Positions 1-64,000 of a stretch of DNA of 64,000 nt are shown piece by piece. The notes beneath the pieces were generated by a model. The model did not search any database and was not told the origin of the DNA. It saw only the letters and a list, made by a program, of their open reading frames with translations. Every line of letters starts with the position of its first letter. The stretch's first letter is position 1. This DNA comes from Mesaphorura yosii (lineage: Eukaryota; Arthropoda; Collembola; Poduromorpha; Tullbergiidae), in NCBI GenBank assembly GCA_009869945.1, contig WIXG01000100.1, forward strand, positions 1-64,000, read 5' to 3'. The translations under genes were made by a program, and so were the position numbers.

Positions 1-20
1 TTTTGAGGACATTTTCTTAC

Positions 21-5308
<5,288 letters not shown>

Positions 5309-5373
5309 TGAACACTGATTTGCAAGACTATCGAGACAGTCTACCACTGACTTCGCCCTCTTTTTCTCCTTCT

Positions 5374-7046
5374 AGCTGACCAGGTAATGAGATACTTTGG
5401 AATATCATAAGTGAAGGCGATTCTTCAGGTTACGGAGTCCCCATCTGTGTCAATATGACTGCCAACTTTTGTCAACAAGTAAAACCCTCAATGGCGAAGA
5501 CGTTCAGTGCCAAGTTCTGGTTGTAAACATTTTACCAGCAGAATTGAGGAAGATCGTAGGTAATTGTGGGCAGTTTTACCAGGAGACCAGGAGAAGCTGC
5601 AGTTTGCCAATCAAACAGGGAAACGAAACTCATTGTACGTATGCCAACGCGTAATAATTAGTAACTGATATTAATTTTGCCAATAATGGAGTAGAGAGAA
5701 ATAACTGCAGCTTTCGAATATTAGGTTAGAACTTACGACTGGTCAGAATCAGAAGAATTCGTCAATCATCTATATACATGAAAAGCACTGGTTAGTGGTG
5801 GTGTGATAAGGTGCGTGGTGGTGGCTGATGATATGGGCTCTCGTCCCGATCTTTATTCTCTTGGCTAAAATGTTCAATTCAAACTTGTGTTACAGAGGAA
5901 CATACTGCCTTTACTACCAACTCCGCGTAAAGGCAAATAGGAATCAGCCTACCATTCTGCATTCAGCCCGAAGAAGTGGTCATGGTGGGATTGGGGCTAC
6001 GTACAAAGTATGGTCATAGCTTATAACTTGGCAACACAACCGTGGCATTTCAGCTTTTTACAGAGTGAGTCAAGAGTCGCCTTCCGTTGCGCGAGAAAAA
6101 GTCGTTCAGAGTTGTATGATAATCCTTATTAATCCCCAAGGCTGAATATTTGGATTTAAACATGTCAGTCCATTAATTTCAATATGTTGCGATTTTATGA
6201 TAAATTGTGATGCTTGATTGAATATAAAACGAGAAAGATAACATCCAACGCCTCAGCGCGTTTTCTTTCAGGATATCTTGATGGTTTATAAGTTTTAACT
6301 TCATCGCCACAGGTAACATGCAGCTTGAGATATCAATACGTTATTTTCATGTTGCCCGACTGGATTGATATGAGATTTGGATAACACTTATGGAATTAGA
6401 AGATTCAATGTAACATCAAGAGGTCAAATTAAAACTTCCGAATACATGCATAGGGACGTGCTGTCGTCAAGAATTACTGCCTAAATTAATAGGACTCATT
6501 CGCATTGTTAGGTTGGTGCAGAGAAAGCGCGCATCCTGAACGGTGGATTTCATAAAATAATTCCATTGACTTCAGCCATGGCCAAGCTCAAGTACATTGA
6601 TCATTGTGTACGTCAGGAGCACGGGGAACTGTTTTAAAGCGTAAGTGGAATATTACAGAATTTTTTCAGACCAGTACACATTCTTGGCATCGAGACAATG
6701 CATTCCACTGCTGGGGGAGCTGCTTGTCAAATGAAAATGCTCGTTAGAATTCGCTTTTTGAGTTTTGTCTCCGCCTCTTTGCGAATCTGCGTGTGATATT
6801 ACGTAAACGTAACAAAGAGACGAAAGAAGATCTCTGTGATGCATGGCTTGGATGGTCAAAGGTGTACGGGGCTTTGGAGCTGATCCGATGCGAGTTTGCA
6901 AAGGCTATAAAGTTTAACCCAGTTCTGCGGAGCATTAAATGAAGCCAAACCAAGCCATAAGCCAAGCTGGGATGAAAATAAATCAGACAGATCCACGCAC
7001 GTCTTTTGCGGCACTCGGATCTGTGCATGACAAAATGTTAGCTCAG
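5374..7046. other. Intergenic region upstream of OGT, no supported gene
   Basis: This lies between the OGT 5' end (minus) and the first plus-strand exon candidate. It probably holds the OGT promoter and any 5' UTR exon. No open frame in it shows recognisable protein content or consistent splicing. Confidence 0.5.
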
Positions 7047-7668
7047 GGTTCATAAGGTTGTGTGCCGTTTTATTGATCTTATGCGTGCTCTCAGTGACGA
7101 ACGGTCAAATCTACAAAATGCAAAATGCTTCAGATCCCAAGCCAGAATTTCCTAATCCAGATGTCAATATTCAAAAGGACAGTTGCGAAATTATGAATGC
7201 TAGTTGGGGCAAAGTAAGAATTCCTGCATAACGATTTGACAAAACTGCCACAAGGCATTCTTCAAATACGAATGGAATTCGAAGTGTTGTCATTATTGTT
7301 CACTGAGTAGGAAAAAGTGAGTCAACTGGCGTCAGGTGTTTTTCCTAGGGTACATGTTTTCTGTATTCATAGCTTTGTCAAGGAGTAGGTCATGTTTAAG
7401 AAATAATGATGCACGAAAACAGGGAACTAAAAATCATGAGTTAGCGTCATATCCATGAATGACTAGCAGTGGAAATTTTTAAGGTTCTCAGTTTTCAAAA
7501 AAATTCCATTTCATTTAGGGAACGAACGGTACTGTCTCTGACCTGGATAAGGGAGCAAGCCAAAGTGTAGTAAAATACTTAATGAGACAAGGGACTTCAG
7601 AACAAAGAGGCTTTATTATTCGACGAAAACATTTACTTCATCAAGTTGCTTGCCTTTTGCAATGGTAA
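7047..7668 (+). CDS. Candidate secreted-protein exons (signal peptide plus second exon), incomplete gene
   Basis: An open stretch at 7047-7213 begins after an AG acceptor. It encodes a strongly hydrophobic signal-like segment (FIRLCAVLLILCVLSVTNG, then QIYK) and an acidic/proline-rich mature part ending SCEIMNASWGK, exactly at a canonical donor (AAA|GTAAGA). The start codon would lie in a small upstream exon I could not place. A TTTAG acceptor at 7518 opens a phase-0 continuation at 7519 (GTNGTVSDLDKGASQSVVKY and onward) to a TAA at 7666-7668; this second exon could instead splice at GTAATG near 7665. A further protein-like frame lies at 7861-8019 (TDCGRIAPAATQLEMGTPF) but I cannot connect it with confidence. 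The family is not recognised. The signal peptide plus donor is the strongest evidence; the rest is inference. Confidence 0.35.
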
Positions 7669-10015
7669 TGGTAAATGCGTATGAGATGCGTCAGGCGAAA
7701 TGAGTGAGACCACGTATAGGTAGTAACTCTCTTTTGATATAAATCTTAGCGTCATCTAGTCGGCGAAGGAGAAACAAATCCCGACTTTCTTTGTTGATAC
7801 TTTACCATTGGAGCGCAGCGGTTCTATGTTCCAGTTACCCAGTTCTCGGCTGCTTGAGTCGAGGATGCCGAGCGGTCGTTCATTTTGACGGACTGTGGCA
7901 GGATTGCTCCAGCTGCCACTCAATTAGAAATGGGAACACCATTTCAAGAATTGACATCAGAGAATCGAACCAGAAAGAAAAAAGTGCCGGAGGAGGAAGG
8001 TCACGTTGAGCACCTGTGAAAATGCGCTGCTCCTAATTCGAAGTCACAAGTCAAATGCACATGACCGTCTCCTTTAGCGATTCAGATCACTACGATTAAG
8101 GTTACCCGGTCCAACGAGGAATATGTGAGCTACAAAATGTATGTACGCGACGTTACATTCTAAACAAATTATTTAATTATCGATTCCGATGTTATGCTAT
8201 AGTTTGATTGATGAGAACCTCCTGCTAAACACGCACTCGAATATTTCGTCAGGTCCTGCCGCTTGCGACCCAGTTGTAATGAGAAATGTTACTAACGATC
8301 GCAGCAGACGCGTATGACCAGACTTCCACAAGGACAACCTTTTAACTGTCTTCCGAAGTTTCATACTGGCAGAGATGCTTGATATTATTTGTATTCAATT
8401 ATTACTACCTTCTGCCAATTAAAGTCACGTTGCGATTTTGAATGAGGCTTCCACATGGATAAGAATTGGCCAGGAAGATTTAGTCTGTCAATTTCATTGC
8501 TTGTGGGAGGACGGAGGACCAGAACATTTTTTCGATAAATGCAAATTGAGGAGTGCAAGGCTCCGGAGGGGGCATAGAAACTAATTTAGCCGTGTAGGTG
8601 TGAGGCCTTTGGTTGTGGTTTTAAGCCCATTATCCTAAGACGAACTGTGCTTTGCGCTTGTGTGCCAGATTTCCAGCTGCTGGAAGCTTATATCCACCGA
8701 GCCACAGGCAAGTACTAATTTGTAACTATTTAGCACTAATTGCTGGGAGTGACCTCCCGCCTCGACAAGTAAAGTCCGAACCGAACCCCTTTTGTTCTCC
8801 CTGCCGTGCACAATTCTCTGTCGCTTTTGAAAAAAATTGCTCCCAAAGTTATATTCAGACTCCCTACGGACAAGTCATACGATACTCGATCATGCGACAT
8901 TGTTGCTCATTGTCCATGCTCCTGCGCCTGTCTCCAGTCACAAGACATCAAGCAATCATGAAGGACGGAATTCACAATCACAGATGTTGCAATTGCTTAT
9001 TGATTGGGCCACAGCCAGTCAGAGGACAAACTTCAAGCCTACTGAGTATCGAAAGCGAAGAGATTCTCACGAAGAGAGAAGAGACTGCCGGTCTTGGGTA
9101 TTTTACGCCTCTTTTCACGTAGAAAGCTTCAGTTCATCAGGAGCAAAATGACGGCACAAATTACAAAATTGCATTTAAGAGGGCGATTAATTTCCTCTCA
9201 CTTGGGTCCTATTACTGTTTACATTGCGTTCATAAATAATATCAGTCAACTCCCAAAACAGTTTACGGGGCGGACGGGGACTGTGCTTTCATCTCAATGC
9301 TCATAATCTTCGGGCTTTTGATTAATTGACATTTAATGGGACGCGTTTCGTTCGTGTCAAGCTCATATATCGTACTCGCTATCGCTCACTTCAGCTCATC
9401 AATTCCATGTATACCACGCTCGATGCTTTTCCTCCGGTCTCGACATTCATTTCTCAAATTACCTTTCCCTTTGCATCTTCTACTTCTCATATAATAATTT
9501 CTTTTTCCCATTATCGATAGTCGTACGTAGCAAGACTACGACTGACTGACTGCACGTGCCACTACCACGAACGATTCAACATGCGACATAATAACCTTGT
9601 ATCAAATATAATTGCCTTTCTCTTCTGCTCTGCCCTGTCCTATATTACGCCGAGACTAATTCATCAGTCAGACATTTCTTGATCATCGTCATTATGATCG
9701 TCATTGAGTCGCGATCAAGAACCTCTAGAAAGCAGATTCCTCTGTGCTGTGCTGTTCTCTTCTGTGTTCGCGTCTGAGTGAGAGTCCATACTCGAAATTC
9801 GCAAATCGGCCACTGCACCCGCGACCTGCAATTATCCACAATTAAAAGCCATATGTGCAAGATTACTCTTAAGTGCGCTACCATGACGAATACGACGCTA
9901 TTTCTGCGAACTTCATTTACGACCTGTCTTAATTATTGTGTGCGTGCTTTTTAGTAGGACAAAGCCATTTTCCAGCACCTTTGCCCCGATCGCTGTTCGC
10001 ATTAGTCTTGCAGCC
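7669..10015. other. Region upstream of the CNG channel, no firm gene
   Basis: It contains unconnected open frames at 7861-8019 and about 8863-9151. The latter stretch is open in two plus-strand frames at once (to TAG near 9120 and TGA at 9149-9151), with an acceptor-like TTATATTCAG just before 8863. These may be exons of the secreted gene upstream or 5' exons of the channel. Nothing recognisable is encoded. The channel promoter should lie toward 9.6-10.0 kb, but no clear TATA box was found. Confidence 0.4.
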
Positions 10016-13000
10016 ATGAGTAATAACAATAATTTATTAACTGTTGAAAGACTTTCGTCCACGTCGGCGAGCACAAGTCCGTCGCCGTCCTCGAGTCGCT
10101 TCTTGTCTCCAAATCGGATTCCATCGCTTTCCATTTCACCAGACCCTTCGTCGGACACCGCGGCTGTTCTTTCCAACAATCCGTCGCCGAGGTCGCGGCC
10201 GCGGCTCTCCTTCGATGAGTCGTCGCTTCTGCGACAGCAAGAGGAAAAGCAGCGCAAGCTCGGTGTGTTTGTGACGACAGTGGACTTGGGTAACTTTGAA
10301 TCTCGAGGAAGCACAAGCAGCACCAGCAGTGTTTTTCTCAAGGAGCCCTGCACCAAGGCTGACAAGGCGGCGGCTGCAGCAAGTGAGAAAGCGGGGATCA
10401 GGAGACTAATTTCAGCACCTGGGAAGGAACCCTTCTTGGAGGCCTGCGCCATGAGCAAGCCCACTATTGCCACCATCAGTGGAATGTTGACTACTACCGA
10501 AAAACAAGACAATGGCGGTATGCGCACTGGAATCCTGAGAAGAGCCTCAACCCCTGGCGAATATTCCAACTCCGTGTTTCAAGAGCGTCCGAGCATACAC
10601 TCAAACAATTCACATCCCTCCCTACAAGAAGACATTTGCTCCGAAATTGTACGGTTGGACAATGTTTCCGACCCTCAAGACCCAGAAACATCTCTGGGAC
10701 ATGGAAAACATTGCTCTCAGCCTCCCAAAATGAGAAGAATCGTCCACGTTTTTCAGGTAAATCAAACAATCATGTGATTCCTTTTAACTTGACTTGCTAA
10801 TGTTTGAAATCGCGCTGATAATCCGTTGACAAGCATTTCCCTTATTTTCCCATTTCAGAATTTAAGACAATGGGCAAATAACAAAACTGCGCCAAAACCT
10901 CCGGATCGCCCCGATTCATTCTTGGAAAAATTTGTGGGAGGCAGAACAGGGAGTGGAAGTGAAGGCGATAGCCGTTCCGGGAGTCGCCCGGATCGCACTG
11001 ATTGGGAAAAACGCAAACAAAATCTGAAGCAATACATGATGTTTGACTCGTCGAGACCAAATCATTACCGAGTAACACTTTACTAATTTTTACGCATTAA
11101 TTAGTACTGACAACTCTCAATAAGATGATTTCTGCTGCTTTTGTATTGCAGTGGTTGTTCATGGTCTCTGTCACCGTTTTCTACAATCTTATCTTTGTGG
11201 TCGGGCGTGCAACTTTTTGGGAGATGCAGTACGCAATACCGGCAACGTGGTACCTGCTTGACTACTTGGCGGACACAATCTACCTGGTTGATTCGTTCGT
11301 GAGAGCTCACGAAGGTAAGTTTCAAGTTTGGGATTGCGGAATTGAAATCCCCCTCCAGCATGATTGTAACGATTTCGTTGCTTTCAGTTTATTTGGAAGA
11401 AGGCATGACAGTCAAGGATCTGACAAAGCTGAGAAATCACTACTTCGAATCCGTGCACTTTAAATTAGACATTCTGAGTCTACTACCAACCGATCTTGCG
11501 TACTTTGCCTTCACCACCGACTGCTACCACAGATTGCCATGTCCTGTCATTTGGCGCCTGAATCGACTGTTCCGAGTGACAAGAATGACTGAATTCTTCC
11601 AAAAGACCGAGTCCAGAACGAATTTCCCGAATGCATTTCGGATTGGCCGTGTCATATTTTACATTTTGATCATCATTCACTGGAATGCGTGTTTCTATTT
11701 CGGAATCAGCTACGCAATTGGATTTGGAACCGACAATTGGGTCTACAAAAACATTACCAATGGCGCTCTTGCTCATCAGTACATTTACAGGTTACAACTT
11801 GCAGACCATGCGAACCTTCGACGAGTAATTAATTAGTATGATTCCACATCTACAGTTTTTATTGGTCAACGCTGACTCTGACAACAATTGGCGAAACTCC
11901 GCAGCCAGAAAAAGACATAGAGTTCATTTTTGTCGTGGCCGACTTTTTGGTTGGTGTGCTCATCTTTGCCACAATCGTCGGTAACATCGGCAGCATGATT
12001 ACGCACATGAATGCGGCACGTGCAGAGTTTCAAGAGCGCATGGACTCGATAAAGCAGTACATGGAATTCAGAAAGGTTTCAAAGGATCTGGAGAAACGCG
12101 TGATCAAATGGTTCGACTATTTGTGGAGCAACAAGCAATCACTGGACGAAAATAAGGTTCGCCTTTTGTATCCATAGGCAGTGACTTCATTTTTGTTTGG
12201 AGTTAATGCATACTGCCAGTCTCCATCTCCACAGGTGTTGAGCGCTCTTCCGGACAAACTGAAGGCTGAAATTGCGATTCATGTTCACTTGGGTACCTTG
12301 AAACAAGTTCGGGTTTTCCAAGACTGTGAAGCTGGTCTTCTAACAGAATTAGTGCTAAAATTAAAACTACAGGTAAAATGCAAAAGATCATGGGATTCTG
12401 AGGACACATCATTAAAGGCATTAAAGAGATTTGGACTGATGTGGCGCAGGTCTTCAGTCCAGGTGACTACATTTGTCGTAAAGGGGACGTGGGGCGAGAA
12501 ATGTACATTGTTAAGCGCGGGAAAGTCAGCGTCGTCGGGGATGACGGGAAGACGGTGTTTGCGACTCTTGGAGGCGGATGCGTATTCGGAGAAGTAATTT
12601 GTAACAAAGCAAAGCCACGGCCAATAGGTTTCTTTGTCGTAGCATTGCATTAATTCTTGTGTGTATTACTTTAGGTCAGCATTTTGAATATTGCTGGGAA
12701 TAAAACCGGGAACCGACGAACGGCGAACGTGCGCAGTTTGGGATATTCAGACTTGTTTTGCTTGTCAAAGGATGACTTGTGGGATGCTCTCCAGGTCTGT
12801 CTGCCTTTAGTAAAGGTCGAACAATGGGCAGCACGGCACCCTAACGGCTTTCGTATATTCTCTAACAGGAGTACCCAGAAGCAAGAGAAATCTTACTAGA
12901 GCGAGGAAAGCAATTGTTGCAGAAAGATGGATTGATTGATGAAGAAGCTCTTGAACGGGAAAAGCAGGCCAGAATGTCCGCCGCAGAGAAAATTGAGAAA

Positions 13001-13497
13001 TTAGGTTGAACACAGTCTTACTTGTATTCAGTGTTCGAGTCTCTTCCTGGTGCCTGTTTCCCAATCCCAGTGGCGCCGTATCGATCTTGATTGAGCGCTC
13101 TTGAATAAACCAATTTCCGTGTTTCGTGACAGGCCAAGCCCTTCTCAAATATCTGTCTATTGATTTTCAGAGTCTAACCTGGACATTCTCCAGACCAGAT
13201 TCGCAAGACTTTTAGCGGAGTATTCAAGTGCCCAACAAAAACTTAAACAACGTTTGACGAAAGTGAGTTATTCCGCCGATGAGTTCATCGCATAAAAAAG
13301 TGCCTTATTTGTTGTAGACTGCAAAATGATTTTTTTTCCTTTTTACGCAGGTTGAGAAAAGTCTGCACGCTGACAATGATCACGGCAACCGTCATTGGGA
13401 TCGCCAACGTTCGCCTTCCATGCCTGAGCAAGGAGAAAGACCTCCCACTCCAGTTCCCTCGGGATACCTGGACAAGCAGCATAGTGTAGACACTTGA
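10016..13497 (+). CDS. CngA: Cyclic nucleotide-gated channel alpha subunit (CNGA type), complete
   Basis: This is a cation channel opened by intracellular cGMP/cAMP in sensory and neural cells. Exons: 10016-10756, 10859-11071, 11152-11314, 11388-11790, 11856-12156, 12235-12372, 12450-12593, 12675-12794, 12869-13004, 13171-13262, 13351-13497; total 2598 nt, 865 aa. The start ATG follows AGCC and opens an unusually long Ser-rich N-terminus (about 315 residues before S1). S1 is near 319-338, S2 346-365, S3 397-412, S4 429-443 ([15 protein letters not shown]), S5 461-477, S6 531-549. The pore helix and filter carry [10 protein letters not shown] (513-522); the glutamate E520 is the alpha-subunit signature, since beta subunits have glycine there. 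The cyclic-nucleotide domain includes [22 protein letters not shown] at 699-701 and NRRTAN at 714-719 with the ligand-binding Arg/Thr. A C-terminal leucine-zipper coiled coil starts at [15 protein letters not shown] (787 on), as in CNGA trimers. Introns are 65-166 bp; three have GTT donors. Confidence 0.97.
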
Positions 13498-13560
13498 AGG
13501 GAAGACTAACTGAACAATATATAGTTGACACATATGTGAGTCGTTACCGCTATGTAGGGT

Positions 13561-13566
13561 ATTAAA
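13561..13566 (+). terminator. Poly(A) signal of the CNG channel gene
   Basis: ATTAAA lies 64 nt after the channel stop codon and before the convergent inhibitor gene. It is the common single-base variant of AATAAA. Confidence 0.5.
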
Positions 13567-13746
13567 GCTACTTATCACTTCAGCGCGATGAAGCTGTCTT
13601 TGCTCATTTGAATCCACAATTTCGTACACCAAGAAGTATTCACCTTTTCTCTTCGTGTGAAAATGGTAAAATTCACGGAATGTCTTTATTCAAATTCACC
13701 CTTCAAAATGTGGAAGCACAAAAGATAATTGACACATGTCACTGAT

Positions 13747-13752
13747 TTTATT
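13747..13752 (-). terminator. Poly(A) signal of the pacifastin-WAP gene
   Basis: AATAAA on the minus strand, about 26 nt after the TAA stop at 13780-13778. Confidence 0.6.
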
Positions 13753-13777
13753 GGTTTAGGACCGGGAAGACTACAAC

Positions 13778-14295
13778 TTAATTGTTGGCGTACTTGGAAT
13801 AAACTGCTTGTCTACACGTGTTTTTTCCGCAGCCGTCGACGCAGCACTTCTTTGCGCCAGGACAATCTTTGTCTACTGTGCACATGCTTTGGTTGTTCCT
13901 CTTCGCGCAGTCCTCCGTGCCCGGGACGAGCGTTGGGCAGTCACCGGGTCTCACGCCAGTGGATGCTGTTAAAGAATTTCAAGCTCAGTGTCTTTAAACA
14001 ATTTTGACCACTTGCAATTGGCATTTCTAACAACGTACGTGCTGAAGTTGGCGGCTGTCTGCTGCAATCAACTTGACCACAAACGTCTTTTCCATTGGCG
14101 GCACACGTGCAAGTGTTGCAGTCCTTCTTGTAGGTGGTTCCTGGAGTGCAGTTCTCTGTAGGAGAAATCAAAAAGATACTCCAGTTTAGGAATTCTTATT
14201 CTTTTACTCTCCTTGCACTTACTTGGCCTGGTCGAAGTCTCCGCTGCCAAAACCACGACGAATAGGCACGCACTTAAAATGAGAATTTTATACAT
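13778..14295 (-). CDS. Secreted two-domain protease inhibitor: pacifastin domain plus WAP domain
   Basis: Three exons, 14295-14223, 14155-14039 and 13965-13778, give 125 aa. Exon 1 encodes a signal peptide (MYKILILSACLFVVVLAA). Exon 2 encodes one pacifastin light-chain-type domain, C27-x9-C37-N-x-C40-x-C42-x7-C50-x4-C55, which fits the family pattern including the CNTCTC core. Exon 3 encodes an eight-cysteine WAP (four-disulfide core) domain: C73-P, C83, C92, C98-PG, C104-C105, C109, C114, ending in a short basic/aromatic tail. Both introns are phase 1, so each exon is a transferable domain module. Pacifastin domains inhibit serine proteases in arthropod haemolymph; WAP domains occur in protease inhibitors and antimicrobial crustins. 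By alignment with locust pacifastin peptides the P1 position falls on Gln52, so target specificity is unclear. The gene is tail-to-tail with the CNG channel. The domain calls are strong; the biological role is inference. Confidence 0.92.
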
Positions 14296-16029
14296 TCTAG
14301 AGTTTGAGTAATTATAAAATTCGCAATTGGAATTTAAAATAAAATGCTCGAAAGTGGTTGATGTCGGCTAGACACACTTCAGCTCTTAATTCAGGTGAGA
14401 GCGATTCAGCCACCCTGCATTTATACCATTTTTTGCATTGACGTTTGTGTGTTCGAGGTAGTTTCTGCGTTTAATGGTGGCATTACGCCAGAGCATTTCA
14501 GATATAACAAAGCAACAATAACATTGTTGTGTGCTGTACAACTAAAACTACCCGTAGCTTTTGTTTCTGACGGCGATGCTTTGCTTCCAGCCAACGCGAG
14601 TTAGCCCGTATTTCAGCTTCAACATTGGCGAGTCATTTCATTGCATCAACGTGTCATAGCGCTAATTAACCGTGAACTCATTTTCTAATTACATCTTATA
14701 TTTTCCAAGGAAGATTGTCCACGATTATGAAATTGCTCATTAAGCTCGAGAATGATAGAGGAAATGTCATCCGTAGAGCCTAAGCAAAATGTCAGCTAAG
14801 CCATGGCTTCTCCAAGTACTCACAGTAATCAGCAATAACTCATTCAACACATCACACATGCATGAAGGGTTTACATTCTCAAGTTTCAAGAATGGCGACA
14901 ATTTCGGACGTGTGCGACATGCAAAGTCAAGTGAAATGAAAAATGCATACCATCATTAAGGCTTGCATTTGGCAGTGAGGTCTCCCACATTGACAAAAAT
15001 CTCCTTCAAAACACAATAAAAAGGAACATAATTTTAGTTTGGAATCAGCCTACAGCGAGTGCCTCCTGGCCTCCCTGGAGGACAAGAGCACTATTGTACC
15101 TGGTCTGCAATTTTTTGCAATCATTCTCATCCTTGACGAATGGCCAAAAAAATTCAATACGATCTACAATCTCATAAACCTAAAATTGAGTTACTACTGA
15201 CTTAGTCAACGTACCCACTGCGCTGGACCGTGAAATTCTCTGTTCTTTACAGAGTGCAAAGCCAGATTCCTGTTCACAAGCCTTTGATGATGATTCCCTG
15301 AGCGCTTCACGCATAAGCACTCCTTAATTACCCCTTGGAATCGCGAGATCATGCAACCATGAAGGAATAGGCAAACGCCGAACGCTTTAATGACATCAGT
15401 CCAGTCCAGCGAATAATTTCCCTCATTACGCCGAACTCGCCGTGATGCACTGTGGAATACCTCTGCTGGTGCTCTAATTCTGAAACAATTGATTTAATTA
15501 AGCTAGAGAATAGAAATCGAAATCGAAAATAATGAATACTGTTCAATGAATTCATGCGAGTACAAGCACGAACAAGGAGTAATTTTAGAAAGCCATTTCC
15601 CATTTGCCAAATAGATTACTCGACCCATATTTAGCGTTATCTGGTAAATTGCATAATACCACGAAGTGCGGTTCACATTTGAAGGAAGTTGGGAACGGAT
15701 TCAATGATTGGTGATTTAATCCTGTATACCAAAATTATCTGCCAAATTTTTTCTGCGAATTTCTTCCTTGCACACGTGCAATTTAAAACTTCGCCTTGAG
15801 CTTGTTTTTCTCGGAAGGACAAAGCAGGCGGTCGCTAAAAGTGAAATCTGTGCTGCTGATTTTGCCCACATGTTTACGTCAACGGAAACGGAAGTCTCGA
15901 AACACAAGATCAATCTAGATGAATGAGTGGATAAAAATTGGATGATCATGAGCAAATCCATGTCGATACTTTAGCGAGCGACTCGTTTTTCTTTCGACTT
16001 TGTGAAGTGTAGCCCTCATAAAGGATATC
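14296..16029. other. Intergenic region between two divergent secreted Cys-rich genes
   Basis: The pacifastin-WAP gene leaves leftward and the WAP gene rightward, so both promoters should lie here. A TTATAA-type AT-rich element sits about 20-25 nt upstream of the minus-strand ATG. An 81-codon minus-strand frame (15961-15716) has no recognisable features and is not called. Confidence 0.5.
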
Positions 16030-16406
16030 ATGAACATCTTCAAGTCATTTCTGCTTCTGGTCTCAATGGTTTTCTTGTTCGATTCGGTTTCAGGGTCTTG
16101 CGGTTATGATTCACCTGGAGCAAGCTCTGGTAATTCTAAAAGTTTAACCTCGTTTAATTCTAATCCATGGGTTTCTCAATCGCTTTCATTCAATATTGCG
16201 TAGCTGTGGCGACCAGACTGCGTGCATGTCCCTACGAGTCAGCTGGCTTGGAAGTGACCAGAGGACTGGCTGGACATTGCCCTGTTGGAGACGAGGTTTT
16301 TGGCAACTGTATTGCGGACGAGGACTGTTTCCGCCAAAAGTTGGGAAACGTTTGCTGCTACGACAGATGTGGTGGAAAGACGCAATGCCATCGTTTCCCT
16401 AAATAA
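16030..16406 (+). CDS. Small secreted WAP-type (four-disulfide core-like) protein
   Basis: Exons 16030-16129 and 16204-16406 give exactly 100 aa. Exon 1 encodes a signal peptide (MNIFKSFLLLVSMVFLFDSV, cleavage likely after VSG) plus a short linker. The intron is phase 1, as in the neighbouring pacifastin-WAP gene. Exon 2 carries eight cysteines in WAP order: C42-P, C59, C69, C75, C84-C85, C89, C95. The diagnostic block is CIADEDC...VCCYDRC. The C1-C2 gap (16 residues) and C4-C5 gap (8) are longer than usual, so it is a divergent WAP. A ninth cysteine (C24) precedes the domain and has no obvious partner. An AATAAA overlaps the stop codon and another lies at 16439. Likely a haemolymph protease inhibitor or crustin-like antimicrobial peptide; function is inferred from the fold only. 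Confidence 0.87.
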
Positions 16407-16438
16407 AATAACTTGATTTGAACACGCGATGGAATTAA

Positions 16439-16444
16439 AATAAA
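16439..16444 (+). terminator. Poly(A) signal of the WAP gene
   Basis: AATAAA 33 nt downstream of the stop codon; a second copy overlaps the stop at 16403-16408. Confidence 0.5.
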
Positions 16445-16817
16445 AAGCAACCGTCGATTTTCTTTTCGGTTCAAGTAAACAGTAAGCCCGCACAGCTATA
16501 ACTGCCGTGCGACCCACCGTGCAGATGATCAAATGAGTTGACTCCTTTGGCCCCCAAAGTGGGGTTAGGCGCCATTTTGGGGGCGGGGGCTCCGTGACGA
16601 TCCCACCCATCCCACATATGAGGTGTCGTTGGAAAGCCCAGACCATGGGCTGTCCAGGGATGAAAACCCTGTCCTTCTGCGTCAACTATGTGTGTATCAA
16701 TTTTCAATGAATGAAGCTGTATTTTGCGGGTTATGTAGTTTGGAACTCAACCTTCGAAGAAAACTAAAACTCGCTTTTGCTACGCACGAGAAAAAATAGC
16801 TCCGTCGACTGGACCAA

Positions 16818-17439
16818 ATGGCAAAACCACTGCTGGAAAGGGCACGAAATTTCCGCACGAATCTCGGAGTTAAAACATACGAAACGTAAGCACAGGAGAA
16901 GTGGCCACTAGAGGTTGTGGAATGGCTGCATCCAACTTGCACTTTTGCCTTTGATCTTTGGCCTACTAATACAATTGCAGAAAGGAAGTCCTCGGAATCG
17001 GAAGCGCAAAGGAGATTGGGCACTTCTGCGAAGCTGATTTATAAGAATCTTATGAAAAGAGACGCAACTGAGCGCCAAAGTTGTGGAGCCAGAACTTTCA
17101 GATGCTATAAAAATGTGAGTTTCAGCATCTTTCCATATCCGAAAATTATGCAAATAACTGGAACCACTCACTTTGGTGTAATTTGTCGTAGGTTTAAAGG
17201 AAAGCGCCCCGAAGGATATGCAAAAATGGACAATGGCGCGAGCAATTGTTCTACCTGTCCCATCGAAGACATTCCGAAAAGAAGAATCTGTACCAGGCAT
17301 CACTGTCACTGCTACCACATCTGGGAGCCCTCAAAAATGTACGGTCACTATCACGATGAAGAATGGGGAAGAAGTCGTGCAAGAAAAAGACATGGTGGTC
17401 CTTCCGCCGGTTGCTCGTCCGCCCTACGAATACGACTAG
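16818..17439 (+). pseudogene. Small three-exon gene with an apparently interrupted reading frame
   Basis: Exon 1 (16818-16885, ATG, MAKPLLERARNFRTNLGVKT...) ends at a GTAAGC donor. Exon 2 (16981-17114) lies between TTGCAG and GTGAGT. The last exon (17192 or 17200 to 17439) encodes a protein-like C-terminus (CTVTITMKNGEEVVQEKDMV, ending PPYEYD). The phases of the 17192 model agree and total 150 codons, but exon 2 meets TAA after GSAKEIGHFCEADL and has two more stops in that frame. The neighbouring frame of exon 2 is open and protein-like (LIYKNLMKRDATERQSCGAR) and joins the last exon in phase through the AG at 17198-17199. A single-base frameshift near 17038-17042 would explain this: decay, sequence error or a real shift. 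AATAAA follows at 17509. The family is not recognised, and other exon combinations remain possible. Confidence 0.4.
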
Positions 17440-17508
17440 GATCCAATGAAGACTTGTTTTCCCATGAATCTGAAATCAACCGAAAGCCAGTACGTCGGCT
17501 AGTCTTTT

Positions 17509-17514
17509 AATAAA
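17509..17514 (+). terminator. Poly(A) signal of the small three-exon gene
   Basis: AATAAA 70 nt after the TAG stop. It supports a plus-strand transcript ending near 17.53 kb. Confidence 0.5.
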
Positions 17515-17529
17515 GGTTCAAGACAGACG

Positions 17530-20500
17530 TGATAAGCAAGTCGATTTTCATGACATGTGACTCATGTCCGACTTTTGTGTGTTCAGTGTAAGTTCATTTA
17601 TACTTAAATCTTAAGGGCATTTATCAAAACCAAGAAGTATCAATTAGTCATCGCCTCATCCTGTCATTAATTCCTAATTAATTGCGAACAATTACTCTGA
17701 ACCGTTTTGTCATTCAGCTAATCATTTAAAGCCTTAAGAATCAATTCAGAGGGAGCCAATTTTCTTAGCCATTAAGACAAGAAGTAATGCTTATCTTCGC
17801 TTTGTCTGGTCGATTTTTATTAAAGATGAATTTACAAAACAATGAGAAAAGACGCATCGTCAACGCAGCTGCTAAACGAGTATTTGCAAGATGCCAAATG
17901 AGAATGACGTCAGCGACTGCACGGCCGAGGTATAACAGTGTCAACTCATAAACAATAGAAGATTTTGCATACAAAACACGTGCACAGTGCACACGCTAAC
18001 AGAATATTTGCATAAATTATACCTAAAGTACGACTGGCCTGTTACGCAACGTCGCTGACAAGTTAGCGACAGTTTGAATTTTTCCAGCTACATTTCATGC
18101 ATTCAGAATTCAAACGAATCAGCTTTCGGTACAGGAAATTGTATTTTGAAATGCCTGTTGGCTGGTTGGCTTCTAGCTTAAGAACCCAGTGGATTCAATT
18201 TCTTTTTCGTACGATCCCGCTTTCTGAAATGCGTCCACGGAGTTCTCATTCATTCCCACACTGATATGAAATTGCGGTTACACATCATAAAATCTTTGAT
18301 GCCAACTCAGCGATTTTCGATGTCTATTTCAAGACAAAGAGAATCGTAATCTTGCTCTGAAAGTCGAAAGTCAGACGCTCAACTTGAATACTTTAAGCAT
18401 TGCGTTTTGTCTTCCATCCGCAAACTCTATGTTTGGCAATTTCGTTCATTCTCACACAAGAGTGATAAGAAAAGGGATGAAAATGAACCGATTTCATGGG
18501 TCCTCGAAATTACAACGCAATTACATGCATTTAAGTGGACGGAGCTTAACAAAGAGCAAAGTGACTTGTGTTGAGCTGTAATTATGTTCAGTTAGGCCAT
18601 CGTAAACAAAACTGCACACTGCACGAATGCGAACTGCATGTTAGCAAACGCATTTGAACGTCCCATTAAAATTCATCTCCGACTAGCGACTTCTTGCTCT
18701 TACCCTATTCTCTTGTAATAGAAAAGAAAGAGCAATTTAGCATTAGCAATTCGCATGTCTCACAAATGTGCTAATTACGGAAATTGCAATGTAGTCGCTG
18801 AACTTGCTGGGTTGCAAGCTCTTTTCACAAGTCGTAAATTTTCCATGAACCTGCAACAGTTTTCTTGCTTCCCGATGGTTTGCTTGTCTGGGATTTAGGC
18901 GGTGAAAATTGGGCAATGGCGAATGAGGATGATCCGCTTTCCGTTGATTTAAGACAGTTTCATATTATTCAAAAAGGTGACGTAAGAAAACTTCAGTTCT
19001 GCTGTTCTGTTTTTCTTTTCTTCTTCGCCATCGACTTGACTCGTGCATGAAAATAAGATAAAGATGATATCATAATTACGATGATGAATTGTCAATAAAT
19101 CGCAATCGTACTAAGAAATAAAAATAACATGGGGGCAGACACATTTAATAACTATCAACAACAACAGTGCATAGAAGGGCAACGACGTGCCGTTCTGTGG
19201 TTTTAAGTACATTTCCATTTCCATTGACCGTTTACCCCTAATTCCAGTGTGAATTAACGACAAGGAATTTTTACGAGTGTATTACTTTATTTTTACGACG
19301 AAGGAGTTGTCGGAGTTTTCTTCTGATAGTGATGACGAAGACAAGCTCCATTTCGCGAAGTTCGTAATTTGAGTCATTCTTCTATGTACGTGCAACTTCC
19401 AAGCCTAACTTCAACTCAAGCTAATGCATTATTTGCCTCAGTCTTAAAAGTCTTATTCACACTCGTGGTATTGTTGAGGTTTCATTTGCGATTTGCGTGT
19501 TGTTTGACATTCAGAGCAGTGTTTAACTTCTTACTGATTCATTTATTGAATAATTGCATGAGAACTTTCGCAAGTACGATCGAGGTGCATATAAGGTCAA
19601 GACATAAGGCGAGAAATTTGCAGGGAAAGGTCGAAACTATCAAGTCAGCACTTCAAGAAGGTAAGAGCCGTGATAAACGTAAACTCGTGGCTTCTTTTCT
19701 CACATGCGCGTGCGCTTATGCGTCAAGAACCCATTCATAGCAGGTATACGAGTGACTGGCGGATCAAGGTTCATTCACAAATAACTACAGAAATGACTCA
19801 AACCCAAAAAGCAAATAGTAAAGTAGCAGGCAACTGATTAAATACGGGTGTATTATCCAGCAGTGTCCACGCCTGGCGTTCCATTCCAGGAGCCAATCTC
19901 ATTTGTCTCAGGTTGATTTTTTGCATTTGAGCAGTGAGCAGCTCATTTTCAATGGCGAGGCATATTTCTATCAGCGCGACAATGAGGACGGCCACAGGAA
20001 GTGCGAAAGATACGCACTCACATTTTTATCAGACCAGTCAATTAGCAGCATGATCATTTATTTTAGCAAAAAAAGAAGTCTGTTTGCTCTTTCTGCTTCT
20101 GTCAGAACATATTTCATGTTTATTGCTGCTCTTGAGAACCATTTTTTCTAAACAAGCTATAAACTAGACAAAAGTCGTTGACTCATTCAATTGGGGATGG
20201 TTTATGTTTATCAGCAGCTGAACTACGTTGCATGATAATCGCATTATGTCAATTTCTGCCGTGCCATGCCGTTATTTATACTCTTAAGACTTGAGCACAG
20301 AGCCTGGCTTGATTGATTCTTTTGTCAGTCTCAGCGGCAGCAATTTACTTTATGGTTTACAAATTACAGACTTGATTTATAGTCAAAACCGTACAAAGAA
20401 TTTGTGAATGGTAAGGCTTGGAAGAAGAACCTGAAATATGAATTCATGGTCTGGTCTGTTATTCCTCTGTATCATCGTGCTATTGTGTTGGATGAATCTA

Positions 20501-22679
20501 TGCCCATGAACAAAGAGTACGGAATTCCTCATCGCATCGCATTGTTACATTACAACCTAACCAATGCAAATGTACCCCTGAACACTACTGAACACTAAAT
20601 CGGGGTGATGAAGTATGAAATGAAGAAGCGAGTACGCATTTGCCGTGTCTCAGTCTCAATCATAACACGAACATGTGACGTGTACACGAAGTTTTTTGTA
20701 AACCTTTAGTCACTTCTTTATTTTGCACCACCACGAAAGACCACTGCACAGTACTGTAGCAGAGTTATTAAGTTTGTAATTTAACTGCACTGCACGTCAA
20801 ATCGAGTTAGTCGAGTGAATAATAGAATACCAATACTCGAGTCGAGTAATGAGCAACAAGTGTGCGGGCCAGTATCATTGCCATTTCGTGCCGTGCTTCG
20901 AGCTGCTGCTGCAGTCCAGAGACCAATTCCAACTCCGTAACTCGTAACTAATGTAGCATAGCAAGCATAAACAGAATACTTTATTGCTGATAAATTCTTA
21001 ACTCGGAACGGTTCCGCTGCCTGCCTGCCTCTCTGACTCATCACTTACTATATTTTGTATAGTCACTCGCAGAGCAGGAACATTACATTTAGAATACTTT
21101 GCTCAGAGCAACGTTAACATAGTTAAGTGAATCTCAAAATTGCAATCCAGTCAAGTCATTTAATTTTAACTGTGCCTGTGCCTTCAGCTCAAAGCTTATT
21201 CGGTGGGAATTGTTAAAGTGCCAATGTCTTGACTATTTTGGTTTTGAGATTTCGACTCGACCGCTTGGGAATTTCAGTTCGTGATGAAAACGTAAGATCA
21301 ATTTCCCATGGTTGTTTCCGAGTTGCGAGTTCCTCGCCGGTGTAGCAAGTGTTATGTGCTGCATCAACATTTTCGTCTAACGTTTCCAGGCTCCGCCAGC
21401 ACCGAAAGCCCGTGCATAGTAAACTGGAATTGAAGTAAGCCGAAGAAAAAACTCTTCCGAAACGCACGTTCTTCCACTTTGGAATTTTGAATGTTGGAAG
21501 GCAGTCACGCCTGGACGACCAGGAGCAGACGCAGCGTAGCGACAAAGGTATGTTTACTATTTACTTTCGTCACAGTTCAATCGCACAACGTTGTGGTCTT
21601 TCGTAGTTTGGTTTTGCATTTTTGACCCTAATTTCCTGCTTGATATTTGATAATATGTGCGATTTGTGGAACGAAATACGCAATGCGATATGCGAAGGAA
21701 AGCAATCGGCGACTAAAATATTTTGTATTCAGGCTTCGAGTTAGAGTGCTGGGCAATCCATTCTCGAATCACGGCACTTTTTGGGTAGCCCGTGTCCATT
21801 TCCATGTCCATTTCTAGCTTGAATGCGAGTGTGCCATAAACTTATATCATTATCAGCAATTACATGACCAATGACTAATTCTGCACATTAGGCCAAACCA
21901 AAATGCACTTTGCACTGCAGACATGAAAGCATTGTGGCCAGGTTAGATTCTCGGGCCAGGCATCACTTTATCGTCCTGCTCTCTGTCTGATTGATTCATC
22001 GTGTTCGATATCGTTAATGCAGAGCGAGTAGAGCAAAAGAACAATCATGATTCAGTAAGGTAGTGTTTGTTCTCTATCGAGCATTATCCAAAAACAATTC
22101 AAACAAATCTCATAACAAATATACCAACAATTCCGAAACCACAAGTCAAAGGCAAAGGCCCTACGAAGAAATTAGCACCACCGACACGACATGGCACTCA
22201 TTGAGTCACTGGATTAGCAATCACAGTAATCAGGCCATTGGCCGCAGTGGCTTTGCTCGTGTCGTAATCGAATCTTCGTGTGCCGTGTGATTGTGCCTTG
22301 ATAATTTTCCAGTTCGTTGGTGTCGGGAGTGTTGGCGTTTAGTCTTCAAACTTGGTCAACTTGCCGAATTTGGGGCTGAATCATCGACGCTCATTTGGAA
22401 GTCGCAAGTCGGAGCCTATCAAAGGGCATTCCCAATTGAAAGGAAATTAGGGCATTTTTGATCGTGATTGTGATTACCCGTAATCAAAACTGGGTACTGT
22501 TGACACTTGATCATCTGCGCACGTACGGCTACATGGGAAAATCGTTGGATTTAAATCATTGATTACTCTAGTTTGAGTTTATTAAGTGTATAAAGTACAG
22601 TGTCGATGAACCTGCCCCGTCTTTTCTGCATTCATGTCAACTTGATAAACATCAGTCACCTGATAGGGGTGGTCGAGTT
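17530..22679. other. Intergenic stretch without a supported gene
   Basis: Several 60-120 codon frames occur, e.g. 19369-19740 ending beside a GTAAGA donor-like site, 20404-20598, and 21213-21545 on minus. None has a recognisable domain or a frame-consistent partner exon. A donor-like AAAG|GTATGT at 21547 could end a 5' non-coding exon of the RhoGAP gene downstream. No transposon ends or tandem arrays were seen. Confidence 0.4.
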
Positions 22680-22954
22680 TCAGCTTGAGTCCAGCGGCAT
22701 CATTGACGTTACTCTGCAGTAAGCCATCGAGGAACCGTAATTGCAGACTGTGGTGTAGATGAGAACAGAACAGGTAAATAAAAGTAGAAAAGATAAGGCG
22801 AGCGTGAACACTGAAGGATGGTAGTCCTCATACGTATTAGTCAAGCCAGGATCTGACTTCTTATCTCTGTGGTGTTCACTTCCCGACACATTCAAGTAAT
22901 CGAAGTCATCTTGCCTTTCGATTTCTATTTCATGTCCTCTGCTTGCGTTAATCT
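22680..22954 (-). CDS. Possible last exon of a single-pass membrane protein (uncertain)
   Basis: On the minus strand, a TTTGCAG acceptor (22960-22955) opens a 91-codon frame to a TGA. Its sequence is acidic and polar (IEIERQDDFDYLNVSGSE...), then a hydrophobic segment able to span a membrane (VFTLALSFLLLFTCSVLIY), then a short tail with cysteines. No upstream exon or start was found before the divergent RhoGAP gene begins on the other strand. Amino-acid content looks genuine, but chance cannot be excluded. No family recognised. Confidence 0.2.
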
Positions 22955-22960
22955 CTGCAA

Positions 22961-23316
22961 ACACGAAACACCATAAAATTATGTTGACTTTGACAAAATG
23001 TCTAAAATTTCTTCTTTTTCATTGTTCATTTTCTTCTTTTCAGGCCTGCCATCCACAGTTTCACCTTAGCTGTATTGAAAATCTTCTGTGGACACGTACA
23101 CGCCTTCAGTTAATGGTGCAGAGCGTCGAGGAGTCCAGGAATTAGTTGGTGGTGTGCTATTTGTTTCATTTCACGCACGCGAGTGGCCAAATTGTGGACG
23201 AAGTCTATTCTGAGATGCGCTCAAATTAATAAGTGAGTTCCGATCTTCATGACTGAATAAACTTAGTTTGTCAACCAACTTTTGGTTTGACCAGTTAAAG
23301 GCGCCAGACAACCAGG
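22961..23316 (+). other. 5' flank / 5' UTR exon of the RhoGAP gene
   Basis: A strong acceptor (pyrimidine tract ending TTTTCAG at 23043) lies about 270 nt upstream of the RhoGAP ATG. This suggests the start codon is in the second or a later transcript exon. No upstream plus-strand ATG frame joins the coding sequence. Confidence 0.4.
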
Positions 23317-26300
23317 ATGGAGAAGCTTGAAAGGCCTATTCCAGCTCCACGTCGAACAGTCGGTCACTCGTCCGCTGACCCGTCCGACAATTGTAGCAGT
23401 GCTTTCACTCAACTAAATACCAATGTTGTGCCTCACCGCCCAAAAAACGGAACCACCGCCGAACCTCCAAAGCCCAAACCCAAGCCAAGAAACTTAATTA
23501 AAAGACTGGGATCTGCGACTGAGAAGAGAAAATCCAGGAAGAGCGATAAGGATGTGCCATTAAGTTTGGAAAATGAAAACTACGACGAGGAAGAACTGAC
23601 GGACGACGCGAAAAGAGGAACAATCAACTTGTTTAAAGTTCGGCGCAGCAGCGATCCGTTCGACATTGAATTCGAAAGGAGTTTGACCGACGCGGAACTT
23701 TTGTCAAATGTCACCTTCAATTCACCGTTAGAAGATTTGCCACCGGAATCGCGGGCGTCCCTCGCCTACTCAATCGTGAGCTCGTCCAACAGCAACAGTA
23801 CAGATGACTACTACGTCGAACCACCGTCCTCCAAGTCCTCGTCGACACCTGCTAGCAAGCACACTAGTCTCACGAGTACCTCCTTCCCACCTGTGCCGAA
23901 TCAAAATGTACAGTTCAACTTGTGTGGTGAAACCAACAACTCCTACATGGACACGGAAGGAAGTGAGTCGATCTACGAACCGATATCGTCCTACTCCTCG
24001 TCTTCATCCACGTCTGGATCCGCCATGCATGATTTCTTTTCGCTGCCAATCACGGCGAATAACAATGGACCACATCCCGCAGCCCTCGCCAAGCGAAGTA
24101 CGGTGCCAATCGTCGGAGCCAACGGCCATGCGACTGAACTCAAGGCAAATTCTATTGCGTTGACTTCCAAATGTCGCTATCAGCGATTCCAGGATGAACA
24201 AACTGACTCACGGTCGTCCAGCGTGGTTGGTCTGAACGACAACACACAAAAACAAGAAACTGAATCTGAAGGAACAAATCTGCGCAGAAATCCATCAAAT
24301 GCGAGCGCCAAGAGTGATAAGAGGAAATTCGAATCGCACGAGTACGACGATGTCGCCATGGAGAATGGGAATGTTGTCTTTCTGGACAACTTGGCGAACA
24401 CAGTTACGAAACCCACGGGAACAAGTTCAAATAACACCAACTCAAGCTCAAGTATTGCTTCGAGGAATTCAGTTGTGATGGAATTTGATCCACTGTTTGA
24501 ACCTACAACCAACGCGAAACGTGCTGAAACCGTCCAGGTTGATTCCCAGCCCCAGCGCGATCCGCCCCCACCACCACATCGCTATCCAGTTGCTGAGGGT
24601 GAGGACCGTCACGATGGGAAGAAGGGTCAAGAATCTCGATTAGTGGCACTGACTCCAACCCCGTCTTCGAATTCGAATTCAGACTACATCCCCTTGAGCG
24701 AGGCGGAGAGTGCTCAAAAGATTGACTCAAAACTAGGGGAGCCGGAAGAAGAGCTTGAGCCAATTGCTCCAGTCGCTGATCTCCCCACCAACTCAAAGTT
24801 CCGGAAATCTCAAAGCCCAAAGAAGGGTGACCCAAAGGATCAAGAATCCGGCGAAACTGGAAAGGAAGTTGCAGTTAGTTCGAGCCAGGGCAGTTTCCTT
24901 AGACGACTGAGCCATAAAATAAGACTTGGACCCATTCGAGAAGAAATGTCGAAGAGCCTTCCTGGCAATGCAATTCCGGTGGGCCCTGTTGTAGTGCCGT
25001 GCAACAAATGCTTTGATCAACACGCAGAAGGCACAAAATGCAAGTTCACGCCCGTGCCAAAGTCAGAGGTTGTGTACTCATCCAACTTGTACAAGCCGTC
25101 AGGGATCAAGAAGGAGTTTACGAAAAGATTCGTGTTTTTATCACACGGAAAGCTTTCGTTTCAAAACGAGAAAACGGTGGTCACAGATGAGGTGCCGCTG
25201 GATAAAATTGGAGTCATGTACAGAAGGGACGATATAAAGGCTGTCGTCAGTCAGCAAGAACTTCATTGCTTTGCCCTTTGCTTTGTGACTGGAAAGCCAG
25301 CAAACCTCTCGCTTGGAGCTGGAACCGAGACAGAACGATGTCTGTGGATGCAAAAGTACATTGAAACATTTTCATCGGGATTTCCTGCCACGGTGATCAG
25401 TTCCTATGATCGTGGAGGCTGGTGTTTCATTAAGGTAAGAGGAAAGATATTCGAAATTCTGTCAGACTCTTTTAAACCTCTGTCATTTTGCATTTCAGGA
25501 GGGGTTGACCAGCAACTGGACTCCAAGTTGGTTTGTCCTGAAAGAAAGGGTCCTATTTTATTCTCCCGCTAAAGGCGACAAGTATTTGGAAATGGATTTG
25601 AGAAAGGCTCGCGCTATCTGTAAGTTTCGTTTTAAGATAGAACTGCTCAGTAACTCTAAATTCTTGTCAACAATGTCGTACTTCTGTTTCCAGCGTTAAA
25701 TACAAAAGATGGCGACCACATGTGTCCATTCGTGGACAATTCTGATGTTCTCACCATTGATATGAGCTACAAGATATTTTACGTGCAGACCGAGAGTGGC
25801 AAACTGACTTCCAGCTGGGCAAAAGCTATTCAAGAGGCAGCTAGACAAAATGGCCCCAACTTTGAACAAATGCAACTCACACTGGACAACGTTCCAGTAA
25901 TTGTGGACAAATGCATCGACTTCCTTTACGCTCATGGAACATTGGCGGAAGGAATTTATCGTCACAGCGGCTCCAATTCTCGCATTACGCAACTGTTGGC
26001 CGACTTTCAGAAAGATGCTTGGGCCGTTCAGCTTTCACCGAAAGGTACCACTTCTTCTCCAAGAAATAGTCTCTTGTGTGGTTTCCCGTGCTGCCCTTTA
26101 ATTAATTTACGGAAATTTTATGTTTTGCAGAATTTTCTGCCCATGATGTTGCCGGAACGCTGAAGCGTTTCTTCCGCACTCTTCCCGAGCCTCTTGTAAC
26201 TGCAAAATTGTATGAAGACTGGATCCAAGCATCAGGTATGTAATTTAGCAGTGATTTAAGGAAGTCATCCCGTATCAAACTGAATTGCTCGCGTAGGGAT

Positions 26301-29300
26301 TCAAGATACTGGGAAGAAAATGGAAGCCTATGACCGACTTCTTGAAGATGTTCCACTGATCAATTACAACACGCTGAAGAAACTCATTTGCCATTTGTAT
26401 GCTGTTCATGAACTGCATGAGAAGAATTTGATGCCTTTGATCAACTTGGCGCCAATCTGGGGTCCTACGCTGATGAACGTCGACGTAAGACAAAAACCGC
26501 TTACACTCTCATCTGTGAGGCCGTGTGCATGGTTCTTCCGCATGTAACATTTCCTTCACTTTGTTCCACCAGAACTCCAAGTTGGCCGAGTCCACTCCCT
26601 CTTACAAACTGGCATGCGCTGAGTGCGAAGTTGTGAAAGACTTGATCGAGAACTACTACACTTTGTTCCACATTGGCTCGCAAGAGCGAGACAAAGAGAG
26701 GAAAATGCAAGACGCGCTGGAAAACTTCCACCTGGGCTCTACCAAAAGGAAATGTTCCGGCGATATGAAAATGTACATTTACATTCTGGATAAGGACGAT
26801 TCCACTGCTATTAATATTACCGTAAGTCATTTCTACAAATTCCAGACATGTCACTCTGTCCAGGCGGTTTCTCACAAACGGCTGATTAGATTCCGCTGGA
26901 TTAGGTTCACGAATATTTTAGCGGTCTAAAGTAAGGCAGATGGGTGCACTCGGTGAGCTTTGACATGAGATACCGAATGTTTTATACTCTAAATTCGAGT
27001 TTTGGAGGCCTATCTGAGCAGGATGTGCAGTGTCCAATCAGTGCAGTACAACATAAAGAGTAGGGAATGAATTATCTGCACAGGCTACTTCTGTCATTTA
27101 TACTGTGTAATTCACTGATATTCATATCCATGCATGCACTTCTCGTGAGTCTCGTAAGTGCGAGAATGCGATTGAGATTGAGATGCGTGTTATGCAATTT
27201 ACACACGGCGTACAACGCAGCACCTCATTAACATCACTTCCAAACTTCTCGCCACATTAAAGAGTCAATACTTTAGTTCCTCATATCGTTAACTAACCGT
27301 TAATTGCAATATTTTGAACATTTGGTCCAAACTTTCACAACAGTATTGAAGTCCACCAAATCTCCTGCATAAAAATTACCACGTAATTATCAAGTTCAAA
27401 AGTTAGTTATTAGATTAACGTTTCCGCTCGGTTTTAGGGAGTATTTCTTCATCACACATACTTAGAATGCCGAATATGTTAGACGAATTGGGAAATCAGC
27501 AAGCAATTTATTGCATTTTACTTGCAACTTGATGCATGCATTGTTACAAAATTCGCTTCATTTTATTCACAGCTCACACCCACAAGCACTGCCAACACCG
27601 TGGTTCAACAGTTATGTCGCCTGGCGCAAATTAGAAACAACGACAATCTGTTTCTATACGAAGTCATCTGTGAAGGTGCTCTTCAAAGGCCACTCCATTC
27701 TTCTGAAAAAGTCATTGAAACTGTACTCCGATGGAGTATTTGGGACATCGAAGAACGCAAGAATAACTACTTAATCTTGAAGCGAAACACGTTGTATCCT
27801 GAGCTCTTACCCCATGTAAGTTGAATAATCGTCGCACTAATTGCACTGCGTCTTTCAAAATGAATGATTTTGATCTACTATTTACACGCCCCGTGCTTTC
27901 TCCATTTTTAATTTCCTCATTAAATTTAAAACCCCCATTCATCTGCAAACAAGAGGGTCACGTTGCACTTGTGCGACATTTTATTTATTAATTGACAACA
28001 TTTGCTTTATTGTCGTTTCGCAGGCAAAAGATCCAAAAGCAGTATACGGCGACTTGAAATTTGCCGATAGCAAATCTAAGTCATTCAAGAAATACGCCTT
28101 TACATTCAGCAGCGCATGCCTGAAGTACTTGAAGGATTCAAAGGTTAGCACCGACTCTTTTTACCTCCACCTGCTTTAATTATTTAATTGTAGCTGTTCT
28201 GTTGTGCGCTTCGGGGAAAGTAATGGCAGGCAGAAGTGAGAACATGATATCTCGTGGATTATTGATAGGATCATTATATAATTATACCGTTTGTCATCTC
28301 TCACCTCAATAAATAAACTCTGTAATTAGGTGCCCAATTTAGCCAGCCGAGTTAGGCTACGGCAGCCCATTTGTCACCGGGTTTATTACGTATTTAGCAT
28401 TTAGTTGCTCTTTCCTTCTGCAGAATTAACGGAACCGTGTTATTTCATTGATCACATGTTATCTGAGGGGCGAAACCGAGACGATATTGCAAAATGCCAG
28501 AGAGAACAGAGTTATTAACCCTCTGCTTTTGGGTTGCTGCTTGGAGGAATCCGGCAGGGTATCATAACACCACCTCACGATGTAAAAAATATCGCATAAA
28601 CACTGAAAGTGGGGCCATAATGGGCGCACACAAAGTACACGGTTCGAGGACAATTGGGAATAAAATTTATGACTATACTCAATTGTCTATTTCATCCAAG
28701 TCCTAATGAATTCAGTCGCTCATATTTTATTCACAAAAAATTCTTTCCGAGGCAGAATAATTTTCAGTTTTTCTGTGGCTTTTCGCATTTAACGTCGAAC
28801 GGTGGTGAACGAGCAGCCCAGTCGACGGTTTCATGCCTAACTAGAATTTCTAATGTAGGTTTTTGTTCTAATGGAGCTCTTGTTCTCATATTCTCTCTTT
28901 AATAACTCATAAACACAACATCGTTGTACATTAATTAAAGATTCGGAAATCAAGATAGAGGATAGCGCAGAATGTGTGCATGCATATGAATTATGGGTTG
29001 GGTGTTTATAGCACGGCCGGGCCAATTGCGTCAACGACTACGCGCTGTGGCCGCATTGACTACCTTCTTTCGGTTTAAGGAAAATGAAAAGTCGGCGCGG
29101 CGAGCGTGTGTCCGCCTGCTCGTAATAAAGCAGGGTAAATGCGGACTGAAAAATTTATGCTCTCCATAACTCTGTTATTATTTTTTTTATGGCTTATAAA
29201 CTCATTCTCAGCCCGTTACTTAAAAAACTGAAATTATTCCGCTTTACTTCTGTTCTCATCCATTTTGCCTGTCGTGCATTAAGCCTGCATGTGCCGCGTA

Positions 29301-30414
29301 TTTAATTAAAACGAGAACTGAGGAGGTGGGCCCGTCGGCCTTCTGATCGGCTGTCGCTGAAAGCTTTCTCTCGTAATTTTGTCCATTCTCATTGTTTATT
29401 CTTTGTTTCTTGTTGAGGTGCGAAGTTTGCGAATTAATGAAGTTTTGTTTTCATTCCGTCTCTTTGAAATTTGATCACATGAATGATTTATGCATTTTAA
29501 ATTTTACAATAGGCGACAGCGGAACTCGGCTCATGGAAAATAGAAGACATGGTTTGGTATCTCGGAGTCGAGCAGAAACGTAATCCGCCAACTAAGTGAG
29601 TCCCGATTTCTCAAATTCGGGTCGTGCATGTCCCGGCAAAAGCGCAATTTCTTGACGCGTGCATGTTGTGCTCCAAGTTTGGAAATTGCTCCGGTCATCA
29701 CGAATGCTTAATTTCTGTACCTTCAATTTTTCGTTTGGCGTCAGACCACTCTGACCTTTTCTTAATTGAAGAAGACGCCTCGTCGTAATCATATGCACAT
29801 TGTCTCTTTGCAGATGGTCGTTTACGTTCGTTAAGCGGAATTACCCCTTCAAGAGGTAAACTTTACTTTAAGTAATCCTCTCACACTATACTACCAGAAT
29901 TTGTAATAACCATAAAACGCAAACACCAGCACATGCCACACTCGATTGCCTGTACCATGCTTCTATCTTTAGCCACAAACACTACGTCGCCTTCATCTAC
30001 CGTTAATAACATCTTTAATTATCCAGAAACAACAAAAAACACTTTGCATTAGCATGCTTAACGAGTTGGCCCAATATGACGATTGATCTCGACCTCCTTC
30101 CAACCACGGCCCTTTCGCTTGAATTGCATTTAACAAGTCATGAGATGCTTCATAATTCAGAGACCCAATTCCCTGAAATAATTACTCTGTTTGCATGCCA
30201 GTTAACTCACTCGAAATACGTAGAGCAACCCTCCGCTAAATGAAGTTTACATTCCATTATCCTAAATTCTAACGATTTTCATTCCAGGAGCAAAGAAGAA
30301 CCATTTTTTGGAAACGTGATTTCCTTTAACACGGAAGAGGACCTGAATGTTTGGATCGCCGCCATGGTCGTTGCGGAACATCCTGCAGGGCTCTACCCTT
30401 CCGTTCTCGTCTGA
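23317..30414 (+). CDS. RhoGAP15B: ARAP-family Rho GTPase-activating protein (RhoGAP15B-like), complete
   Basis: This stimulates GTP hydrolysis by Rho-family GTPases at phosphoinositide-rich membranes. Exons: 23317-25434, 25499-25619, 25694-26044, 26131-26235, 26297-26484, 26573-26821, 27573-27815, 28024-28143, 29513-29595, 29814-29855, 30288-30414; 3747 nt, 1248 aa. Order: a disordered Ser-rich N-terminus of about 580 residues, a PH domain about 595-690, a second PH about 700-795, RhoGAP about 808-990, a Ras-association domain about 1025-1120, and a C-terminal PH about 1130-1240. RhoGAP landmarks are present: arginine finger R836 in EGIYRHSGS, TLKRFFRTLPEPL (873-885) and NLAPIWGPTL (948-957). 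The RA-PH tail matches ARAPs (KIEDMVWYLGVEQKRNPPTK). It lacks the SAM and ArfGAP domains of vertebrate ARAPs, so only the RhoGAP function is predicted. RPIPAPRR at the N-terminus fits the CIN85/CD2AP SH3 motif PxPAxxR. The start is the first ATG of the 2.1-kb first coding exon. The name follows the fly orthologue and is inferred from architecture. Confidence 0.96.
26822..27572 (+). other. RhoGAP intron 6
   Basis: A phase-0 intron that splits the RA domain between INIT and LTPTSTANTVV. I see no gene or repeat inside it. Confidence 0.85.
28144..29512 (+). other. RhoGAP intron 8 (longest of the gene)
   Basis: This 1.37-kb phase-0 intron splits the C-terminal PH domain between LKYLKDSK and ATAELGSWK. 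The donor is the weak GTTAGC. Unremarkable AT-rich sequence otherwise. Confidence 0.8.
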
Positions 30415-31460
30415 TTTTGGCCAAGTCTCGTGAAATTCAGAAACAGTCACAGTGCTTTAAATGTGGGATTCATCATACTCATCAGTCATAAATGCATGTT
30501 ACGGCGGTACTTAATTTTAATTTTGCAGCATATACAAAGGTGCATGCGAAATTTACCTTTTGCTATTCTTTTTCTTATTAAGGACGGACGTGCAACGTCC
30601 TCTAAGATTCAGTTGGCAGTGCACTGCACACAAATAGTTTTCGAGCATAAATTTTAAATTATGTAAATGATTAAATCAAACGGCCTTTCCTAGGTAATGT
30701 GCATGACTAGACAGTCATGCATTTATTGGAATAAGCCACAGAACGTAAGAGTGCATTTCCGTTCTTCATACACCTGTCGGCGTTGTGACCGCACCGCACT
30801 ACTCACAAATTATACCATTTCCCGTTCCATTCCTGTGTTCGCACGTTTCATCCCGGAAGCCAAGCCATAATGGCATGTTGTGTACGACGCCTACACAATG
30901 CGTAAGCGTGTTTCTCAGTTCTTCCTACTAAAATAGTCTCAATTCATCCCTCATATTTGGTTTTGCGCATTTACTCCTTTTATTTTGGATATACACAAAG
31001 ATAGATAGAGACGAATATAGGTTTATTCATTAGATTAGCTCGTAAGCGCGACAGGAATGATGCAGCAGCATCCGATCCTGGCTATGATTCCATGAACCCG
31101 ACAAATTCAACCCATTAAGAATTAACCATTACGCATAAGTAACATTTGTTTTTATGTGAATTTATTATGCTGTTCATTGAAAACTGATACAAATATTAAT
31201 GAAATTGACAAAGACAATTAAGCTAACTTAAACATGGAATTAACGAGAAGTATTCGAAGGTACTGAAACTTAAAGAACCCAACTCAGATAAAAACTCAAT
31301 TCCAGAGATAACAATGAATGAGCTTGACTACTAACGAAAAGAAATGTACCAGGAAGTACTGAAACTGACAAGTCAAAGATACCCACTGAAATGAAAGTAG
31401 AAAACTTAGGTAGTTAGTTCAAAATAATTAGTTAGTTAATTAAAGCGTAACTAATAAGGA

Positions 31461-31480
31461 AGTACTCACAAGTGAGTACT
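31461..31480. repeat. Perfect short inverted repeat
   Basis: Arms AGTACTCAC and GTGAGTACT (9 bp each) are separated by AA. It lies among imperfect copies of GAAGTACTGAAACT-like sequence at about 31250 and 31350. Confidence 0.7.
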
Positions 31481-31803
31481 CAAGGAGCCAAATACGAGCA
31501 AGCCCTTTACAGAAACACCTGACCAGTTGAAATAAAGATGACACATTTGTACGTCAGACGCTGCATGCGATCAGGTGACATTCCTGACATGTCGTAGATT
31601 ACGTTGTAATTGACGTTACCTTGGCGGACACGTGAGACTAATAATAAGTCATATCTCTCAAGCAATGTAATCACGTCGTCATTTTCTTGGTGTCAATAAT
31701 TAAAACTGAACATTCACGATCCTAGTAGAGATCCTGAAGCAGCCTTCATATGGCCGATTTCATGTTCCAAGATTGGCATAGCATTCGCTATCACCATCAC
31801 GGA

Positions 31804-31925
31804 ACGATATAAAAAATAATATTATAAAAACAATACTACAAGAATTAATGATAATTAATGTAGACAAAAAAGAATGATAATCATAATATAAATCATAGTT
31901 TAAAAAAATAATATAATATATTCAT
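31804..31925. repeat. AT-rich low-complexity tract
   Basis: About 120 bp of almost pure A/T built from AATAAT and TTAATG-like units. Confidence 0.7.
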
Positions 31926-33413
31926 CCTCAGCTCATAGCCGTGTATACGGAATATTAAAATAACCTTAATTCGAAAATAATCCTAGTCTAGCCTCTAGCC
32001 ATTTTCTTGGAATAAAACGCAGGAACGGAAAAAGCGCGTAACATAAAACTTAACAAGTTGCCTTTCATATAATCAAACTGTGAGAATAAAGGTAATTACT
32101 AATTAATACACGCGAGACGTACGAGATTAGAAACACAAGTTTAGTGCTCTATCAAAGTCGTAGCGGTAGCAATGGTAATAATGTTGCTAAATAAAATCTA
32201 TCGTAATTTGTTTTTATTGTACATGAGAGTCTAAAGATATACGTCAATTCAAACTATGCTGTAGTCTGGGATAGTAGCATTGAAAATGTGCCGTACCGCA
32301 GAAGTAAAAATAGCAATACGCATTAATTATAAAGTAGGCTAGCTGCATTGTAAGTAGTCAATTAATATTTCACTAAGCCGATTCCATTTTATTAGGCACG
32401 TGAAGACAATTTTGTTTGTTTTGATAAGAAACTGAGCTTCTTTGTTCCGTCTCTATTTTATATGCTAATTTAGTGCATGCGACTCAGGTTTTATTTGCTT
32501 AAAATTTTGGATCATATTTTTAGCTAAAGCGAATTTTATTAGATTTCTCATTGTAAAATTGATTGATCAACATTCTGTAAACAAGTCTTTCTTATGCTTC
32601 CTGTGTTTCGTCGTCCGTCAACAAAACTAAATTTTACTATTATGAACTCTTACCCTAGTACACAACTTTAGTATAGCGGCGTATCGTATTTTTTACCTTC
32701 GACATCTCAATTTTTATTAAATAAAAGTCAAACATTTTGTACAGCAGTCGTCGATTTTTTTTATTCCAGACCGTGTCAATCAATTTACAACTGTTTAGCC
32801 TCTGCTTTGCATCTTCTGCCTGCCATGAAGTCACTTGGCGCACATTCTTCATCTCTTCACAGTATGCCAATACATCCGACTACGGAGCGCAGCGGGCTGA
32901 AAAGATTTCCGCACAGGAAGAGATTGAAAAAATCCCTTGACAATACCCTGTGACATGAATATAGGTGGCACATTGTTCCAGGCAGCAGCAGGCATGCTGA
33001 TTTCACTTTTATGCACCGCTCTCATCATTATTCTTTCATCGCGTCGGGGCACCACACTAAAAAGAGTCAAAAGCAAGTTATGGCCGTGTCATTTCCGCAA
33101 AACAGTGGCAGAAAGAGTGGAGAAAGAAAATGCGTTCAAAAATTCAAGGTTTGAATATGATGACACGGTCACATACACAATGTAATGCGGCCAAAATTAA
33201 AGGATCACCCAGCTTCATTCCTTTCGTATTTTTTGCGTGTGACTCCGACTTACATTTCGCATTTACTCATTCTCGCCATCAACACGTCTCCTTCTCGGTT
33301 CTACAAATGTTGCAGTTAACAAAGTTAGGAAGTGGCAAAAATCGCGGTTAAATAAATGAAAAGCGAACTATATATTTGTACTTTACAGCGCGACAGGTCT
33401 TGACGCCTGAGCA

Positions 33414-33436
33414 GGGACAAGGCAGGGCAGGGCGGG
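33414..33436 (+). other. Potential G-quadruplex motif
   Basis: Four GGG runs with loops of 8, 2 and 1 nt lie within 23 bases (33414-16, 33425-27, 33430-32, 33434-36), in a locally GC-rich patch (33390-33570). Structure is predicted from sequence only. Confidence 0.35.
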
Positions 33437-36400
33437 CAAGTATTCGTCAAAGCGAGGGCACAAAGCTTTGGCGTGCAGGGCAGACGGCGAGAAGATTTGG
33501 CGAGTGTATCGAAGTGGGAGACAGACACTCGTCCTTGCGTCGCGTCCCGTGAAAGAGGCGAGAGAGCGCAGGTGACTAGAGCTACTCAATTATTGCAAAG
33601 TCCTATGAATAATTGGTAAGATTCAAAACCTAAACTTTCTCTCTGTGTTGTAAATACCGAACTGTGCTCCTGTATATACAAACAAAGCAAAATAACTGCG
33701 TCGCGCTCCTCTTGTGTGTAATGTGATCTTCTCTGTCTGTAATCTGTCTTAACAAGGGAAAACTTGGACAAATCTGTGTGACTTGTTTCCTCCAAATCTC
33801 TGCCTCTGTTCTGCTCTTCTTCTTGTCTAGCTTCTTAGTTCTAGAAGGAAGAAGGCTGAAGACTCGCTCTCGGTTTATGGGACCAAGTAATTGCCTTTAC
33901 TTTTATAATATTAAATTCCATCTGCTCTTCTTCTCCTGGCCAAGCCTGGTTGATAACGTTTATTAACCACAAGAAACCTTTGCGGCCAGCCAGAGCATTG
34001 CATCGAATCCCCTCCTTCTTCCTTCTCAACAAAGAGTTTTTATGGCAGCAATAAAGCTCAAGCTGTACAAAACTCTTTTAATTGTCATCATTCCAATTCC
34101 CACTTGCAGCTCCGTCCAACTTGGACTTCATTGCAATCCACTTACAAAGTGCTTGTAATTACCAAAGTTTTGACCCTTAATAAAAATATTTAAGCACGCT
34201 CGGAGTCCGCACTGCAATGAACTGCACCCACGTTGCAGCGGGCGAGGGATCTCAAGAGAAAATCATATTCTCAGCGACTCAGAGTTTCGTTTTATGTACA
34301 ACAGAATCTTCACCTTTCTCCCTGGCTCTCACTCGTCAACTTTCTTGACTAAAACAGTGCTCTGCTTCCATTTCCTCATTTACAAATTGGACATAGCTGC
34401 CGTCCTTTTATTCTTTCTAGGGACTTGCAAGGAGTACGTGAAGCAAAGAAGATGCAGAACAATACGGCAATGAGAGAGATAGAGACAGAGAATGAAGATA
34501 TTAAAACTGTAGTAAACTTCATTGCTTGCTCACAAAAGTGAAAAATACAAAAACTAATTTACACTCATGAATACAAAATACCTTTGTAAAATGTATAAAT
34601 TTTGCATTGCGCGATGAGAGTTGGGGCTCTGACAAAGTCACTGCATGGAGGAGTGAAAAGTGAAAGCCGAAGCTGAAGTGAAGCAGAATTGTACAGAACA
34701 GGCGTCTTAATTGAGTCAGACAACAAAGAAGATTCGGATGGAATGGAATGGCAATTGGGATGTATTCTTTCATTCTTCGTCGCAGTCCTCATTGCAAACA
34801 GTTGCGTATGGTGTCATTGCTTAAGAAGGGAAAGACGACATGGCCAGTGCGAGAATTTGTTCGATTGATTTCTAACTAAGTCACTTTGTTCTTCTTTTAC
34901 GCTTGCTTCTGTCTGTGCCATCTAGAAAGAAAATAAAATGCCGGAATGCAAGCCAATATAAAATTAGCTCGGTTCATTTAGGAGACAAGACAGGAGTGAT
35001 CAATCCAGCAGTCTGAGAGCAGAGTGGCAGAGGAGGACGGACTAGCTATTATCATTATGGTAGCAATAACCTTAAGTGTCCTGTAATGTGCCTAATGTGG
35101 GGCTTAATGAGAATATTTTCCTCTTTCTTCGGAGCACTTAAGCTCAGGGATAGAAATCGGTCCGACCACATGCTCCTGATCGCATTCTCAGAAAGGAGTC
35201 TAAGTTCTCAATCCAGAAAACTGAATTGATTGCCTTTGTAACCAAGCCATAAAAGAAGGATAAGAATGGAGACAATTTTATGACTTCCTTGCCTCTGAAA
35301 TTATGTCAATTTCATGGTGTAGCTTAAGTTATTGCTTTGTTTTCCAGCCAAGTCGTAAAAAAGCTAAAATATTTTGCTCTCTTGTGAAAACTGTCAAAAC
35401 TTCCATGCTTGTGGCGTGATACATTGCTTCGTTCTTATGTAGGAAATTATCAATAGTGTTTTGTTTATAAAATCTCACTTCGCGTATTTAGCCAAACGTG
35501 AAACACGGTAGTGTCATTTATTTGTCCCCTGTACTTTGTTAAGAATAGGTATACCAGTTTGATCTGGTTTTACAATTTTATTGTAAATCATTTAAATACG
35601 TTAGTCCGGAGTAAATAACATTTTACTTGAAGCCCTGGACCTTGAACGTTGAAGATCAATCGTGATGCTGGTGAGCCTTTTACCTTCTCCCATACAACTG
35701 CTCTTTCAGCCTAGACTGTGTACTGCCTTGGCAGCTGGAGCAGGGGATAGGCGTGGGACCAGTCCGTTCCTTCGTTCAAAGCCCAAGTGAGAGTCGGCGC
35801 CTGGATCTGAGCTAGTTTTAGATAAACACAGACATTAACACTCTTAGCATCTTGTCATATAGCAAGGCCAGGTCGGCTCTGTTTTCGGCTTATCAATTCT
35901 CTTGCTAACACTTACACGTGTACCCTTACCAATTTAACCTCAACCCCCACATGCGAAATCAATCAACGCAAGTGTGGGCCTCTATCCTGTATTGTCTTGC
36001 AGCACCTGCTTCCGCATTTGTCTTTGTTTTGATTTTCAATTGAATCTTCCTGAATTATACACGGACGACAATAATGGGGAAATTACCGTTTCAAGGTTTA
36101 GATAATTCATTTATACTGCGTTCATTGAGACCGGTGGACGGAGCAAGAGCAAGGGCAGCTTTAATTATTCAGTTACGCTTGCATTTACTTCTCATAGTGA
36201 AATCCGAGGTATAAAATAATCGAGACAATCACATCCCAATGCGGGACGAGGCATATTAACACTGTGAACCCTGTTCATCGATGACTAGGCAAACATAATT
36301 GATTGAGATAGAGTCATTGTTATGATTTCCATAATATTTTTAACGTAACGGCTTTGAAAGGTTACCACACTTTTTTTTACTTTTTCGCACCGAGAATCAT

Positions 36401-39400
36401 GGCTCCAGGAAACCGATCGTATGAGCCGCCGCTAGAAAACAGAGAACCAGACAAAACGGAGGAATGGGGAAAATGAGAACTCATGCATTGAATGCTTATG
36501 AGCGCATAATTTCTAGTCAAAACTTTTGTTGTTTTTCACAAAGACGCCTCGTCACCAGGAACAGGAACTGAAATAACAATGCGAGCTTGCACAATGCGTT
36601 ACTGTACTCGCGATTCAATGCAACGCAATAGAAAACAAAGCCGTGAGGTAAAAAAAGAAAGTTTTGTTCGCCACGCTTGGCTTGGCTTGTTCGTCAACTT
36701 GACAGACACGAAAGAATCATGCGCAAGTCGGAAATAAAGCACTGGAATCAATTCGCTGGTGGATTGGACTGATAAAAAGTTCACCATCAATTTTCACTTT
36801 TTATGTCAACCGCTTCAGATGCGCTTAGATTGAAATTTATTTTCCCCTGTGTTTTATATCATTTCATCGTCCGCTTCTTTACGTGCACTCGTCAGTTCGA
36901 AATCAAATTAAACGAAACCTTCCGCAATAATGAGACCGAAGAATGCAATCGCGACAATTGTGATGATACACAAGGAAGTGCTTAGCATTTTCAAATGCAG
37001 CGCAAGGAGAGAGGGACAGTGAGCGAGAACGGCGTAGCATGACGAAATAAAACAATCGTCCGGCGGCAAATGGGTTTTGTACACGCTTTCTCATTTTAAT
37101 TTATAGTATGACTGCGACTGGCGCAGCGCAGACTGGACACTGGGCATGCGGTGGCTATCTCTTTATTAACTGGATAAAACTACGAATGGGAATCAATAAA
37201 AGTCGGATAGGGTAAAAGAAGCCCGGGTTCTGATTTAAGTCGTCGTTTCTTCGTCCTGGGCAGCAAGACAATTTGGCGACATGGCCTGCGACAGAAACAT
37301 GTTTATTACTTGCCATGGAACATGCCGATTTCGCTCTTAATTGAAATCAAAATGGTAGTCAAAATGTGAACTATTTTATTGCGGAGAGTGGAACATGGCA
37401 ACTCATCAAAATGCCTGGCTGGAGAAAATGAGGCGAGATAAACAGGAAAACACTAGAAAGGAAACCGAACGTCGTATCACCAAATGAAAAAGTGCTTAAA
37501 GACTTGAAGAATTCGCGTTTCTTTGCGTTGAATAGTTTATTTAATTCAGGATGTCTGATAAACGAAACAAGGTGCATTATTGCATGCATGACTCGAACCT
37601 TACTTTCATTTCCCCTAATTTACGACTGCAAGAAAGCGATGGTGATCACGATGCGTCATAACTTTTGTTGTTGTTGTCGTGCGATTCGAGGCGCGGAATT
37701 TTCGATAAGATTGCAAAGTGTTTTATATCAGCAAACATTGCATAATGAATGCACTGTCACACGCGCTAGTTCATTCCTCATCTACACTCTGCCACGCATA
37801 TTTGCATAAATGCAGGCCGCCCTCGGTTAAACGCGCACGGGGCAAGCGAAACGGTGCACAGACGCGGCGCAGCAGGGCGCCGTGATACTCAGCTCAGGCG
37901 GATAAAAAGAGAAAAAACTTGATGGATTTTCGTATGAAATTTTAATGAAGTGACTCAATGCATGGTTGAATGCATAACACAACAGAAATGCCCCAATAAA
38001 ACGGAGAATACAATTCTTAAGCATGCAAAGGTGTCTAAAAATTAGAAGGAGAAGGAAGATCCAAAGGGGCGGTTCGGAACGGGGAATTCGAGACCGAGTC
38101 GATCCTGAATGAGAAAGTAGCCGTTGCGACTGCTGGGTCACGACAATTTCTTGGCGATCATCACGAGCGAGTGGATTCGTTAAAGATCAATTGTAAACGA
38201 AGGCCCACAAAAGCGGAGCGATTCATGAAAACATTAGCCTCGTTTCTAAAATTCGAGCACTTGTGCCTTTGCTCATTGAACAGCATTATTCTGTAAACAG
38301 TTCAAAGGAAGTTGGAGAATTCAATTGAAAAAAGAAAAGCACCCTTTCCTTAATATGCAGCATATGTACACATTGTACAAAAGTTGCACATTGAAAATAA
38401 ATGTAAATATAAATATTGTACAAATAAAAGGTAAAGTGGATAAAGTGAATTTTTGTTTGTTGTATTCGTTTGGAACGGCTCGGCTCGGCTCTTGGAACAA
38501 GTGCAAAGGCTGTGCGCGCTGAGTGGAGAGAGATACTGCCGGATAAGGAACAAAGTGGACGGATCCTTTAATAAATACGATTTATACCGATATTATTGAC
38601 AAAGCGTAGAGACGGGAGCCGATCTTTTATGCGCAGAGCGCTGCGAGTGAAAAAGGCCCATTCGCCCTTGGGTCTGCTGTGCTTTCTGGTTGTTTGAAGG
38701 CAAAAGCAAATCTAAACGACGACGCATAAACGCATATGCATGATTGTATTAAGTTAAGTTATGCGTTCGGATCAGAAAGAGGAACGAAATGCGAAAAACT
38801 TCATGCGAAATATAAAAAGTGCATCGCGCCAAGCGCACCAACAGTTAACCCCTCCCCACTACTCAGAATTCGCTCATGTGGAAGTGATGATTGACTGGAT
38901 GAGTCTGTAACTATCTTTCTCTTCTCAAACGCAACTACACTGCGAATGAGCAGTCTGTAAATGCATTATCGAAAAAATTATGTAAACGACCGTTTGTATT
39001 CCTCGAATGGCAGATGGAATATCAGAGAACGAAATTTGATTCGTAGAGACAGGTCCTAACATTTAATTTTTGTGTGGCAGGTCAGATACTGTAAGGCTAA
39101 TCACTAATCGAAATAGTGCAGTTAACGAAATAGAAAGTATCGCGGGGAAACGGCACGCTTTACAGAAACACGTGTGCTCTTTGGGTTTTTCATTCTTCGT
39201 AGGCAGTAACCAAGTTTTCGGTTTTTCCCATCGTCCCGTACTATTCATTTGATTTACTCTAAAAATTATAACCCCGAGACATTTACTTTCTCTTTAAGAG
39301 TTTTCTTTCCCCGTGCACGATTTCTATTAGCTTAGTTCCAAATTCTTACTTTATGGAAAGAATAATAGCGGGCGTATTCCTTGCCACACAATGGCCTGGG

Positions 39401-42400
39401 TCGTACAAATTAAAAACTCTTTCAAATTGTATTCCCTTAAAGTAGAATTCCCCAAAGGACCTCATTCTCACAACTTTTTTTTATCCAATTGCAAACTCAA
39501 AAGTTGGCAGCGGGCTCGAGCGCTTAACTTGAGCGTAACGTTTACCAACGAAATCGATCATAGCGGCGGACTCAAAGGTGAAATCTGTACAAATTGAGTA
39601 ATTGTGCCATTAATTGTGTTTTTAACCTGTTCTCTTCGTAAACATCTGAAACGCCCCTTCGTAGGGACTTTACACACTGGAAGTTTTTCATTTTTCTTTT
39701 AGCAATAATATTCACCTCATAAGTTCTTATCCTTATTAATATTTTATTATTTGATCTTTTTTGTACTTTATGTACGATTTGCCACATACTTTCCTTCACT
39801 TCATGCAAATATTTTCATCCAGTTACTTTCTAGTAAAATAACTCCTGGGTTTCGTTTTTTGGAGCATGGAAAGCATATTACACTCCTCGGCAGTTCTAAT
39901 AAAGCTCGTGAGGAATGATCACAAGAATTTTAAAGTGCATTTGGCAATGACTGAACGACTTTCTTAAAATATTTCGGCAAAGAAAATTCGATTCCAACCG
40001 CTCTTGAAATCACGTCTGTGGTTTTTCATAAATCCGCTGCGCGGAAGAAGCAGGCACATATTTTTTTTAATGAAGAATTTTGCACCCTCAGGAAATGTAA
40101 ATTTTTCCAAGAAATGTTCGGAAGTTTCTGGTCGAGATTCTGCCAATTATCTGCAGCATGTAGCAGAAAGAATGTTCGCTGAATAAATGAGAAGGCGCAC
40201 AGGAAGAGGAGAGAAGCGAATAACTAAAAGGAAGTTGAGGTACCGTTTTCGGATTCGGATTCAGTTGTGTCAGAAATTAAAAATTGAGATGGATTGCCAA
40301 AATGGGAGCAGAAAACGGGAAGGTTTGCGCCATGTGCTCGTGCAGGAAAATGAAATATTATTCGAAATTGACATTTAAAATTTATAATTGCCTCTGCAGA
40401 GACTCATGTCTCCTTCATCTCAAAATTCTTCATTTTGAAGGCAGGATTGGGATTTCAAGAAAGCACGTGTATAAAAATCCAGAACGCTCCATCTCCTGAT
40501 CTCTTCAGACATGGGACGGATCACCTCTCACCTTTTTTAAGTACACTAAAAGCAGCTTCGAGCATGAGAGCTTTGAATGTTTTCAGTCTCCAGCTGGTCA
40601 TATTTACCGAGGTGCGGGGTTTGTTTTGGCGAGGAAGAGCGAGACTGGAAAAGAAAAGAAGAGAAAGAAAAAAAAGCATGAAGTGAATTTTTTATTGCTC
40701 TTGGGGTTCATTAAGTTGATTTCTCTACAGGTTTCTCATCTTTATATGCAATACTTGAACGATAAAAATTTCTGAAGTGAGAGTGAAATTTTCAACTTTC
40801 TAAAGGAGATGGATAGAAATATTACCTCCCTTTCTTCTTGACTGCGAGCACATCAGAAGACAAATTCTCCTTTTAAAAAGTCCATTGTAAATTGTAATCT
40901 GCAGCAACGCGCTATAGTTGCGCCAAAAAATTTCATTTAAGTTCTTAGTCGGTGCAATACATCGCAACTGCAATGAAGCATCGCCCGAGTTGTAAACAAT
41001 CAATTGGCGCACTAACGTTCGTGTAAGCGCTACAATTTTCCCTGAGCAGCGATGCGCGTATTCGGAGACGAGTTTCGCGTCAAAAACGCGGCAGGTGAAA
41101 GTAGTTTTTACACATTACAAAGGCCTGAATGGGCGATCTACAGCGCCTTTCTTCGTGTGCAAGTTGAGATATCTCCGTGAGCCGTGAGTGTCTGTTTTAC
41201 ACGCTCCAGGACAAATTCGCTAGGCTTGTTGTGTGCGTACATGAAATCCGGTGCTTTGTGGCATAAGGACATTTGTTGTTTACCTGATGAACAAAGCCCT
41301 GGTCACGGTGGAGAGGCCACTTGGCTTTTTGACATGTTTGTAAAATATGAGTCCAGAAAGGATTTCATTTTTCTTCTTTTGTGGGCTCTCTCTATTGAAG
41401 TAGTCAGTCTCGGAAAACTCGAGTCATTAGTCATCATCCATTTTTGAATTTATGGACTGTACAAAAGCGTCTTCAATAATAAATGGGCAGCAGAGTTGGG
41501 TTAACTCAGATTTCCAAGGAGCGATAGAATTATAATGGAAGGGAACATAAAAAATGCGTTTACATGTGAATTATTCAATTTGTACATTACAAGTTACATG
41601 ATGTGTGCCATGTAAATGGGAATATTATTGCAACGGCTAGTTTCCTGCCACATTAAAAATGAAATCCCATGGTCACATAAATATGAAATATTCAAGAAAT
41701 GGGTTACGCTATTCAGAAGACCATAAATGATAAATTTCTGTTCCGCTTCATCCACCAAACTAAGAATCGCTCTTTACTCCGACACGGTTTCGTTCCGCCA
41801 AGAATTCCCGTACAATCAGCCATCATTTCTAACTTCTAAATGATTTAGATCATCGAACCGCTGGAATTTGCAATATTCAGAGGGGTAAAACTGGAGCACG
41901 AGGCAAAAACGAGGGAACTTTTCAAAAATTTAGTATGCATTTCATTCCTTATTCACGGATGAACATTGAAAAATTGAAACCAATCTTTAAACAAATATCA
42001 TTTCTGTCCATCTCGAAGTGATCCACACTCGGGAAGAACAACATTATAAAACATTTAAGAAAATGATTTCCCTAAAATAATAATCAAATAGAAATGAGAT
42101 ATGACTTCGTTTTGTGAACAACGCATTTCGAACCACAATCAAATAAATTACATCAATAAATTTGATGGAGTTTGCGGATGCAGAATTGTTTGACCTGAAA
42201 TTAATTTTTCGTAAATTCAAAACTAAATTACTTAGAAAGGTTAGATATCGAATATAAGATGGATTGATTTCAAATTCAATCCAATTTAGGGTAGGACGCC
42301 GGGCTCAAATCGTGGTAGAAATGATAATTTTAACAAAGCTTACTTCTGCAATATGTTTTCACCATCAAAGCTCGTGCTCAGGCAAATTAGGCCATAGATG

Positions 42401-43859
42401 CAACGTTGCGGTTTTTATAATCGCCTTGGCGCTACTTGCATTTATCGCCATTACTAACGAAAGCAGCAATTAAGTGCTGGATTGGCTTCAGCATTTCATT
42501 CCACGATTTTACGATAAGTTTGCGCTCTTGATCGCCATAAAGATACAGCTTCACATTAACGTGCATTATGATAACTTGTTTTGCAGACAGTAAATGAGCC
42601 CAATCAAGACTGTCTTGACTCGAGTGTCGATTGTATTTCTCTCGCTTTCTCCCACCGTTCGCAAATACAAATACTGCTCTTAATCTGAACTTGGCATAGA
42701 ATCATGTTCCTACGAGTATACTTTTATTGGACGGTGTAAAAGAGAAAAATAAAATAGAAGTGGAAAAAAGATATTCTCCAACATTTAATCTAATATAGAG
42801 AAAATAAATCCCCATTTACCCTGACAGACTTGGAGATATAGTTCTAATTTGAGATCAAATTGTCAGTTGGCATGGTATACCATCGATGCGGGTCCGGGCG
42901 GGCAGGCAGTAGCACAGTGAGCGATATGAAGCAGGCAGGAGAAAAATGTTATTTCCTGAGAGTCCCAAATGATTTTCAGTGTACAGCTTCTTTTCTCGCT
43001 CTTTCTCTGTTCCTGCCGCTGCGATATTGTTGCGTTTATAAAATACAAGACAGGTTTATATTGCACAGTCGTTACGACGGCAAAGGTCCACGATTATACG
43101 GACAGGTCATCTCATCGCAGTGTTGCCAGCCACAGCCACGGGAAGGTACGAGGTAATGGCGCTGTTGGACTGTGAAGATTTCGGACGAGAGGCGAGTCAT
43201 CAAGTCAACAAGTGAACTCCATAAAGAAGGGAAACAAGGCATTTTACAGCCTGCACTTGTTTTTTTTACTGCGACTTTTCTTTTTTCAATTTTGAGTCAA
43301 CCTCTTAACTCTTCCGCTCCTGCCCAATATTCCTTTCACCTCAGCACTCCTGCTATGCCTTTTTTCTGTGTTACTCGCAACGCAGCCTTTTCCGAGTTAG
43401 AGAAGTGCAAGAACACGTAACATGAATTTGAGAATCTGTACAGTGGACGAATATAATTCAATTTACACGTCCTAGCGCATAAATTTTGCCTTCACGTTGT
43501 ACTCTTCACTAGACATCATAAACATACAATCATGTCATGCTAATCAAGTGTGCCTGCTCGAAATTGTGAATCTGGACACTGTGGTCATAAACTGATCCGG
43601 GTCGCAGCACTAAATTTCTCGAACTTTATGGGTCTCGCAAATTGATTTCGGTTCGGCCCTAAATTTTACGGTCGCACTGCCCAGCAGAGAAGAAGAAAAA
43701 GCAAGAAACATTTCGAGTTCGAATGACACGAGCGGCCGAGTCAAGCTTTTCTACTTCTCCTTCCCTTGCCTTCGTTCTCCTAATTCTCAATTATGCATAT
43801 TTGTTGTCTCTCACTTTACTTTCTCCGATAGATTTCAGTCACAGCAGTCAAATGGCGTA

Positions 43860-43935
43860 GCAGTGAACAGCGAGCGGGCGGGCGCGCGGTTGTTTGCGCC
43901 GTGGCGGCGCGCGTATGGCATGCCAAAGTGTGAGT
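43860..43935. other. CpG-rich patch in AT-rich surroundings
   Basis: A dense cluster of CG dinucleotides, including GCGGGCGGGCGCGCGG and GGCGGCGCGCG, in otherwise AT-rich DNA. It could be a promoter or enhancer core; no gene is attached to it. Confidence 0.35.
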
Positions 43936-46900
43936 GTGACACACGAGCCCCTGGGAAATTGTTCTAAATAACAGAAAGAAGGCTGCCTAATATGCATATT
44001 ATTCACTGTACCAGTCTAAATGCGCTGTAAAAATGCGCGTGGGGTGTGAAATGAGAATTTTTGATCCGACAAGAAATACGTAATCATAACAACTCGACTC
44101 GAAATTAGACGTTTACCATTTCCATTTCCACGGAGAACGTCATTTTTAGAGTAGAGCATTTTTACAAGTCAGGAAGATGCTCAGGCACTTGAGTCATGAA
44201 GGATATGCCATTACGGCTCGTATAAAACAAAAAGAAATCCGCATAATGACTTTCTTCATCCGAGCTCTTTCATCTCCGACTTTCGAGATTCGAGCCCGAG
44301 TCCGGACACTGAAGCGTACGATCAATGAATATTCTTTCTACTTTATAAATAAAATTCCAGGATTTTCATTTTGAGTGGTCAAAATCAATCGCAACATGTG
44401 CGGAAGCACATGACGCTCTTTTTTAACAACATTAATAATCATCCGAAATTTGCGTGTGTGCACGAGTTATCGGCACTTGATTCGATTCGTTTCGAGTACT
44501 GCCATAAAAACAGGTGCACGCACACCGCAAAGTAAAGCACGAGTAAAGAAAAGGGTGAAAATGAAAACGAGAGAGCAGAGCACTGACGAGCTTCGCAGGT
44601 AAAAGTACAAAATAGATTGGCTGCTTATTAAAGTAATGAAGTGGTATAACATGTCGAGTCATCATCGAGCCGAAGATTTCGACCGCTGCGTGACTTGTCC
44701 AGAAATACAAGCAGAATGTTAGCGGCCCGTGGCGCTTACACTTGACGTGCTTATCTTTCGATTCCAACACGATTTTTTTGTACTTGTAGCATGAGCACGG
44801 GATTCTTGCATGATTTTGGAAACAATATTGCACTTTAAGATATTAAAAATATGTTCGAAAAATAAATGTATTTTATTCCGATTTAAATGTGGTGATTCGG
44901 CATGAAACCATTGAAATACTTTTTCGTCATCGGTTCTATGTTATGTTCTGCGTGCTACGTACGGAGGTGGCAGGCAGGGAAAGACAATAGAAAGTGGAAA
45001 CATGAGAAAGGTGGAGAAGAAGCAGCTAAAGAATAGCTGCAAATACAATACGATGTAACTTGCAATGGGAGGGTTGGAACAGGAGCATGAAGTGGAATAC
45101 GCGAGCGTGCGTTGTCGTTGTTGCAGCTTTCATCGTTAACAGTATGCAAAACGCAGTTCGTATTCGTTCGCAGCTTGAATTAAAAAAGGCAATTTCTATG
45201 ATCAAGTTGATAATCGAAATGTAAGGCGAATCCTGCTACTGCCGTCCGCACGAAAATTTCAAATTCGAATGAGTACTGAAATATAATATGATTAACAGCG
45301 CACTCGACTCGGTATGACCGCTCTGGTCTGTTTAAATGGAAAATGATGTACAATCAGACACCTTCTTGACCCCGACGCTTCCGGCTGATCGGCTGCCGTG
45401 TGCCGGTCCCGACGCTGCAAAAGAGAGAGCGCCGTAAACGGAACGGGTGCGTGAAGGGGAAACTGGAAATTGAAGACACGTGAGTTGACACACGAACCAC
45501 TTCCAAGACACGTGCACTGATTATGTTGTGATTCGATGACCGAAAAATCTGTTGGGAGGTTCTCACATCTCGAATCGCGGCACCAACACGCTCTCAGTGG
45601 ATACCCGGCAGATTTTTTAATTGAGGAAATGATTGTCGGTTTTGTAAATCGAAGGAGCGGTCTGCTGCCCACAGGACATGAAGAATGTAGGCCTGCATTA
45701 TTCAGTTGCCGGCCCCCGTGCTGGAATATAGTGGTCTCAGTTGTTCTCTGCCTTTGATGCGTTGGCCGTGATTAATAAATTGATTCGTACCAGTTTACGC
45801 GTCTCATAAATCTAATAGATTGAGATTTTATCATATAAATGAATTGTTGATAGAAACCGAACCAGCGCGGTGCATCCCGCTTCCAGTGCAACGATTTACC
45901 TTTGAATTATTTAGCAAGAAATAAAAAAGAGCAGCTTGGAATTCATTTCATGCTCAATTTTGCTTCATCCTTTCTTTCAATTATCGTTCTCCCGTTTGTA
46001 ATCTGAAAACAATGAACGATTGAGTGATCTTTCTGTAATGTTCATGTTTTCAGGCAACTGGCAATTGCTGCCGCTGCGACCGAATAAAATGCACAATGCA
46101 ACACAAAGCGAGCACAGATTGAGACGCTTCCCCTAATTTTCGCGTATGCTCTCATTACGGAGCATATGTGAAAGAGTGGCCCAGACACAACACCACGCGG
46201 ACACGAAGTAATGAATTACGCGAGGCACAGCAGGAGAAGAGCAGCGAGTATTGTTATTGTTCTCATTTTTGGTCAACCCCCTTCGTTCATGGTCCTTTTT
46301 ATGCGGTATTATGAAATAAACGTGAAATATCTGCTCCTGCAATTTTGTATGCACTTCTTCGCTCCGACTGTGGACGGACTGCGCTGAGTGATTTGGGTTT
46401 TAGAATCGGCGCGGACAGACGGGCGAACTGTGAAGAAAATTAACACATACTAATATTCGTTCTCGGCGGTAGAGATGGAAAGGCAATTAAAAAGCTCTCA
46501 ACTTCCTGTCATAAACCCGAGCAAGCACTTTTGGTACATTTCCGGAGACTAAAGAGCCCATCGCCCATCACAGGAGCAGAAAATTATTAATCCTCTTTGG
46601 AGAATTGCGTAATGTTTTAATTCTAATCGATTTGGAACGACTATCCGGAGAAGTTCAATGATTTCGGACGCTCTTCGCCGTTTGTTTTTTGGATTACAGT
46701 ATTTGTGTTATTCTGTGAAGATTCCCGAGTAGCACGTCTCCTCGGGAAGAGGAAATTATGGATTTGTAAAGCTAAGACAAAAGCCCGGGACGAGTGATTA
46801 ACACAAGACAAGAGTGGAGCTTGTTAATAATCATCCATAATAATAATTATTTGGTGTCTCAAAAGTGCTAAATTGCTTTTCTCTCTGCTTTGTGCTTCTT

Positions 46901-48612
46901 CAAACTTTGGATTTTAGTCGCATTAGTGTCTAGCACTTGGCCTTTTAACTCCAATCCCGCTTTGCTCTGCACTAACTCAGCGAGTCTCGTTTCTCTCGGC
47001 TCTGTGTTGGGATCCTCTGCCAGCAGCACTGTTGTTCAGTTCCCCTTGATAGTGAAAGTTTGTAATTAGTTATTTTGATCCCCAAAAGTCATTGCTTTTG
47101 CTAGGATTTGTTTTCGGAATAATTAATCTCGTGACTACGGAAGTTCATCAACGCGGATCTACTGCACGGGCATCTCACGACTGCACTGCAAAAGACAAAG
47201 AGTACATTCCGGTTTCGGTCTCTTACACGAATCGAGAGCATGTTTACAAAAATTATGGAATGCAACGTCGTGTCGCGTCGTCGTTGACGTCGGAGTCGAC
47301 TCTTACCCGAAATCATAATTCAAAATGTTTACAGTTTGTGCCTAAACGGCTGAATATGGACTGCACGCCAGAGTCTATATTTCATGCCTCATTAAGCATC
47401 AACTCGAAATGCAGTGTAATGCAAGTGGAGCTACAATGTAATAAAGGGGCTTGTTCTCTTTCCTCAAAATAAGTTACAACATGGGCAGTGCACGTTGCAT
47501 TGTTTTGTTGTATTGATACAGCGAATGTATGAATCTGGATTTTAATGTTCGTGATCATGTTTTGACCATTTGGTCAATTCCTTTCTCCCTTTCTGTCATT
47601 ATTAGCGTGCCTTTTTTGCAATAAAATCCATCTGTTCCCAAATCGACTGAAAATTAAGATAGACTCTCCATTATATGTCAAATTCCTCTTTTCCATTGTT
47701 ACATTTCTCATATTTCCCTTCCTTCTCTCCGCTACGAAATGCATTGGGCTCTGGTTTGTCGGCCGTGCGTTGCAGAGGGCAATTAATTGTTGTGACCGGA
47801 TCGGATTATCAATGCCAAGCAGTTTAAAACTGAATACAATTGCGGTAATGATATTTTATTCTTCTAAGGTAGTGTAGGTAGTGTTCTCGTACACTTGTAA
47901 AGGCTGCGTCATTCATTCTTGTGTTCGTGTGCTTACAATGACATAAAGATAATTTGAATGGTCAGGCCTGAATGAATCTGGGTTTCGTTGAGCGCCGCGC
48001 CAAGCAATGCTTCGTTCGCCAGCGCATTAAGCGTGGTAATTCGTAGCCATGGTCGTCATGCCGTACCTGCCTTTTCAGTTTTTCAATTTGTTTTTTCGCT
48101 GCTTCTGTTAAAAAGGAAGGAAGGAAGACAGAAAGTGAAATTCGCAGGTTGGCATTGTTTCATGTGAACCAGGAAACTTTTGTTCCGTGTGTGAGACCAA
48201 CGCGCAGCGCAGCAGCTTGTTTCTGGTCATGCAATACCGTACTTACTAAAAAGTCTAATCAAACGTGCCTTTGTCATATGTCACGTAATGCTGAGGCCGG
48301 CCGCTTCGCTTCGTGCGGTTGCAATGCATGGGAACCTGCGTCGTGTCGCGTCGCGCCGCTACGCTTTCGCTTTGTGGCAGGAATGGAAGTGAAGGGGGCA
48401 CATTCCACCGTTTGAACTGTGCTCTGCTCCACGCTTGAAGTGCAACAATCGGGCCGTGTCAGTCAAATCATGTGTCCCTTATCCTGACTGGTCTACGCTG
48501 TGAGAATAAATCACCATTTGGATAGCCGTCTGGTGGAATGCATGAAAGATGAGTTATTGGATGCGTGGATGCGTTGCGTAGATTGTGCCACTGATAGCAA
48601 TAATATTATAAC

Positions 48613-48630
48613 AATGATGACGATAATGAT
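48613..48630. repeat. Imperfect (GAT)n microsatellite
   Basis: Repeated GAT/GAC/AAT triplets, six units long. Confidence 0.6.
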
Positions 48631-49946
48631 GATGATGATTATTGCGGAGGAGGGACGAATGATTATGCTTGTAAGGGATCGTTCGGATGAACTCCACCGC
48701 AAAACTTTGCCAGGGCATATACCGGAAACGAGGAAATATGCGCATGCGGTAAAACGGTAACTCACAAATCGGAAGTGTAAAGTAATGTACGAGTGATTCA
48801 GAAAATACGTCAGATTCCAAAGCAGATGGTCGACTCTTTTATTTCTCCTTCCGTGCACCGTGTGAATGAAATTGGAAGGATGCAAATGATGATTCAACTG
48901 GGACCAGGACGAGAATCAGATTAACAGATCGGATGGATGAGGAATTGGCGTGGTCAAGTGGGGATAAATACGGCATGTGCAGATGAATGCACCAGATTAC
49001 GTTTCCTGGAACACAAACTGGAATTAGACAGGTGAAATTTCGGAACCATTTGGCTTGAACCCGGCAGTCCGTACACTATGTAAAGCTGACAAGTACTGCC
49101 ACGGCTCAAAATTGTTAGAAAGATCAAATCGAGTGAACTGAGCCGGGATTCTACAATGAACTCTCGCCCTTTACAAGGCGATGAGACAATAACAATAAAA
49201 CAGGCACAAAAGAGCAGCGGCAAAGGCAAAAGCTAAAGGCGACCCTGTGCATTGTGAGTTGATGATGATGACAGCCGGAATTGTTAAAAAATGTCACGAA
49301 ATTATGAGACCCTCAGATGTCTGCCTCACTTCATTTTAACAACAGCGGGCTCTCACAATAAAATCAGATACGTACTTGAGTGCAATGAATAAAACAACTA
49401 ATCGCATTGTTGTCGCTCACGCGTTGTGAGCCGAATCCGAAAACTTGGTCGTGAATATAATAAGGGTGTCAATGTCAACCAATTGTAAACAAAAGTGGCA
49501 TTGCATTTGCATTGAGTATGTTCAAAATCATTTTGCCCATCATTTTAACGTTTATTTCTATGCATTGTTGGAGAGAAATTTACAAAATGGACATCAACGG
49601 CAACAGCGACGTAACGAACGCACAAACTGTTAGAAGAAATTAGGAATTGAAACGCGGCGAACAGGTTGGCGTTGTTGCGTCTCAGACGAGCAGCGTTTTA
49701 TGCTGGGCCGGTCTTCTTTCTCCGTTCCATGCTACTTTCTCGTTCGTGCACATTGCCATCCCTTTGTTCTGTTGTGATTCGGGATTTCAGGAGGAAATGG
49801 CGGAGTTTGATGGGAGGTGGTTCTGGGGTAGAGGTATGTTTTCATCGTCAGCGCATCGCTCGCTCGTACAGACCGCTTCCCCACTCCAGGCACACTTTTC
49901 TCCGTGCAGTGCAGCGCAGTGTTTTTCATGAATTTCTCCTGTAAAA

Positions 49947-49970
49947 GGCAGGCGGGCAGGCAGGCAGGCG
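49947..49970. repeat. (GGCA)n / (GGCG) tetranucleotide microsatellite
   Basis: Six tandem tetranucleotides: GGCA GGCG GGCA GGCA GGCA GGCG. The same unit recurs near 56530-56560 (complement), 58052-58067, 63190-63210 (complement) and 63430-63445. Confidence 0.8.
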
Positions 49971-50717
49971 AAGTAAGGCACGGAAAGACAGTGAATTTCT
50001 CTTGTCTTTCCCGCTTGCGATACGAGAAGTATTGAGTCCGTGTACTGGTAGCCTACGCCACACGTACGCGGGCGAGTGCATGATCACAAGGAGTAAAACA
50101 GGTGGAGTGGAACAAGTAAAAATTCCTATTCCATTTCCCAAATAAAGTACCTACTCTTCATTGGTTTGGGTTTTTCGTAAAAAGTACATCACGCTGGAAA
50201 TTTGGAGGTTTCTCTTTCGCTGCTGAAACTGGACACCGGAGAAGAATTCCCGTCGTGGAGCAATTGTTCTCATCCATTCATTTGCTCGAGTCAGTCAGAT
50301 CCAGTCAGGAGGCCAGTTTCTCTGTCTCTCCGAGCGCTTGACGAGTTTAACGCAGCATTTTAAGTACCTAAGTACTAAGCAATACTGAACCTCAGCCACA
50401 GTTTAGCAATATCGTAATTCTCAAAGAAGACTTTACGTTAATCAAAAGTTGTACACGTGTATCAAACTCCGAGAACAATTCTACATTTCACAGTGCAATT
50501 TTCTCACGCGTTAAATTCCGCACTCAGACAGTTTGAAAGTGGATTTCACTTTCTCCCGATGGACAGACATTGATTCTGAAGACTAAAAATCAATTTTGTG
50601 TACTCTACTTCCGTGCATCTTCTGCCAAACTCGATCCGCATTATCTCTGCGAGTGTGAAAGCAAGCAATAAGAAAATCAATGTTAAAAGGTCAGCGTTGT
50701 TTTTGTTGGTTGAATAA

Positions 50718-50725
50718 TATATAAG
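50718..50725 (+). promoter_or_regulatory. TATA box of the unidentified right-hand gene
   Basis: TATATAAG lies upstream of an initiator-like TCATCT at 50754-50759. It is followed by a splice-compatible exon ending TTGA|GTAAGT at 50931. The TATA-to-initiator spacing (about 38 nt) is slightly longer than usual, so the exact start site is uncertain. Confidence 0.45.
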
Positions 50726-51153
50726 ACTTCAACAACCAAACGCAGCAGCGCGCTCATCTTTTCATCTGCAATCTGTAATTGTGGTGATACCAAGTGTCAA
50801 GACGGAGGTCAATTGCTCATCGCCAAACCTCACCGCCGCACCGCGTGCGAACGAGTCGAGTCTAGTGCCGAAATAATTGTAGCCGAATTCTTAACTCTAT
50901 GCTAGATTAAAAGTGATTTTTCAACTCTTGAGTAAGTGCTTCTCTGTTCCGTAAATGTCGTTCTGTTAATTTCAACGTGCAACCAGCATCAATACTGACT
51001 TGATCTTCTTGGTTTCACATTTTTGCAAAGTCGTGATTCGTTTTCTTTCCAAGTTTGATTGTTTTCATCGGTGATAGCGTGTCAAGGATTTTTCGCACTT
51101 TTTTGAAATTAGTATTGCATTTTTGCAAGTCAGCATACTTATCAATATTTTAG

Positions 51154-51581
51154 AGTGGTCTATCGGCACGACAATTAACTGAACACAAAACACAGACAAA
51201 GAGCAAAATATGATGCATCGAGGTTTGAGACAATTTTCTTATACTCTTTTATTCATTGCTTACTAATTCAGTGTAATTCCGCTAAAAATCCCAATCCTGT
51301 AGATTTTGAGCACAAAGCGTTTTGGTGTTACCTTCTTGATTGAGCTCTGATTTCTTGTCTTTGCGCACCGGAAATCCGGCAATCTACTTTCTTCTGATTC
51401 AGGCGGGGCTCCTGGCGCCCCATCCTACTATCCGGCGGCTGTAGCCATGTATTCGACCGACAAAGTAATGAATGGCAAACCGCTTGGATCGTCAATCTCT
51501 TCGCCTGGTAGCTGCTTCCCAGGAAGGTACTCGCCGACTTATCGTGGACCTGATCCGATGAGAAGATGCGTCAATCCAACG
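51154..51581 (+). CDS. First coding exons of an unidentified gene continuing beyond the right edge
   Basis: A non-coding first exon (about 50750-50931, donor GTAAGT) appears to splice to an exon at 51154-51222. That exon has a strong acceptor (CAATATTTTAG) and contains ATGATG at 51210. It ends MMHR-G in phase 1 at a weak GTTTGA donor. The next exon, 51403-51581 (acceptor TCTGATTCAG), continues in frame: GAPGAPSYYPAAVAMYSTDK, then VMNGKPLGSS, PGSCFPGRYSPTYR and DPMRRCVNPT; 64 codons in all, phase 0 at the end. It ends at ACG|GCAAGT, a GC-type donor; without splicing the frame stops 15 codons later. The composition (Pro, Gly, Ser, Tyr, Arg) resembles the disordered N-terminus of a regulatory protein, but I do not recognise the family. 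Phase agreement across two introns is the main support. Confidence 0.55.
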
Positions 51582-52120
51582 GCAAGTCTGCTTTCTTCCT
51601 TCCACATTTCTTTATCGCATCGGTAAAAATCTTGGGTGGGAATTCATTGAGAGAAATCTGCTAAACACGAAGGCAAATCGGTTTGAAATTTGCAATGACT
51701 TAATGGAACCCTTGCTAATTTGGCTAACGAAATCGTTAGTGATGTTCAATTTGTACCGGCACAGCAAAAACAGTGTCACTCCTGTTAAAAATTAAAAAGA
51801 AATAGGGAAACGATGAATGATATTAAACTTGAATTAAAGGATTTAAAAAAGTCGAGACGAGAGTACAAAAAAGTGTCTGAGAAATGAATAAAGCGAGAAG
51901 ATTAAGCGAGGCAACTCATTAGAGGCTCGTGTTAAGTTGATTGCAGTAATGAAAGAGTAATAGGTGAAAAGATAAATGAATAGAAAAAGTTTACAGAGAA
52001 AAGAAAGCCTCGCTTAACTCTTGAGAAGAGATGCTTGTGAAAAGGGGGAAGATAAGCTGGCAAATTGACTAATTTTTACTCCGTTTTATTAACCCGAAGC
52101 AGTGAGTAGCGTCTTGAGAA

Positions 52121-52142
52121 GATGATGATTACGATCATCATC
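52121..52142. repeat. Perfect inverted repeat with tetraloop
   Basis: GATGATGAT - TACG - ATCATCATC, 9-bp arms with a 4-nt spacer. Confidence 0.75.
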
Positions 52143-55100
52143 ACCACTCAGGAAGGAGACACTCAGAATGGGTTACGATTGTTGTAATACAATGAAGCAA
52201 TCAAGCGAGTAAAAGGCAAAGAGAGAATCATTTTTGTTCTCTCAAATTGAAAAAGTTTCTCCGAGTGAGCGCCTGCCTACCTTTCCTATTTTATTTCTCA
52301 AGACGGAGCTCTTTTAACGAAATTGTTCCTGAAACAATGACAATTTACAATTCTTTTCACAGTTTTTCTTTCAACACTTTTGCTCCCCATTGCATTTTAT
52401 TTTTGTACTGCACGATGAGATAAATTGAAGGCTGAATTTTGCTGGCCTAAGAAAGAGCGTCAGTCAGAATTTCTTGCTTGCTCGCTCGGCAATTATCGTA
52501 AATGATTTCCAGCGAATGGGATCAAATGGTTTGCATACACGACGTTTCGTTTTTATGATGTGGTTTCTTCGCAGAATATTTGCGGTGCATTTATAGCAAC
52601 ACGAAAGGCAGTCGGTGAAAACCTCTCGTGCGAGAACACAATGCACACAATAGGATACTCGATCTTCGTAGAGGTAAAAAGAAAATATTGAGCGCGGCGG
52701 CAGCACACACGGCATTTCTTTTCTTTCGTGGAGTGAGGAGTACATTTCACTTTCATTTTATAGCTTTTCGTGACTTGTTGTTTTCTGCTGTCTTGGTCTT
52801 GAAAAATAACGACAACCCAGTCAGAGTCAGAGTGAGGCGGGCGAAGAAGGAAGGGGAACTCGAGCAGAAAAGGAATAAAATGATCGCTTTTGGGCTTTAC
52901 AATGTCTTTGTATTTCTCATACTCATATTGCTTTCTTCTGCCGTAACACTTAGCTCGTGTACCTCAACACTTGCTTTTGTTTCAAAATTAAACCCAAGAG
53001 ATGCGGGAAATATATGGAGGATGGTGAAGGAAGAAAATGAATACCGAAAAAACACAATAAAAATGCAGACCACATGTTTTATAGCCATTCTCGTGATCTA
53101 TTCTGCAATACACGAATGTTCACGTATTAGGACATAATGTTATGTCTCTCCGGATTCTAAAATTGCACGCGAGATGCGCGCACGTACTTGCACAGGGCAC
53201 GGTGGGGCGAGCACAAGGGGCAGCCGGGAATTGTTGGCGGTTCGAGTTATGAGACTTCATCCGCTCGCAACTTCTCCTGCTCGGATGGGGATCTCTTCTC
53301 CGTGGAAATAAATGGCAGAAACTGCAATTGGATTTAAATTGGACGAGGAAGCAAATTACATTCGGGTACATGAAATACCCTCATAACATGAAAAAGCCAT
53401 AATTTGATGTGATTTATAGTTTTTCCTGCACTGAGTTCAACCAAATTCCTTCAATCTAGATTCCGACATAAGGCGAGCACTGACTGACTTTGTATACGGG
53501 ATCACGTTAAAGTTCGTATTAAAAGTGGCATCAGTTTAATTAAACGCGAACGCATTAAATAATTACCCGACTTGCCGGAGAATTTGGTAGCAGCGAGCAC
53601 GACGTGTGGTTGGCCGAGGGAGGTTGACAATAGCGAAGGCAGACGTGAGAAGGAAGGATAAAGCCGTAAACCACCAGCCAGCACCAATGGGCTCATGTGT
53701 GGGAAATCTTGTAATACATATTATTGAGTTAGATTGGATTACGTTGACTTGCACGTATTCTTCCCAATGTTATTACTCAAAGACCCAATAAGAAAAACTT
53801 CATCTCATTTCTCCTCCCCAACCTGACCTTTTGTTATTGCACGTAGCGAGGAGAAGCTAGAAGCAGAGCACAAACTCGTCTGGTCTGCCCGCAACACGAC
53901 GAGCACGCTCTGCACCCTTCTCTACTCTTCCGCTCCCGGTCGTACACGGTTTCTATTCTTTCTTGCCAGAGTTTACTGTACTTTGAATTCTGATTCTTCC
54001 AATTATGCACTCCTCAACTAATGGCGACACTTCATTACAAACGAGTTCAGATACAATATTTATGGCGATCAGTCTCTGATCTTAACTACGGGGCTCCTGT
54101 CAGTTCCAGATTCCTAATCAAAATTCATAATGGACATAATCGGAAAGGGTGGCAGAGTGCTGAATTCGATCTAGTTTCCCCAACTGAAGTATAATTTTCT
54201 TCCTAAACAAATCAAAACAATGTTTTATGAGCTCTCAATAGGATTGAATTTTTTTGAGGGTTGTTTTCCCAGCGGGGGGCCGCTTTCATGTTATTATAAT
54301 CTATTACACAAAAACGAAGATAAAAGAGGCGCACAGTCAGAAAATCATGTTACCAGGAGTATCCCGTCAGGGCAGACAGAGCGACGTGCCAAAGAGCAAG
54401 CGTGCTGCGTGCACCCTCAATTTTTATTACCTCTTCCGGGGATGATCACTCCTGCTACTAGTTTATTAAGAAAAAGATGAGTAGGTAGCATATGCGTAGT
54501 TATTACGCGATTGCGATTGCGCTCCCGACACACACAAAACATGAACGGTCGCCTAAGCACAATGAAGCGAAGTGCAACAAAGCAACGTTACGAGAAGGGT
54601 GTCGGTGTCGTTGGCTGGCCACGCGGTGGCTGGGACCAAAAAAGAGCAGCAGCAGCGGCAGTCAGTCACTCGACGGAGAATGAATCCTTAATTTGATTTT
54701 GATAACAAGTTAATGTGAAGCTTTTGCTAGATTACCACCATCAAAACAAAGTTTGGAGCTAATCTTTTTTCTCCTGTCAAATCCCAAAATCACTCGATCC
54801 TCGTTTCATCCGCCGCATTATTGCCATTATGCATTATACGAGCACGGAGGCTCAACTCGCTCCTCTTGAGTGATTGACTCTTTTACACTGTCACGCCATA
54901 ACAACGAAAATCAAATCAGTGCTTGTATGTAACATCAAACAATTGACAAAGCACACTTGCGTTCCTACTGCTTATATCGTCCTGTATATTGAATTACAAT
55001 CACTCCAGACCAGCACGTACCGTGTCGCCGACGAAATTTGCTTTTGATGAACAGGCGATGCAAAGTACTTTTATTATTTTGCCGCAGTTAATGAAACAAG

Positions 55101-58051
55101 TGCACAAGAAATTTATTACTCGTTTGAGGTGTATTCAGGAAAGGTCTTTGAAGTGCATTCGCTTGCCCTTGGCCTTGCACTTTTCGCCTTTCCAGGCCGC
55201 CTGCCTGCCCGCTCTTTGATTGAGAAATGACGTGGAGTAAAAGAGCGTAAAGTTGTACGGGCTTAATGTAGGTTAGTTTTCTGTTTATTAATGCATGCCT
55301 GTGTGTTTATGTGTCTGTGCCGCCGTTTTGAGATGATGAGCAACAACATAAACATAGCATAACACAAAACTGATTATTACTATGTATATTTAATAAGAAT
55401 TGCTCTATTATGTCACTCTTCTTTTTTCCCAAGCCATCAACAGCCTGGCTGGCTAGTGAAAGGTAAACGTCCTTGGTAAATAGGTAAGGCATGCATATTG
55501 TATGTGAGTGCCCCGGACAGCGGCGGCGGTGGCACAGGCACGCCGGTGCATGTGAAAGAGGACCCGCGGAGAGTGAAAGCGAGGCCTACCTTAAAGCTTA
55601 CTCAAGTTTAACCAGCAAGGTCTCACATTTTGTCCTTTAAATTTTTAAGTGAGAGATGAATTTTTTAACTGTGTGTTTTATTTTGTTGCTTCGGCTTCTT
55701 ACGCTCGCTCGTACAACATAAAATTGAATTCCTCCACACACAACATACATTTTTCAACTTGTTACCCATTTACTTTCTCTCTCGCAACGCACTCATCGCA
55801 CCGGTACGAGTATCATGTTCCATATATTATTATTTATACGCTCAAAGTGCAGTCTGCTAGTAAACCTACGCTGCTGCAGACAAGATATGCAGCTCTTTAC
55901 TCATTCATTCGGATCATTCATACAAACTTGACCTTCTCCGAGGGCCCAACGCCTAATTTCAGCTTCCGACCTCCATTCTATCGAATCGGTCGGAAATTTG
56001 AAGCATCACTATCGCGTTATTCAGCCCACAGATTCTTCGCTGAGTATTTCCAAATTCGCAAAGAATTTTTCCGCGCGCTTTCCCTCAACGTTGCTCAAAC
56101 GGCGGCGGAAGCAAAAATGGCGTCGTCGCAGGAAAATTTTTGAGGCTGCAAGCCGGGAGTAAGAATTGCTTCGAGTGATGTAATGGGATGGGTTTCTTTC
56201 TGTCGTAATTCTCTTCCTCTTTTGTAACGCTTCATGAATTATTCATTGCCCTTTTGAAAATTTCACTTGGGTCGTCGTCTCGTCATATTCGCAGGCCCGT
56301 ATCATCTCATAATAATAATATAAAGTAGCACGTATGAGCTGCTGCTCCGAGTCGGCTTCGTAGCCGTAATATTGTATACACATTATTACACTTTGCCATT
56401 TTGTTTTCATCGTAAACATGATACAAAAAGATTCCGTCCTGGACTTTTGCGCGCTGGGCGCGCGATTCCATTTTATGCAATGCCGTGCGCCAGTCACTTT
56501 GCGCCGCTCGTTTTCCTCTCCTGCTTGCCTGCCCGGTCGTCCGCCCGCCTGCCGGCCTGGCTTCGTTCGCTTTTTCTCCGGTGCCCTAATAATAATGTAA
56601 TCGTGTATCGTGAAGCAATAAAGCAGACAGGTCTTCGTATATTTGCGTTTGTTGTTACGAAACATGCAAGACGCAAATAAAGAGACGAAGCCCCTTCGCC
56701 TTTCGTTTCGACTGCAGACATTACCTAAAGTAGTAACAATCAAATTTCCCAAGGAGAACGGAGGAGTGTCTTTCTCAAGCAACGCGATTACTTTGCGATT
56801 GTGAGACATTTCGGATATTGCATTACATGAATCGTCCTTGTCATTTTCCGTGCGCAATTTCCTATAATGGAGGTTCTTATCGTGCACGCTCGGCTCGGCC
56901 AAGGCGGAGCGGACCGGCGAAGAAGCAAAGAAATATGGAGGAAATAATCAGAGAATTTGTAGTCGCATGCAGAGCAATTGGGCAGGTAGCAGCACAAAGT
57001 TCTTTGCACTTGTGATTGCTTTAAAGTGGCGCAGAGTATCGTTTAGAGCGTTAAAGGTAGGATTGGCAAAGTACGCCCAGTTTCAGAGAATTAGAATTCT
57101 CCGTATGATTCGGCTCCAATTCACACAAACTTAGGAGAAACGTCTTCTGTTTCTCGAAATCGTTCATGAAGATGGAAAGCTAAATCGAATTAGGATGTTA
57201 TTGTCAAGTTCCAAACTGCAAATTCCGTCCGTTATCCGTCACTTTGCTTTCGTGTTTGTGTTTTGAGAAACATCAGAATTCACTTATAAATTAGAATGAT
57301 GGAAGCCCGGCTTGATTCGGAATGAAAGTAAACAAGTTCTTGGGACCGGGATCTTAAACAAACCTCCTTGGACCATTCTGATACGAATTCGAGACATATG
57401 ACGCTAAGATAGAGACCCACGACGCTATCACGACTTCATTTGCTGTAGTGCCTTGCCATTTCTCAGACCAGCACAACACAGCGCATAAAGCGATAAGAGA
57501 TTACGCACTAAATGCACAATAAATCTCAACCTATCATCTGCTTAAATAATAATGTATTCACACACAGTGCAGGCGGCAGAAATACCACAAGGCGACCACT
57601 GCAATGATACAAGTCTATCTGCAGTAGTCAGTCAATTTGGTAATCTCACACTTGAAATCTTACGCTGGGATAAACGAAAAGCGTCTATCTTGCTCATAGC
57701 GAGCTCCTCCACTTGCCTCCATGGACGTGTTGTTGCGAAAGTGAGAGTTGACATCCTCATTAAATATACACCAAAATCTTTAACTATGCATGTGCTCCGC
57801 TCTTCCGCACACCGCTGATCTGCTTTCACGAGAAACAAAAATCCCAATCTTCACATCCGAAATAAAAAGAATGAAAGACAGCGGTAAAGTTCTGCGAAAG
57901 GCACGGGATAGCGAAAACTTTCTCTTGTTTTGTCCGATTCTTGAAGAAATCTTTCTTCCTGCCAGCATTTTCCTTCGGCCGTTGTCAAAAGGCCATAATT
58001 TCGTATCTCCCATAATTGACAGTCACTCAAGGAGAAAGCACGCAAAGGAAA

Positions 58052-58067
58052 CAGGCAGGCAGGCAGG
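58052..58067. repeat. (CAGG)4 microsatellite
   Basis: Four perfect CAGG units, the same unit (in register shift) as the GGCA array at 49.95 kb. Confidence 0.75.
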
Positions 58068-59070
58068 AGATGAAAGTTTGTTTTTGAGCTGGAATGATTC
58101 AAATAGAGTTTCCCAATTCTCGAGGCCTCTCGTGCACTATTGCCACAGCCAACCGCTACTTATCATTATTATTATTGCCATTATGGGTAGCTTCATCGCA
58201 TGAAAATGATATAAATTGTATTATTTGAGATTACGATCAAATCATTCAAAGGAAACGCCAGCCGCGCGCTCTCGGAAAAGACATGCAATCTTGTGCGCCC
58301 AATTTCAATGGCCCACGCTTTCCGTTCCTCGGCTTCTCGAACGCCACGTCGTCGCTCGTTCACGATTGGCTGCGGCTGTGGCAAGCATGTACTTTGTGAA
58401 ATCGCACTAAAATAAACTTCACTGCGATGCGAACATGATAAAATGTAACTGCTGCACGTATTTCGAGAGACAAGAAATCGCATTTTTCTTTGCTTAATGT
58501 TTTCTTTGATATTTCTAAGTCGAAATTCCCGTTATTACGAGTTAACACACTGCGAAAAGCAATTCTCGGAAACGAGAGAGTTCCAACAGCAATAAATTTC
58601 CTCTACCGAATTTTGCATACGCAATACGTTCGCCTGCCGTAAAATATATTATTACAATGAGATTTGAAAAGCATAAAAATTTCATCACAGTGTAATATCG
58701 AAATACGTATTTTCAAGTGCGTGTATGGCAGCGGGAATGGCAGCGCGATGTTGCAGGGTAAGTAAGAGAAAGATGGATGGGTAGATAATGTGGAGTAGAT
58801 AATAATAATAATCGAAAGCTAGCTCCTAAAAGACTTTCACTGTACGGCTCGAGCGAGCGGTTGACTGACTGCTCAATGATTACGTTATTGCATACGAACG
58901 CGAAGCGTCTGAAGAAATAAAAAAATTTATTTGAAAGGTAAAAAACAGATACAAAATATGCATAAGAGGCATGCGATGAGAAAGAAGAATAAAAAGTTCG
59001 TGACTTGAGTTATTCCATAAATCTAAGCGTAGTGACTGCATTTCTCCGTGCGTAGTGCTCCTCCTCGTCG

Positions 59071-59087
59071 TCAGTCAGTCAGTCAGT
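59071..59087. repeat. (TCAG)4 microsatellite
   Basis: Four tandem TCAG units followed by T. Confidence 0.75.
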
Positions 59088-62000
59088 TCTAAGTTGTTAT
59101 GAATAATTTAGCATAAAGTCAATTTCGCAGTTCAGCAAACCATTTACCATGTACACTCAAGTGCAGTGCAGCCCGGTCGTGCATCAGCACAGCACAGCGC
59201 ACTCCACGCGACTCTACGCTGATGTTTACTATTCTACTACGTTATTGACTCATCTTTTATAGTTACTCTTATTCTATTACTACTACTCCGTTAACTCACA
59301 TTCTTCTTTCTTATAAACGTCAATTCGAGAGCGAGAGCGACTTGATGATAGCTGCCGTGCGTCTGCTGCTCAGGTAGCGAAGAGTGAGCATTGCTGCGCT
59401 CAATCCAAGTATTTCACTTTCCATTAAATCATGCCGGCATTGCATTTGGAATTGCTTCCTGTAGTCGAACCGTTACGGCTACGATCTCGTTTCGTCTTGT
59501 TGAAAGCGGCAGAAACACGGATGGAAACATGAGCGGCAAATGAAGACTAAAGACAAAGTGAAGGCCAACCGAACTTAATCGTAATGACAAATTTGGTCTC
59601 TTTAACTGCTGCCATTGCATCGAAAATTGTACAGGAATCGCATTAACAGAAATGATACGGACAAGATACGAAAAAGAGGCGATGAAGTGGGATTTGAAGC
59701 ACTTGGACTTAGAATCCGAAGAGCCCCGCCGCTCTTTTTAAGTACCAAACGCAATATGTCACACGCCACGAAATCCACATCCGAAGATCAGAATCAGTAT
59801 CGTATTGATTCAATTTCACTTTCATTACGAATACACGAGTGCATTCCCTTCGATCCTTGCGAGCACGCACCTCTCATCATCCACACGGCACGGCACGGCA
59901 CACATGACACAAAATATATTGAATGACATTAACAGGGCACGGCTCGGGAATGAAAACAAATGATGGGAACAAAACCAGACCTCACCGTAGACTTTTAGTG
60001 CCACATTTGTGGGTATCCTCACTTCAAAGTTCATGAGAGTTTGAGACCTTGCCTGACGGGGCTCGGCCCGCCGTGACAGGGGGAAGGAGACGAATCCGTT
60101 AACAACTTCACAAATCTACATAATAACCTTTAATACCTTCTAATTCGAGTACTTAGCGCTGCTCGCACTTGTGTGCACTGAATGCCGAAATTTTAAAGGA
60201 TTAGTACCAAACCGAGAGTGCGTAGAAGCAATTCAAGTGGAATTCGGATCAGCAATGGAGATCAGGAAGCTTAAGCATGCCGCCGCGCTTGGCTTTAAAG
60301 CGATCCGATTTGGCGAATGCGGGTACACCCCAGCGTTGAAGAGCTGGAGCATTGGCCGCAGCCGCTCAAATTCGAGTTTCATCTTGAAGGAATCAACACG
60401 AATAAGTAGAATATCGCATGCGCGTTGTGATACGAAGGCAAAAAAAAACAATAAGAACGATGATAAATTATTGCCTGTCGGCGGTGTTCCCGATTCTGAG
60501 ACAATAACACCTGCATTAATAAAATGACAAGTGGTTTCGTGGGTCTCCGTGCAATATTTGAACTTGGACCGGCAAAACCCAACAGATGTGCACGGAAAAC
60601 GTAAAAATCAAAATATTTTGAGCAGAGAACCGTACAGCATGAATCAGTTTTGTGCATTGTTGTGTTTAAAGGTAAAAATCAATTCCGGATACCTTCTGCT
60701 CATTCTGCAGCGGTGAAACAACGCCCCATCAGGAGTTGTTATTAATAACATTACAGTGAAAACTCATTCACCTAATGAAAAGAGTACTGGGGACCGTACC
60801 GTTGTGAGAGTGTGAAGTACTGTTCCATTTTAAAGTCAGTCGGGATAAAGACCATATGCGCTGAAGCTGGATATTTCACACATCGCACGTCGTGCGTGCA
60901 AATACTCAAATACGCCGACGTACTGCACCTTTGCATTCGCCTCACGATAACAGTCAAGTCATTCATTCCTTCCGCGTCTGCTTTCTCCCCTCGTCGCTGA
61001 CTTGTTGATGATAATGACTGCTGGAGAGCCGAAATCATGCGGAATCATTAAATTATACTTCAGGTGTTCCATAATGAAATCATAATCATATGGTGACGTA
61101 ATTTAATGAATAGAGCAGTCCGCATTGTTGAAGCCTTGTGCGGGCAGCACAGGGCAGAGCGAAAAAGTATGAAACGTATGTATGATTTGGCAAAAAGTCA
61201 CGAGTGCTTTCAGTTTGTAGAAGATTACCATTGTCCTTGTCGACACACGTTTCCACTCATTTCCCTTCCTTTTCTTGTCTCGGCAGGGATCCATTTGACA
61301 AGATTAGACACCGACAGTGCAGCAACACGCGGGCGACATGGCGAAAGCATGGCATAGCGTGGCTGGGTGAAAGCCGCGCACGGTCACAATGTCGTAGTCG
61401 TAGCACAATGGTATTAGTTAGTCAAGGAAGAAAGCGCGAGCGAGAGGCGAAAGATCATGAAGGCATGAGAAGAGTAAATCGGAAAATTAAATTGAGTGAG
61501 CGAATGGAGTCAAGTCAAGTGAGGTTTTCTGCTGCTGCTGCCGTGCAGCATTTCCACATCTCTCAGGAATAAATTCGGGTTCGGTTCGGCTGAGAACCCA
61601 AATCTTGAAAGCATTATTTTATTACATCTCCTCTCCTCTGATAAAGTACATTAAAAGAAGTTAGACAGCGATAAACTGTGCATGGCGTGGCGAGGCGGTG
61701 GTGGGAGTGCAGGAGAGAAGTCGTACGAAAGGAAAAGTATTTTATGGAAAAATAGTAAAGCCAATAAGGTTTGAAAATGATTTTTGCTCTCTCCGCATAA
61801 CGCAGGCGCTCCTGCCGTCGAGTACTTATTTACTTATCTGCTGCGCGGAGTCACTTACGGGCTCACGAGCTCGTTGATCTTCAAATGGAGATTTAGATCC
61901 GACGGATAGAAGAAAAAGCGAGGGAAAAGGAAGAGTGAAAGACGTGCGTGCTTTCGTCTCAATGTGGGCCATAAACCAGCAACTTATTAACTGAAGGCAA

Positions 62001-63616
62001 TTTCGCGGAAACGAATCGCGGATCACTCATTCGTTGTGTTGCTGTAAGGAAGAGAGTGCGCACGGTTGACAGGCGGGACAATTACGCTCATTATTTGGAG
62101 GATACCGCATTAGGAAATGAGACATAATTACGACATGGACACGGCGTTTCCTCTTCGAGCACGTTCCCATGATTTGTCTGACATGTCGGAGGAAGAGTAT
62201 CGTGATAACGAGGCCCTAGACTTTGACTGAGCTTTGTCATATTGCGATTTCTCACAGAACGCACGACCCGCGAAACGACCGAAATAAGAAAGGAAGCCGG
62301 GGAGACAGGCAAGCCCGAGACTACTTTTATAGAAACTAATCTTGACTCATTTGGCATTGGTCTCTTCCGAATTCGATAAAGTTAACTCGACAACACGAGC
62401 AGCAAAAACTTAAGAATCCAAATTTAGTAACTGTAAACTCACTTTAATACAACCATTCATTAAGTTAGCCTCCTTGTCAGCAGGTTATATTTGCCTTTAA
62501 TTTATTATATCGCTTATGGACTGCAGCTTGTGTGGTGAGAATAAAAGTAAATTGTACGCAAAGTTCTCTCGAAAAAATTTCCATTCACAAACAAATATAA
62601 ACTCAATGGGATAGTTCAGCTCAATTCTACTCATTTGCCAAAATAGCGAAAACTTGGATCAATAAATTACGGGCAGGTTTGAAAAGAGTTGAGGTACCAT
62701 TCAACTGCAAATGCGTTAATCCACCAATAGTCATATTAATTTACTGCATAAATTTCACATGTACGGTGAACTAATTATGATTTTATTCAAAGATTTAAGC
62801 AATCACTTTATTGACGATTTTGTTTTCGCATTGAACAGTGGGTTGATAAAATTGACCAAGCATTTCGGAGGCATCAACACAAGTTATCTTGCAAAGCCAA
62901 TACTATCAAATCTCAAGTCCACGCATGAAAATTCCGTGAGTCTTCGTCTTCAGCAGCGGTGTCGAGAGTCCGTCCACCGCTCCACTCCACGTACAGTTGT
63001 TTGGTTCTGTTTGGAGTGCATGTAGGAGAATAGTAATTTTCTGTACTTTGGCCGTAACCACAACGGATAATATAGATAGGTTGTATTATTACGACTATTA
63101 TTATCCTTTATTAGTGGGATAGAGGAAGAAGAGCAAACCTTCCCGACATCACTCTGACGAAGACCTGCCTACACCACAGCGCTGTTTGCTCGCTTGCCTG
63201 CCCGTCTGCCTGTTCGCGATGGTTCGCGTGATGTGAAAGCTAAAAAGAGAAAGAGCGAAAGAGAAAGGCTGTAATAGGAAAATAAAAGGAGGAAGCTAAA
63301 AAGTTACATTCGTCGAGAGAGCAGCGAGCTGGAGAGGAAGAACTGCCATGCCATGCATGCGAACACGGCAGGCAAGACAATCCGGCAGAGCTATGAAAAG
63401 AGAAAGAAAGAAAAACGCTTCATCCCAGCGCGGCGGGGCAGGCAGGCACTTCGCCGCTGCCGCTCGCTGTCTGTGTGTGCACGGCAAACATTGAGCACAC
63501 AAATGTGTACTCTCGTGGCCGAGAGAAAGGAAATATAGGAAAATATGTGGACATGTAACATGTTGGTTTCATTTTTATACACAGAACTTATTGATTATTT
63601 TCGTCTTCAAGCCCGA

Positions 63617-63634
63617 CGAAGCGTCGACGCTTCG
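63617..63634. repeat. 18-bp perfect palindrome
   Basis: CGAAGCGTCGACGCTTCG equals its own reverse complement; GC-rich, in AT-rich flanks. A second small hairpin (CGATGC / GCATCG) lies about 120 bp downstream. Confidence 0.8.
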
Positions 63635-64000
63635 CTAGGTTCGTGCCTCGACACATGAACGAGCAAAGAATGTGTGTTGAAGTGAGATTGAAAGAATCCA
63701 CTTAACGCAACAGGATTGGTTGGATAACGCTGCACGATGCTTCTTGCATCGCTTCGTGGAGGTTCGACTAATTATTTCGACTGCCGGAAGGAAATTATGC
63801 CCGGCTCTGATTCGTGTCTGCCTCCACTCTTTCGGATGATTACTCAAGAGGCCAGGACAGCCAATGGCAAGCAAACGTTTGACCTTTCCACTTTCTACTT
63901 TCTACAGTACTAAGTGCCTCGCTCTCGAATGATACAAAATGAGAATGGAACCGTAATAAAAAGAGGAGAAAATCCTTTACTGCTATATAACAACTCTAAT

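Follow-up and report, generated by a model that had tools for sequence, protein, structure and literature searches.

A predicted gene joining a short-loop pacifastin domain to a WAP domain in the collembolan Mesaphorura yosii

Pacifastin-family inhibitors have been divided by the length of the loop between their first and second cysteines, which spans 9-12 residues in the Conventional class and 13-20 in the Ancestral class (PMC13388995). In the section of that 2026 survey consulted here, 155 of 155 Conventional proteins consist of pacifastin domains only, a rule that the same section elsewhere words as "almost exclusively" pacifastin-only; WAP is named in the co-occurrence network of the Ancestral pacifastins (PMC13388995, Fig. 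7 legend). More than one inhibitor family per protein is also found in mixed-type arthropod inhibitors such as BmSPI56 (Kunitz/Antistasin/WAP) and PxSPI44 (WAP/Antistasin/Kunitz), a property that the protein described below shares. The pacifastin/WAP pair is absent from the tables, as consulted, of three insect surveys, where mixed types include Kunitz/WAP and WAP/Antistasin/Kunitz, and from the consulted part of the table of a fourth; it is likewise not named in the consulted passages of a 14-species arthropod survey, which gives counts by family. The locus considered here pairs a pacifastin domain with WAP, as some Ancestral pacifastins do, yet its loop has 9 residues rather than the 13-20 of that class. 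A short-loop domain joined to WAP makes the gene an exception to the consulted part of the survey, whose classes are themselves defined by the loop. It departs from a published rule and is not a new kind of system. The initial annotation regarded this architecture as not known to be a described family, which holds for the short-loop domain with WAP, of which we found no report in the open-licence literature, and does not hold for WAP with a long-loop domain, already in print in the passages of PMC13388995.

The gene lies on the minus strand of the window, by which we mean the whole 64-kb stretch of DNA analysed, and is modelled as three exons running from 14295 to 13778, with all the features of the model on that strand. 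Exon 1 (14223..14295, 73 nt) holds the start codon and a signal peptide, MYKILILSACLFVVVLAA-ETSTRP, assigned by eye together with its cleavage site, and ends in a phase 1 donor. Intron 1 (14156..14222, 67 nt; GT-AG, GTAAGT...CTACAG; phase 1) separates it from exon 2 (14039..14155, 117 nt, symmetric 1-1), which carries the pacifastin domain and part of the linker; intron 2 (13966..14038, 73 nt; GT-AG, GTACGT...TAACAG; phase 1) leads in turn to exon 3 (13778..13965, 188 nt with its TAA), which carries the remaining linker and the WAP domain. Once joined, the exons amount to 378 nt, or 125 codons and a stop. By pattern match, a possible TATA box (TATAAAT, 14419..14425) stands roughly 130 nt before the start codon, and a possible polyadenylation signal (AATAAA, 13747..13752) 25 nt past the stop codon. 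When codon usage is trained on two other open reading frames of the window, that of the gene model ranks highest among the six possible frames in exons 2 and 3; in exon 1 it comes second. Judged from these sequence features, the three-exon model is sound, and its coordinates and phases bear out the initial annotation, which had placed signal peptide, pacifastin and WAP on one exon each with both introns in phase 1, though it did not give the strand. Searches of the 64-kb window for tRNA genes and Rfam families gave no match.

Two other accounts of the transcripts bear on this model. That the locus gives rise to two of them, one encoding signal peptide and pacifastin with intron 2 retained (95 residues) while the WAP exon belongs elsewhere, is very improbable: retention would indeed leave an open frame as far as a stop at 13941, but the pacifastin domain is the only one above the Pfam cut-off in that read-through frame, neither a start codon nor a signal peptide is present in the WAP exon, and the intron phases agree exactly. 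Because no in-frame ATG precedes the WAP domain within its exon, a separate WAP gene is unlikely and an upstream exon is needed; the pacifastin exon presents a phase-matched donor 73 nt from the WAP exon. Under a rough random placement of 8 pacifastin and 18 WAP matches over 93.0 Mb, same-strand pairs within 500 bp have a chance expectation of 0.0008. Alternative splicing would accept the joined model and add to the full two-headed protein an 86-residue single-WAP form that skips exon 2. With 117 nt and phase 1 on both sides, this exon could be omitted with the frame kept, but exon symmetry alone is no proof of skipping, and we consider the added form quite unlikely.

A Pfam scan of the 125-aa protein places both domains named in the initial annotation, PF05375 and PF00095, above their cut-offs. 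Pacifastin_I (PF05375) scores 41.6 bits against a cut-off of 27.9 (E 1e-10), and the same stretch is recovered at E 7.4e-9 in a six-frame scan of the genome. The domain, CTPGTTYKKDCNTCTCAANGKDVCGQVDC, has six cysteines with gaps of 9-2-1-7-4, an Asn following Cys2 and a Gly within the Cys4-Cys5 loop, and it shares this six-Cys framework, the 9-residue loop, the Asn and the Gly with Conventional pacifastins (SGTI/SGCI, PMP-C; MEROPS I19). Its 9-residue Cys1-Cys2 loop therefore assigns it to the Conventional (short-loop) class by the loop rule in the consulted part of PMC13388995. Consistent with this family, the pacifastin half matches solved pacifastins among PDB sequences (for example 7sao, E 1.3e-5), and the best 10 matches listed in a model search with that half are pacifastin-family inhibitors.

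The window protein differs from Conventional pacifastins in its WAP partner and in its reactive loop, C50-G-Q-V-D-C55 (14064..14081, minus strand). Where P1-P1' are counted as residues two and three past Cys5, as in the consulted passages of PMC13388995, the predicted pair is Q52-V53, Gln-Val, with Gly at P2. Each of the five other pacifastin domains compared in the genome (two on contig C35 and one each on C185, C257 and C27, with C281 and C753 left out) has Thr at P2, and their P1 residues are K, K, L, A and Y. Gln at P1 has a precedent in the Gln-Lys pairs listed among pacifastins in the same passages (PMC13388995). As read from sequence, the loop GQVD is atypical for a pacifastin domain. 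Since it lacks the P2 Thr and has Gln at P1, the pacifastin head may act on an unusual target or on no target at all; the earlier suggestion that the protein acts on two protease classes is doubtful, given a Gly-Gln-Val-Asp loop without Thr at P2.

The WAP domain (PF00095) scores 36.8 bits against a cut-off of 20.8 (E 4.9e-9), the same stretch reaching E 7.3e-7 in the six-frame genome scan, and has eight cysteines with gaps of 9-8-5-5-0-3-4 and a central CC. The best PDB sequence match of this half is elafin (E 7.1e-6), and its Cys-Ala aligns onto the Cys-Ala of elafin, in which the Ala is, we assume, the P1 residue. Its reactive loop of 8 residues equals that of elafin in the alignment; loops of 3-7 residues are found in the other WAP domains of the genome (8 compared of 17 other matches). 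With elafin/SLPI-type inhibitors (MEROPS I17) the domain shares the eight-Cys four-disulfide core, the 8-residue loop and the Ala, and it differs from them in a P1' Lys, a longer Cys1-Cys2 segment and the pacifastin partner. A single-sequence structure model of the domain is poor (pLDDT 63.2). A scan of viral contigs using the WAP exon turned up 3 pattern matches, and no relative was among them.

These loops also bear on the possibility that the product is not an inhibitor at all, and that both folds serve as disulfide scaffolds in a structural or signalling protein that blocks no protease. The atypical pacifastin loop, unlike those of the five other pacifastin domains compared in the genome, would suit such a role, but the WAP loop retains the elafin length and Ala, and the three frames scanned contain no additional Pfam domain above cut-off; we regard it as unlikely. 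The scan of those frames found no domain above cut-off beyond pacifastin and WAP.

As a whole, the predicted mature protein is about 11 kDa, with a pI of 8.55, a net charge of +5, and 14 cysteines that include one CC pair. It resembles type I crustins in its signal peptide, Cys-rich N-terminal part, single C-terminal WAP domain (4-DSC), small size and basic character. A crustin-like antimicrobial, whose Cys-rich region would be the supposed pacifastin domain and whose targets would be bacteria and not proteases, accounts for the order of the parts as well as for the size and charge. Marker searches bear weakly on this reading: COX1 gave no match, 7tm_6 gave none either, though its control was likewise without a match, and a Crust_neurohorm match is present. 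Taken by themselves with genome size and gene content, these would hint faintly at an arthropod, perhaps a crustacean, as the source. In the consulted passages of PMC10363340, the criteria for shrimp crustins are at least 12 cysteines, two CC pairs, and a Cys-rich region of 12-20 residues; the window protein has 14 cysteines but one CC pair where two are required, is without the crustin signature, and has in its N-terminal part a full pacifastin domain by Pfam. A crustin-like identity is accordingly improbable. The linker, SRQPPTSAPSTGVRPGD, comprises 17 residues rich in Pro, Ser and Thr. No dibasic cleavage site (KR, RR, RK or KK) occurs within these 17 residues, and the two heads are therefore likely to remain connected.

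Our best reading, to which we give a probability of roughly 0.62, is that the gene encodes a mixed-type inhibitor that is secreted, contains 14 cysteines and has the WAP domain as its likelier active head. The protein would be secreted by way of its N-terminal signal peptide, and both domains would fold with their usual disulfides and remain joined. The WAP head would then be the active one, offering serine proteases of the elastase-like or subtilisin-like type an elafin-length loop with Ala at P1; the pacifastin head, with its Gly-Gln-Val-Asp loop, may inhibit an atypical protease or act as a binding or stabilising module. How such a protein arose can be proposed only tentatively, and at less than even odds: a Conventional pacifastin may have been paired with WAP to form a stable two-domain inhibitor, contrary to the published picture in which such domains occur alone and are released when linkers are cut. 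Gly-Gln-Val would then mark a move of the pacifastin head to another target or into a non-inhibitory role, and the WAP domain would go on inhibiting. By analogy, the likeliest role would be in the defence of body fluid or surface.

Across the 93-Mb genome, there are at least eight pacifastin matches on seven contigs (two on C35, and one each on C100, C185, C753, C257, C27 and C281) and at least 18 WAP matches (five on C4, five on C253, and one each on C355, C241, C138, C100, C75, C966, C349 and C101). Among the matches listed, C100, the contig of the window, is the only one with both. Two of the pacifastin candidates do not stand: that on C281 scores below the Pacifastin_I cut-off, and that on C753 is matched better by RECK FnI (42.7 against 30.6 bits). 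The C753 element, at 17637-17735, resembles a RECK FnI module and shares its frame with a Kazal domain that comes after it. A scan for the two cysteine patterns over the window and 15 loci of 7.5-9.9 kb found both together in C355 as well, where the supposed pacifastin pattern is not matched by Pacifastin_I and is matched by VWC at a sub-threshold score only. By eye, the C355 locus is papilin-like, with Kunitz-type repeats, WAP and Ig-like sequence. Apart from the gene itself, searching the genome with the whole protein returned four matches, all of them weak, of which three cover the WAP half (E 0.005 for the best, at 41% identity, then 0.02 and 0.25), while the fourth, on C42, covers residues 8-94 at 26% identity (E 0.18) and is broken by three stops; this search gave no clear donor or paralogue.

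Elsewhere in the genome, at C253:18000-27900, there are five WAP matches, one of them in an open frame that also encodes Kunitz and thyroglobulin-1 domains, and the locus is perhaps one large mixed-type inhibitor gene. Three WAP domains lie in one open frame at C4:409598-410086, in contrast to the one domain per exon of the window gene. Short WAP-like ends (CPG[TN]QKCC) occur on mutually similar low-complexity proteins at C75:2234, C349:60478 and C101:153373.

The exon layout of the window gene is itself not unusual. In the genome, 19 further exons with a pacifastin or WAP domain have a candidate acceptor; in 16 of these the nearest one is in phase 1, against one in phase 0 and two in phase 2 (binomial p 7e-6 against one third). 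These candidate acceptors were scored with a simple measure of our own and tabulated by hand; several domains in one open frame gave a single count, the 19 include the RECK-like C753 exon, and on C281 the acceptor is 221 nt distant. The WAP exons at C253:20713 and C966:6373, which have no acceptor above threshold, were left out of the 19. A phase 1, one-domain-per-exon arrangement was therefore set aside as a remarkable feature of this gene, being usual in the genome: it is a precondition for exon shuffling and no evidence of a shuffling event. The proposal of a lineage-specific inhibitor assembled by exon shuffling survives in part, in that there is one gene model and both domains are phase 1 modules; lineage specificity and a particular shuffling event are not borne out. 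Our search of the open-licence literature found no paper on crustin gene structure or on pacifastin exon phases.

Several neighbouring loci of the window were also noted, all on the plus strand. At 16030-16406 there is a divergent small gene, with a signal-peptide exon at about 16030-16129 and an eight-Cys exon at about 16204-16406, the latter WAP-like in the order of its cysteines but with Cys4 and the CC pair separated by 8 residues; Pfam gave no match for this exon, and a search of the genome with the gene found nothing further at E<=1. Adjoining the pacifastin-WAP gene, exons at 11303-12650 with Ion_trans and cNMP_binding matches probably encode a cyclic-nucleotide-gated channel, and open reading frames at 23299-26163 with PH and RhoGAP matches are perhaps parts of one ARAP-like gene.

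The pacifastin-WAP gene offers a concrete exception to the generalisation about Conventional pacifastins drawn in the consulted section of the 2026 survey (PMC13388995). Cleavable linkers have been proposed for pacifastin precursors in the passages of that survey consulted here, and the linker of the window protein, which is without a dibasic site, differs from them. The small product of the gene would also lend itself to asking whether two inhibitor folds change their targets once they are joined.
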